This document shows, piece after piece, positions 1 to 37,874 of a DNA stretch of 37,874 nt. The position numbers and the translations under genes are program-made. This DNA is from Phycisphaerae bacterium (lineage in GTDB: Bacteria > Planctomycetota > Phycisphaerae > Sedimentisphaerales > Anaerobacaceae). Each line of letters starts with the position of its first letter. The stretch's first letter is position 1. Under the pieces are notes generated by a model, which was not told the origin of the DNA, did not search any database, and saw nothing but the letters and a program-made list of their open reading frames with translations. The DNA lies in assembly GCA_028714255.1 (NCBI GenBank), contig JAQTMR010000020.1, positions 1 through 37,874 of the forward strand, written 5' to 3'.

Positions 1-822
1 AAAGACAAGTATAATTCGCTCCAGGCAATTCTTAAGAAGCTGGGTAAAGTGGTTGTCGCATACTCCGGCGGCGTAGATAGCACCTTTTTATTAAAAGCCG
101 CGGTCGAAACGCTCGGCGCCGAAAATGTGCTGGCGTGTATTGCTGTGGGGCCGTCTCTGCCGCAAAATCAGTATTCACAAGCACTTGAGACAGCTAAAAA
201 TATGGGCGTTGAGGTCCGAACTATCGAGCCGGATGAACTGGCCGATGCGAAATACGCAGCTAATGAGGCTGACCGCTGTTTTCAATGTAAGTCACATCTT
301 TATAAACTGTTAGATAGTTTTGCAAGGGAGCAGAAGTTTAACTGTGTTATCTGCGGCAGCAATTTCGATGACAAGAGCGATTTTCGGCCCGGCAATCGGG
401 CGGCGGAGGTTTTCGGCGTTCAAAGCCCATTGATGGAGGCGGCTCTGACCAAAGAGGACATTCGTAACCTAAGCAGGCAGATGGAGTTACCCACGGCGGA
501 TATTCCGGCTTCGCCTTGCCTGGCTTCGAGGGTCGCTTACGGATTGGAGATTACGACAGAGAGACTGAAGCAAATCGAGAAAGCAGAAGAGTTTATAAAA
601 GAATTAGGGCTGACGGAATTTAGAGTTCGCCATCACGATACTATTGCGAGGATTGAGGTCCATCAGAAGGATTTGGAAAAAGTCCTGGCGAATCGTTCGA
701 GAATCGCAGAGAGGCTGCAATGGCTTGGCTTTAAATATGTTACGGTTGATTTGCAGGGGTTCCGCAGCGGGTCGTTGAATGAGTTATTGACGGAGGAGGA
801 TAAACGAAAAGCAGACGACTGA
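1..822 (+). CDS. larE: LarE-type ATP-dependent sacrificial sulfur transferase (5' end outside the window)
   Basis: LarE adenylates the pyridinium dinucleotide carboxylate precursor and donates a sulfur atom during synthesis of the nickel-pincer cofactor of lactate racemase. The frame is open from base 1, and the residues before the GTG at 49 (ending ILKKLGK) fit the usual LarE N-terminus, so the true start lies upstream and 49 is not the start. The PP-loop SGGVDST follows directly and binds ATP. A CFQCK segment and the family signature SPCLASR with its conserved cysteine are present, and the C-terminus (GFRSGSLNE) is typical and complete. The visible 273 residues are close to full length. No other lar gene is in view. 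LarE-like PP-loop proteins also occur without lactate racemase, so the final substrate is uncertain. Confidence 0.9.
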   Translation, partial: KDKYNSLQAILKKLGKVVVAYSGGVDSTFLLKAAVETLGAENVLACIAVGPSLPQNQYSQALETAKNMGVEVRTIEPDELADAKYAANEADRCFQCKSHLYKLLDSFAREQKFNCVICGSNFDDKSDFRPGNRAAEVFGVQSPLMEAALTKEDIRNLSRQMELPTADIPASPCLASRVAYGLEITTERLKQIEKAEEFIKELGLTEFRVRHHDTIARIEVHQKDLEKVLANRSRIAERLQWLGFKYVTVDLQGFRSGSLNELLTEEDKRKADD

Positions 823-1370
823 CGATGGACGAGGGACGAAAGAGGGAAATAGGGGACAAGATAAATCGTAAAATGGGGAAGATGAGTAACTTGAGATAGC
901 ATCATTCCGCCTTCGCCAAGGCTTCGCCGCGATAAATTGCGCATGTTCGCGCTGCGAGACGTGCGCAAACTTACACAAATTTACACAAACTGTGTCAAAA
1001 CTTACACAAACTTGCAGGAAATTTGCAAAAATTGATGCCAAACTTACACCAATTTTGCACCCCCCCTGCGCATTTGATTGATTTTTAATTAGCCACAGTC
1101 CTTGGGACTCCTTACGGAGAGAACACAGAGTTCACAGAGAATTTTTAGATGAAAAAGTGAAAATGGGAATCGGGAGACAAAATAAAAAAGCTACCTAAGT
1201 TAACACCCGGCTACGTTGAAAAACTTCGCCGCGGCAAGCAGGTTTTTTTGGTGGACGGATTGGGAGATTTAGGGGACAATTGGGTGAGCAACAGCGATAG
1301 ACTTTAGTTTTTAATTCTAAGTTTTTAGTTTTGAGTTAGAGGAATTTTCGGACAAAATTTAGGAGATAAT
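823..1370. other. Gene-free, repeat-rich intergenic region after larE
   Basis: No convincing gene is present in these 548 bp. From left to right it holds a degenerate GACGA-type tract (about 823-846), a MITE-like element (901-1078), a tract of the 'agccac...acacagag' type (about 1089-1146) broken by a short insert, and an AT-rich TTTTGAGTT/TTTTTAGTT tract (about 1303-1339). The same kinds of blocks in a similar order appear at 20846-21565. The ribosome binding site of the next gene (AGGAG, 1361-1365) closes the region. Confidence 0.75.
901..1078 (+). mobile_element. MITE-like element, copy 1 (left end interrupted)
   Basis: This stretch aligns over most of its length with 20941-21076. Shared blocks include GCGCTGCGA, TGCGCAAACTTAC, ACTTGCAGGAAAT and CCAAACTTACACCAATTTTG, followed by a run of C. 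The right end is TGCGCATTTGAT (1067-1078). The left terminal repeat is split: ATCATT (901-906), then a 30-bp insert of the widespread CCGCCTTCGCCAAGG type (907-936), then TTGCGCA (937-943). It encodes nothing, which fits a non-autonomous element. Its transposase family is unknown. Confidence 0.65.
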
Positions 1371-1880
1371 GTGTCAAATCGTGACGAATTTCCTGCTACG
1401 GCAATCAAGGCATTGCAAATGCGGGCGGCTTTTATCTGCTCAAATCCAGAATGTCGGTGCCTAACCATCGCCTCAAGTAAAGAGAATGAAACCGACTATA
1501 TCTACATAGGTCACGCGTCTCACATAACCGCAGCATCGAAAAGCGGTCCTCGATACGACCCATCACTTACTTCGGAGCAGCGTAAAGATATATCAAACGC
1601 CATATTTCTATGTGCATCTTGTGCGGCGATGATAGACAAGAACCAAGGTGCAGATTTTACTGCGGAACAACTCAAAACATGGAAAAAGAATCACGAATTT
1701 TGGGTTAGAGAAAATCTTAACAAAAATACAGGTGTTATTACAGAAGTGGCAGGTACCCATGAGGCAAGTGGCATTGGCGATGTAGCTGGTCTGCGCATAA
1801 GCAAATCGGCAAAGATTAGACCTGGTACTGTCGCCAGAGCCACAGGCATTGGCAAAATTTCAGGAACTTCAATCGAATAG
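1371..1880 (+). CDS. HNH-like nuclease-family protein
   Basis: 169 residues with a GTG start at 1371, 5 bases after AGGAG; the overlapping ATG at 1369 is in another frame. The protein shows the pattern of an HNH-like family common in accessory and defence loci: CSNPECR zinc knuckle, GHASHITAAS, GPRYDPSLTSEQR, then NAIFLCASCAAMID with a second CxxC-type pair. Metal binding at the cysteines and a nuclease-like fold are inferred from the family; catalysis is not proven, because the second His of a classical HNH motif is replaced around CASCAAMID. The last 45 residues are a Gly/Ile/Val-rich tail with two related 12-residue segments (ASGIGDVAGLRI and ATGIGKISGTSI). A zinc-ribbon gene follows 8 bp later, so the two are probably co-transcribed. 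Role unknown. Confidence 0.75.
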   Translation: MSNRDEFPATAIKALQMRAAFICSNPECRCLTIASSKENETDYIYIGHASHITAASKSGPRYDPSLTSEQRKDISNAIFLCASCAAMIDKNQGADFTAEQLKTWKKNHEFWVRENLNKNTGVITEVAGTHEASGIGDVAGLRISKSAKIRPGTVARATGIGKISGTSIE

Positions 1881-1888
1881 GAGAAAAA

Positions 1889-2119
1889 ATGAACGGTCCA
1901 GGAGCAGGTTTTGGTCTTAAGTGTCCAAAATGCAATATCACCATCGATGTGATTGCGACTGTTGGGTCTGACCCACAGCGATGTCCCAACTGTGGGTGTA
2001 ACATGGTTCCCAATACCCAAGCAAAGATATCGGCTAAAGTAACGTGTAAAAGATGCAATTCATCTTTTGGACTTATCAATAGTGACAAATGTCCTATCTG
2101 TGGTGAATTTTTTGAATAA
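1889..2119 (+). CDS. Small double zinc-ribbon protein
   Basis: 76 residues starting at an ATG 8 bp after the HNH-like gene, with a GGAG ribosome binding site just upstream. Four CxxC pairs are visible (CPKC, CPNC, CKRC, CPIC), which would make two zinc ribbons in tandem. There is no membrane segment or other domain. The tight spacing implies an operon with the HNH-like protein, so the pair may act together, but no function is recognised. Zinc ribbons of this kind bind nucleic acid or protein. Confidence 0.7.
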   Translation: MNGPGAGFGLKCPKCNITIDVIATVGSDPQRCPNCGCNMVPNTQAKISAKVTCKRCNSSFGLINSDKCPICGEFFE

Positions 2120-2182
2120 GAATGGCAGTCGCAGTTGCCTATGAATGGCTATGGATGGTGCTGATGCAAGGTCAATGAGATG

Positions 2183-2290
2183 CCCTGATGAGATAGTAAA
2201 AGACACATCTCACAGGGTAAACTGTCGCATTTCACGGGGCCAGGCCGAAGAGATGCCCCGATGGGATAGCAAACGGCGCATCCCACGGGG
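2183..2290. repeat. Two tandem 73-bp hairpin units with compensatory changes
   Basis: Unit 1 has arms CCCTGATGAGAT (2183-2194) and ATCTCACAGGG (2207-2217). Unit 2 has arms CCCCGATGGGAT (2256-2267) and ATCCCACGGGG (2280-2290). Where the left arm changes (CCCTG to CCCCG, GAGAT to GGGAT), the right arm changes to match (CAGGG to CGGGG, ATCTC to ATCCC), so pairing is kept. Both arms are followed by related GTAAACT(G/A)TCGCAT segments. Confidence 0.7.
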
Positions 2291-2403
2291 TAAACTATCG
2301 CATCTCGCACCGAGGGGATAGCCGAAGGGAAAAATTGACCCACCGGCGTAAAGCCGGGGGCTTTCGGTTAAGATACTAACTCTCTGGCCCTAAGGGTAAT
2401 CAA

Positions 2404-2428
2404 CCCCGCCAACGTGTTGGCGGGGCTA
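2404..2428. repeat. Dispersed hairpin repeat CCGCCAACGTGTTGGCGGGGCTAA, copy 1
   Basis: CCCCGCCAA and TTGGCGGGG form a perfect 9-bp stem around a 4-base loop. A near-identical copy lies at 23635-23661, at the 3' end of the Nudix-like gene. Confidence 0.75.
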
Positions 2429-2439
2429 AACGAAAACAA

Positions 2440-2473
2440 AATAAACCCCCGTCGCAAGCAACGGGGCTAACCG
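2440..2473 (-). terminator. Probable terminator of the DUF456 gene
   Basis: On the minus strand the sequence reads GGTTAGCCCCGT, a short loop, ACGGGGG, then the T-rich tail TTTATTTTGTTTT. This is the form of an intrinsic terminator and lies about 80 nt past the DUF456 stop codon. It belongs to the same GGTTA-hairpin family as its neighbours. Confidence 0.5.
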
Positions 2474-2549
2474 AATAGAGATTGCCGTGTCGCTGCGCTC
2501 CTCGCAATGACCGACCCCAGCCGCGCGAGCGGCAGGGGTAACCGATTTT

Positions 2550-3065
2550 TTATGGCCAGAAGGCGGCGATGGCGACGATATGCCAAATCAGGATGCCAAT
2601 GAAGATTTTGGCAGAGGTGCCTAAAAATACGCCGAGGCCCGCACCGAATCCCAACTGAACCGTATCTTCCAATTTGCGTCCGCCGGTGACTTCAAAGAGG
2701 CAGGCGAGGATGGCAGCACCGGCGCATGAGCCAAGGAGCGTGCCGAGCAGGGGTATGGGGATTAAGAAAGTGCCGATAATAGCGCCTGTTACAGCACCGA
2801 TAATAGCTCCAAGTGAGCCTCGGAAGCCGGCACCGGCCTTTTTCGCACCGGTCACTCCGCCGAGGAATTCGACCAATTCGCCGAGAATAGCCAGTATTGT
2901 TATGATAATCAGGGTATAAACAGAGAACATATTTTCATCTGCGTGCCACCAGGCGAACAGGGCGGTTGTTATGATGATGAGCCAATTGCCCGGCAGGGCG
3001 AATGGAACCAGCGTGAGCCAAAAGGCGTTAATGATAATCAGTATTGTTGACCAGAGATAGAACAT
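2550..3065 (-). CDS. DUF456 family integral membrane protein
   Basis: 171 residues, nearly all hydrophobic, with about five membrane segments. The family signature is clear: LPGNWLI in the first third, GELVEFLGGVTGAKKAG in the middle, followed by a glycine-rich GSLGAIIGAVTGAIIG stretch, and a second small-residue-rich region near the C-terminus. The family has no established biochemical role; the glycine-zipper-like helices suggest tight packing in the inner membrane. It stands alone on the minus strand between repeat-rich DNA and the divergent BamD-like gene. Confidence 0.85.
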   Translation of the reverse strand: MFYLWSTILIIINAFWLTLVPFALPGNWLIIITTALFAWWHADENMFSVYTLIIITILAILGELVEFLGGVTGAKKAGAGFRGSLGAIIGAVTGAIIGTFLIPIPLLGTLLGSCAGAAILACLFEVTGGRKLEDTVQLGFGAGLGVFLGTSAKIFIGILIWHIVAIAAFWP

Positions 3066-3193
3066 AGGCTGATTATAAATTAAGAATGAGAAAAGGAAAA
3101 GCGAATTTGTAGGCGGCTTATAGCAAGGTGCGGGGCGGTTTTTTTCAACCCAAAGGGGCGGAGTTGGACGATAGTATATTTTAAGTTGTTGGT

Positions 3194-3221
3194 TTGCAAT
3201 AGCTGTAAGAGCGTGTATAAT
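3194..3221 (+). promoter_or_regulatory. Predicted sigma70-type promoter of the bamD-like/lptE/ftsH genes
   Basis: TTGCAA (3194-3199), a 16-bp spacer and TATAAT (3216-3221). Transcription would begin near 3228, about 40 nt before the BamD-like start at 3267. The match was made by eye. Confidence 0.5.
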
Positions 3222-3266
3222 AGCTGGTTATTGATAATTTTGATTAACTGAATAGGGCAAGGGATT

Positions 3267-4277
3267 ATGCTAAAATACAAGACGCAGTTAATAATGTTGT
3301 TGGTAGTAACGGGGCTGTTGGGTTCATCGATATTCTCGGCGGAGACGTGGCGGCTGGGCGACGAGGGACAATGGAAGACGATTTCGGCAGAGGATAAATA
3401 TCTGCTGGCGGTAGCAGAGATAAAGAAGCTGGTCAATATGGGGGAGACCAAAGAGGTTCGCAAGGCAGTAGTTAAGCTTAAGCAAGACTTTCCGGAAGCT
3501 GCGGGTCCTGATTTGGATGCCTTTATGAAGGCGGAGATGCTGTATTCGAGGGGTAAATTCACCAAGGCGGTCTGGAGCTACGATAAGTTTTTAGATGAAT
3601 TTCCCACGAGCGGACTTTACGCGGCGGCTTTGGACAGGAAGTTTGCGATAGCCACGGCATATTTTGGCGGCCAAAAGAAAACGGTGCTCGGTGTGTTCAA
3701 GATAAAGGGATACGCCGAGGGCATTAAGATTATGGAAAAGATTAGCGACCAGGCAGGGGACGCACCGATTGGGGTAAACGCGGCAGTGGCGGTGGCTCAA
3801 TGTCACGAGAGGAGAGGGAAATTTAACGATGCGTATCATAAGTGGTCGGAGATATCGTCGCGTTGGCCGAGCGGAGAGCCCGGTAAAGATGCGCTGCTGA
3901 GTATGGCGAGGTGCAAGTTCTCCGGGTATAAAGGGCCGAAGTATGATGGAACAGGGTTGGTTAGCGCGAGGAGCTATTACGAGGATTTCAAATTGCGTTA
4001 TCCCGAAGATGCGGCGAAGGCCGATGTCGATGAAACAGTGAACGAGATTAATGAGCGAATAGCTTATAAGGAATTTAGTACGGGTGAGTATTATCGTAAA
4101 ACCGGCAATGAACAGTCGGCCAAACTTTATTATCAAATGGTGGTGAACGGCTGGCCGGGGAGCGATGCGGCCGGGATGGCAAAGAATGCGATGATGAATG
4201 AGGGGAAATCAGGCGCTAAAAAGGAAAGCAAATGGAAAGAGAATATCACAAACAAACTCGAAAAACTGCTTCTGTAA
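3267..4277 (+). CDS. BamD-like outer-membrane assembly TPR protein
   Basis: 336 residues. An N-terminal signal peptide (hydrophobic LIMLLVVTGLLGSS, cleavage likely after FSA) points to export; no lipobox cysteine is seen, unlike classical BamD. The body carries tetratricopeptide-like helical pairs of the BamD/YfiO type: FMKAEMLYSRGKFTKAVWSYDKFLDEFPTS, a second unit around AQCHERRGKFNDAYHKWSEISSRWPSG, and a third near the end (EYYRKTGNEQSAKLYYQMVVNGWPGS). By family it would scaffold beta-barrel assembly in the periplasm. The next gene, an LptE-like lipoprotein, overlaps its 3' end by 46 nt, so an envelope-biogenesis operon is likely. It could instead be a CpoB/YbgF-like TPR protein. Confidence 0.75.
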   Translation: MLKYKTQLIMLLVVTGLLGSSIFSAETWRLGDEGQWKTISAEDKYLLAVAEIKKLVNMGETKEVRKAVVKLKQDFPEAAGPDLDAFMKAEMLYSRGKFTKAVWSYDKFLDEFPTSGLYAAALDRKFAIATAYFGGQKKTVLGVFKIKGYAEGIKIMEKISDQAGDAPIGVNAAVAVAQCHERRGKFNDAYHKWSEISSRWPSGEPGKDALLSMARCKFSGYKGPKYDGTGLVSARSYYEDFKLRYPEDAAKADVDETVNEINERIAYKEFSTGEYYRKTGNEQSAKLYYQMVVNGWPGSDAAGMAKNAMMNEGKSGAKKESKWKENITNKLEKLLL

Positions 4278-4780
4278 TTTTCCTCGGCTTATTTGTCGCG
4301 GCACTTCCTGCAGTTTTTTGCGGATGCTCAAAAATGAGCGGTTATTCCAACGAGTCGTTGTTTCCGGCAGATGTGAGCAGCGTTTACGTTGAAATGTTTG
4401 ACAATAAGAGCTTTCGGCGTGGCGTGGAATACGAACTGACCGATGCGTTAGCGAAGCGTATCGAGGCGGAGACTCCATATAAGATAGTATCGAATAGAGA
4501 CCGTGCAGATACGATAATAAGCGGGCATATAGTATCAGCTCGAGAATCTCGGCTTAGCTACGAACGACAGACCGGCCGGGCTATGGAGAAAGAAGCGGAA
4601 CTGAGGGCCGTGGTTAACTGGAAGAATCTGAAAACGGGAGAATTGCTGATAGACAACAAATCTGTCAGCGCCTCGGCGAGCTATTCTGAATGGCAGAGTC
4701 AGGGTTTTCGTTACGGGTCAACTCTTGCGGCAAACAATCTGGCACAGAAAATCGTAGAAATGATGGAAAAAGAATGGTGA
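4232..4780 (+). CDS. LptE-like lipopolysaccharide-assembly lipoprotein
   Basis: 182 residues. The ATG at 4232 overlaps the preceding gene by 46 nt and is supported by AAGGA at about 4221-4226. After a basic N-terminus comes a hydrophobic segment ending in a lipobox-like FCGC, so it should be a lipid-anchored outer-membrane protein. The body matches the LptE fold pattern: VSSVYVEMFDNKSFRRGVEYELTDALAKRIE, then a strand with ADTIISGHIVS, and a C-terminal helix (LAANNLAQKIVEMMEKEW). LptE plugs the LptD barrel that inserts LPS. The neighbouring BamD-like gene supports an outer-membrane role. Confidence 0.75.
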   Translation: MEREYHKQTRKTASVIFLGLFVAALPAVFCGCSKMSGYSNESLFPADVSSVYVEMFDNKSFRRGVEYELTDALAKRIEAETPYKIVSNRDRADTIISGHIVSARESRLSYERQTGRAMEKEAELRAVVNWKNLKTGELLIDNKSVSASASYSEWQSQGFRYGSTLAANNLAQKIVEMMEKEW

Positions 4781-4832
4781 GATTGCGTATTGTTACTGAT
4801 GAACAGCGTCAATAGAAACGAGATATAAATTA

Positions 4833-6836
4833 ATGGCTAAAAATCAAAACAAGAAATCACCCCGGTTACGTCGCGGCCCACAAGGTGAACCGGGCAAAAA
4901 GCCCCCGCTGGCGAATTATAAACATGGACCTTTCAGCTACCTGATACTTGGGATAGTGATATTTACAGGAATGATGTTGCTGCAGCAGTGGCAGAGTGTC
5001 GAGGAGATTCGCTGGGACGAATTTGTCAGTTATGTTGAGAGCAAGCAGGTTGAGAGTGTTACTATAAAAGATACGGAGATAGTGGGCAAATTCAATGAGC
5101 AGGGCATTGCCAGCCAGGGGGACAAAGGGAAGGAATCTTTTATAGTTTATTATAAGCCTGAAGTGTACGGGGAACGGCTTGGGAAGCTGCTGGAGGAGAA
5201 CGGCATAAAGACCGATAGTGAGCCGCCTCGCACGTGGATATGGAACCTGGCGGGGCTGGTATTGCCGATACTTTTTATGGTTGCAATTTTCTACTTTTTG
5301 TTTGCGCGTAATCTTCGCAACGGAGCGGGCGGGATGCTTATGTCGTTCGGCCGGAGCAGGCATCGATTACAAAGCAAAGACAAAGACAGGGTACAGATAA
5401 CGTTTAAGGATGTCGCCGGCGTCGAAGAAGCGAAGGAAGAAGTGGCAGAGATAATCGAGTTTTTGAAGAATCCGAAGAAATTTCAACGTCTTGGCGGTCG
5501 AATTCCCCGCGGCGTTTTACTTGTGGGGCCGCCCGGCTGCGGGAAGACACTGCTTGCCAAAGCGATAGCAGGCGAGGCGGAGGTTCCTTTTTTCAGTATA
5601 TCCGGCAGCGATTTCGTTGAGATGTTCGTCGGAGTCGGGGCGTCGAGGGTGCGTGACCTGTTCAAGCAAGCCAAAGAGAATTCGCCGTGTATAATTTTTC
5701 TTGATGAAGTTGACGCTATCGGGCGGAAGCGTGGGGCAGGCTACGCCGGTGGCGGACACGATGAACGTGAACAGACGCTAAACGCGATATTGGTTGAGAT
5801 GGACGGATTCGATACGGATGACCAGGTGATAGTGATAGCGGCGACAAACCGCGGTGATATTTTGGACCATGCGTTGACCCGGCCGGGGAGGTTCGACAGG
5901 CAAATATCAGTGTCTCTGCCGGATTTGAAGGGTCGGCTTGAAATCCTCAACGTTCACGTCAAGAAGATTAAACTTGCTCCCGGTGCTAACCTGGAGAGAT
6001 TAGCGAGAGGGACGCCGATGTTCAGCGGTGCGGATTTGGCTGCTATTATTAACGAGGCGGCGCTGGCGGCGACTATGGCCGAGAAGGATTATGTCGAGAC
6101 ATCTGATTTGGAAGAGGCGCGTGACAAGGTCCGGTGGGGTAGGGCCAAGAAAAGCAGGGTCATCGATGAGGCTGACAAGAAAATTACCGCTTACCATGAG
6201 GCGGGACATGCATTTGTTCAATCGACGCTGAAAGAGGCGGACCCGCTGCATAAGGTGAGCATTATACCTCGCGGGCCTTATGGCGGGGCGACTTTTGCGC
6301 TTCCGGAAAAGGACCGCCTGCATTATACAAAGGGATATTGTATGGCGCTTTTGCAAGTGTGCTTCGGCGGGCGTATTGCGGAGGAGATTTTCTGCGATGA
6401 TATATCCAGCGGGGCACAGGCAGATATCCAGCAAGCCACCAATATTGCCAGGCAGATGATTTTGACGTGGGGGATGAGCGAGAAACTCGGCCCCATCAGC
6501 TATGAGCCGGATTCGGGGCTTAGGGACATGATGTATATAATGCCGGGCGAGAAAGAGTATTCTGAGAAAACGGCGGAAGAGATTGATAGCGAGGTTAAAA
6601 GGCTTATTGGCGAGGCTTATAAAAAAGCAAAGGAACTGATAGAAGCAAATAAGGACAAGCTTGATAAGGTAGCGAATACCCTGCTGAAATACGAGACTCT
6701 TGATGGTGATGAGGTCAGGTTGATTCTGGAAGGCGGCGAATTAAACAAGCCTACGGTTACCGGTTTGTTGGCAGCCGAGCAGGCCAAGAGTGAACAGCCG
6801 GGGCCTGAGGATAAGGGACAAGAAGAGCAGTCGTGA
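4833..6836 (+). CDS. ftsH: ATP-dependent zinc metalloprotease FtsH
   Basis: 667 residues, full length. Two membrane segments (about residues 30-50 and 137-158) bracket a periplasmic domain. The AAA ATPase follows with Walker A GPPGCGKT (232-239), Walker [12 protein letters not shown] and the second region of homology [20 protein letters not shown]. The protease domain has HEAGH (455-459) as zinc ligands. FtsH forms hexamers in the inner membrane and degrades misfolded membrane proteins and selected regulators. The N-terminus before the first helix is unusually basic and Pro/Gly-rich, and the C-terminus ends in an acidic, Gln-rich tail. It follows the LptE-like gene by 52 bp and is probably part of the same transcript. 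Confidence 0.97.
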
Positions 6837-6895
6837 AACAAGGTAAAAAGGTGAAAATAAATTTTACCGCATACCGCTAAGCCCGCAGAGAAAAG

Positions 6896-8668
6896 ATGCG
6901 AGAAAAATCTGCTGTTATTTTGTGTTTAATTCTGGTTTTTGCCGCGAGCGGTGTTGCTGCGCCGTCTGCGGGCGGTGTTATTAAAAGCGATGTTGTTACC
7001 ATTTCAGTTGAGAGGCAGCATGAAGTTGTCGGGCTGAACAGCAAATCTGCGCTGGCAATTCATTTCGAGTTGAAAAAGGACTGGCACTTCTACGCGTTCG
7101 CTGGGACTGCGCCGGGCGGGGTGAATCTTAAACTGGCGCCATCTTCGAAGGAAGATTATATAAGTTTTTCTGAACCGATATTTCCTCAGCCGCATTTTTA
7201 TTTTGACAAGACGTTAAACGAAAAGCTCGATGTATTCAGCGGTGAATTTACGGTGTTTCTGCCTTTTAGCGTTTCTGGGCCTGGCTTGACAGGGGACAAG
7301 CCGGTTAATGTCAACGTTAAGATAGGTGTTGAAGGAGCGGTATGCTCGGATGTTCAATGTCGCATTCCGGATTTTGGCGAATTGAATATAGAAGTCAAAA
7401 TAGCTGATTCGCCAATGGGGCGGGCAAAATTTTTCCTGCCGGATGCTGCGAAAACGGTGCCGTTGGAGACAGAGGGGGTTAGTTATTCGGTGTGGTTCGC
7501 TCTTGGCTTGGCGTTTTTGGCAGGGCTGACTCTGAATATTATGCCATGCGTTTGGCCTGTGCTGCCTTTGGTGGTATTACGCATCGTAGAACAAGCCAAG
7601 ACAGGAAAAGGCACGAAGCTGGCGATGGGGCTTGCTTTTTCGCTCGGGATATTGTTGTTTTTTGCATGTCTGGCAGGAGCGAATATTGTTCTTCATCTTG
7701 CTTACGGCAGGGCGTTGCAATGGGGCGACCAGTTGCGTGACCCGACGTTTGTTACAGTATTAGCAATGGTCCTGATTGTATTGGCCCTATTTATGTTCGA
7801 TGTTTTCAGTTTCGCTTTGCCGGTCTCGGTGTCAGGGAAAACCAGCGGCGGTTATGCGGGTACAACAGGGATGGGTTTTCTGGCGGCGGTATTGAGTACG
7901 CCTTGCAGCTTCGGGATATTGGCAGCGGCTTTCGCGTGGGCGCAGGCGCAGCCTTTAGTGCCGGCTACTATTGCGATAATGGCCATAGGTATAGGTATGG
8001 CTGTGCCGTATGTAATTCTGACTGCGATTCCGGGCCTTTTGGATAATTTGCCGAAGCCCGGCAAATGGATGGACATTTTCAAAAAAGCAGTAGGTTTTAT
8101 TCTGCTTGGTATCGCTGTCTGGATGATAACGATAGTGCCGGAGGGACGCAGGACGGGATTGCTGTTTTATTCAGTTATTCTTTCATTTTGCGTATGGATG
8201 TGGGGAGGATGGGTAAGCTTTGATTCCAAAACTTCGAACAGGATAATTGTTCGGTTAGTTGCGATACTGCTTGCCGTCAGCTCTGGCTTCTGGTTGTTGT
8301 CGGCTCCGAAGGTGCTGGTGGATTGGCAGAAATACGATGCGGAGCTTATAGAGAAATCACTTGCTGAAAATAAACCTGTTCTGATTAAGTTTACGGCGGA
8401 CTGGTGCTTGAGCTGCAAGGCTGTGGAGAAACTGGTTTACCAGCGAAAAGACGTTGCGGAATTGATACAACAAAAAGGGGTTGTCGCTATAAAAGCGGAT
8501 ACTACGGCGAAAGATTATCCCGCGACGAAAGCACTTAAAGATATGTATAACGAACCCGGCGTGCCGGTAAGTATGCTGTTTATGCCGGGCGAGAAAGAGC
8601 CGATTAAATGGCGTGACAAGACCTTCGGTGATGAGTTGAAAAAAACTCTGGAGAATATCAATCCCTGA
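6896..8668 (+). CDS. dsbD: DsbD-type thiol:disulfide interchange protein
   Basis: 590 residues with three parts. A signal peptide leads into a periplasmic DsbD-alpha-like domain with CSDVQC (C150, C155). A membrane domain of about eight helices carries the two intramembrane redox cysteines in NIMPCVWPVLP (C218) and STPCSFGI (C337). A C-terminal thioredoxin domain has ADWCLSCK (C504, C507). All three cysteine pairs needed to relay electrons from cytoplasmic thioredoxin to periplasmic partners are therefore present. It lies 59 bp after ftsH and upstream of a small lipoprotein gene. Its periplasmic partner is not in the window. Confidence 0.9.
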   Translation: MREKSAVILCLILVFAASGVAAPSAGGVIKSDVVTISVERQHEVVGLNSKSALAIHFELKKDWHFYAFAGTAPGGVNLKLAPSSKEDYISFSEPIFPQPHFYFDKTLNEKLDVFSGEFTVFLPFSVSGPGLTGDKPVNVNVKIGVEGAVCSDVQCRIPDFGELNIEVKIADSPMGRAKFFLPDAAKTVPLETEGVSYSVWFALGLAFLAGLTLNIMPCVWPVLPLVVLRIVEQAKTGKGTKLAMGLAFSLGILLFFACLAGANIVLHLAYGRALQWGDQLRDPTFVTVLAMVLIVLALFMFDVFSFALPVSVSGKTSGGYAGTTGMGFLAAVLSTPCSFGILAAAFAWAQAQPLVPATIAIMAIGIGMAVPYVILTAIPGLLDNLPKPGKWMDIFKKAVGFILLGIAVWMITIVPEGRRTGLLFYSVILSFCVWMWGGWVSFDSKTSNRIIVRLVAILLAVSSGFWLLSAPKVLVDWQKYDAELIEKSLAENKPVLIKFTADWCLSCKAVEKLVYQRKDVAELIQQKGVVAIKADTTAKDYPATKALKDMYNEPGVPVSMLFMPGEKEPIKWRDKTFGDELKKTLENINP

Positions 8669-8730
8669 TTTCTCGCAATGAGGCAATGCAACAAATCGCA
8701 GGTTTGTTGAAATAGCGGAAGGCATCTCAA

Positions 8731-9345
8731 ATGAAAAGATTATTCATTATATTGCTGGTTGTAATGATAAGCATGGCCTCGTGTGTGATAAAGGAGAAAG
8801 AAATGGCAAAAGAGAGCAGGTCGTCTGCATTCCAGCCGGAACCTCTTGGTGATGACTGGAGCAGGTCGCTTGTCGGCGAGTGGGAAGGCTCTGGCGAATC
8901 AAATGCGGGAGAAGGTAAAGGCCGGACTAAAATAGAATTGGGTTTGAATGGGCAATTTCTAATTATGAAAGGCGAGGCCGAGATAGCTGAAATAACTCCT
9001 GAGCAAAGACAATATCTTAAAGAGACTATGCACGCTACTGATGAGGATATCGCAAAATTTCAAGGTTCGACTTTCAAAGAGTTGCAGATTCGCACTATCG
9101 ACCCAAAAACCGGCGAAATTGTCGGGTACTTGTTTGACAGTATGCGCTGTATTGCCAGGGGCACCGGCAGACGGGAAGGAAATAAAGAGATTATGGAATG
9201 GCAATGGTTTGCGCAGGGGCAGGGGGCTTTAAGTACACGCATTACAGAAAAAGTCAGCGATGATAAGTTTATCATTACTGAAAAATATACTATGCCTGAC
9301 GGGAGTATAATGGAGGACAAGGGGGAAATGATTCGGAAGAAGTGA
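8731..9345 (+). CDS. Secreted lipoprotein, DUF1579-like
   Basis: 204 residues. The signal peptide ends in SMASC, a good lipobox, so the protein should be lipid-anchored at Cys17. The rest resembles DUF1579: LVGEWEGSGES near the start, a long middle, FDSMRCIARGTG, and repeated beta strands (KFIITEKYTMPDGSIMEDKGEMIRKK). Such proteins form a lipocalin-like barrel with no defined ligand. An acidic helical insertion (TPEQRQYLKETMHATDEDIAKFQ) sits in the middle. It is close to dsbD and nth but shares no obvious function with them. Confidence 0.65.
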   Translation: MKRLFIILLVVMISMASCVIKEKEMAKESRSSAFQPEPLGDDWSRSLVGEWEGSGESNAGEGKGRTKIELGLNGQFLIMKGEAEIAEITPEQRQYLKETMHATDEDIAKFQGSTFKELQIRTIDPKTGEIVGYLFDSMRCIARGTGRREGNKEIMEWQWFAQGQGALSTRITEKVSDDKFIITEKYTMPDGSIMEDKGEMIRKK

Positions 9346-9361
9346 GTAAATAAAATAGAAG

Positions 9362-10036
9362 ATGGCGAAAAAAGCAAAGATAAAAGTCAATCAAGCTGAG
9401 GTGGCGGGGAGGGTCAGGAAGATTTTTCCAGTACTGAAGAAGATGTACCCGGATGCGAGAATTGCACTTAATTTTAAGAATCCTCTGGAGCTTTTGATAG
9501 CGACGATTTTGTCGGCCCAGTGCACGGATGTGCGGGTTAATATAGTGACAGAGACGTTGTTTAAGAAATACAAGTCGGCTGCGGACTGGGCGAAGGCGGA
9601 TATAAAGGAGATTGAGTCGGATATTAAGAGCACCGGCTTTTATCATAATAAGGCAGTCAACATTAAAGGAGCCTGCGGGGAGATAATCGAGCGGTTCGGC
9701 GGGAAAGTGCCTAAGACGATGGAGGAGCTCGTAACGCTTCCGGGCGTGGGCAGGAAGACGGCAAATGTTGTCCTCGGTAATGCATTCGGGGTTCCGGGGA
9801 TAGCGTGCGATACGCACGTTATTCGGCTTAGCAGGCGGCTGGAGCTTTCCGGCAACAGCGACCCCGTAAAGTTGGAATTTGATTTAGCCGAGATAATACC
9901 AAGGAAGGATTGGACGATGTTCAGTCATTTGCTGATTTTTCACGGGAGAAATATCTGCAAGGCACGTAAGCCCGATTGTGGGAATTGCGGGATTGCGAGA
10001 TACTGTCCTGCTGCGAATAATCCGAAGTTATGGTAA
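9362..10036 (+). CDS. nth: Endonuclease III (DNA glycosylase/AP lyase)
   Basis: 224 residues. Removes oxidised pyrimidines and nicks abasic sites in base-excision repair. The helix-hairpin-helix LPGVGRKTANVVLG contains the catalytic lysine (K132), and the catalytic aspartate (D150) lies in CDTHVIRLSRR, exactly 18 residues later as in the E. coli enzyme. The C-terminal 4Fe-4S loop has the C-x6-C-x2-C-x5-C spacing (CKARKPDCGNCGIARYC). All key residues are present. The start ATG is 17 bp after the lipoprotein stop. Confidence 0.95.
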   Translation: MAKKAKIKVNQAEVAGRVRKIFPVLKKMYPDARIALNFKNPLELLIATILSAQCTDVRVNIVTETLFKKYKSAADWAKADIKEIESDIKSTGFYHNKAVNIKGACGEIIERFGGKVPKTMEELVTLPGVGRKTANVVLGNAFGVPGIACDTHVIRLSRRLELSGNSDPVKLEFDLAEIIPRKDWTMFSHLLIFHGRNICKARKPDCGNCGIARYCPAANNPKLW

Positions 10037-10090
10037 GTAAATATTGCCTCGTGACCGGAGTGACGAGTCACGAGAGACGAGGGACGAATT

Positions 10091-10786
10091 ATGATGGAGA
10101 TTACTGAAAGCCCGGTGAGAGACCTGTGGCGGATATTTAGAATAATGGCGGAATTCGTGGAAGGGTTCGATGAGCTTGCTACGGTCGGGCCTGCGGTGTC
10201 GATTTTCGGTTCGGCCCGAGCAAAGCCTGGGGAGCAGTATTACCAGCTTGCGGAAAAAACCGCTTCGGAGATAGCCAAGGCCGGTTTTGCGGTGATAACC
10301 GGCGGCGGCGGCGGGATAATGGAGGCAGCTAATAAGGGGGCTACGGATGCGGGCGGAAAAAGCATCGGCCTGAATATCGAAATACCGAAAGAGCAGGTGC
10401 CGAACGAATATCAGAATTTGTCGCTGCATTTTAAATACTTTTTCTGCCGGAAGGTGATGTTCCTTAAATACGCACACGGCTTTATAGTTTTCCCCGGCGG
10501 GTTCGGGACCATGGACGAATTTACCGAGGCGTTTGTTTTGATTCAGACCTTAAGACAAGCGTCGTTTCCAGTGGTTTTGATGGGCAGCGATTATTGGGGG
10601 GGATTAATCAACTGGATTAAGGAAAAGATGCTCAATGAGCACAACTATATTTCAGCGGAAGATTTGAAAGTGTTCACGGTGGTGGACAAGCCGGAGGATG
10701 CGGTCAAGATTATCGTGGATTTCAAGAAGTCAAAGGGCCAAATTGGAATCGATTTGCCGTCTGAAATGAAAAAGCCGAAAAGTTAA
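10091..10786 (+). CDS. LOG family protein (TIGR00730-type nucleotide 5'-monophosphate phosphoribohydrolase)
   Basis: 231 residues. The Rossmann-like fold signatures are intact: SIFGSARAKPG near the N-terminus, AVITGGGGGIMEAANKGA, and the catalytic PGGFGTMDEFTEA. Family members cleave the N-glycosidic bond of nucleoside monophosphates (cytokinin-type or AMP). An extra N-terminal helix (about 35 residues) places it in the longer bacterial subfamily. It runs tail to tail with the radical SAM gene, and the two stop regions overlap by 4 bp. The 54 bp upstream hold a degenerate GACGA repeat and no strong ribosome binding site. Confidence 0.88.
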   Translation: MMEITESPVRDLWRIFRIMAEFVEGFDELATVGPAVSIFGSARAKPGEQYYQLAEKTASEIAKAGFAVITGGGGGIMEAANKGATDAGGKSIGLNIEIPKEQVPNEYQNLSLHFKYFFCRKVMFLKYAHGFIVFPGGFGTMDEFTEAFVLIQTLRQASFPVVLMGSDYWGGLINWIKEKMLNEHNYISAEDLKVFTVVDKPEDAVKIIVDFKKSKGQIGIDLPSEMKKPKS

Positions 10787-12531
10787 AGGCTCAAAGTTTT
10801 ATTTAAGTGAGTAAGCAGGTATTTTTTGTCGGGGCCGCCTAAGTGTTCCCAGGGGAGGGTTTCATCGGGTTGGAATTTCCTTGTCGCAAGAGCGTTCAAG
10901 TCGAGGCCGAATTTTTCAAAGGCTGACTGCCATACAGCGAGGTCGAAACACTCATTCCATAAATCGAATTTCGCCCCGTTTTTCCATGCCTGTTCTATGA
11001 CGTCGGACAAGTTTCTATCGCCCCTGCCGATTGCCGATTCGAGGACGCTGCGTTCTATGTCGTGGAACTTAAACTGAACCATTTTTGCCCGGAGGTTTCT
11101 TTTCTCGTCGAGTATCAATTTTTTTGCCTGCTCGAAATAGGCCATTGGCTTTTGCCCCAGCCAGCCGAAGGGCGTGTGCGGCTTGGGGACGAGCCAGCTT
11201 ATGGTTACGTTAATTTGACCGAGTTTTCCATCGATTTGTTTTCGCAGATTGGCTAATTGAAGTGAAAGATTTACAATATTTTTTATGTCTTCTTCCGTTT
11301 CGCCCGGCAGGCCCACCATAAAATAGAGTTTCAGTTTTTGCCAGCCTGCCTTGTAAGCAGATTCGGCGGCGGCGAATAAATCTTCGTCTTTTAAGGGTTT
11401 GTTGATAATCTCTCTTAATCTTTCGCCGGCAGCTTCGACGGCGATTGTCATGCCGGCTTTTCTTACCGAGGTTACCAATTCCGGCAGCATTTTTAACTGC
11501 GAGTCAACTCGCAGGCTCGGCACGGAAAGGCCAACGTGTTTATCCTGGAAATACCCGTTCAATTTTGTTATCAGTTCTTCGATTTCGGGATAGTCGGCGG
11601 TTGATAAACTGAGCAGGCCTATCGTGTCGAAGCCGGTAGCGTGGTAACAGGCCTTTGCGATTTCTATTATTTTTTCGACGCTGCGGTAACGGATGGGTCT
11701 TCTGCAGAAGCTGGCCTGGCAGAAGCAACACCTGCCGGGACAGCCCCGCATAATCTCGACGCTGACTCGTTCGTGAACGGTCTGGGCGAAGGGGACTATC
11801 GGCTTGAGCGGGGCGGGGGCGTTTTCGAAATCTTTAACGACGGCGTTGATTAGTTTTGAGTTTTGAGTTATAAGTTTTGAGTTATAAATGGCGGGGACAT
11901 AAGCCCATTGGAATTTTTCGGCGGCTTTTGTCAGGATGTCTTTTTTCGGGGTTTCTTTTTGTTTTTCGGATTTTACGAGTTCGGCCAGTTCCGCGACGGC
12001 TTCTTCGCCTTCGCCAAGCAGGAATAAGTCAAAGAAAACTGCCATCGGCTCGCAGCAGTTAGCCATGCCGCCGCCGGCAATTATCAGAGGGTCGTTCTCA
12101 CTGCGGTCGGCGCTTCGGATATTGATGCCGCCGAGGTCGAGTATATTCAGCACGTTGGTATAGCAAAGTTCGTTGGTAAGACTAAAGCCGACGATATCGA
12201 AACTATCGAGCGATGCTTTGGATTCGAGGCTGAACAGAGGGATGTTTTTGTCGCGGAGGATTTTTTCTGCGTCGAGCCAGGGTGCGAATACCCGCTCGGC
12301 GGCTATGCCATCGAGATTATTAAGGATGTCATATATTATCGCCATGCCGGTATTGCTCATTCCGACTTCGTAGGTGTCGGGGAAGCACAATGCAACCGTA
12401 AGGTCGCACTTTGCGAGGTCTTTTTTGATTTGGTTTATTTCGCCTCCGATGTATCGGCTGGGGCCGCGAACGTACGGCAGGAAGGAGCGGTTTATCTGGT
12501 CAGCCAGCAGTTTTATTTCTTTTTTATTCAT
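10783..12531 (-). CDS. B12-binding-like radical SAM protein, TIGR03960 type
   Basis: 582 residues. The N-terminal part has the B12-binding-like signature (LCFPDTYEVGMSNTGMAIIYDILN) and the core carries the radical SAM cysteines in RGCPGRCCFCQA (CxxxCxxC), followed by GLPGETEEDI. By family it is a cobalamin-type radical SAM enzyme of unknown substrate, often fused to a DUF2344 domain; here the protein stops soon after LPWEHLGGPDKKYLL and lacks both DUF2344 and the usual Cys-rich tail. Residues about 215-228 (NSKLITQNSKLI) are encoded by an AT-rich repeat otherwise found between genes, inserted in frame before the SAM domain. It overlaps the LOG gene by 4 bp at the 3' ends. No clear ribosome binding site precedes the ATG. 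Confidence 0.85.
   Translation of the reverse strand: MNKKEIKLLADQINRSFLPYVRGPSRYIGGEINQIKKDLAKCDLTVALCFPDTYEVGMSNTGMAIIYDILNNLDGIAAERVFAPWLDAEKILRDKNIPLFSLESKASLDSFDIVGFSLTNELCYTNVLNILDLGGINIRSADRSENDPLIIAGGGMANCCEPMAVFFDLFLLGEGEEAVAELAELVKSEKQKETPKKDILTKAAEKFQWAYVPAIYNSKLITQNSKLINAVVKDFENAPAPLKPIVPFAQTVHERVSVEIMRGCPGRCCFCQASFCRRPIRYRSVEKIIEIAKACYHATGFDTIGLLSLSTADYPEIEELITKLNGYFQDKHVGLSVPSLRVDSQLKMLPELVTSVRKAGMTIAVEAAGERLREIINKPLKDEDLFAAAESAYKAGWQKLKLYFMVGLPGETEEDIKNIVNLSLQLANLRKQIDGKLGQINVTISWLVPKPHTPFGWLGQKPMAYFEQAKKLILDEKRNLRAKMVQFKFHDIERSVLESAIGRGDRNLSDVIEQAWKNGAKFDLWNECFDLAVWQSAFEKFGLDLNALATRKFQPDETLPWEHLGGPDKKYLLTHLNKTLSL
11851..11888 (-). repeat. TTTTGAGTT-type repeat inside the radical SAM gene
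   Basis: Three copies of TTTTGAGTT (plus strand 11854-11862, 11861-11869, 11875-11883) in an AT-rich stretch. The same kind of sequence occurs between genes at about 1303-1339. It stays in frame and adds about 13 residues. Confidence 0.7.
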
Positions 12532-12618
12532 TGGGGCATTATAGATTGATTATTGATTATTTTCTATTTATTATTATTCGATTATCAATTATCAAATCCC
12601 GTTCGTTGAAAGGATTTT

Positions 12619-13671
12619 ATGGAGAAGAGAGACCGCATTTTTGTTGAAGTTGCCATCGGCCTCATTTTGATTACGGCAGTCGGATATTTTTTAATTATAG
12701 CGAGGCCTGCAGCGAAGGTCGATGTTGAGAGCGGCTACAGGGAGGTTATGGGGACGTTTGTGAGGATTGTTGCCGTTGCGGCAGATTCGGATACGGCGGA
12801 GATGTGTGTTGAAGTCGGCCTGGCGGAGGTCGAAAGAATTGACGGGCTGATGAGCCGATACAAGAGCGATTCGGATGTAAGCGAATTGAACCGTGAGGGG
12901 TTCAGCAGGGTGGTGAAGGTTAGTCAATCGACTTACGAAGTGCTGCGAAGAAGTATCGAGTTCAGCAAGCTTAGCGGCGGGGCGTTCGATGTTACGGTTG
13001 GGCCTTTGATGGAGCTATGGCATTTAGCAGGAGAGGCGAATACCCTTCCGACTGATGCGGAATTAGAGCAGGTTCATTCGAGAGTCGGCTATGGCAAACT
13101 TATAATGGATGCGAATGAAGAGAGCATCCGGTTCGCGGCGGAGGGGATGAGAGTGGATTTGGGCGGGATAGCAAAGGGATATGCGATTGATAAGGCGGTC
13201 GAGGTAATGCGAAAGGCTGGGGCGGCGGGCGGAATGGTCGATATCGGCGGGGAGATTAAGTGCTTCGGTTTGCCATCGGCGGGTCAAAAGAACTGGCGGG
13301 TCGGTTTGCAGGACCCGAATGAGGCGAAAGATGGTTTCGATGCGGGTACGCCTTTATTGGTTTTGGATTTGACTGATGTTACGGTCGCTACGAGCGGGCA
13401 TTACAGGCGGTTCGTTACGATAGGGGGTAAAAGGTACAGCCATATAGTTAATCCCGGAAGCGGGCACAGCAGTGAGAGTTTGTCGAGTATCACGATTATT
13501 TGTCCCAGTGCGATTGATGCGGATGCCCTGGCGACGGCGGTAGCGGTGATGGGCAAGGAAAAAGGTCTTGCGTTAATTGAGTCGCTGCCGGGGGCCGAAG
13601 CGATTTTAATAACTTCAGCACCGGAGTATAAACTAATCAAGACAAGCGGCGCAGAAAAATTTATCGAGTAA
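12619..13671 (+). CDS. apbE: FAD:protein FMN transferase (ApbE)
   Basis: 350 residues. ApbE transfers FMN from FAD to a Ser/Thr in Dxx(S/T)GA(S/T) motifs of NqrB/C and RnfD/G outside the cytoplasm. An N-terminal membrane anchor (VAIGLILITAVGYFLII) lacks a lipobox cysteine. The body shows MGTFVRIVA, MSRYKSDSDVSELN, the flavin-binding DLGGIAKGYAIDKA with VDIGGEIKCFG, and the C-terminal HIVNPGSG and DADALATAVAVMG that bind Mg2+ and FAD. It ends 1 bp from the stop of rnfB on the opposite strand; this placement beside the rnf operon strongly suggests that RnfG and RnfD are its substrates. Confidence 0.93.
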   Translation: MEKRDRIFVEVAIGLILITAVGYFLIIARPAAKVDVESGYREVMGTFVRIVAVAADSDTAEMCVEVGLAEVERIDGLMSRYKSDSDVSELNREGFSRVVKVSQSTYEVLRRSIEFSKLSGGAFDVTVGPLMELWHLAGEANTLPTDAELEQVHSRVGYGKLIMDANEESIRFAAEGMRVDLGGIAKGYAIDKAVEVMRKAGAAGGMVDIGGEIKCFGLPSAGQKNWRVGLQDPNEAKDGFDAGTPLLVLDLTDVTVATSGHYRRFVTIGGKRYSHIVNPGSGHSSESLSSITIICPSAIDADALATAVAVMGKEKGLALIESLPGAEAILITSAPEYKLIKTSGAEKFIE

Positions 13672-13672
13672 A

Positions 13673-14554
13673 TTAAACAGTTGCCGCGGCGGGCTTTTGG
13701 GCCGGCTGGCGAGGTTCGGGGGCGGTTAGGCCTCGAAAGACAATTACGCCGGTGGGGCATTTGTTCATGGCGGTTTTGGTTTGGTCGTTCAGTTCGTATT
13801 TTTCGTAATCCAATCGTGCAAGGTTTTCTTCGATTGCGAATATGTTGGTTTGTTTGAAACATAAGCCGCAACCGATACAGCCGACTTTGCATATCGAGCG
13901 TGTTGTTTTGCCGTTCTCTTTGTTCTTGCAGGCGACGGTCATCATATTTTCATGAGCGAATGGAACCATTTCAATCAGGTTACGCGGGCAGGCCTTCGCG
14001 CATGCTCCGCAGCCGGTGCATTTTTCGTAGTTGACTACAGCAAGGCCGTCGATGATATGCAGTGCGTCGAACTTGCACGCAGCGACGCAATCGCCGTAAC
14101 CGAGGCAGCCGAATTTGCATGCCTGGACATTGACTAACGCGTTTGCGGAGATGCACATTGGTATGCCCTGATATTCGGCGTAAATGGTTTTGTCGCCTGT
14201 GGTCGCTCGGCAGTGGACGATGGGTTTTTTTGCAGGGCCTGATTCGCTGATTTGAAGGTTCAGGATTTCTGCGATTTTGGCAGCAGCTTTTGCTCCGCCC
14301 GGTGCGCACATACCTATCAATGAGGGCTTTTCAGCGACCGCTTTTGCATAAGAACTACATCCCGCGAAGCCGCACGCACCGCAGTCTATTTTCGGAAGCG
14401 CCATGTGTATTTGCTCGACCTTCGGGTCAACTTCGACCTTGAGCTTTATGCTTGCTATCAGAAGCACTATTGCAAAACTTGTACCCAGGCCCAGCATTAT
14501 CAATCCTGCCGGCCAGGCACTGTTCCATAACTCGTACATATTGGCTAAAATCAT
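13673..14554 (-). CDS. rnfB: Rnf complex subunit RnfB (iron-sulfur electron input subunit)
   Basis: 293 residues from the ATG at 14554, which overlaps the rnfA stop as ATGA; a longer open frame to 14635 runs inside rnfA and is not needed. One N-terminal membrane helix (AGLIMLGLGTSFAIVLLIA) is followed by the 4Fe-4S domain DCGACGFAGC and then paired ferredoxin-type clusters (CKFGCLGYGDCVAAC, CTGCGACAKACP) plus a further CKVGCIGCGLC and a late CP. RnfB passes electrons from ferredoxin into the complex. It is the last gene of the operon, and the tail after GVIVFRG is Pro/Ala-rich. Confidence 0.95.
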   Translation of the reverse strand: MILANMYELWNSAWPAGLIMLGLGTSFAIVLLIASIKLKVEVDPKVEQIHMALPKIDCGACGFAGCSSYAKAVAEKPSLIGMCAPGGAKAAAKIAEILNLQISESGPAKKPIVHCRATTGDKTIYAEYQGIPMCISANALVNVQACKFGCLGYGDCVAACKFDALHIIDGLAVVNYEKCTGCGACAKACPRNLIEMVPFAHENMMTVACKNKENGKTTRSICKVGCIGCGLCFKQTNIFAIEENLARLDYEKYELNDQTKTAMNKCPTGVIVFRGLTAPEPRQPAQKPAAATV

Positions 14555-15141
14555 TTTATCATTCCTGCAAAGCCCATAAACGCAAGTGTCAGCAATCCGG
14601 CGGTAATCAATGTAATCGGCGCGCCCCTTAGGCATTTCGGCACGTCAGCCATATTCAGATTCTCGCGGATTCCCGCCATAATACATATCGCCATTGTAAA
14701 ACCGATGCCTGCTCCGAAGCTTAATACAGCCGCCTCCGGCAGATTGTCGATGCCCCAGAGGTTTATGAACAGGCACAGGCCCAGGATGGCGCAGTTGGTG
14801 GTAATCAAAGGCAGAAATATTCCGAAACTTTCATATAGAGATGGGGAAAATTTCCGCATATACATCTCGACAAGCTGAACGGCGCCGGCTATCACGAGTA
14901 TGTAGCAGACATACCGCGTAACCTCCAGGTTCATCGGCATCAGAATCCAGTGGTCAATCATCCACGTCATTGTTCCGCTGAGTGTCACGACAAAGGTCAC
15001 CGCCAAACCCATTCCGAAAGCCATATCTATTCTGCCTGATACGCCGAGGTAGGGACAAATGCCGAGGAATTTCGTCAGGACGAGGTTGTTAACCAGCACG
15101 ATAGATATAAAAGCCATGAGCAGAATGTTAAGCGTATCCAT
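14551..15141 (-). CDS. rnfA: Rnf complex membrane subunit RnfA
   Basis: 196 residues with six predicted membrane helices. Characteristic RnfA/NqrE text is present: VLTKFLGICPYLGVS near the N-terminus with its conserved Cys, and TTNCAILGLCLF with the second. In Rnf and Nqr these cysteines hold an intramembrane iron-sulfur centre between RnfA and RnfE. It lies between rnfE (9 bp gap) and rnfB (4 bp overlap). Confidence 0.95.
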   Translation of the reverse strand: MDTLNILLMAFISIVLVNNLVLTKFLGICPYLGVSGRIDMAFGMGLAVTFVVTLSGTMTWMIDHWILMPMNLEVTRYVCYILVIAGAVQLVEMYMRKFSPSLYESFGIFLPLITTNCAILGLCLFINLWGIDNLPEAAVLSFGAGIGFTMAICIMAGIRENLNMADVPKCLRGAPITLITAGLLTLAFMGFAGMIK

Positions 15142-15150
15142 TTTTTCCTC

Positions 15151-15771
15151 TTATGCTCGTTTTTTGCTTATCAGGTTAACCAGTCCGAGTGTCAGTCCCA
15201 GCGTTATGAATGCTCCGGCAGGCATACTCAATACGGCCCACGGTACGAACCAGGCCGGTAAGACCTTGATTTCCATAACAGCGCCGGTTGAGATGAATTC
15301 TCTTATCGCCGCCAAGATACACAGGGCGAGCGTAAAGCCCGCTCCCATACCGAGTGCATCAATAATACTTATTATTACATTGTTTTTGCTTGCGCAGGCT
15401 TCTGCCCGGCAGATGATAATGCAGTTGACGATAATCAGGGGGACATAAGGCCCAAGCGTTTCGCTCATCTTCGGCACGAACGTCTTTAGAAATAAGTCCG
15501 CTATCGTAACGAAAGTCGCAATCGTCAGCGTAAACATCAGGATTCGCAGGTGCGGCTTTAGGAGATTGCGCATCAGGCTGACAACTATGTTGCTGCATAC
15601 GAGGACAAAGACCACACTTAGGCCCATAGTCAGGGCCGGCTTGACCGCTGCGGTGACCGCCAGTGTCGGGCACATACCCAGAAGCAGACGGAACACCGGG
15701 TTTTCACGCCAGAGTCCCGCCAGCAGTGTCCGCTTGTATAGCGACGTTGTAGTTAGAGCATCACTTGTCAT
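15151..15771 (-). CDS. rnfE: Rnf complex membrane subunit RnfE
   Basis: 206 residues, homologous in layout to RnfA. It shows LWRENPVFRLLLGMCPTLAVT and LIIVNCIIICRAEACASKN, the two conserved cysteine regions that with RnfA bind the membrane iron-sulfur centre. About six membrane helices. Its start overlaps the end of rnfG by 11 bp. Confidence 0.95.
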   Translation of the reverse strand: MTSDALTTTSLYKRTLLAGLWRENPVFRLLLGMCPTLAVTAAVKPALTMGLSVVFVLVCSNIVVSLMRNLLKPHLRILMFTLTIATFVTIADLFLKTFVPKMSETLGPYVPLIIVNCIIICRAEACASKNNVIISIIDALGMGAGFTLALCILAAIREFISTGAVMEIKVLPAWFVPWAVLSMPAGAFITLGLTLGLVNLISKKRA

Positions 15772-16375
15772 CGCCGATTAATCCTTTTTCCTGCATTTGC
15801 GTTTTTACCTGAACCACGAAAGTATTTATAATATTGACGACCGCGTTGCTGCTTACGGTAGCTCCGCTTATCGCTACTATTTCAGAATTGATTTTTTCTG
15901 CATCACCCGTTTTGGCCAGTTCGAGTTTGCCCGCCGGCGCACCGGCGAACTGGTGACGGTAGTAGGACAGTTTTATCTGGTCTCCGAAGCCGGGCGTTTC
16001 ATTACTTGACAGGACGGCGTAGCCGGCGAATTTTTCAAAGCGTTCATCCACAGCGACAATCAGTTCGATTTTGTCCGCGAAGCCGGGGCCCTCGCAGTTG
16101 AAGGCCCAGCCTAAGCACTGTCCGCCGGCGACAGCCTTGTAAATATTGCTTGTTACTTCTTTACCTTTTTCCAGTTCGATTTGCAGTTCCGCAGCCTGCT
16201 CGAATTTCTCGGCTTTCGGCAGCAGGTCTTTCATCAAATCATCCACTTTAGTGGTTTTGTTCTGTTCTATCCTGGGCGACCAGGCAGTGTTCGTTATCGC
16301 TATCAAGAGTCCGAAGAAAAATGACGCGGTAATGAGCAGCCAGCTTTGCTCGATAAAAAGTTTTATCTTAGACAT
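15761..16375 (-). CDS. rnfG: Rnf complex flavoprotein subunit RnfG
   Basis: 204 residues: one N-terminal membrane helix (SWLLITASFFFGLLIAI) and an extracytoplasmic FMN domain. The flavinylation motif is AISGATVSSNAV, with Thr173 as the predicted FMN attachment site. The residue three before the Ser, usually Asp in the Dxx(S/T)GA(S/T) consensus, is Val here. GYAVLSSNETPGFGDQI is the conserved loop near the flavin. It overlaps rnfD by 8 bp and rnfE by 11 bp, so translation is probably coupled. Confidence 0.93.
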   Translation of the reverse strand: MSKIKLFIEQSWLLITASFFFGLLIAITNTAWSPRIEQNKTTKVDDLMKDLLPKAEKFEQAAELQIELEKGKEVTSNIYKAVAGGQCLGWAFNCEGPGFADKIELIVAVDERFEKFAGYAVLSSNETPGFGDQIKLSYYRHQFAGAPAGKLELAKTGDAEKINSEIVAISGATVSSNAVVNIINTFVVQVKTQMQEKGLIGDDK

Positions 16376-17378
16376 TCGGCTTGCCTCCTGCCGGAGTAGG
16401 CTTGCAGAGTCTGTCGATGAGGGGTGTTACGCCATTCATCAGCAGCACGGAATACATCACGCCTTCAGGATATTCGCCGAGAACTCTTATAAGCATCGTT
16501 ATTGTCCCTACACCGATACCGAAAATCCACATACCTTTTTTTGATAATGGTGCGGTGACAGGGTCGGTTGCGATGAAGAATGCCCCGATTAGCAGGCCGC
16601 CGCTGAACAAATGGCTCATCGGGGAAATGTAAGCCTGGTTATTGATAAAGTACATAATCGTAGCGAATGCTGTGGCTGATGCCATTACCGCCAGCGGGAT
16701 ATGCGGAGTGATTGTTCGTCTTATCAGCAGATACACCCCGCCGAGCAGCAGCGCCAGTGCGCTTGTTTCGCCGAGACAGCCGCCGACCTCGCCTTTGAAC
16801 ATCGCTTTGATTTGGGAATTTACGGTGTCGGCTCCTTGTTTTGTTTTTACGGCTTCTTTGCTCCACGATAACGGTGTGGCTTGTGTTCTCGCGTCGATTT
16901 TGTTTTCCGCGGAGATGACCGGCATAGAGGGGTCAATCGTAGCCGGGACCGTCCACGTCGTCATCAGCATACCGAATGATGCGGTTAGAAATGCTCTGCC
17001 GACCATCGCGGGGTTGAATATATTTGCACCCAATCCTCCGAAGACCATTTTTCCGATTGCGATGGCTACGGCGCTGCCGATTATCGCCGCCCATACAGGC
17101 AGCGCCGGCGGAACCGACAGAGCGAGGATGATGCCTGTAATTACCGCGCTGAGGTCGCCGATGGAGTTCGGTTTTTTTCTGATAACATTACAGAGCCATT
17201 CTGTTGCGACTGCTGAGATAACGCACGTTGCGATAAGGATTGCTGCGCGGATACGGAAATAGCAGCCTGCCGCTATCATGGCGGGCACCAGGGCGATTAT
17301 GACATCAAACATCACCATGCGGGTCGAAAGCCGTTCGCTGATGTGCGGTGAATGTGAAACAGTTATATTTTTGAACAT
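16368..17378 (-). CDS. rnfD: Rnf complex membrane flavoprotein subunit RnfD
   Basis: 336 residues, NqrB/RnfD family, with about nine membrane helices. It begins SHSPHISERLSTRMVMFDVIIALVP, typical of RnfD. FGGLGANIFNPAMVGRAFL is the family core, and the predicted covalent FMN site is the Thr168 in TQATPLSW. It sits between rnfC and rnfG; RnfD carries FMN on the outer face and takes part in ion translocation. Confidence 0.94.
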   Translation of the reverse strand: MFKNITVSHSPHISERLSTRMVMFDVIIALVPAMIAAGCYFRIRAAILIATCVISAVATEWLCNVIRKKPNSIGDLSAVITGIILALSVPPALPVWAAIIGSAVAIAIGKMVFGGLGANIFNPAMVGRAFLTASFGMLMTTWTVPATIDPSMPVISAENKIDARTQATPLSWSKEAVKTKQGADTVNSQIKAMFKGEVGGCLGETSALALLLGGVYLLIRRTITPHIPLAVMASATAFATIMYFINNQAYISPMSHLFSGGLLIGAFFIATDPVTAPLSKKGMWIFGIGVGTITMLIRVLGEYPEGVMYSVLLMNGVTPLIDRLCKPTPAGGKPNV

Positions 17379-17411
17379 ATTTTATTATCTCTTATTGTCA
17401 CGTCCGCGGAA

Positions 17412-18788
17412 TTACGCGGGCATTCTTTTTTCCTGTTTTGCGAGCAGTATCTTTCCTGTTTTGATGTATCCTGTCAGTTCTATATTTGCCGGGCAGACGT
17501 AGCTGCAGCAGCCGCACTCGATACACGCGGTAAGGTAGTAGTTTTTCGCCACGTCCATAAGATTATTTTTGACGGCGTGGGCTATCGCAGTCGGGACCAG
17601 GTTTTCGGGGCAGACATCGACGCATCTGCCGCATCGGATACAAGCTGTTTTGCGGCCGGTGAATTTGGCGTCTCCGATTTGTTGTTTTGTTAATATGGTT
17701 ATGGCTCCGGTTGTCTTTGTAATCGGCGTTGTCAAATCAGCTACTGCAATTCCCATCATCGGGCCGCCGGCGATGACTTTTGCCGCCTTTTGCGTAATTC
17801 CTCCGCAGAATTCGATAAGTTCACCGATTGTTGTCCCTATCGCGGTGTAGTAATTGCCCGGCTTGGCGATTGCTTCGCCTGTAACCGTTACGACTCTGTG
17901 GGTTAAAGGCTTGTCGCAGACGACCGCTTCGGCTATCGCTGCCGTGGTAGCCACATTCAGTACTACCACGCCAATCATCGGCGGGATGCCGCCCGTGCGG
18001 ACGGTTTTGTTTAAGACAGCTTTTATGAGTTGTCTTTCGCCGCCTTGCGGGTATTTGGTTTTAACGGGGACGACTTTGATATCGTCGTTTCCGGAATTTC
18101 CAAGCGCCTGGCGGATGGCCTCAATTGCCTGTGGTTTGTTATCTTCGATAGCGATAAAAACCTTTTGGCAGCCGGTTACCTTTTTGGCAATTTTGACGCC
18201 CGCGATAATCTGATGTGTCCACTCGAGCATAATCCGGTAATCGCAGGTAATGTAAGGTTCGCACTCACAGCCGTTGATAATCAAGGTTTCTTTCGGCAGT
18301 TTCGGATTCGGCTCTATTTTTACACTGGTTGGAAAACCGGCGCCACCCATACCGACAAGGCCTGCCTGGCGTATGGCGGCGCATATTTGTTCGACCGAAT
18401 ATTTTCCCGCATCGAAGCTGCTTGTGAATTTATCGCAGGCAGACTCTTTGGGCGGATTATTTTCAGCGTCTGCTTCGATAACCACCGCCTGGCTTCGCCC
18501 GAGGACCGCATGCGACTGGAGTGATATTTCCTTTACTTTGCCGTTGACGGGCGAATGAACCGGAGCAGAGACGAATGAGTCACTGTCTCCGATTTTCTGA
18601 CCGGCCTGGACGGGGTCTGCTTTTTTAACCGTTGGTTTGCAGGCAGCACCTATATGCTGGCTGAGCATTATCGCGACCTGTTTTACAGCAGGGCCCTGCT
18701 GTATCGGGCTTTCGGATGTGAGGTTTTTGTTTTGGGGCGGATGCGTTCCGCCGGGAAAAGAAAATTTGCCTTTGATATTAGTCTTCAT
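17412..18788 (-). CDS. rnfC: Rnf complex subunit RnfC (NADH-binding)
   Basis: 458 residues, the short form without the repetitive C-terminal extension seen in enterobacteria. The N-terminus has GGTHPPQNKN, the NADH/FMN-binding region has GMGGAGFPTSVKI and INGCECEPYITCDYRIMLE, and two 4Fe-4S motifs lie near the C-terminus (CIRCGRCVDVCPENLVP and CIECGCCSYVCPANIELTGYIKTGK). RnfC exchanges electrons with NAD+/NADH at the cytoplasmic side. The order rnfC-D-G-E-A-B matches classical rnf operons. Confidence 0.95.
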   Translation of the reverse strand: MKTNIKGKFSFPGGTHPPQNKNLTSESPIQQGPAVKQVAIMLSQHIGAACKPTVKKADPVQAGQKIGDSDSFVSAPVHSPVNGKVKEISLQSHAVLGRSQAVVIEADAENNPPKESACDKFTSSFDAGKYSVEQICAAIRQAGLVGMGGAGFPTSVKIEPNPKLPKETLIINGCECEPYITCDYRIMLEWTHQIIAGVKIAKKVTGCQKVFIAIEDNKPQAIEAIRQALGNSGNDDIKVVPVKTKYPQGGERQLIKAVLNKTVRTGGIPPMIGVVVLNVATTAAIAEAVVCDKPLTHRVVTVTGEAIAKPGNYYTAIGTTIGELIEFCGGITQKAAKVIAGGPMMGIAVADLTTPITKTTGAITILTKQQIGDAKFTGRKTACIRCGRCVDVCPENLVPTAIAHAVKNNLMDVAKNYYLTACIECGCCSYVCPANIELTGYIKTGKILLAKQEKRMPA

Positions 18789-18799
18789 ATTATCCGGTA

Positions 18800-19108
18800 T
18801 TATCTGTTTTTACCAAGTTGTTTGCTTATTAGTTTTATAGTCAACATCACTGCAAAAGTTACGGACAAAGCCAGCAGGAAACTGATGGCTATTCGCAGGT
18901 CCTTTAGCTCTATTGTCCCGGCTAAAATTCTGTCAAAGATTCCCAAAGAGACGACGAAAAACAACAGAGGCAGCAGGAAAGCGACCGCAGAATCCAAGGC
19001 AATGGATTGTCCATTGACCTTGCCTAACTGCTGGTAGGTTTCCTGGCACTTGTTCTTTTGATTGCATCCCGGACAAGATTTTAGCTCTGCCATAGCTTTT
19101 ACAGTCAT
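18800..19108 (-). CDS. RseC-like small membrane protein heading the rnf operon
   Basis: 102 residues. A short N-terminal Cys cluster (CPGCNQKNKC) is followed by two membrane helices (SAVAFLLPLLFFVVSLGIF and ISFLLALSVTFAVMLTIKLI). This is the topology of RseC/RsxE-associated proteins of the SoxR-reducing system, although the N-terminal domain is shorter than in E. coli RseC. It is the first gene after the predicted rnf promoter, 11 bp upstream of rnfC. A role in assembly or redox sensing of the Rnf complex is an inference from position. A downstream ATG at 19093 is an alternative start. Confidence 0.6.
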   Translation of the reverse strand: MTVKAMAELKSCPGCNQKNKCQETYQQLGKVNGQSIALDSAVAFLLPLLFFVVSLGIFDRILAGTIELKDLRIAISFLLALSVTFAVMLTIKLISKQLGKNR

Positions 19109-19158
19109 ATAGATAAACTATTTCTTATAATAAATATAAGTCGAATTTTCAAACAGAA

Positions 19159-19187
19159 ATTATATAAATCATCCGTGTTTTTGTTAA
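19159..19187 (-). promoter_or_regulatory. Predicted sigma70-type promoter of the rnf operon
   Basis: On the minus strand: TTAACA (19187-19182), a 17-bp spacer, TATAAT (19164-19159). Transcription would start near 19152, leaving a leader of about 45 nt before the RseC-like gene. Confidence 0.6.
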
Positions 19188-19244
19188 TAAGAAGAAGCTG
19201 TAAGGGTGAAGTAATGATTGCCTGGTTTCGCAGCTTGTGCTACG

Positions 19245-19284
19245 CGGTGAAAATAACAAAAGCCACAGGCAAACCCCGTGGCTG
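19245..19284 (-). terminator. Intrinsic terminator between the zinc-ribbon gene and the rnf operon
   Basis: Minus strand: AGCCAC, a 10-base loop GGGGTTTGCC with partial internal pairing, then TGTGGCT, followed by TTTTGTTATTTT. It lies about 150 nt beyond the zinc-ribbon stop and upstream of the rnf promoter, so it insulates the two units. Confidence 0.55.
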
Positions 19285-19432
19285 AATGGAGGAAAGACAA
19301 TTTTGTAGAAACAGGTCAAAATGCCACGGCGGTAAAACTGCAGGGTTTTACTCTGACTGCATTATAGGCATCTATCTGTGAAATTGCAGGGCGGGGATAT
19401 TTCCCCCGAAGATTAACCTGTGCTTTTCACAT

Positions 19433-19702
19433 TTAGTTTTTCAATGAGTAGCCAGTTGCCTTCTTGCACTTGGGACAAACAACTCCTATGCGGTTCTGGT
19501 TAGTGATCATGTAGTCGAGGTATTCTCTGTTATCCATTTGCCATTCGTTTCCACAGCTGTTACACTTAATCGTAACGGTAGCCTCGCCGACTTCGGGGAC
19601 GCTATTTCCGCCGGAGCTGTTTATGTAATATATTGTTCCAGCCGCAATTAAGCATACCAGAATAACTACGACCATAACGATTTTTTTAGTACCTTCTTCC
19701 AT
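19433..19702 (-). CDS. Membrane-anchored zinc-ribbon protein
   Basis: 89 residues. The ATG at 19702 has GGAG 10 bases upstream. A single N-terminal membrane helix (IVMVVVILVCLIAAGTIYYI) is followed by a Ser/Gly linker and a zinc ribbon with CNSC and CPKC pairs, with W in between (NEWQMDN). The soluble part would face the periplasm if the helix acts as an uncleaved signal anchor. No function is recognised. It is separated by a terminator from the rnf operon. Confidence 0.7.
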   Translation of the reverse strand: MEEGTKKIVMVVVILVCLIAAGTIYYINSSGGNSVPEVGEATVTIKCNSCGNEWQMDNREYLDYMITNQNRIGVVCPKCKKATGYSLKN

Positions 19703-19804
19703 GCCATAATCTCCAAATAATAGACAGCAATACGGTTAGCGATTTACAGGGATAAACTATTACTTATTGCGTCGTTTGTCAAATGCTTATTTTCTTATTT
19801 GTTG

Positions 19805-20845
19805 TTATGTTGGGTTGGCATGTGCCATTTTCAGGATTTTGCCGGGTTCTTCCGGCATGCCTGTTCTGGCCGAAAGATAGGCCGCCTCGATGACGGCCAT
19901 ATTGTTCAGGTTCTCCCTGGCGCTGCTGCAAAGCTTGTTTTTATCAGGCGATAAGATGCTCAGGGCAAAGTTTTTCAGCAGTGCCGTATGCCGGGTAAAT
20001 TCATCGTCGTCGTATTCTGATTTCTCGCTTGTTTGTTCATCGCCGTCGCTGACGATGAACTGAGCGTTGCTCGCCGTCAGGATTTTATCTTTGCCGTAGA
20101 GCTTCAGGATTTCCTGCTCTTTGCCAAAGACCTTACTGCTCGCTGTCAGATTGCCGAAGAATGAGTCCGTAAATTTCATTGTAACAACGGCGGTGTCCTC
20201 CGTTAAATACGACCGCTGCTGTCGGTCGCCGGCGGTGTTGGTATTTAGCGAATAGACCGTCTCCGGCATGGCGAAGTTCCAGACTATCTGGTCGATTATC
20301 TGGTAACAGTTGCGCAGCAGCACTCCGCCGCCGGCCAGTTTCGGGTCGGTTTGCCAGTCGCCGATGTGCTCGCCGCCGACGGCACAAAAGGCGGTTGTGA
20401 AGAAGAACTGCTCGGCTTGGTTTTGCTGCAAAAACTCCCGCAGGGCGAGAAAACTTCGGGCGAAACGTCCGGGATTCGCGACTGCGAATTTTACATTTTC
20501 ATCATCGGCCAGACGGGCCAGCTCCACAGCTTCCTGAAAGTTCCTCGCAAGCGGGGCGAGCTTGAGTATATTGGTTTTCTTCTTTACCGCCATTTTGACG
20601 TATTCGTCGCAAGTGTGGATGGCGCCGGCAACCAGCAGGCAATCGAACTGATTTTGTATTATAAATCGGCGGTAATCATCGTAGCCGGTGCAGTTATATT
20701 TCAGGGCGGTTCGCTCGGCGAGTTTGGCGTCTTTGTCGGCGACAGCGGCGATTGCGAAATAATCGGTCTTTATGGCCGCTTCGAGCAGAAGCTGGCCCCT
20801 GCTGCCTAAGCCAAGAACCGCGGTTTTTAATTTGCTCTCGCTCAT
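19805..20845 (-). CDS. Gfo/Idh/MocA family NAD(P)-dependent oxidoreductase
   Basis: 346 residues. The N-terminal Rossmann fold has VLGLGSRGQLLLEA, and the family's substrate-binding domain follows (KFAVANPGRFARSFLALREFL, DWQTDPKLAGGGVLLRNCYQIIDQIVW). The lysine of the usual EKP motif appears as ILKLAPLARNFQEA, so the motif is altered. Members oxidise or reduce sugars and cyclitols; in Planctomycetota this family is greatly expanded. No sugar gene is adjacent, so the substrate cannot be named. The start codon lacks a clear ribosome binding site. Confidence 0.85.
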   Translation of the reverse strand: MSESKLKTAVLGLGSRGQLLLEAAIKTDYFAIAAVADKDAKLAERTALKYNCTGYDDYRRFIIQNQFDCLLVAGAIHTCDEYVKMAVKKKTNILKLAPLARNFQEAVELARLADDENVKFAVANPGRFARSFLALREFLQQNQAEQFFFTTAFCAVGGEHIGDWQTDPKLAGGGVLLRNCYQIIDQIVWNFAMPETVYSLNTNTAGDRQQRSYLTEDTAVVTMKFTDSFFGNLTASSKVFGKEQEILKLYGKDKILTASNAQFIVSDGDEQTSEKSEYDDDEFTRHTALLKNFALSILSPDKNKLCSSARENLNNMAVIEAAYLSARTGMPEEPGKILKMAHANPT

Positions 20846-21565
20846 GATGCGGTATGATAGATGAAATTCGCAGATAGCTCAAAATGTTTTTTGAAAAGTT
20901 GACTTTTTTTGCTCTGTTAAAATGGGGGATTTGGGGTAGCATCATTTGCGCAAGTTGGCGCTGCGAAACATGCGCAAACTTACGGAAACTTACAATAATT
21001 TACCAAAACTTGCAGGAAATATTACAAAAGTGATACCAAACTTACACCAATTTTGCACCCCCCCTGCGCAAATGATCGCGCGGGGCGCAGACGACCGACG
21101 AGAGACGACAGACGACGAAAACCAACGGACAGGAAGGGGGAATTTTTTTAGCCACGAGGACACCAAGACACAAGGAAAAATTAACCACAAATTCACACGA
21201 ATAGACACAAATTTATTGAGCCACGAAAAAGCACAAAAAACATAGAGAAAATTAGACGCGGATTTCGCAGATTACGCGGGGAATTTTGGTGTTGACGGAT
21301 GAGGAGATAAGTGGAAATTTAAAAGTCAAACTGCAAAGTGCAAAATTGTGGAGCCGCTTCGCGGGGGTTTTGTTTTCTATTAAAAAGATTGTGGGGATTT
21401 AGGAAAGCGGGTAAAATGGGGTGAGCAACCGGGAGCGAAATACACATGATTGAGTTTTGTCGAAAAACTAAGATTTTCGTAGCGAAAATAAAAACTTTCG
21501 TTTAACCGTCAATCGGTACTTATTAACACAAATTACGCAGATTAAATATTTGGAAAGCGGAAATA
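20846..21565. other. Gene-free, repeat-rich intergenic region
   Basis: 720 bp without a believable gene. It holds the intact MITE-like element (20941-21076), a degenerate GACGA tract (about 21088-21120), several decayed tracts of the 'agccacgaggacacc', 'accacaaattcacacgaa' and 'cgcggatttcgcagattacg' types (about 21150-21285), a GAGCCGCTTCGCGGGGG segment (about 21351-21368), and a GATTTAGG...GGGTGAGCAAC stretch (about 21396-21430) that also appears at 1266-1292. The arrangement mirrors 823-1370. Confidence 0.75.
20941..21076 (+). mobile_element. MITE-like element, copy 2 (intact)
   Basis: 136 bp bounded by perfect 12-bp terminal inverted repeats, ATCATTTGCGCA (20941-20952) and TGCGCAAATGAT (21065-21076). 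The interior is free of open frames and aligns with 901-1078. Both copies are preceded by TAGC. No target-site duplication is obvious. Confidence 0.7.
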
Positions 21566-22048
21566 ATGTCATTACCCACAGCCTGCCCGACATGGGCCAA
21601 GATTACATTTGTGATTTGGATAATTTTTACTCTTATCGTGGTTCTGATACTATATATTCTGCAAAAAAAGGAGATGCCTGCGAATTCTAAATCTCCTTTA
21701 TATGAAAAAACGGAACAAAGAGTAAATGATTTTTATGCCAAGCTCGATAAAGAGCAATTGACACCATGGTTTTTCTTTAACACCGGCAAAATATCTGTTA
21801 AAACGTATTATGGTGGTACTATTTGTTTCAGCGGTGAATTTTCTGGCTCTAAGAAAATGATTTTTTGGGAAGGTTATATAGAACCATTTCTCGAACACGG
21901 AATAACAGAAATACTTGAGCAAGTTGCTAATGATGCTTTGGAAAAACAATTAAATCCCGAACTATGTATCAACGAGGCGGCTATGTTGTTGGATGGAATC
22001 ATAAATAATACTTATAATCAGATGGCAGAAATAGACCAAAGACTGTGA
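21566..22048 (+). CDS. Hypothetical membrane-anchored protein
   Basis: 160 residues. One N-terminal membrane helix (ITFVIWIIFTLIVVLILYIL) is followed by a soluble domain of mixed strands and helices (YYGGTICFSGEFSGSKKMIFWEGYIEPFLEHGITEILEQVANDALEK). I do not recognise the family. The ATG at 21566 is preceded by GGAAA. Codon use is more AT-rich than in the core genes, in line with an accessory origin. A second small membrane-protein gene follows after 21 bp, suggesting a pair. Confidence 0.6.
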   Translation: MSLPTACPTWAKITFVIWIIFTLIVVLILYILQKKEMPANSKSPLYEKTEQRVNDFYAKLDKEQLTPWFFFNTGKISVKTYYGGTICFSGEFSGSKKMIFWEGYIEPFLEHGITEILEQVANDALEKQLNPELCINEAAMLLDGIINNTYNQMAEIDQRL

Positions 22049-22069
22049 GGTAAGGGTAATCCCAAAAGC

Positions 22070-22273
22070 GTGAAACGCAAGGATGTAACCGAGAATATTG
22101 AAAAGATGCGTGTTTATTTACAACGTCACAAGGAGTCATTCTCTAAAATGGCAGCAGTAAAATATCAATATTTTTTAAATGTTGAGTCTCGTGAAAATAA
22201 GAATTTGTGGATTGCTCTAATAGCTTTAGGCGCCTCAATAATGTCAATATTAATCACTCTGTTTAAGAAGTAA
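22070..22273 (+). CDS. Small hypothetical tail-anchored membrane protein
   Basis: 67 residues from a GTG at 22070, 21 bp after the previous stop. The N-terminal part is charged and helical (VTENIEKMRVYLQRHKESFSKM); a single C-terminal helix (NLWIALIALGASIMSILITLF) ends in two lysines, so the protein is probably tail-anchored. No family recognised. AT-rich like its neighbour. The pair is a possible two-component accessory system, with nothing seen that proves toxin or defence activity. Confidence 0.5.
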   Translation: MKRKDVTENIEKMRVYLQRHKESFSKMAAVKYQYFLNVESRENKNLWIALIALGASIMSILITLFKK

Positions 22274-22429
22274 TACTCTGCCCTAAAAGATTTTGTTGCG
22301 AAAAACAGAGTTTGAAAAGTGTGAAAAGTGCGAAGGTGTGAAAAGTGCGAAGGTGTGAAAAGAAAGTAAGATAAGGTATGAAAGGTGAGAAGGGTGGGAA
22401 AAGTGGGAAAAGTGTGAAAGGTGAGAGAA
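22274..22429 (+). repeat. Tandem repeat tract upstream of the four-helix-bundle gene
   Basis: A 17-bp unit GTGTGAAAAGTGCGAAG is repeated exactly twice and begun a third time (22319-22362), then decays into related GGTGAGAAGGG/GTGGGAAAAGTG text up to the start codon. Bases 22314-22341 also form the left arm of an inverted repeat whose right arm is at 22933-22961. Confidence 0.75.
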
Positions 22430-22915
22430 ATGGGGAAAGCAGCAGAGTCGTTTGAGGATTTGTATATTTATCAGCGAGCCAGAGAATTAGCCAACGCTGT
22501 ATATAAAATCACAAAGAAAAATGGTTTTTCACGTGATTTCGGGCTCGTTGACCAAATTCGCAGAGCTGCGGTTTCTGTTCTTTCCAATATCGCTGAAGGA
22601 TTCGAACGAGGAAGTAAAACCGAATTTATTCAATTCCTTTACATTGCCAAGGGCTCCTGCGGGGAAGTAAGGGCACAACTCCAAATCGCACAGGACCAGA
22701 GCTATCTCCAACAAGACGAATACCAGGGACTTTATGACCTTTGCAAACAGATTAATGGAATGATATCAAATTTTATCGCCCACCTTCAGAAAACCGATTA
22801 TCAGGGTGAAAAGGTTAACCGACCTAAGCGGTTAGCTCTACAGAAGGATAAGCAACGGATGGACAAATTTTTCGCTTCTCACGGAATCAAGCTGCCGGAT
22901 TACGACCAACAGTAA
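22430..22915 (+). CDS. Four-helix-bundle protein (S23/IVP family)
   Basis: 161 residues from the ATG at 22430; a GTG at 22421 is an alternative start. The family signature is clear: FEDLYIYQRARELANAVYKIT, DQIRRAAVSVLSNIAEGFERGSKTEFIQFLYIAKGSCGEVRAQLQIA, then a helix with LYDLCKQINGMISNFI. Members form small oligomers; relatives are encoded within intervening sequences of 23S rRNA and as accessory proteins (Avd) of diversity-generating retroelements, and bind nucleic acid. No reverse transcriptase or rRNA is present here. The gene lies between matching inverted-repeat arms (22314-22341 and 22933-22961). The C-terminal 40 residues are a lysine-rich extension. Confidence 0.88.
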   Translation: MGKAAESFEDLYIYQRARELANAVYKITKKNGFSRDFGLVDQIRRAAVSVLSNIAEGFERGSKTEFIQFLYIAKGSCGEVRAQLQIAQDQSYLQQDEYQGLYDLCKQINGMISNFIAHLQKTDYQGEKVNRPKRLALQKDKQRMDKFFASHGIKLPDYDQQ

Positions 22916-23227
22916 GTTCAATAATAGTACATTCACACTTTTCGCACTGTTCGTACTTTTCTAACCTCTGATTCTCCCAAACACAAGCCGGAAGTTTTTA
23001 ATTTGAAAGCCCTCGCGGCGCTTGAGCGGAATTTAATCAAAACTGCGGTTACCTGCACCTAAAAATGGACTTAACCTATTATAACACAAATGATTACAGC
23101 GATAAATTGCCCTTTTTTGCGAGGGGAAAACGAACCCAATCAAAGCCAAATTGGAAGGTACACCTGCTCGGGGCGAGGGGCCGATATTTTATTTATTTTT
23201 GTTGTATTTTAAGGTCAAAATGATATA
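22916..23227. other. Intergenic region between the four-helix-bundle gene and cspA-like gene
   Basis: 312 bp without a believable gene. It contains the right arm of the inverted repeat (22933-22961), a minus-strand copy of the TTGGGTTCGTTTT repeat (23127-23139) that also occurs three times after feoB, and at its right end the cold-shock gene's promoter. Confidence 0.6.
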
Positions 23228-23229
23228 AT
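23202..23229 (+). promoter_or_regulatory. Predicted promoter of the cold-shock gene
   Basis: TTGTAT (23202-23207), a 16-bp spacer and a consensus TATAAT (23224-23229). Transcription would start near 23236, giving a leader of about 100 nt. Confidence 0.6.
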
Positions 23230-23231
23230 GC

Positions 23232-23332
23232 CGAACCTTAATGGGGCTATTCTTAAACGTCTCTCAGGAATGGCCCCAAAAAAAGGTTCGAGAGACAAAT
23301 TTTACGGCCCATTAAAAGGGCCAATAAAGGAG
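23232..23332 (+). promoter_or_regulatory. Structured 5' leader of the cold-shock mRNA
   Basis: Several exact pairings can be read. CGAACCTT (23232-23239) pairs with AAGGTTCG (23283-23290) and encloses GGGGC (23243-23247)/GCCCC (23273-23277). GTCTCTC in the inner loop (23259-23265) is complementary to GAGAGAC (23290-23296) just outside the stem, allowing a pseudoknot or an alternative fold. A third hairpin GGCCC/GGGCC (23306-23322) ends 4 bases before the ribosome binding site AAGGAG (23327-23332). Confidence 0.6.
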
Positions 23333-23338
23333 ATTATT

Positions 23339-23542
23339 GTGGGTACAGGTACAGTAAAATGGTTCAATGGTAAAAAAGGTTTTGGATTTATAAGTCCTGA
23401 TGACGGCGGCGAAGATTTGTTCGTTCACCACTCTGAAATCAAGACGAACGGCTACGCCAATCTCGAAGAAGGCCAGAAGGTCCAGTTCGAGGTAGGTCAG
23501 GGCAAAAAAGGCCCCTGCGCTACAAACGTAGTTCCTGCATAG
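23339..23542 (+). CDS. Cold-shock protein, CspA family
   Basis: 67 residues from a GTG at 23339, six bases after AAGGAG. The open frame continues upstream to an ATG at 23228, but that ATG overlaps the predicted -10 box and the extra 37 residues match nothing in the family, so the short form is chosen. The single OB-fold domain starts [32 protein letters not shown], with both RNA-binding motifs (KGFGFI and LFVHH) intact. It binds single-stranded RNA/DNA as an RNA chaperone. Monocistronic, with its own promoter, structured leader and terminator. Confidence 0.95.
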
Positions 23543-23566
23543 TTCAAAGCAAGAAACCTGAAAGCC

Positions 23567-23602
23567 AATGGGCTTCGCAAAAAGCGGAGCCCATTTCATT
23601 TT
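23567..23602 (+). terminator. Intrinsic terminator of the cold-shock gene
   Basis: AATGGGCTTCGC (23567-23578) and GCGGAGCCCATT (23584-23595) form a long stem around AAAAA, followed by TCATTTT. It starts 24 nt after the stop codon. Confidence 0.7.
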
Positions 23603-23634
23603 CGCAATTCGCAATTGGTTCGCTGGCTAAACAA

Positions 23635-23661
23635 ACCCAGCCAACGTGTTGGCGGGGCTAA
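23635..23661. repeat. Dispersed hairpin repeat, copy 2, at the 3' end of the Nudix-like gene
   Basis: GCCAACGTGTTGGCGGGGCTAA as at 2404-2428, with one arm shortened (CCCAGCC). The minus-strand TAG stop of the Nudix-like gene lies within this repeat. Confidence 0.75.
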
Positions 23662-24275
23662 CCTATATTATTAAGGCCGTCGAGGCACAACTGCGACCAT
23701 GTTTCCATAGTGTTGCGGACTTGCCTTAGCTCGTCGGCGGTCATAAATGCCATCTGTGTAATCATCTGCTCGCGTCTGCTGACCTTCGGCTCATCGAGTG
23801 TCCACAAGTGAACGACTCCGAGATGCACCTGGCCGACCTCGTTTGAATCATCGTTGAGCAGGGCGACGATGCGGTCGGTATGGTTGGCTTCTACGGAGAC
23901 TTCTTCCGCGATTTCACGCTCGACGGCGATTTCGTACACTTTCCGAAAATCCGTATCGAATAAGGGGACTTCATTATCAACCGGGTTTATGTGGCCTCCG
24001 ATTCCGAGGGAGCGTTTTGCGACAAGGCGGGTTTCTCCTGCGCGTTTGCCTCGGACGTAGTTAAGGTATTTGCCGTCGCAGGTCATAATTACGTATGGAA
24101 TAAGCTGTTTGTAAGAAGGGTCCTTTTCCGCTTTTGAGCGGGGCATAAAGCTGGGGGTTCCGGGGGCAAAGATTTTGTTTAGGTAGCGGTCAACATCGAA
24201 TATGAGTCCGTTGAACGAGCCTGCCTGTTCAAAGACTTTTCGCTCGATGACCAGCACCTGTTCTTCCTGGGCCAT
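23658..24275 (-). CDS. Nudix-like hydrolase
   Basis: 205 residues. The Nudix region is recognisable as GIGGHIN, then a longer than usual linker, and VEREIAEEV, which supplies the RExxEE metal-binding core. The glycine-to-glutamate spacing is extended compared with the GX5EX7REUXEEXGU consensus, as in a group often labelled phosphoesterase. An N-terminal domain of about 60 residues precedes it. The substrate, probably a nucleoside diphosphate derivative, is unknown. It starts 25 bp after glyA on the same strand, so it is probably co-transcribed. Confidence 0.75.
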   Translation of the reverse strand: MAQEEQVLVIERKVFEQAGSFNGLIFDVDRYLNKIFAPGTPSFMPRSKAEKDPSYKQLIPYVIMTCDGKYLNYVRGKRAGETRLVAKRSLGIGGHINPVDNEVPLFDTDFRKVYEIAVEREIAEEVSVEANHTDRIVALLNDDSNEVGQVHLGVVHLWTLDEPKVSRREQMITQMAFMTADELRQVRNTMETWSQLCLDGLNNIG

Positions 24276-24300
24276 GTTGTTACTCCTTACATTGGAACAG

Positions 24301-25593
24301 TTAATAGGTTAGGGCGTCTAATGGCTCCGGATTGTTCCTGTTTGGAATAATGAAGTGCTCCGGCACCGGAAATTGCGAGGACAAAAGCAGGACTTCTTTT
24401 CCCACTTCTTCGATTACAGATTCGTTGTCGATATTTTCAGCGACTTTATTTATAAGTATGGCGATCTGTTTGGCCTGTTCTTCTTTCATTCCGCGAGATG
24501 TTATCGCTGGCGTACCCATACGTATTCCTGACGGGTCGGCAGGATGGGCAGGGTCAAGAGGCGTGGTGTTATAATTAGCGACTATCTTCGCTCTGTCGAG
24601 CGCTTTTGCCAGTTTTTTACCGGAGATTTTTTTGTTTTGCAAATCAATCAGGATTAAATGATTGTCTGTTCCGCCGGATGAGAGATTGAAACCGAATTCG
24701 AGAAGTTTTTCTGCCAGAGCCTTTGCGTTTTTGACAATCTGTTTTGCATAGGCGACGAACTCCGGTGTGTTGGCCTCGGCCATTGCTACCGCGATAGCGG
24801 TGACAGTGTGCATATGTGGGCCGCCCTGCAGACCCGGGAAAACAGATTTGTCCACGTTTGCGGCGTGTTCAGCTTTGCAAAGCAACATTCCGCCGCGAGG
24901 TCCGCGCAGGGTTTTGTGCGTTGTGGTCGATACGATGTCCGCATAAGGGACTGGACTTTTATGTATGCCTGCTACGACAAGGCCTGCGATGTGAGCTATA
25001 TCGCTGACGTGGCAGGCACCTACTTTTTTCGCGATTTGGCCGAATATTTCGAAATCAATTTGTCTCGGATAGGCAGTTGCACCGGAGATAATGATTTTTG
25101 GTTTGTGCTTTTTCGCGAGGTCTTCAATCTGGTTGTAATCCAATCTGCCGGTTTTCGGGTCGATAGTATATTGAACGGAGTTAAATATCTTGCTTGTTAC
25201 GTTTACTTTCCAGCCGTGGGTGAGGTGTCCGCCATAGGGCAGGGATAAGCCCATAATAGTATCACCGGGTTTTGCCAGCGCCAGATATGCGGCCCAGTTT
25301 GCTATCGAGCCGGAGTAGGGCTGGACGTTGGCGTAGTCTGCTTTGAACAGTTTCGTTGCACGTTCACGGGCTATCTTTTCGATGAGGTCTGTTACCTGCT
25401 GGCCTTCGTAATATCGTTTTCCGGGATAGCCTTCGGCGTATTTGTTTGTAAGGCAGCTTCCGCTGGCTTCCATTACGGCTCTGGATACATAATTTTCAGA
25501 TGGGATGAGCCGGATGCAGGCGCTTTGGCGAGCTTTTTCCTGTCTTATCAATTCGTAAATCTGAGGGTCATACCGTTCAAGGGCTGTTGCCAT
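24301..25593 (-). CDS. glyA: Serine hydroxymethyltransferase
   Basis: 430 residues from the ATG at 25593, which has GGGAG at a good distance; the open frame continues to 25632 but the extra 13 residues are not family sequence. Converts serine and tetrahydrofolate to glycine and methylene-tetrahydrofolate. Motifs include PSENYVSRAVMEASGS, NKYAEGYPGKRYYEG, the HVSDIAHIAGL loop and the PLP lysine in STTTHKTLRGPRGG. Length and C-terminus are normal. First gene of a two-gene unit with the Nudix-like gene. Confidence 0.97.
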   Translation of the reverse strand: MATALERYDPQIYELIRQEKARQSACIRLIPSENYVSRAVMEASGSCLTNKYAEGYPGKRYYEGQQVTDLIEKIARERATKLFKADYANVQPYSGSIANWAAYLALAKPGDTIMGLSLPYGGHLTHGWKVNVTSKIFNSVQYTIDPKTGRLDYNQIEDLAKKHKPKIIISGATAYPRQIDFEIFGQIAKKVGACHVSDIAHIAGLVVAGIHKSPVPYADIVSTTTHKTLRGPRGGMLLCKAEHAANVDKSVFPGLQGGPHMHTVTAIAVAMAEANTPEFVAYAKQIVKNAKALAEKLLEFGFNLSSGGTDNHLILIDLQNKKISGKKLAKALDRAKIVANYNTTPLDPAHPADPSGIRMGTPAITSRGMKEEQAKQIAILINKVAENIDNESVIEEVGKEVLLLSSQFPVPEHFIIPNRNNPEPLDALTY

Positions 25594-25673
25594 ATTAATT
25601 CTCCCTAATTCAGTTAGAGACCTTGTCTCCAACGCGGCAAAAACGACTATTTTTAATTATTTTATTCGAAGTT

Positions 25674-25702
25674 TTTATAGCATACCCCTGCTTTTTACAC
25701 AA
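25674..25702 (-). promoter_or_regulatory. Predicted promoter of glyA
   Basis: Minus strand TTGTGT (25702-25697), 17-bp spacer, TATAAA (25679-25674). It faces away from the TPR-gene promoter (TTGACA at 25714-25719 on the plus strand, weak -10 TAGGAT at 25736-25741), so the two form a divergent promoter region. Confidence 0.45.
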
Positions 25703-25713
25703 GTATTTATTTA

Positions 25714-25741
25714 TTGACAAAATCTGGCCGAAGTTTAGGAT
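25714..25741 (+). promoter_or_regulatory. Predicted promoter of the TPR-protein gene
   Basis: Consensus TTGACA (25714-25719), 16-bp spacer, weak TAGGAT (25736-25741). The TPR gene begins at 25787. Confidence 0.4.
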
Positions 25742-25786
25742 AAACGCTTTAAGGTCGCGTCGGGAAAAGGGAACCGGTTAAAACAT

Positions 25787-27823
25787 ATGCCAGAAAAAGA
25801 TATAAGTCAGATATTGGCTAAAGCCATGGAATTTTTTGAAAGAGCCGGGGAGGCTGCGGAGAGGGATGATTTCGAGATCGCTATCGATATGTATATTGAT
25901 GGTCTTCGCCATGTGCCGGATGCGGTGCAGGATGGCCATATAAAGCTTCGTGAAATGGCGCTTCGGCGGGAAACTCAAGGCGGGTCAAAGCCTTCAGCGG
26001 CGGAAGCAGCGGAACGATTAGGTGGTAAAACAGCTCTCGAACAGATGCTCGGAGCCGAGTACCTTCTTGCAAAGAATCCGGGTCATTTGCCGTACGCCGA
26101 GGCGATACTAAAGGCTGCGGTGGCAGGCGGTTACAAAGAGACGGCTAAATGGATTGCCGATTTGATGTTTCTGGCGAATAATAATGCCAAGAAGCCGTCT
26201 TTACCAATATATCTTTTGTTGAAGGATTCATACACGGCAGTCGGTCAATTTGACCGGGCTGCTGCTGCCTGCCGGAACGCCATAAAATTTAAGCCAGGGG
26301 ACAAGAATTTAGTCGAGGAATTAAAGAGCCTTTCCGCCAGGCTGGTTGCTGAGCACAGCAAGGGCAGTGAAAAGGGTGTTGCGAAGTCGCAAGACAGCCA
26401 TTCCCCAGCGGTTGAAGCGGCAAAAGGGGCAAAGCAGCCAGAGGCCGTGTCGGAGGAAGACGAGGTGCGGTTATTAGAGAAGGCCGAGGCCTTTTTCAAA
26501 GTAGCCGGCAATTCGGCTGAAGTGGACAATTTTGATTATGCTATCGATATGTACCTTGAGGGTTTGCGTTGTGCGCCTGATGCGCTTCAAAGCGGGCATA
26601 TACCGCTTTGTGAGCTGGCGCTTCGCCGGCAGGGCAAGGGGGGCAAGAAACCGTCGATGCTGGAAAGAGTAAAGCGTCTTCGGGGAGGTAAAACGGCACT
26701 CGAGCAGATGCTTAACGCCGAGTATCTTTTCGCGAAAGAGCCAGCTCATTTACCGTATGCCGAGGCGATGCTGAAGGCTGCGGTGGCGGGCGATTATAGA
26801 AAAACGGCAGGCTGGATAGCTAATTTCGTGTTCCAGGCAAATAACGCCGCGGAGAAACCATCTTTGCATACATACGTGTTGTTAAAGAATTCATACGAAG
26901 CCCTTGGTGAGCTTGATAAGGCGGTTGCCGCGTGCCAGCACGCCGTCAGACTTAAACCCGAAGACGCAGAAATAGCGGATGAATACAAACGGCTCTCGGC
27001 GGAGCTGACCGTTTCGAGCGGCAAATATGACCAGGATGGAGATTTCAGAAAGTCTATAAAGGACCGCGAAGGTCAGGAAAAACTTCAGGCCCAGGAGAGC
27101 GTAGTCAAGAGCGAGGATTACCGCCGCTCGGCGGTTGAGCAGGCCAGAAAAGCGATGGCGCAGAACGCTAACCTGCCCAAGAATATATTTAATCTGGCCG
27201 AGGTCTTATCAGAGTTGCGAAACGACAAAGATGAGAACGAGGCGATAAATCTGCTGGAAGATGCATATAAAACAAGGAGGGATTTCAGCTTTAAGCAGCG
27301 AGCGGGCGAGTTAAGGATAAAGCAGCTCAAACGTAAGATAAGAGAGGCTGAAACGGCTCCTGAAGCCGAGTCGAGGGCAGCGGAATTGTCGGCGCATCTT
27401 AATGAGACTGAATTGGGGCATTACCGTCTTTGCGTGGAGAATTATCCGACCGACCTGCGGGTCAAATACGAATATGGTGTTCGTTTGGTCCGTGATAAGA
27501 GATATGACGAGGCGATACCTTTGTTCCAGGAGGCACAGCGGGACCCGCGACACAAGATTTCAGCAATGAATAAAATAGGGTTTTGCTTCTTTATGAAGGG
27601 CTGGTTCACCGATGCGATAGAGGTTTTTACGCGGGCGATAGAATCCTATGAGATAAAAGAAGATGGCATTGCCAAGGAATTACGGTATAATCTTGCCCGT
27701 TCCTATCAGGAACATGGCGACGGCGAGAAGGCGCTGGAGATTTATCGCAAGATGGCGCAGCTTGATTTCGGATATAAGGATATTCGCCAGCAGATAGATA
27801 AATTGAGAGGCAAGAATCCGTAA
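25787..27823 (+). CDS. TPR-repeat protein with a large internal duplication
   Basis: 678 residues, no signal peptide, so probably cytoplasmic. Two copies of a module of about 190 residues lie in tandem, offset by 220 codons (first at about residues 6-196, second at about 226-412). Shared landmarks are AIDMY(I/L)(D/E)GLR, GKTALEQML.AEYL.AK, HLPYAEA(I/M)LKAAVAG and a TPR pair ending AC(R/Q).A(I/V).(F/L)KP. After a charged linker the C-terminal 250 residues hold more TPR-like pairs (NLPKNIFNLAEVLSELRNDKDENEAINLLEDAYK, YDEAIPLFQEAQRDP, EVFTRAIESYEIKEDG, GDGEKALEIYRKMAQLD). TPR proteins mediate protein contacts; the partner is unknown. rpsT follows after 31 bp. Confidence 0.85.
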   Translation: MPEKDISQILAKAMEFFERAGEAAERDDFEIAIDMYIDGLRHVPDAVQDGHIKLREMALRRETQGGSKPSAAEAAERLGGKTALEQMLGAEYLLAKNPGHLPYAEAILKAAVAGGYKETAKWIADLMFLANNNAKKPSLPIYLLLKDSYTAVGQFDRAAAACRNAIKFKPGDKNLVEELKSLSARLVAEHSKGSEKGVAKSQDSHSPAVEAAKGAKQPEAVSEEDEVRLLEKAEAFFKVAGNSAEVDNFDYAIDMYLEGLRCAPDALQSGHIPLCELALRRQGKGGKKPSMLERVKRLRGGKTALEQMLNAEYLFAKEPAHLPYAEAMLKAAVAGDYRKTAGWIANFVFQANNAAEKPSLHTYVLLKNSYEALGELDKAVAACQHAVRLKPEDAEIADEYKRLSAELTVSSGKYDQDGDFRKSIKDREGQEKLQAQESVVKSEDYRRSAVEQARKAMAQNANLPKNIFNLAEVLSELRNDKDENEAINLLEDAYKTRRDFSFKQRAGELRIKQLKRKIREAETAPEAESRAAELSAHLNETELGHYRLCVENYPTDLRVKYEYGVRLVRDKRYDEAIPLFQEAQRDPRHKISAMNKIGFCFFMKGWFTDAIEVFTRAIESYEIKEDGIAKELRYNLARSYQEHGDGEKALEIYRKMAQLDFGYKDIRQQIDKLRGKNP

Positions 27824-27854
27824 ATAAGGTTATAGTGATTTTCAGGAGAAAACA

Positions 27855-28130
27855 GTGGCACATTCGTTATCAGCAAAGAAAAGAGTAAGACAAAACACCA
27901 AAAAAAAGGCAGTTAACCGCGCTCGCAAGAGTCAAATAAAGACGCAGGTGAAGCGTCTTGAAACGGTATTGGCCGGCGGTGACGTAAAGGCAGCGAGTGA
28001 ACAATACAAACTTGTTGTGAAGAAATTAGACAAGACCGCTACAACGAGCACAATGCACAAGAAAACCGTTGCCCGAAAGAAATCACGTCTTGCCAAGCGG
28101 CTTAACGCTCTTAAGGCGAAAGTCGGATAA
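27855..28130 (+). CDS. rpsT: Ribosomal protein S20
   Basis: 91 residues from a GTG at 27855 with AGGAG at 27844-27848. The sequence is lysine- and arginine-rich and typical of S20: AHSLSAKKRVRQNTKKKAVNRARKS at the N-terminus and TTSTMHKKTVARKKSRLAKRLN near the C-terminus. S20 binds 16S rRNA early in 30S assembly. A strong terminator follows. Confidence 0.96.
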   Translation: MAHSLSAKKRVRQNTKKKAVNRARKSQIKTQVKRLETVLAGGDVKAASEQYKLVVKKLDKTATTSTMHKKTVARKKSRLAKRLNALKAKVG

Positions 28131-28189
28131 TATACTTCCTTGCCGGGGCAAGATACGGCGGAGTTTTTATTTTGATTTCAGGTGAATAT

Positions 28190-28231
28190 ATCGCCCGGTC
28201 GATACTAAAATTGATTGGGCGATTTTTTTTA
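28190..28231 (+). terminator. Intrinsic terminator after rpsT
   Basis: ATCGCCC (28190-28196) and GGGCGAT (28217-28223) form the stem and are followed by a run of T. It lies between rpsT and rnr. Confidence 0.75.
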
Positions 28232-28243
28232 TAAGTTTGTCAA

Positions 28244-30499
28244 ATGTCCGAGATTTACAAAAGACAAATAATAAAATTTTTGAAGCACCGGGATTACACG
28301 CCGTTGAAGGTTGTGCCGTTGGCCAAAGCTATCGGCGTAAGCCCGGAAGATTATCCGCAGTTCAAGCTGGCCTTCGAAGAGCTTCACGGGGCGGGGCACG
28401 TAATTATAGGTTCTGGTAATTTAGTTAGCCTGCCGCCGTTATCAGGCCAAATCATAGGAACATTCAGGGCAAACCCCAGAGGGTTCGGTTTTGTAACGCC
28501 TCGTGAATCCTACCTGCAAGGTGATTTGTTTATACCTCCGGCCGCGACGGCTGAAGCAATGACCGGAGATATTGTCGCAGCCCAGGTCATCAGATGTGGT
28601 AAGCAGGCAGGTCAGGTGCGGTGCAGCGGCAGGATAGTCGAGATTCTCGAACGAGCGCAAAACAGGATTGTGGGGACGTTAGTGAAACGGCCGGAGGGAT
28701 GGCTGCTTGAGCCGGACGGAAAAGGATTTGTCGAACCAATCGGCGTTGACGATGTTACCGCAAAGAATGCGAGAGAAAAGGACAAGGTAATCGTCGAAAT
28801 AATGACCTGGCCAACGGAGAAGTTTTTGGCCCGCGGTGTGATTATAGAGGTGCTCGGCAGGGCGGGGCAATATGAAAGTGAGATAAGGTCGGTAATCCAT
28901 CAATATCATTTGCCGGGTGAATTCGAGAACGATTGTATCGAGCAGGCCCATGAAGCTGCCGCCGGATTTAAGCCGGAAAAGATGGATTTCCGCCTTCGCG
29001 GGAATGACAAAAGAGAGGATATAACCGGCAAGGTGGTTATTACGATTGACCCTCCGGACGCGAAAGATTTTGACGACGCGATAAGTATCGAAAAAGACGC
29101 GAAAGGCAACTGCGAGCTTGGCGTTCATATAGCAGATGTCAGTTCCTTCGTAACAGAAGATTCGCCGCTGGACGTCGAGGCGAAAAGTCGCGGAAACAGC
29201 TCATATCTTCCGGGCAGGACCATACCGATGCTGCCGGAGGTTTTGAGTAATGGTATTTGCAGTCTTCAGCCGGGGCAGAGACGCTTTTGTAAAAGCGCAT
29301 ATTTAACTTACGACCGACAGGGTAATATCACAGGCAGACGTTTCGCCAACAGCATTATTAATTCGACACAGCGTTTGACCTATGTGCAGGCAGACAAGGC
29401 CTTGAAGGGACAGACCAAAGGAATTAAACCTGAAGTGGTCAGGCTGCTGAAAGATATGGAGGCTCTTAGCAGGGCGATTGAAAAACGGCGGGAAAAGAAC
29501 GGGATGATACATCTGGATTTGCCGGAGATTGAATTGGTGATGGATAAGAGCGGGCGGGTCGTTGATGCTCACCCGGCCGAGACGAGCTATCCGCACACGA
29601 TAATCGAGATGTTTATGGTCGAGGCCAATGACGCGGTAGCTGCGTTTCTCGACCGGCACAACATACCCTTTATGCGGCGGATTCACCCTGAGCCTGACGC
29701 ATTGGGAATGAAAAATTTATCGCAGATTGTCAAGATGTTCGGGGCCAGTATGCCGAAGACGCCGGGCCGTGCCGACATACAGGCGCTGCTGGCTTCGGTT
29801 AAGGGTGCGGATTGCTCGTTTGCGGTGAATTTGGCGGTGCTGCGAAGTTTCGAAAAGGCCCAGTATTCACCGCTGAGTATAGGGCATTTCGCACTGGCGT
29901 CGCTTCACTACTGTCACTTCACCAGCCCGATACGGCGATATGCGGATTTGCTTGTGCATCGTGTTCTAGATTTTTGTCTGCGGAATCAACTTGATACGGC
30001 CAAGCAAAACTCAGCCGGGCCGGATTTGACAGAGATTGGAAAGCACCTGACCTTTACCGAGCAGCGGTCAGAGGGTGCGGAGAAAGAACTGAAAACCGTT
30101 TTGATATTGCAGATGTTAAGCAAACGCCTCGGCGAGGAGCTGGATTGCGTAGTGACCGGGCTGGCGAATTTAGGCGTGTTCGTGCAGTCGCAAAAATTCG
30201 GCATCGAAGGCCTGATAGTGATGGAGGATTTGGGCGGTGACATCTGGAAATACGACCAAAAGGCCCAGAGTGTTACGGGGATTCGTACAGGTTCAACCGT
30301 TCGTTTGGGCAAGGTGATAAAGGTGCGTATAGTTTCGGTGAATGTTCCCGCCCGGCAGTTAAGTCTGGTTCCTGTCAAGCCGCTGGCTGAGGTCGGCACT
30401 GGAAGCTCATCCCGGCGCAGGCACAAAGCTGTTGCGGGAAGGAAAGACAGGGGTGCAAAAAACCCCAGAAAGCCAAATCGCAGAAGAAGACGCAGATGA
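28244..30499 (+). CDS. rnr: Ribonuclease R
   Basis: 751 residues. A 3'-5' exoribonuclease that degrades structured RNA. An N-terminal winged-helix-like region is followed by cold-shock domains (GFGFVTPRESYLQGDLFIPP), the catalytic RNB domain with TIDPPDAKDFDDAI carrying the metal-binding aspartates and HYCHFTSPIRRYADLLVHR, an S1 domain (GLANLGVFVQSQKFGIEGLI) and a very basic tail (RRRHK...NRRRRRR). Residues 247-256 (MDFRLRGNDK) are encoded by a palindromic intergenic-type repeat inserted in frame in the linker before the RNB domain. The stop overlaps the next start as ATGA. No clear ribosome binding site precedes the ATG. Confidence 0.95.
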   Translation: MSEIYKRQIIKFLKHRDYTPLKVVPLAKAIGVSPEDYPQFKLAFEELHGAGHVIIGSGNLVSLPPLSGQIIGTFRANPRGFGFVTPRESYLQGDLFIPPAATAEAMTGDIVAAQVIRCGKQAGQVRCSGRIVEILERAQNRIVGTLVKRPEGWLLEPDGKGFVEPIGVDDVTAKNAREKDKVIVEIMTWPTEKFLARGVIIEVLGRAGQYESEIRSVIHQYHLPGEFENDCIEQAHEAAAGFKPEKMDFRLRGNDKREDITGKVVITIDPPDAKDFDDAISIEKDAKGNCELGVHIADVSSFVTEDSPLDVEAKSRGNSSYLPGRTIPMLPEVLSNGICSLQPGQRRFCKSAYLTYDRQGNITGRRFANSIINSTQRLTYVQADKALKGQTKGIKPEVVRLLKDMEALSRAIEKRREKNGMIHLDLPEIELVMDKSGRVVDAHPAETSYPHTIIEMFMVEANDAVAAFLDRHNIPFMRRIHPEPDALGMKNLSQIVKMFGASMPKTPGRADIQALLASVKGADCSFAVNLAVLRSFEKAQYSPLSIGHFALASLHYCHFTSPIRRYADLLVHRVLDFCLRNQLDTAKQNSAGPDLTEIGKHLTFTEQRSEGAEKELKTVLILQMLSKRLGEELDCVVTGLANLGVFVQSQKFGIEGLIVMEDLGGDIWKYDQKAQSVTGIRTGSTVRLGKVIKVRIVSVNVPARQLSLVPVKPLAEVGTGSSSRRRHKAVAGRKDRGAKNPRKPNRRRRRR
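28982..29011. repeat. Palindromic repeat inserted in rnr
   Basis: ATTTCCGC (28986-28993) and GCGGGAAT (28998-29005) pair with one G-T mismatch around CTTC, within TGGATTTCCGCCTTCGCGGG. This closely resembles the widespread TTCCCGCCTTCGCGGGAATGACA repeat, read on the other strand as VIPAKAEIH. Confidence 0.75.
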
Positions 30500-30705
30500 A
30501 GCCAATCGCCAGGCAAGTTCTAAAGAAAACCATCGGGGTTATACTGGTTATCGCAGGTTTCGCAGCTTTAGTTACACCGTTTACTCCCGGTTCGTGGCTT
30601 GCGCTGATAGGGCTTGAAATGCTTGGTTTTGGTTTTTTGCTGGAGAACAGAATCGGCAGGGCAATAAAAAAGAAGTTTGAGCGTTTTAAAGGCAAGTCCA
30701 CGTAA
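30496..30705 (+). CDS. Small PGPGW-like transmembrane protein
   Basis: 69 residues starting in the ATGA overlap with the rnr stop, so translation is probably coupled. A long hydrophobic segment (IGVILVIAGFAALVTPFTPGSWLALIGLEMLGFGFLL) contains TPFTPGSWLALIGLEML, resembling the PGPGW family of small membrane proteins, flanked by basic ends. Function unknown; the operon with RNase R is noted but not explained. Confidence 0.7.
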   Translation: MKPIARQVLKKTIGVILVIAGFAALVTPFTPGSWLALIGLEMLGFGFLLENRIGRAIKKKFERFKGKST

Positions 30706-30827
30706 AACAGAGTACACCAGCCCGACTTCGCTAAAGCTTCCGTCTTTTGCTTTCGCTAAAATTTTCGTCTTCGCGTGTTAGGCCTGATGAGATGACGGAC
30801 AAGTAAGCTACGCCGCGACAAGCTTTC

Positions 30828-30856
30828 TTGACATCGTGCTGAAATTCTGCAATACT
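30828..30856 (+). promoter_or_regulatory. Predicted promoter of secA, very close to the start codon
   Basis: TTGACA (30828-30833), a 17-bp spacer and AATACT (30851-30856). The usual start point would be at about 30863, next to the ATG at 30864, so the mRNA may be leaderless. Confidence 0.5.
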
Positions 30857-30863
30857 TATTTCG

Positions 30864-33800
30864 ATGCTGACTAAACTAAGTAAAATTCTTATAAAGATTT
30901 TCGGCTCCCGCAACGAGCGATTAGTAAAGGCGTATTATATCGTTGCCAAACAAGCGGGACAGTTCGAAGAGCAAATACAAAAGCTCAGCGATGAGGCATT
31001 GAAAGCAAAAACGGCGGAGTTCAAGGCCAAATTAGCAGCGGGCACTAAGCCTGCTGATATACTGCCTGAGGCTTTTGCGGTTGTCCGTGAGGCGTCAAGG
31101 CGAAATACCGGGATGCGGCATTTTGACGTGCAGCTTATAGGCGGCAATGTCCTCTATGAGGGCAGGATTGCGGAGATGGTGACGGGAGAGGGTAAAACGC
31201 TGGTGGCGACACTGGCGGCATACCTTGTTCATCTTACGGGCAGGCATGTTCATACGATTACGGTCAACGATTATTTGGCCAAGCGTGACTCGGAATGGAT
31301 GGGGCCGATTTATAACGCTCTCGGATTGACCGTAGGAGCGATTCAGGCGGATATGGATACGGCAGGTGGTGATAGAAAGGCCCAGTACGCCTGCGACATA
31401 ACATACGGGACGAACAACGAGTTCGGATTCGATTATCTCCGTGATAATATGAAACTGTCGCTCGAGCAAATGGTGCAGGGGTCGCTCGAATACGCAATAA
31501 TCGACGAGGTCGATTCGATTCTAATCGATGAGGCAAGGACGCCTTTGATTATATCGGGGCCTGCCTTCGATGATGTCACCAGATATGGAAAAGCAGACGA
31601 AGTGGCAAGGAAATTAATTTCCCTGCAAAGTAATTACGACCGTATAAAAAAACAAATCGATTCTTCCGAACGGACGCGGGCCAACGCTGAGGGCGAACTG
31701 GCTGACGCGAAAAAGGACAAAGACAGCAAGCGAATCGAGCAGGCCCATAAGGCGATTGATAAGGCTGAAGAAGAGTTTAATTCGGCACAGGATAAATTGG
31801 CCGGGGCCACGCAGTATTACGAGGTCGAATACGACAAAAAAGCGGTACATCTGACCCACGAAGGTGTGGGCTCGGCGCAGGAAATAGCGGGGGTAGGTTC
31901 GTTTTTCACCGGCTCAAATATGGATTGGCCCCATTTGTTGGAGCAGAGCCTGCGGGCACACGTGACATTCGAAAAGGAAAAAGATTACGTTGTCATGGAG
32001 GGCAAGGTAATTATCGTTGATGAGTTTACAGGCAGGCTGATGCACGGCAGGCAGTGGTCCGACGGGCTGCACCAGGCGGTAGAGGCAAAAGAAAATGTCT
32101 CTGTAAAAGAAGAATCCCAAACACTTGCTACTATCACGCTGCAGAATTTCTTCAAGTTGTACGAACAGATATCGGGGATGACCGGCACGGCTACCACCGA
32201 ATCCGAAGAGTTTATGAAGATATACGGACTCGAGGTCATTGTGATACCGACCAACGAACCCTGCATCAGGGATGACCAGGAAGATGTAATCTATAAATCA
32301 ATGCACGAGAAGTTTGGTGCGATAGTCGAAGAGATAAACAACGTTAGTACCGCTGGTCGGCCGGTGCTTGTGGGTACGGTAAGTATAGAAAAGAATGAGG
32401 CATTGTCCAATGCTCTTAAAGCGCGGTACGGCAAGGAATATGAACACGAAATTTTGAACGCCAAGCAGCACGAACGCGAGGCTTCTATTGTAGTCAAAGC
32501 CGGCCATCAGCACGCCAGCAGAGACGGTAAGATGCGGGGCAATATAACAATTGCGACAAACATGGCCGGACGCGGGACGGATATAAAACTCGGCCCCGGC
32601 GTTGCTGAAATTGGCGGCTTGCATGTCCTCGGTACAGAACGTCACGAGGCAAGACGTATTGATAACCAGCTTCGGGGACGATGCGGCAGGCAGGGGGACG
32701 CGGGTTCGAGCCAGTTTTTCCTTAGTTTCGATGATGAGCTGATGCGGACTTTTGCGCCGGAATGGACGGTCAAGGCGCTTTCATGGATTGGATGGGAAGA
32801 AGGTCAGCCGATTTATCACAGCCGAATAAGCAAGGGAATTGAAAAGGCGCAGAAAAGGGTCGAAGAGCGGAACTTCGAGACACGCAAGAGTCTGCTCGAA
32901 TACGACGAGGTGATGGACTACCAGAGAAAAATTTTCTATTCCCGCAGGCGCAAGATTTTAACGGGTAAAGGCCTTAAAAATATTATCGAAGAAATGATAG
33001 AACGCTCTATCGCGGATAATTGCAATAGCATTCTTGCCGGCGGTTATCCTCTGAAGTGCATCCTCGAATGGGCCAGGACGAACTTCGGCGTTGATTTGAA
33101 GCCCTCTGATGTTACCGGCGCCGAAGCGGAAGAGATTGAACAATTGATTAAAGAGCAGGCAAAGGGTACTACCGCCAACGAAATATCGCTTTCCATGGGG
33201 GAGTATCTCGAAGACTACGCTGACCAGAAAAGCTGGGACATAGCTGGTTTGTGCAAGTGGGCGATGAGCGCATTCAAAGTCAGTTTAAGCCCTGCCAAAG
33301 TCAAACAACAGGAGCCGGAAGAGATTGAAGAGCAGTTAATCAGTGCTGCCGCCGAGCAAATCGACAAGAAAGATTGTTCGCCGCTGGCTGAATTTTTGAA
33401 AGAAGATTTTGCCGTTCGCAGATTTGCCGAGTGGGCACAGAATAAATTCGATATGAAATTAAATGTCGAAGAGATAACGGACCTGAACGCATCTCAAATC
33501 CGAAAGCTCATCGGTGAAAAGGCCTCGGCCAAATACAGACAGCGGGAAATTGAATATCCTGTCGAATTTGCGATGAATATGGTTTACGGGCCGCAAGGGC
33601 CCAACGTCTATGCGTTCGAGTCATTGGCCAACTGGGTGAACAAAAAATATAATGCCGGTTTTTCAATTGAGCAGGTACAGAATACCAAACCCGGCGTTCT
33701 GCATAAGCAACTGCTCGAATTAAGCAAAAGCTTTAACGACGGCCAATTGGAGCAGGAGCTCGATGAAAAAATTGCCGGATTAAGCATTGCCGAATTGACG

Positions 33801-34355
33801 AACTGGGCCAACGAAAGATTCGAGGCCTCTTTGAGTGAGGACGACCTTGGCGATGAAACGCAGCGCAAAGAGAAGTTGTCGGAATCGGCCAGAGAATTTT
33901 TGCGTGCCGAGCTAAGTGACCTTGAAAAATACGTACTGCTTCAGATTTACGACAGCACATGGAAGGACCATCTTTATTCGATGGACCACTTAAAGAGCAG
34001 TGTGTGGATGCGCTCCTTTGCGGAAAAAGACCCGAAGATTGAATACAAACGCGAAGGCTTCCGGATGTTCAACGAAATGCTCGCAAGTATCGAGGACCGG
34101 GTTACGGATATTATCTTCAAGGTCCACTTAGAAGCCGGCGCCAGGGCCAAGAGTGTCTGGAAGGTAAGTCAAACGGTCCATGACGAGGTAGGGCAATTCG
34201 CGATGGCTGAACAGCAGCGTGCCGCGGCCCAGGCGCCGCAGGGCGAACAAAAAGTAAAACAAATCAAGCTCGAACAGCCCAAAGTTGGGCGAAACGACCT
34301 CTGTCCGTGTGGAAGCGGCAAAAAATATAAAAAATGCTGCGGTAAGAACGGATAA
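30864..34355 (+). CDS. secA: Preprotein translocase ATPase SecA, enlarged
   Basis: 1163 residues against about 900 in E. coli. SecA drives Sec-dependent export at SecYEG. The N-terminus ([12 protein letters not shown]), Walker A GEGKT (about 108-112), [32 protein letters not shown] and [16 protein letters not shown] are intact. Two enlargements are seen: a coiled-coil insert in the preprotein cross-linking domain (about 255-315, rich in Lys/Glu/Ala) and a region from about 720 to 1020 with five L..WA...F...L modules (Trp at 736, 799, 857, 924, 981) where other SecA proteins have one. The scaffold helix then resumes ([21 protein letters not shown]) and the C-terminus has a zinc-binding SEC-C motif ([13 protein letters not shown]). 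No ribosome binding site precedes the start. Confidence 0.97.
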
Positions 34356-34380
34356 GCAGGGCCTCGGGATATAAAAAAAG

Positions 34381-34414
34381 AAAACATCGAGTAAATCCAA
34401 CTACTCGATGTTTT
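34381..34414 (+). terminator. Terminator after secA
   Basis: AAAACATCGAGTA (34381-34393) and TACTCGATGTTTT (34402-34414) form a perfect 13-bp stem with an 8-base loop. The symmetrical A and T ends would let it work on both strands. Confidence 0.7.
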
Positions 34415-34635
34415 CCGGAGGGGAGAAAAACTTTGTTCTGCTACTCTTCTATCGGCCAAAAACTTATCATCACTTTAGCACGGGTTGGTTCTTCTTGTTT
34501 GGTCTTATAATAATTACGCTACCGGTAGAATAAGGCTTTAAGTTTGTGGTTAGCCGTGAGTTTTGGGTGGGATAGGAGGCAAGAGTTTTGCTAATATAAT
34601 GCCATCAGGCATAAGCCCGACTTATAGCCGGGATG

Positions 34636-34836
34636 TTAGAGTTTTTTAATCCATCTGAATCTGAAGACCTGACGAATCTTTTCCGTAAATCGAGCTCCAA
34701 GATGCTGTGTGCTGGTTTCAAATTCCATTTGCTTCAAATCACGCGTAGTGGGTTTGGCCGGCGGCCTGCCGAATATCGATAGTAAACCGCCTGCGAGCAA
34801 GCCAAGAAACGAATTTAGTTTAGTGCGAATAGACAT
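34636..34836 (-). CDS. Small hypothetical protein
   Basis: 66 residues from the ATG at 34836; an upstream in-frame start at 34929 would run into the dtxR promoter and is less likely. The N-terminus has a short hydrophobic helix (LNSFLGLLAGGLLSIFG), followed by a basic, polar tail (RPPAKPTTRDLKQMEFE...RFRWIKKL). A plausible minus-strand promoter (TTGGCT, 18 bp, TACAAT) lies just upstream. No family recognised; could be a small membrane-associated protein or spurious. Confidence 0.4.
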   Translation of the reverse strand: MSIRTKLNSFLGLLAGGLLSIFGRPPAKPTTRDLKQMEFETSTQHLGARFTEKIRQVFRFRWIKKL

Positions 34837-34922
34837 TTTAAAATCATACCAAACGGTATTGTAATGCGTGGCAGCCGATAGAGCCAATATGTTTTTGAAC
34901 AGAAAAATTCCTGAAAAAACCC

Positions 34923-34970
34923 TTGACAAAGTTAGGCAAGACTAACTATATTAGCGTTAGCTTACTAATA
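34923..34970 (+). promoter_or_regulatory. dtxR-feoAB promoter with operator-like palindrome
   Basis: TTGACA (34923-34928), an 18-bp spacer and TATATT (34947-34952). The spacer contains the inverted repeat GTTAGGCAAGACTAAC (34931-34946), and TTAG/CTAA half sites continue to about 34968 (TTAGCGTTAGCTTACTAA). This resembles TTAGG-type operators of DtxR/IdeR/MntR regulators, so autoregulation by metal is likely. Confidence 0.65.
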
Positions 34971-34987
34971 ATACTAAAAGGGTTATT

Positions 34988-35464
34988 ATGGCAGCGAAAG
35001 GCAGTAAATTAAGCGCATCTCTTGAGGATTACCTCGAGGCGATTTTTAATGTGGCGGGCGAATCTAACGTGGCCCGCAGCAAGGACATAGCGGAATTGCT
35101 CGGCGTATCGCGGGCATCTGTTACCGGGGCGTTGCGGGTTTTGAAAACAAAGGGTCTGGCGAATTATAAGCCATACGATTTTGTTACGCTTACCGAGGCC
35201 GGCCGGGCGAGCGCGGCGGAAATCGTGCGAAAGCATAATATTCTTAAATCCTTTTTTATCAATCTGCTGGGCGTTGAAAAAGACATTGCTCAGCAGGCGG
35301 CGTGCAAGACTGAACACGCGCTCGGGCCGGAGGTCATAGCGAGGATGCTGTCGTTTATCGAGTTTGTTACCAAAAACAGCAAAAAGGGATACGACTTGGC
35401 GGATAAGTTCAAGAAGTTCTACAAAAACAACAAAGAAAGAAGCAAAAACAGAAATGACAAATGA
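34988..35464 (+). CDS. DtxR/MntR-family metal-dependent transcriptional regulator
   Basis: 158 residues. The winged helix-turn-helix domain is typical (LEDYLEAIFNVAGESNVARSKDIAELLGVSRASVTGALRVLKTKGLANYKPYDFVTLTEAGR), followed by the dimerisation and metal-binding domain (RKHNILKSFFINLLGVEKDIAQQAACKTEHAL). Bound to Fe2+ or Mn2+, such proteins repress uptake genes. feoA overlaps the 3' end by 11 bp and feoB follows, so iron is the probable signal. There is no C-terminal SH3-like domain; the role may be taken by the separate FeoA protein, which has that fold. Confidence 0.93.
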   Translation: MAAKGSKLSASLEDYLEAIFNVAGESNVARSKDIAELLGVSRASVTGALRVLKTKGLANYKPYDFVTLTEAGRASAAEIVRKHNILKSFFINLLGVEKDIAQQAACKTEHALGPEVIARMLSFIEFVTKNSKKGYDLADKFKKFYKNNKERSKNRNDK

Positions 35465-35687
35465 GCAGCTAAGGCCGTTGTCGAAGGTCAGGATAGGCGA
35501 GACAGTTAAGCTGGTCGGTGTAAACGCCGGGCAGGGCTTAAACTCCCGGCTGGCTTCGATGGGGCTTGTGCCGAATGTGGAAATAACCGTGGTAGGGGGC
35601 GGGCACCCGGGGCCTTTTGTGATAAGCGTTAAGAAGTCCAGGATGATGCTGGGCAGGGGTGTGGCGCGCAAGATTATGGTGTTGTAA
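35454..35687 (+). CDS. feoA: Ferrous iron transport protein FeoA
   Basis: 77 residues from the ATG at 35454, inside the 3' end of the regulator gene; a longer open frame to 35364 is only a shadow of that gene. The SH3-like fold signature is present: LRPLSKVRIGETVKLVGV, GLNSRLASMGLVPNVEITVV, PFVISVKKSRMMLGRGVARKIMV. FeoA is a small cytoplasmic partner of FeoB. Confidence 0.93.
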   Translation: MTNEQLRPLSKVRIGETVKLVGVNAGQGLNSRLASMGLVPNVEITVVGGGHPGPFVISVKKSRMMLGRGVARKIMVL

Positions 35688-35697
35688 AAATGCGATT

Positions 35698-37749
35698 ATG
35701 AAAAAAATCACCGCAGCAATAGCAGGTAATCCCAACAGCGGCAAAAGCAGCATATTCAATATGCTGACCGGTGCGCGTCAGCACGTAGGCAATTACCCCG
35801 GAGTGACGGTAGAAAAAAAAGAGGGGCTGTGCAGATATAAAGACTATGAGATAACGGTTGTGGATTTGCCGGGGACTTACAGTCTGTCGGCTTATTCGGT
35901 AGAAGAGCTTATCGCGCGTAATTTTATAATCGAACAACAGCCTGACGTTGTGATAGACGTTGTCGATTCTTCGGTCATCGAACGCAACTTATATCTGGCG
36001 ACACAACTGATGGAGATGAACGCTCCTTTAGTTCTGGCGTTCAATATGAGCGATATCGCTGCTCAAAAGGGTTTGCATTTCGATATCGAGTATTTGTCGC
36101 AGCTTCTGCAGACAAAAATAGCCCCGACCATCGGCAATAAACAAAAAGGCAAAGAGAAACTGCTGGACGCTATTATAGAGACGGCCCGGCAGGGCAGGGC
36201 AGAGAGGGTTCATAAAATAAATTACGGAGAGGAAATTGAAACCGAGCTGGAAAAACTTGAAGCCCTTATCGCCGAGAAAGAAGGACCTCTGTCGCAGAAG
36301 CTTGGGAGGCGATGGCTGGCGATAAAACTGCTCGAGCAGGATAGTGAGATAAGAGGCAAGATTGGCGATGAGAGTGTTCTTGGGGCCGCGGCGGGCAGTG
36401 TCGAGCATCTTAGAAGTATTTTCGGCGACGAGCCGGAGATAGTTATCGCCGACAGGAGATACGGATTTATATCGGGGGCGTGTCAGGAGACTATCAAAAG
36501 CACGGTTGAATTGCGTCACGACAGGAGCGATATGGCGGACGGTGTTTTGATACATCGGGTTTTGGGTCTACCGATATTTTTGTTTTTGATGTACCTGGTG
36601 TTTGTGCTGACGTTCAGGATAGGTGAATACCCGATGGGCTGGCTGGAACAATTTTTCGGCTGGCTGGCAGGGACGATAACTAACTTCTGGCCGGCGGGGA
36701 CTGAAAGCTGGTTGAAATCGCTTTTGGTCGATGGCGTTATAGGCGGAGTCGGGGGCGTGATTGTGTTTTTGCCGAATATACTGCTGCTGTTTATGGCGAT
36801 TTCGTTACTCGAAGATTCCGGCTATATGGCGCGGGCGGCGTTTATTATGGACCGCGTAATGCACAAGCTCGGCCTGCACGGAAAAAGCTTCATACCGATG
36901 CTCATAGGGTTCGGCTGTTCGGTTCCTGCGATTATGGCGACACGAATACTCGAAAACAGGCGCAACCGTCTGACGACGATAATGGTAATACCCTTGATGA
37001 GCTGCGGGGCAAGGCTGACGATTTACGCGCTCTTGATACCTGCTTTTTTCGCCGAAGGGTGGCGTGGGCCGATGCTCTGGGTTATTTATCTTATAGGGAT
37101 TCTTCTGGCCGTTATATGTGCGAAGGTTCTGCGTCTGACAGTCTTTCGAGGCGAGACCGTTCCGTTTGTTATGGAGCTTCCGCCTTACCGGATGCCGAAA
37201 TTGAAATCGATTTGTATTCATACCTGGCACCGAGGTTGGATGTACCTGAAAAAGGCAGGCACAATAATTCTCGCCATATCGATTCTCCTCTGGACAATGG
37301 GCAGTTTCCCGAAGCCGAAGCCGGATTCACTCACCGGTCTGAATGCCGGCGAGATTCAGCAGAAAAAACTGGAGTATTCCGTGATGGGCAGAGTCGGCAG
37401 GGCGATAGAGCCTGTGATTAGGCCATTGGGGTTCGACTGGAAAATCGGAACGGCCTTGATTGGTGCGGCCGCAGCGAAAGAAGTATTTGTCTCGCAGCTG
37501 GGGATAGTTTACGCTGAGGACCAAGGCCAAACGCTTCGGCAGAAATTGCAGGCCAGCTATACGCCTTTGGTTGGCTTTTGCATTATGCTGTTTTGCCTGA
37601 TTAGCGCGCCTTGCGTTGCGACGGTGGCGATGACAAGGCAGGAAACAAACTCGTGGGGATGGGCGCTGTTTCAATTCTTCGGCCTGACCGGTTTGGCCTA
37701 TGCCGTGACTTTTATTGTCTATCAAATCGGCTCTCTTTTCGCAGGATAA
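35698..37749 (+). CDS. feoB: Ferrous iron transporter FeoB
   Basis: 683 residues from the ATG at 35698, 10 bp after feoA; an in-frame ATG at 35659 would overlap feoA and adds non-family residues. The N-terminal G domain shows GNPNSGKS (G1), DLPGTYSLS (G3) and NMSD (G4, in place of the usual NxxD), followed by a helical guanine-dissociation-inhibitor region. The membrane part has the two Gate motifs (GFGCSVPAIMATR and a later ISAPCVATVAMTRQE) and conserved membrane helices. It imports Fe2+ across the inner membrane. Length is normal for the short form without a FeoC-like fusion. Confidence 0.96.
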   Translation: MKKITAAIAGNPNSGKSSIFNMLTGARQHVGNYPGVTVEKKEGLCRYKDYEITVVDLPGTYSLSAYSVEELIARNFIIEQQPDVVIDVVDSSVIERNLYLATQLMEMNAPLVLAFNMSDIAAQKGLHFDIEYLSQLLQTKIAPTIGNKQKGKEKLLDAIIETARQGRAERVHKINYGEEIETELEKLEALIAEKEGPLSQKLGRRWLAIKLLEQDSEIRGKIGDESVLGAAAGSVEHLRSIFGDEPEIVIADRRYGFISGACQETIKSTVELRHDRSDMADGVLIHRVLGLPIFLFLMYLVFVLTFRIGEYPMGWLEQFFGWLAGTITNFWPAGTESWLKSLLVDGVIGGVGGVIVFLPNILLLFMAISLLEDSGYMARAAFIMDRVMHKLGLHGKSFIPMLIGFGCSVPAIMATRILENRRNRLTTIMVIPLMSCGARLTIYALLIPAFFAEGWRGPMLWVIYLIGILLAVICAKVLRLTVFRGETVPFVMELPPYRMPKLKSICIHTWHRGWMYLKKAGTIILAISILLWTMGSFPKPKPDSLTGLNAGEIQQKKLEYSVMGRVGRAIEPVIRPLGFDWKIGTALIGAAAAKEVFVSQLGIVYAEDQGQTLRQKLQASYTPLVGFCIMLFCLISAPCVATVAMTRQETNSWGWALFQFFGLTGLAYAVTFIVYQIGSLFAG

Positions 37750-37874
37750 TTGGGTTCGTTTGGGTTCGTTTTGACCAAGTGTCCATTGTTGATTTTTCGC
37801 TGCAATTCATTGTTACTGCTAATGTTGCAAGCATTTGACTTTTTGAAAAATTGGGTTCGTTTTGCATAATTAAG
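37750..37874 (+). repeat. TTGGGTTCGTTTT repeat cluster after feoB
   Basis: Three copies: 37750-37760 (shortened), 37760-37773 and 37851-37864. The last two are TTGGGTTCGTTTTG. A copy on the other strand lies at 23127-23139. The window ends here, so the cluster may continue. Confidence 0.75.

Follow-up and report, generated by a model that had tools for sequence, protein, structure and literature searches.

The usual explanation for dispersed repeats of bacteria is that they are palindromes which a transposase moves, and the bacterial BOX elements are modular non-coding repeats of 100-300 bp. Among known kinds, two come close to the repeat described here: REPIN/BIME in organisation, and phased A-tract clusters in DNA texture. 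REPs and REPINs are defined in PMC3733652 and PMC3116915, respectively, and gene conversion was once proposed for REPs (Higgins 1988, as cited in PMC3116915 and PMC3733652). Phased A-tract clusters, the 'structural code' of E. coli and cyanobacteria, have been proposed to play a nucleoid or supercoiling role; in the papers concerned they are not a repeat family, and the cyanobacterial ones lie mostly in coding DNA (PMC4132750, PMC3940949).

The locus under study lies in a stretch of 37,874 nucleotides, which was analysed as a whole and is called the window. The 2.41-Mb genome of the window is referred to as G000, a congener as G001 and a fragmented relative as G002. The reported stretch belongs to a repeat that is scattered between genes and occurs, in many copies, in several genera of a single Phycisphaerae family. 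Like REPIN/BIME and the RAYT-associated, GTAG-tagged REPs, it is short, intergenic and multi-copy, has two end motifs flanking a less conserved spacer, carries a GTAG tag and often lies between convergent or co-directional genes. Unlike them, its end motifs are non-palindromic and different from each other, its interior is a helically phased A-tract array, and no cognate RAYT was found for it. With the phased A-tract clusters it shares some 100 bp of A-tracts in step with the helix, but it forms a discrete family of repeats whose ends are defined, whose units are specific to the species and whose copies are mosaic. It resembles MITEs and BOX elements as a modular non-coding repeat of 100-300 bp, but has no conserved terminal inverted repeat, and no partner transposase or target duplication was seen. 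No description of this combination of ends, phased array and interior dialects was found in the literature searched. The parts of the two copies in the window are as follows.

20915 to 20940, + strand: 5′ module TGTTAAAATGGGGGATTTGGGGTAGC; variants of it precede most copies, and it is seen at the orthologous G001 locus L230
20941 to 20956, + strand: left-end motif ATCATTTGCGCAAGTT (family consensus ATCAWWYGCGCAAGTT)
20957 to 21057, + strand: interior A-tract array of 10-11-bp units in the AAACTTAC... dialect, with the T-tract AATTTTGCA at its end
21058 to 21069, + strand: right-end motif CCCCCCCTGCGC, with 21 sites in G000
21070 to 21125, + strand: type ii 3′ module (AAATGATCGCGCGGGGCGCAGACGAC...), one of three interchangeable modules
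about 905 to 931, + strand: palindromic insertion TTCCGCCTTCGCCAAGGCTTCGCCGCG in the left end of the second copy; many copies are without it
932 to 1071, + strand: second copy, with the left end ATAAATTGCGCATGTT (932-947), the array and the right end CCCCCCCTGCGC (1060-1071)
1072 to 1098, + strand: type i 3′ module ATTTGATTGATTTTTAATTAGCCACAG, after the second copy

The sequence-only reading had described positions 20941-21076 as a MITE-like element with perfect 12-bp terminal inverted repeats. The 12-bp ends of this copy, ATCATTTGCGCA (20941-20952) and TGCGCAAATGAT (21065-21076), are indeed exact reverse complements, the first seven bases of the type ii 3′ module (from 21070) supplying the remainder of the right-hand repeat. 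The limits set by these ends did not hold: the repeated unit extends past both, through GGG(G/A)TAGC on the 5′ side and through the 3′ module on the other. The second copy, which had been aligned at 901-1078, is real; its match to the 136-bp query runs over 142 columns at 937-1078 (79%, E about 1e-30) and is joined by the palindromic insertion, rather than being a plain 178-bp alignment. The orthologue of this second copy in G001 was located at L135:4006-4143. The stretch had also been said to have no coding capacity, and no evident gene was present, the only long ORF across the reported copy being a 99-aa TTG ORF from a mechanical, program-made list.

Other intergenic words were observed around the copies. 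A 15-bp word, TTGCCTAARTTAACA, occurs at 1191-1205 of the window and at many other loci, is frequent in G001 and G002, often lies 50-260 bp past an array and almost matches the 5′ module in reverse complement. An outer inverted repeat, TGTTAAnnTAGGCAA ... TTGCCTAARTTAACA, was considered as the boundary of the element and set aside, TTGCCTAARTTAACA being present also at array-free loci of G000 and G002; among the loci read, no such pair enclosed a transposase. The words AGCCACAGAGAACACAGAGTTCACAGAG and GTTTTGAGTTCTTAGTTTTTAGTT, with a rough 10-bp rhythm, are found at 21140-21260 of the window and in intergenic regions generally, and recur in G000 and G001.

The whole-genome search with the 136-bp sequence, as had been proposed, gave further copies, with 28 matches in G000 (E<=0.01). 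Complete copies, defined as those with both ends present, numbered 21 in G000 (from the loci read) and 13 in G001; the analysis as a whole covers few species, as draft MAGs in which the repeats were assembled from short reads. All follow one plan, in which a left motif GTAGCATCA-WWYGCGCAAGTT is followed by the A-tract interior and by a right motif (T-tract, C6-7, TGCGC), and one of three modules stands 3′ of the right end. The two end motifs differ from each other and are directional. The word GGG(G/A)TAGC precedes 17 of the 21 G000 copies, usually behind a TTAAAAT(A/G)GG-like word; counted as a GTAG-type tag before the left end, it was present in 17/21 copies of G000 and 12/13 of G001 (29/34 together) and in 0/4 elsewhere. 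Arrays without end motifs were also observed (L229, L140, L214, L219), indicating that an array does not require the ends.

The perfect 12-bp inverted repeat proved not to be a trait of the family. It was found in one of the 21 complete G000 copies, the reported one, and in none of the 13 G001 copies; the only inverted sequence common to the copies is GCGCA/TGCGC, and outward of GCGC, where the bases vary, the inverted match between left and right is 0-1 bp in most copies. The ends are two different motifs, and the perfect repeat in the reported copy is most readily taken as variable bases that happen to coincide. Nor is a position upstream of accessory gene clusters general: by a crude ORF-based gene call, convergent contexts were commonest (12), followed by divergent ones (6), the remainder being co-directional or at contig ends, and the copies showed a weak orientation bias and often lay 3′ of a gene. 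What persisted of the earlier description was an element without coding function that is dispersed in many copies and has conserved motifs at its ends, and for which no family was found in Rfam or in the literature searched.

The same plan was observed in several genera of the family, with interior units that differ completely from genus to genus (AAACTTACAC in G000, GGTAGAAATTGCTAAAAA in G001, AAAATTGCAAG in G005 and AAAAATGAGC in G020). The left-end pattern was present in 18 of 89 family genomes and the right-end pattern in 10 of 89, and the reversed-pattern control gave 0 in each case; across the order, the left motif occurred in 18/89 genomes inside the family against 4/72 outside it. Named family members are MAGs assigned to Phycisphaerae or to planctomycetes (G020 = JAUWAY01, G002 = CAIYOL01, G088 = JAGLSU01). 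In GTDB contigs the left motif was found in 39 stretches, against roughly 30 expected by chance (an estimate), and thus weight was given only to the Phycisphaerae matches and a wider spread of the motif was not adopted. Matches to the own dialect numbered 29 in G001 and at least 7 in the fragmented G002, and the G002 dialect had no match when searched in G000 and G001.

Some of the left-motif matches represent a different repeat or a promoter-like context. A related left motif in another setting, TTTTCGCATCAAACGCGCAAGTTCGTCCAATTGTAGAGG, is conserved across genera (loci L056, L061, L073, L076 and L083, of G001/G002/G015/G086), stands at some loci upstream of an ORF starting MGFDL.. and resembles a promoter, an operator or the end of another repeat. 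In G022:C297 (L084/L094, about 811-850), two right-end motifs lie head to head as CCCCCCTGCGCAAATGGTCAACCATTTGCGCAGGGGGG, with a similar GACCAAACGCGCAGGGG about 140 bp off. A left motif with an A-tract array of another dialect was seen at L187:2581-2791 (PLMU01000006.1, Phycisphaerales fen_1357), in a genome which may be outside the family.

Sequences flanking G000 copies were traced in G001 and G002, which placed 17 G000 loci in G001. Seven of these have an array at the orthologous site, in the same orientation in 7/7 (window 932, window 20941 with its orthologue L230, L158, L172, both L159 copies and L162), where about 29 dialect matches in G001 would make chance sharing a few per cent per locus by estimate. 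The G001 orthologue of the reported copy has lost the right end, and the end motifs are absent in G001 at the second L159 copy and at L162. The other 10 of the 17 loci have no array in G001, so that copies have also been gained or lost, and two loci (L163, L168) have an array in G002 and none in G001. Interior identity of the three fully paired orthologues was 0.58-0.595, against 0.59 for any cross-species pair and 0.56 for shuffles, and that of paralogues was 0.72 within G000 and 0.825 within G001. Distances among copies calculated from the left and the right halves correlated at 0.23 and 0.17, against 0.72 for random column splits; the half-distances being nearly uncorrelated, the copies are mosaics. 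Furthermore, near-identical interiors (window 20941, L154 and L155; 93%) sit in different 5′ and 3′ modules. Inherited position together with mosaic, genome-specific interiors is the pattern of concerted evolution, with targeted reinsertion as the alternative.

Such reinsertion belongs to a rival explanation, in which the repeat is a non-autonomous MITE- or REPIN-like element moved in trans by a transposase and strongly preferred sites are refilled by whichever lineage is active in each species; in an element shorter than the DNA persistence length, the two ends would be brought together through the A-tract interior. Curved interiors have been proposed to aid transpososome formation in ISY100 (PMC4132750), and the repeat is multi-copy and intergenic, with directional conserved ends and, ahead of most left ends in G000 and G001, a GTAG tag as in GTAG-tagged REPs (PMC3733652). 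Positions of which 7/17 are common to a congener are unlike newly moving elements, unless insertion is strongly targeted, and the single copy with the 12-bp repeat and the near-identical interiors with different 3′ modules also argue against this explanation.

The genome offers five Y1 (RAYT-like) genes as a possible source of movement, but these sit amid other repeats. Three (L036, L039, L040) were found among GTTAGC/GTTTAGC palindromes and two (L037, L038) among other repeats, and none of the five is a cognate RAYT gene flanked by the A-tract repeat; the nearest approach noted is a degenerate array some 530 bp away from L036. The palindromes flanking L036, L039 and L040 (e.g. GTTAGCCCCCAAG..CTTGGGGGCTAAC) form a separate REP system. 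Where paired, the exact end patterns in the draft genome of G000 are about 100-135 bp apart, and among the hits of the Y1-family search in this draft genome no transposase gene had these ends; the suggestion that a transposase still moves the element is not supported. REPs require end hairpins, which this repeat does not conserve (mean z -1.1, -0.35, 0.1), and mobilisation by RAYT through flanking REPs was not supported.

Empty sites with target duplications had also been proposed as a check, and no target duplication was recognised. The clearest comparison of an occupied with an empty locus, which speaks for mobility, is L160: two genes that are adjacent in G001 and G002 are separated in G000 by a 1.46-kb island with the element and several other repeats. 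The island (L160:2720-4185, G000:C9) holds several repeat families. This comparison shows gain or loss of a repeat island, not transposition of the A-tract element, and has no clean junction. Taken together, movement in trans is a rather unlikely explanation.

We then consider the A-tracts themselves. Their spectra peaked at 10.5 bp, with z 22 in G000 and z 24 in G001 against dinucleotide shuffles, and the period within the genus was 10.4-10.6 bp (10.4-10.5 bp for the G000 set), so that the A-tracts are in phase with the helix. In seven genomes the peak periods were 10.40, 10.55, 10.60, 10.20, 10.30, 10.55 and 10.15 bp despite differing unit sequences; G088 and G023 are weak small sets of two arrays each, and several arrays in this comparison had been selected with a scan set for periods of 10.2-10.8 bp; weight is therefore placed on the unselected G000 and the motif-selected G001 sets. 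In 380 kb of untargeted stretches, the 10.5-bp period gave a single call, which is a genuine G005 array, and no off-period array (8.5 or 13 bp) was found in the same 380 kb. A simple scan of the spectrum lacks the sensitivity to pick up the short A-tracts of G000. The end motifs are linked by an array of 8-13 helical turns with an A-tract in each turn, and the core lengths (89, 98, 108-111, 117-123, 129 and 139 bp) rise in steps of ~10.5 bp, with a best period of 10.5. By a wedge model, predicted curvature exceeded that of shuffles in 12/13 G001, 4/4 other-genus and 8/21 G000 copies, and that of the reported copy was not above shuffles (z 0.1).

A neutral degenerate tandem repeat of 10-11-bp units, shaped by slippage and ordinary recombination, with no selected function and an accidental period, would account for the likeness of adjacent units in G000 and G005 and for indels among copies of whole 10/11-bp units. 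It fits poorly with a period kept at 10.15-10.6 bp in seven genomes whose units differ, with a quantised end-to-end length, and with different end motifs conserved across genera, and we judge it improbable.

A transcribed RNA element, that is, a terminator, attenuator or small RNA working via structure, is the most improbable of the explanations considered. Both window copies fold better than shuffles (z -3.6 to -5.1) and copies often lie 3′ of a gene, as such an element would, but three G001 copies fold no better than shuffles (z 1.0, -1.4, -0.4), both-side changes were found in only 1 of 12 consensus pairs, with covariation almost absent, and the Rfam search gave no match. A 10.5-bp period is moreover a signature of DNA and not of RNA, and a structured RNA is not supported.

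We favour a dispersed DNA-architecture repeat that evolves in concert, probably by gene conversion. Its positions would be inherited while one copy overwrites the interior of another, for which RecA-type gene conversion among the repeats is the simplest means, as the mosaicism suggests; targeted insertions in a burst, with recombination afterwards, could mimic this. What follows homogenisation, curvature and protein binding included, we infer. Selection may, less surely, keep the helical phase; the array would then serve as a bent or phased scaffold that fixes the helical face on which the two end motifs meet their bound proteins, for which HU plus a putative end-binding protein are candidates, and the scaffold might form a local loop or a nucleoid anchor between genes. 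HU, encoded by one gene in G000, is a generic candidate. To the reading as a phased DNA scaffold, with helical spacing under selection and copies homogenised by gene conversion, we assign a probability of roughly one half. A more specific form, in which the selected trait is helical phase and not sequence, so that dozens of dispersed copies per genome retain their places and their 10.5-bp phasing and are repeatedly rewritten in sequence, genome-wide, into a new species dialect read by a putative pair of end-binding proteins, seems to us unlikely.

The contrast that matters is between copies at orthologous sites, which have no remaining sequence similarity, and copies within a genome, which are alike and recombine, with the helical spacing of the A-tracts persisting throughout. 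If the favoured reading is true, the family would be a natural setting in which to test whether selection can act on the shape of DNA independently of its sequence, and whether short dispersed repeats of bacteria evolve in concert, as was already asked of REPs in the 1980s.

Follow-up and report, generated by a model that had tools for sequence, protein, structure and literature searches.

What is the RNA that precedes the cold-shock gene in this stretch of DNA, and how might it act on that gene? In the window (the whole stretch analyzed, 37,874 nt), the leader of a gene for a CSD protein was described in an initial annotation as capable of pseudoknot formation, with three exact pairings and a further hairpin before the ribosome-binding site. 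All of these can be read in the window sequence, and base 23290 is indeed common to the outer stem and the GTCTCTC/GAGAGAC pairing. Reading of the sequence together with a computed fold showed that positions 23243 to 23296 form an H-type pseudoknot with a stem S1 of 11 bp, a loop L1 of 5 nt, a stem S2 of 7 bp, a single base separating S2 from S1, and an A-rich loop L3 of 12 nt. The features are as follows.

23224 to 23229, plus strand: -10 box TATAAT, a perfect hexamer; predicted start at about 23236, giving a leader of about 103 nt (to 23338).
23232 to 23239, plus strand: 5' strand of the outer stem, pairing with 23283 to 23290; at chance level in relatives and not a conserved part.
23243 to 23253, plus strand: 5' strand of S1, 11 bp with 12 to 13 possible (fold and alignment).
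23254 to 23258, plus strand: loop L1 (sequence reading and relatives' leaders).
23259 to 23265, plus strand: 5' strand of S2, GUCUCUC, which is the pseudoknot loop strand and a candidate Csp-binding sequence (alignment; CspB consensus as given in excerpts of PMC7825780).
23267 to 23277, plus strand: 3' strand of S1 (fold and alignment).
23278 to 23289, plus strand: loop L3, A-rich, crossing S1 (sequence reading and relatives' leaders).
23290 to 23296, plus strand: 3' strand of S2, GAGAGAC (alignment and covariation).
23306 to 23322, plus strand: P3 hairpin GGCCC/GGGCC, directly 5' of the ribosome-binding site (90.3% of cells paired in 73 leaders).
23327 to 23332, plus strand: Shine-Dalgarno sequence AAGGAG, read in the window and nearly invariant across the aligned leaders.
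23339 to 23542, plus strand: CSD protein of 67 aa with a GTG start (PF00313, E 9.4e-30).
23567 to 23595, plus strand: terminator-like hairpin 3' of the CSD gene (window scan).

The outer stem consists of CGAACCTT (23232 to 23239) and AAGGTTCG (23283 to 23290) and comprises 8 bp. The inner stem, GGGGC (23243 to 23247) with GCCCC (23273 to 23277), is present, but the 5 bp first assigned to it are only the start of the longer S1. This stem has 11 bp (23243 to 23253 with 23267 to 23277), including two G-U pairs, and reaches 13 bp in the minimum-energy fold. The minimum-energy fold was more stable than those of shuffled sequences (z -4.76; 0 of 200 as stable). The downstream hairpin, GGCCC (23306 to 23310) with GGGCC (23318 to 23322), lies 5' of the Shine-Dalgarno sequence, after which the GTG follows. 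A gene of the 23S_rRNA_IVP four-helix family (PF05635, E 2.2e-38) is located directly upstream, at 22421 to 22915.

A protein search yielded 80 csp loci, and nearly all of their upstream regions showed the same plan. Across leaders, S2 has 6 to 7 bp and S1 11 to 13 bp, and a GGCC hairpin adjoining an open Shine-Dalgarno sequence follows. Alignment A1 contains 73 of the 80 distinct csp leaders (L019, L053, L083, L089, and three of L097 were left out). In it, 94.9% of the S2 cells, 83.7% of the S1 cells, and 90.3% of the hairpin cells were paired; the entire structure was 88.7% paired, compared with 37.8 to 58.1% in slid versions. To test the pseudoknot on alignments that had not been fitted to it, we built a covariance model, R1, which contains S1 and the hairpin but no pseudoknot pairs. 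R1 matched 107 leaders over 100 loci. In the R1 alignment of these leaders, S2 was 96.5% paired (38.8 to 76.6% in slid versions). Double-sided changes at S2 were found in 58 cells versus 17.8 (standard deviation, 5.7) in shuffles, and five of the seven pairs changed on both sides.

Helix by helix counts were made on 101 leaders, omitting the spurious matches L109 and L110 as well as L024, L053, and L085, which have no letters in the helix; in these last three, the loop strand is absent or partly lost. The six inner S2 pairs were all formed in 99 leaders and all seven pairs in 78. On a parsimony tree built without the S2 columns, the six inner pairs underwent 15 double changes and 23 single changes compatible with pairing, as well as 2 that disrupt a pair, and the terminal pair showed 7 double changes and 15 events to a non-pair. 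R1 did not match L083, L089, L087 (a MAG bearing the label Nitrosomonas), or three Betaproteobacteria. For three Betaproteobacterial leaders, the rule used gave no start codon. The gene pattern missed 14 further csp loci, 13 of which were later matched by R1. A loose pseudoknot descriptor proved useless, since 295 of 450 shuffled regions passed it along with 140 of 150 real csp upstream regions, and the evidence was therefore taken from the aligned covariation instead.

Thus, the pseudoknot is conserved with compensating changes, well beyond chance. Covariation in related leaders had been named beforehand as a check on the pseudoknot-capable leader, and the paired changes support it. The occurrence of G-U pairs on the csp-sense strand argues for selection acting on the csp RNA and not on the DNA. 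Established by covariation, the RNA element is almost certainly real. Since the knot is kept with matching paired mutations 5' of cold-shock genes, sequence comparison indicates that csp mRNAs carry a conserved cis-regulatory RNA at their 5' end.

Next, we considered how widely the element occurs and which genes it accompanies. R1 detected it in at least 138 of 161 Sedimentisphaerales genomes, including 61 of 66 of good quality, with 1 to 6 copies each. No R1 match was found in 23 of the 161 genomes among the 23 candidates scored per genome, a limit which makes the order count a lower bound. In a phylum-wide sample, 9 of 392 genomes were matched; seven lie within Sedimentisphaerales, and the two matches outside the order (L109 and L110) were rejected as spurious, having no CSD gene after them. 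A CSD gene is located downstream of 103 of the 107 R1 matches; of the other four, one runs into a contig end and one into a masked stretch, and two are the spurious matches. For 30 further loci of the order, a script found a CSD gene downstream in 26. At L115 and L129, the DNA inspected by eye also runs into a csp gene, L119 carries the same leader as L018, and L120 stops at a contig end. By these counts, the element is tied near-exclusively to CSD genes.

The genome of the window has four CSD genes, three of them with the pseudoknot leader. Their loop strands and partners are GTCTCTC/GAGAGAC, GCCTCTC/GAGGGGC, and ACCTCTC/GAGGGGT, thus representing compensated paralogues. The leader is absent from the fourth gene (L178, C17:24974), which encodes a longer CSD protein in an open frame of 139 aa, follows an HU-like gene, and may serve as a natural internal control. 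Two weak matches in the same genome, L101 and L102, were rejected because no CSD gene lies downstream. Tandem csp genes (two to three), each with its own pseudoknot leader, were observed at L021, L012, L032, L041, L047, and L097/L145.

Locus L097, titled Candidatus Zixiibacteriota, led to a second phylum. There, R1 matched 12 leaders, at 10 of 30 csp loci, with E values of 0.003 or better. S2 was 97.2% paired in these 12 leaders, which have CCCUC/GAGGG cores, and a covarying pair beside the core is GC in 5, AU in 4, and GU in 2 of the 12. Two of five measures were unremarkable in comparison with shuffles, being reached by 60 and 156 of 500. In the second phylum, the element may have been inherited from a common ancestor, transferred along with the gene, or evolved convergently.

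Other csp leaders looked different. At L154 to L157, L169, L171, and L174, which belong to the sample from the second phylum, the csp gene lacks the pseudoknot and has another conserved leader (GGCC..GGCCAACGGA), possibly a structured element. The csp leaders of L159, L162, L165, L167, and L168 contain a hairpin, a T-run, and then a GAAAGGTGGTGA-like ribosome site (GGAAAGGAGGTGA in L162), suggesting attenuation.

Where does the transcript begin? Of 101 leaders, 82 have a TATAAT-like hexamer (at least 5 of 6 positions) upstream. Its distance to the loop strand is 24 to 27 nt in 44 of these, versus 28 of 197 control stretches, and 29 nt in the window. The -10 box of the window was not listed by a strict two-hexamer promoter scan. 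The set distance of the -10 boxes places the mRNA 5' end at the foot of S1, and the outer stem would then lie mostly upstream of the transcript or be trimmed. The perfect -10 box agrees with the start predicted earlier near 23236, which leaves 4 to 5 of the 8 outer pairs. Starting from 23236, the residual outer stem has a stacking energy of -6.8 kcal/mol, versus -13.6 for S2 at 37 °C. In relatives, a run of at least 7 outer pairs is found in 14 of 101 leaders versus about 14.6% of shuffled flanks. With complementary runs at chance level, the 8-bp outer stem was ruled out as a conserved switch partner. Of the two possibilities raised in the initial annotation, a pseudoknot or competition with the outer stem, covariation therefore upholds the former, and the conserved outer-stem switch is dropped.

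A structure at the very 5' end could simply act as a stabilizer: the pseudoknot would block 5'-dependent decay and give an abundant, constitutive csp mRNA with no switch. The -10 box at a fixed distance, placing the 5' end at S1, fits this explanation, and so does the Staphylococcus aureus cspA mRNA, which is stabilized by a 5' hairpin according to excerpts of PMC3386247. A plain hairpin would be enough for this purpose, however, and the S2 pairing and the sequence conservation across two phyla would be left unexplained. We regard a stabilizer without a switch as rather doubtful.

The link to csp genes also brings to mind a strict RNA thermosensor, in which temperature alone would shift the leader between the pseudoknot (cold) and an open or refolded state (warm), with a change in ribosome access. 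Precedent exists in the Escherichia coli cspA mRNA, which switches structure with temperature and thereby alters ribosome access (PMC9947658 and PMC7858274, both in excerpt). Consistent with such a shift, S2 stacking weakens from -18.5 at 10 °C to -13.6 at 37 °C. However, nearest-neighbour sums predict that S2 remains favourable throughout the range of 5 to 55 °C if a loop cost of 7 to 9 kcal/mol is applied, a value that is our own assumption in a rough energy estimate. Moreover, in a fold of 23236 to 23420, the Shine-Dalgarno sequence was 77 to 87% unpaired at both 10 and 37 °C, and neither a conserved fold hiding it nor a conserved alternative fold was found. On these numbers, with S2 stable and the Shine-Dalgarno sequence mostly open, a pure thermosensor becomes less likely, and we consider it unlikely. 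In the same fold, which runs into the coding sequence, the GTG start (23339 to 23341) was just 4 to 15% unpaired; translation may thus be influenced by base pairing of the start region with the coding sequence.

Could the leader bind something other than the CSD protein? A metabolite riboswitch built on an H-type pseudoknot would also be compact and located 5' of the ribosome-binding site. However, the conserved letters lie mostly in helices and the loops L1 and L3 differ among leaders in both length and sequence, so that no ligand pocket is evident, and the downstream gene encodes a nucleic-acid-binding protein rather than an enzyme or transporter. Neither a conserved unpaired core nor a metabolic gene was found, the loops being variable and the downstream gene a CSD gene in 103 of 107 cases, and a riboswitch is highly improbable. 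Another trans factor, such as a ribosomal protein, RNase III, or S1, would have a potential site in the long S1, which resembles RNase III substrates; excerpts of PMC3386247 describe the S. aureus cspA leader as a target of RNase III processing. Against this, S1 in relatives is interrupted by mismatches (83.7% paired), and we assign such a factor a low probability.

The link to csp genes alone and the fixed chemistry of S2 led us to propose a competition for the loop strand, in which Csp is the rival of its pairing partner GAGAGAC. Positions 2 to 7 of the S2 5' strand are pyrimidines in 97 to 101 of 101 leaders. CSD proteins bind pyrimidine-rich single strands with limited sequence selectivity, and for Bacillus subtilis CspB the consensus is GTCTTT[GC], with GUCUUUA in an RNA co-crystal (PMC7825780, excerpts). 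The loop strand in the window agrees at 6 of 7 positions with this consensus, which comes from Bacillus. Among the 101 loop strands, 48 match the Bacillus consensus at 6 to 7 of 7 positions; 20 match it at only 3 to 4, which counts against feedback, as does the frequent breakage of the terminal S2 pair (15 non-pair events). Furthermore, C-to-U and G-to-A changes via G-U pairs alone could suffice for the pyrimidine bias.

Csp feedback through the pyrimidine loop strand is the mechanism we favour, tentatively and at somewhat less than even probability. The pseudoknot would shield the mRNA 5' end and keep the csp mRNA translatable. CSD protein in excess would capture the GUCUCUC loop strand, the pseudoknot would open, and the protein's own expression would fall. 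In the cold, Csp would be drawn to other structured RNAs, allowing the pseudoknot to refold and csp expression to rise. Weak pairing of the released CUCUC strand with the Shine-Dalgarno sequence would also be possible (-4.8 versus -9.5 kcal/mol for S2 at 37 °C). The direction of the control exerted by Csp on csp mRNA is conjecture, and its sign is opposite to that in E. coli, where CspA enhances translation of the mRNA that encodes it (PMC9947658, excerpts). It is possible, with about one chance in three by our estimate, that this RNA class of two phyla lets an RNA chaperone gauge how much of it is free, its preferred single-stranded RNA being built in as a pseudoknot strand. If true, the leader RNA would report chaperone activity rather than temperature. 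One short RNA, its paired mutants, and one purified 67-aa protein would make it testable how a cell detects its demand for RNA chaperones, a long-standing question.

We also compared the leader with known RNA families. At gathering scores, Rfam release 15 gave no match over the whole window, and matches of the leader to microRNA and snoRNA families were dismissed as chance. The cspA family RF01766 (gathering cut-off, 78 bits) scored 75.9 on L001 and 80.2 on a trimmed leader with a coding stretch. The coding sequence alone (23339 to 23598) reached 84.6 bits, and the leader alone failed, with 11.6 bits (E 0.39) and no match to the UTR fold of the family. When leader and coding sequence were aligned to RF01766, the leader stems mismatched and 71 nt including the pseudoknot were skipped as an insert. 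The match on cut stretches is therefore due to the coding sequence. On these scores, membership of the leader in the cspA leader family is not supported, in line with the earlier suggestion that it is independent of E. coli cspA; it may still work alike. As RF01766 can be passed on coding sequence alone, such matches may wrongly label csp genes as cspA thermoregulators. The motif was not found in the titles and abstracts retrieved from the open-licence literature, a search that most subscription papers fall outside. The leader may represent a structured RNA class without an Rfam model.

The csp leader structures known so far come mainly from E. coli and Gram-positive models. Here, a distinct and well-defined csp leader fold was found almost throughout one order and also in another phylum; it includes a candidate site for the gene's own product. 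Its hairpin loop pairs outside the hairpin, with compensating changes, as is characteristic of H-type pseudoknots. Frameshift pseudoknots of the IBV type are built like that of the window, with an S1 of about 11 bp, an S2 of 6 to 7 bp, a short L1, and a longer L3. Unlike them, the window pseudoknot is non-coding, is located 5' of a ribosome-binding site, and is not at a frameshift site. With the E. coli cspA thermosensor it shares a structured 5' leader of a CSD gene that presumably tunes expression in the cold; in contrast to E. coli cspA, no fold hiding the Shine-Dalgarno sequence was seen in the window leader. In S. aureus, cspA carries a 5' hairpin that stabilizes the mRNA in a leader targeted by RNase III (PMC3386247, excerpts). 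That leader is an almost perfect 32-bp helix for which those excerpts report no pseudoknot, whereas a pseudoknot is present here. Common to both are a 5'-terminal structure and a similar 5' UTR, of 113 nt in S. aureus (same excerpts) and about 103 nt in the window.
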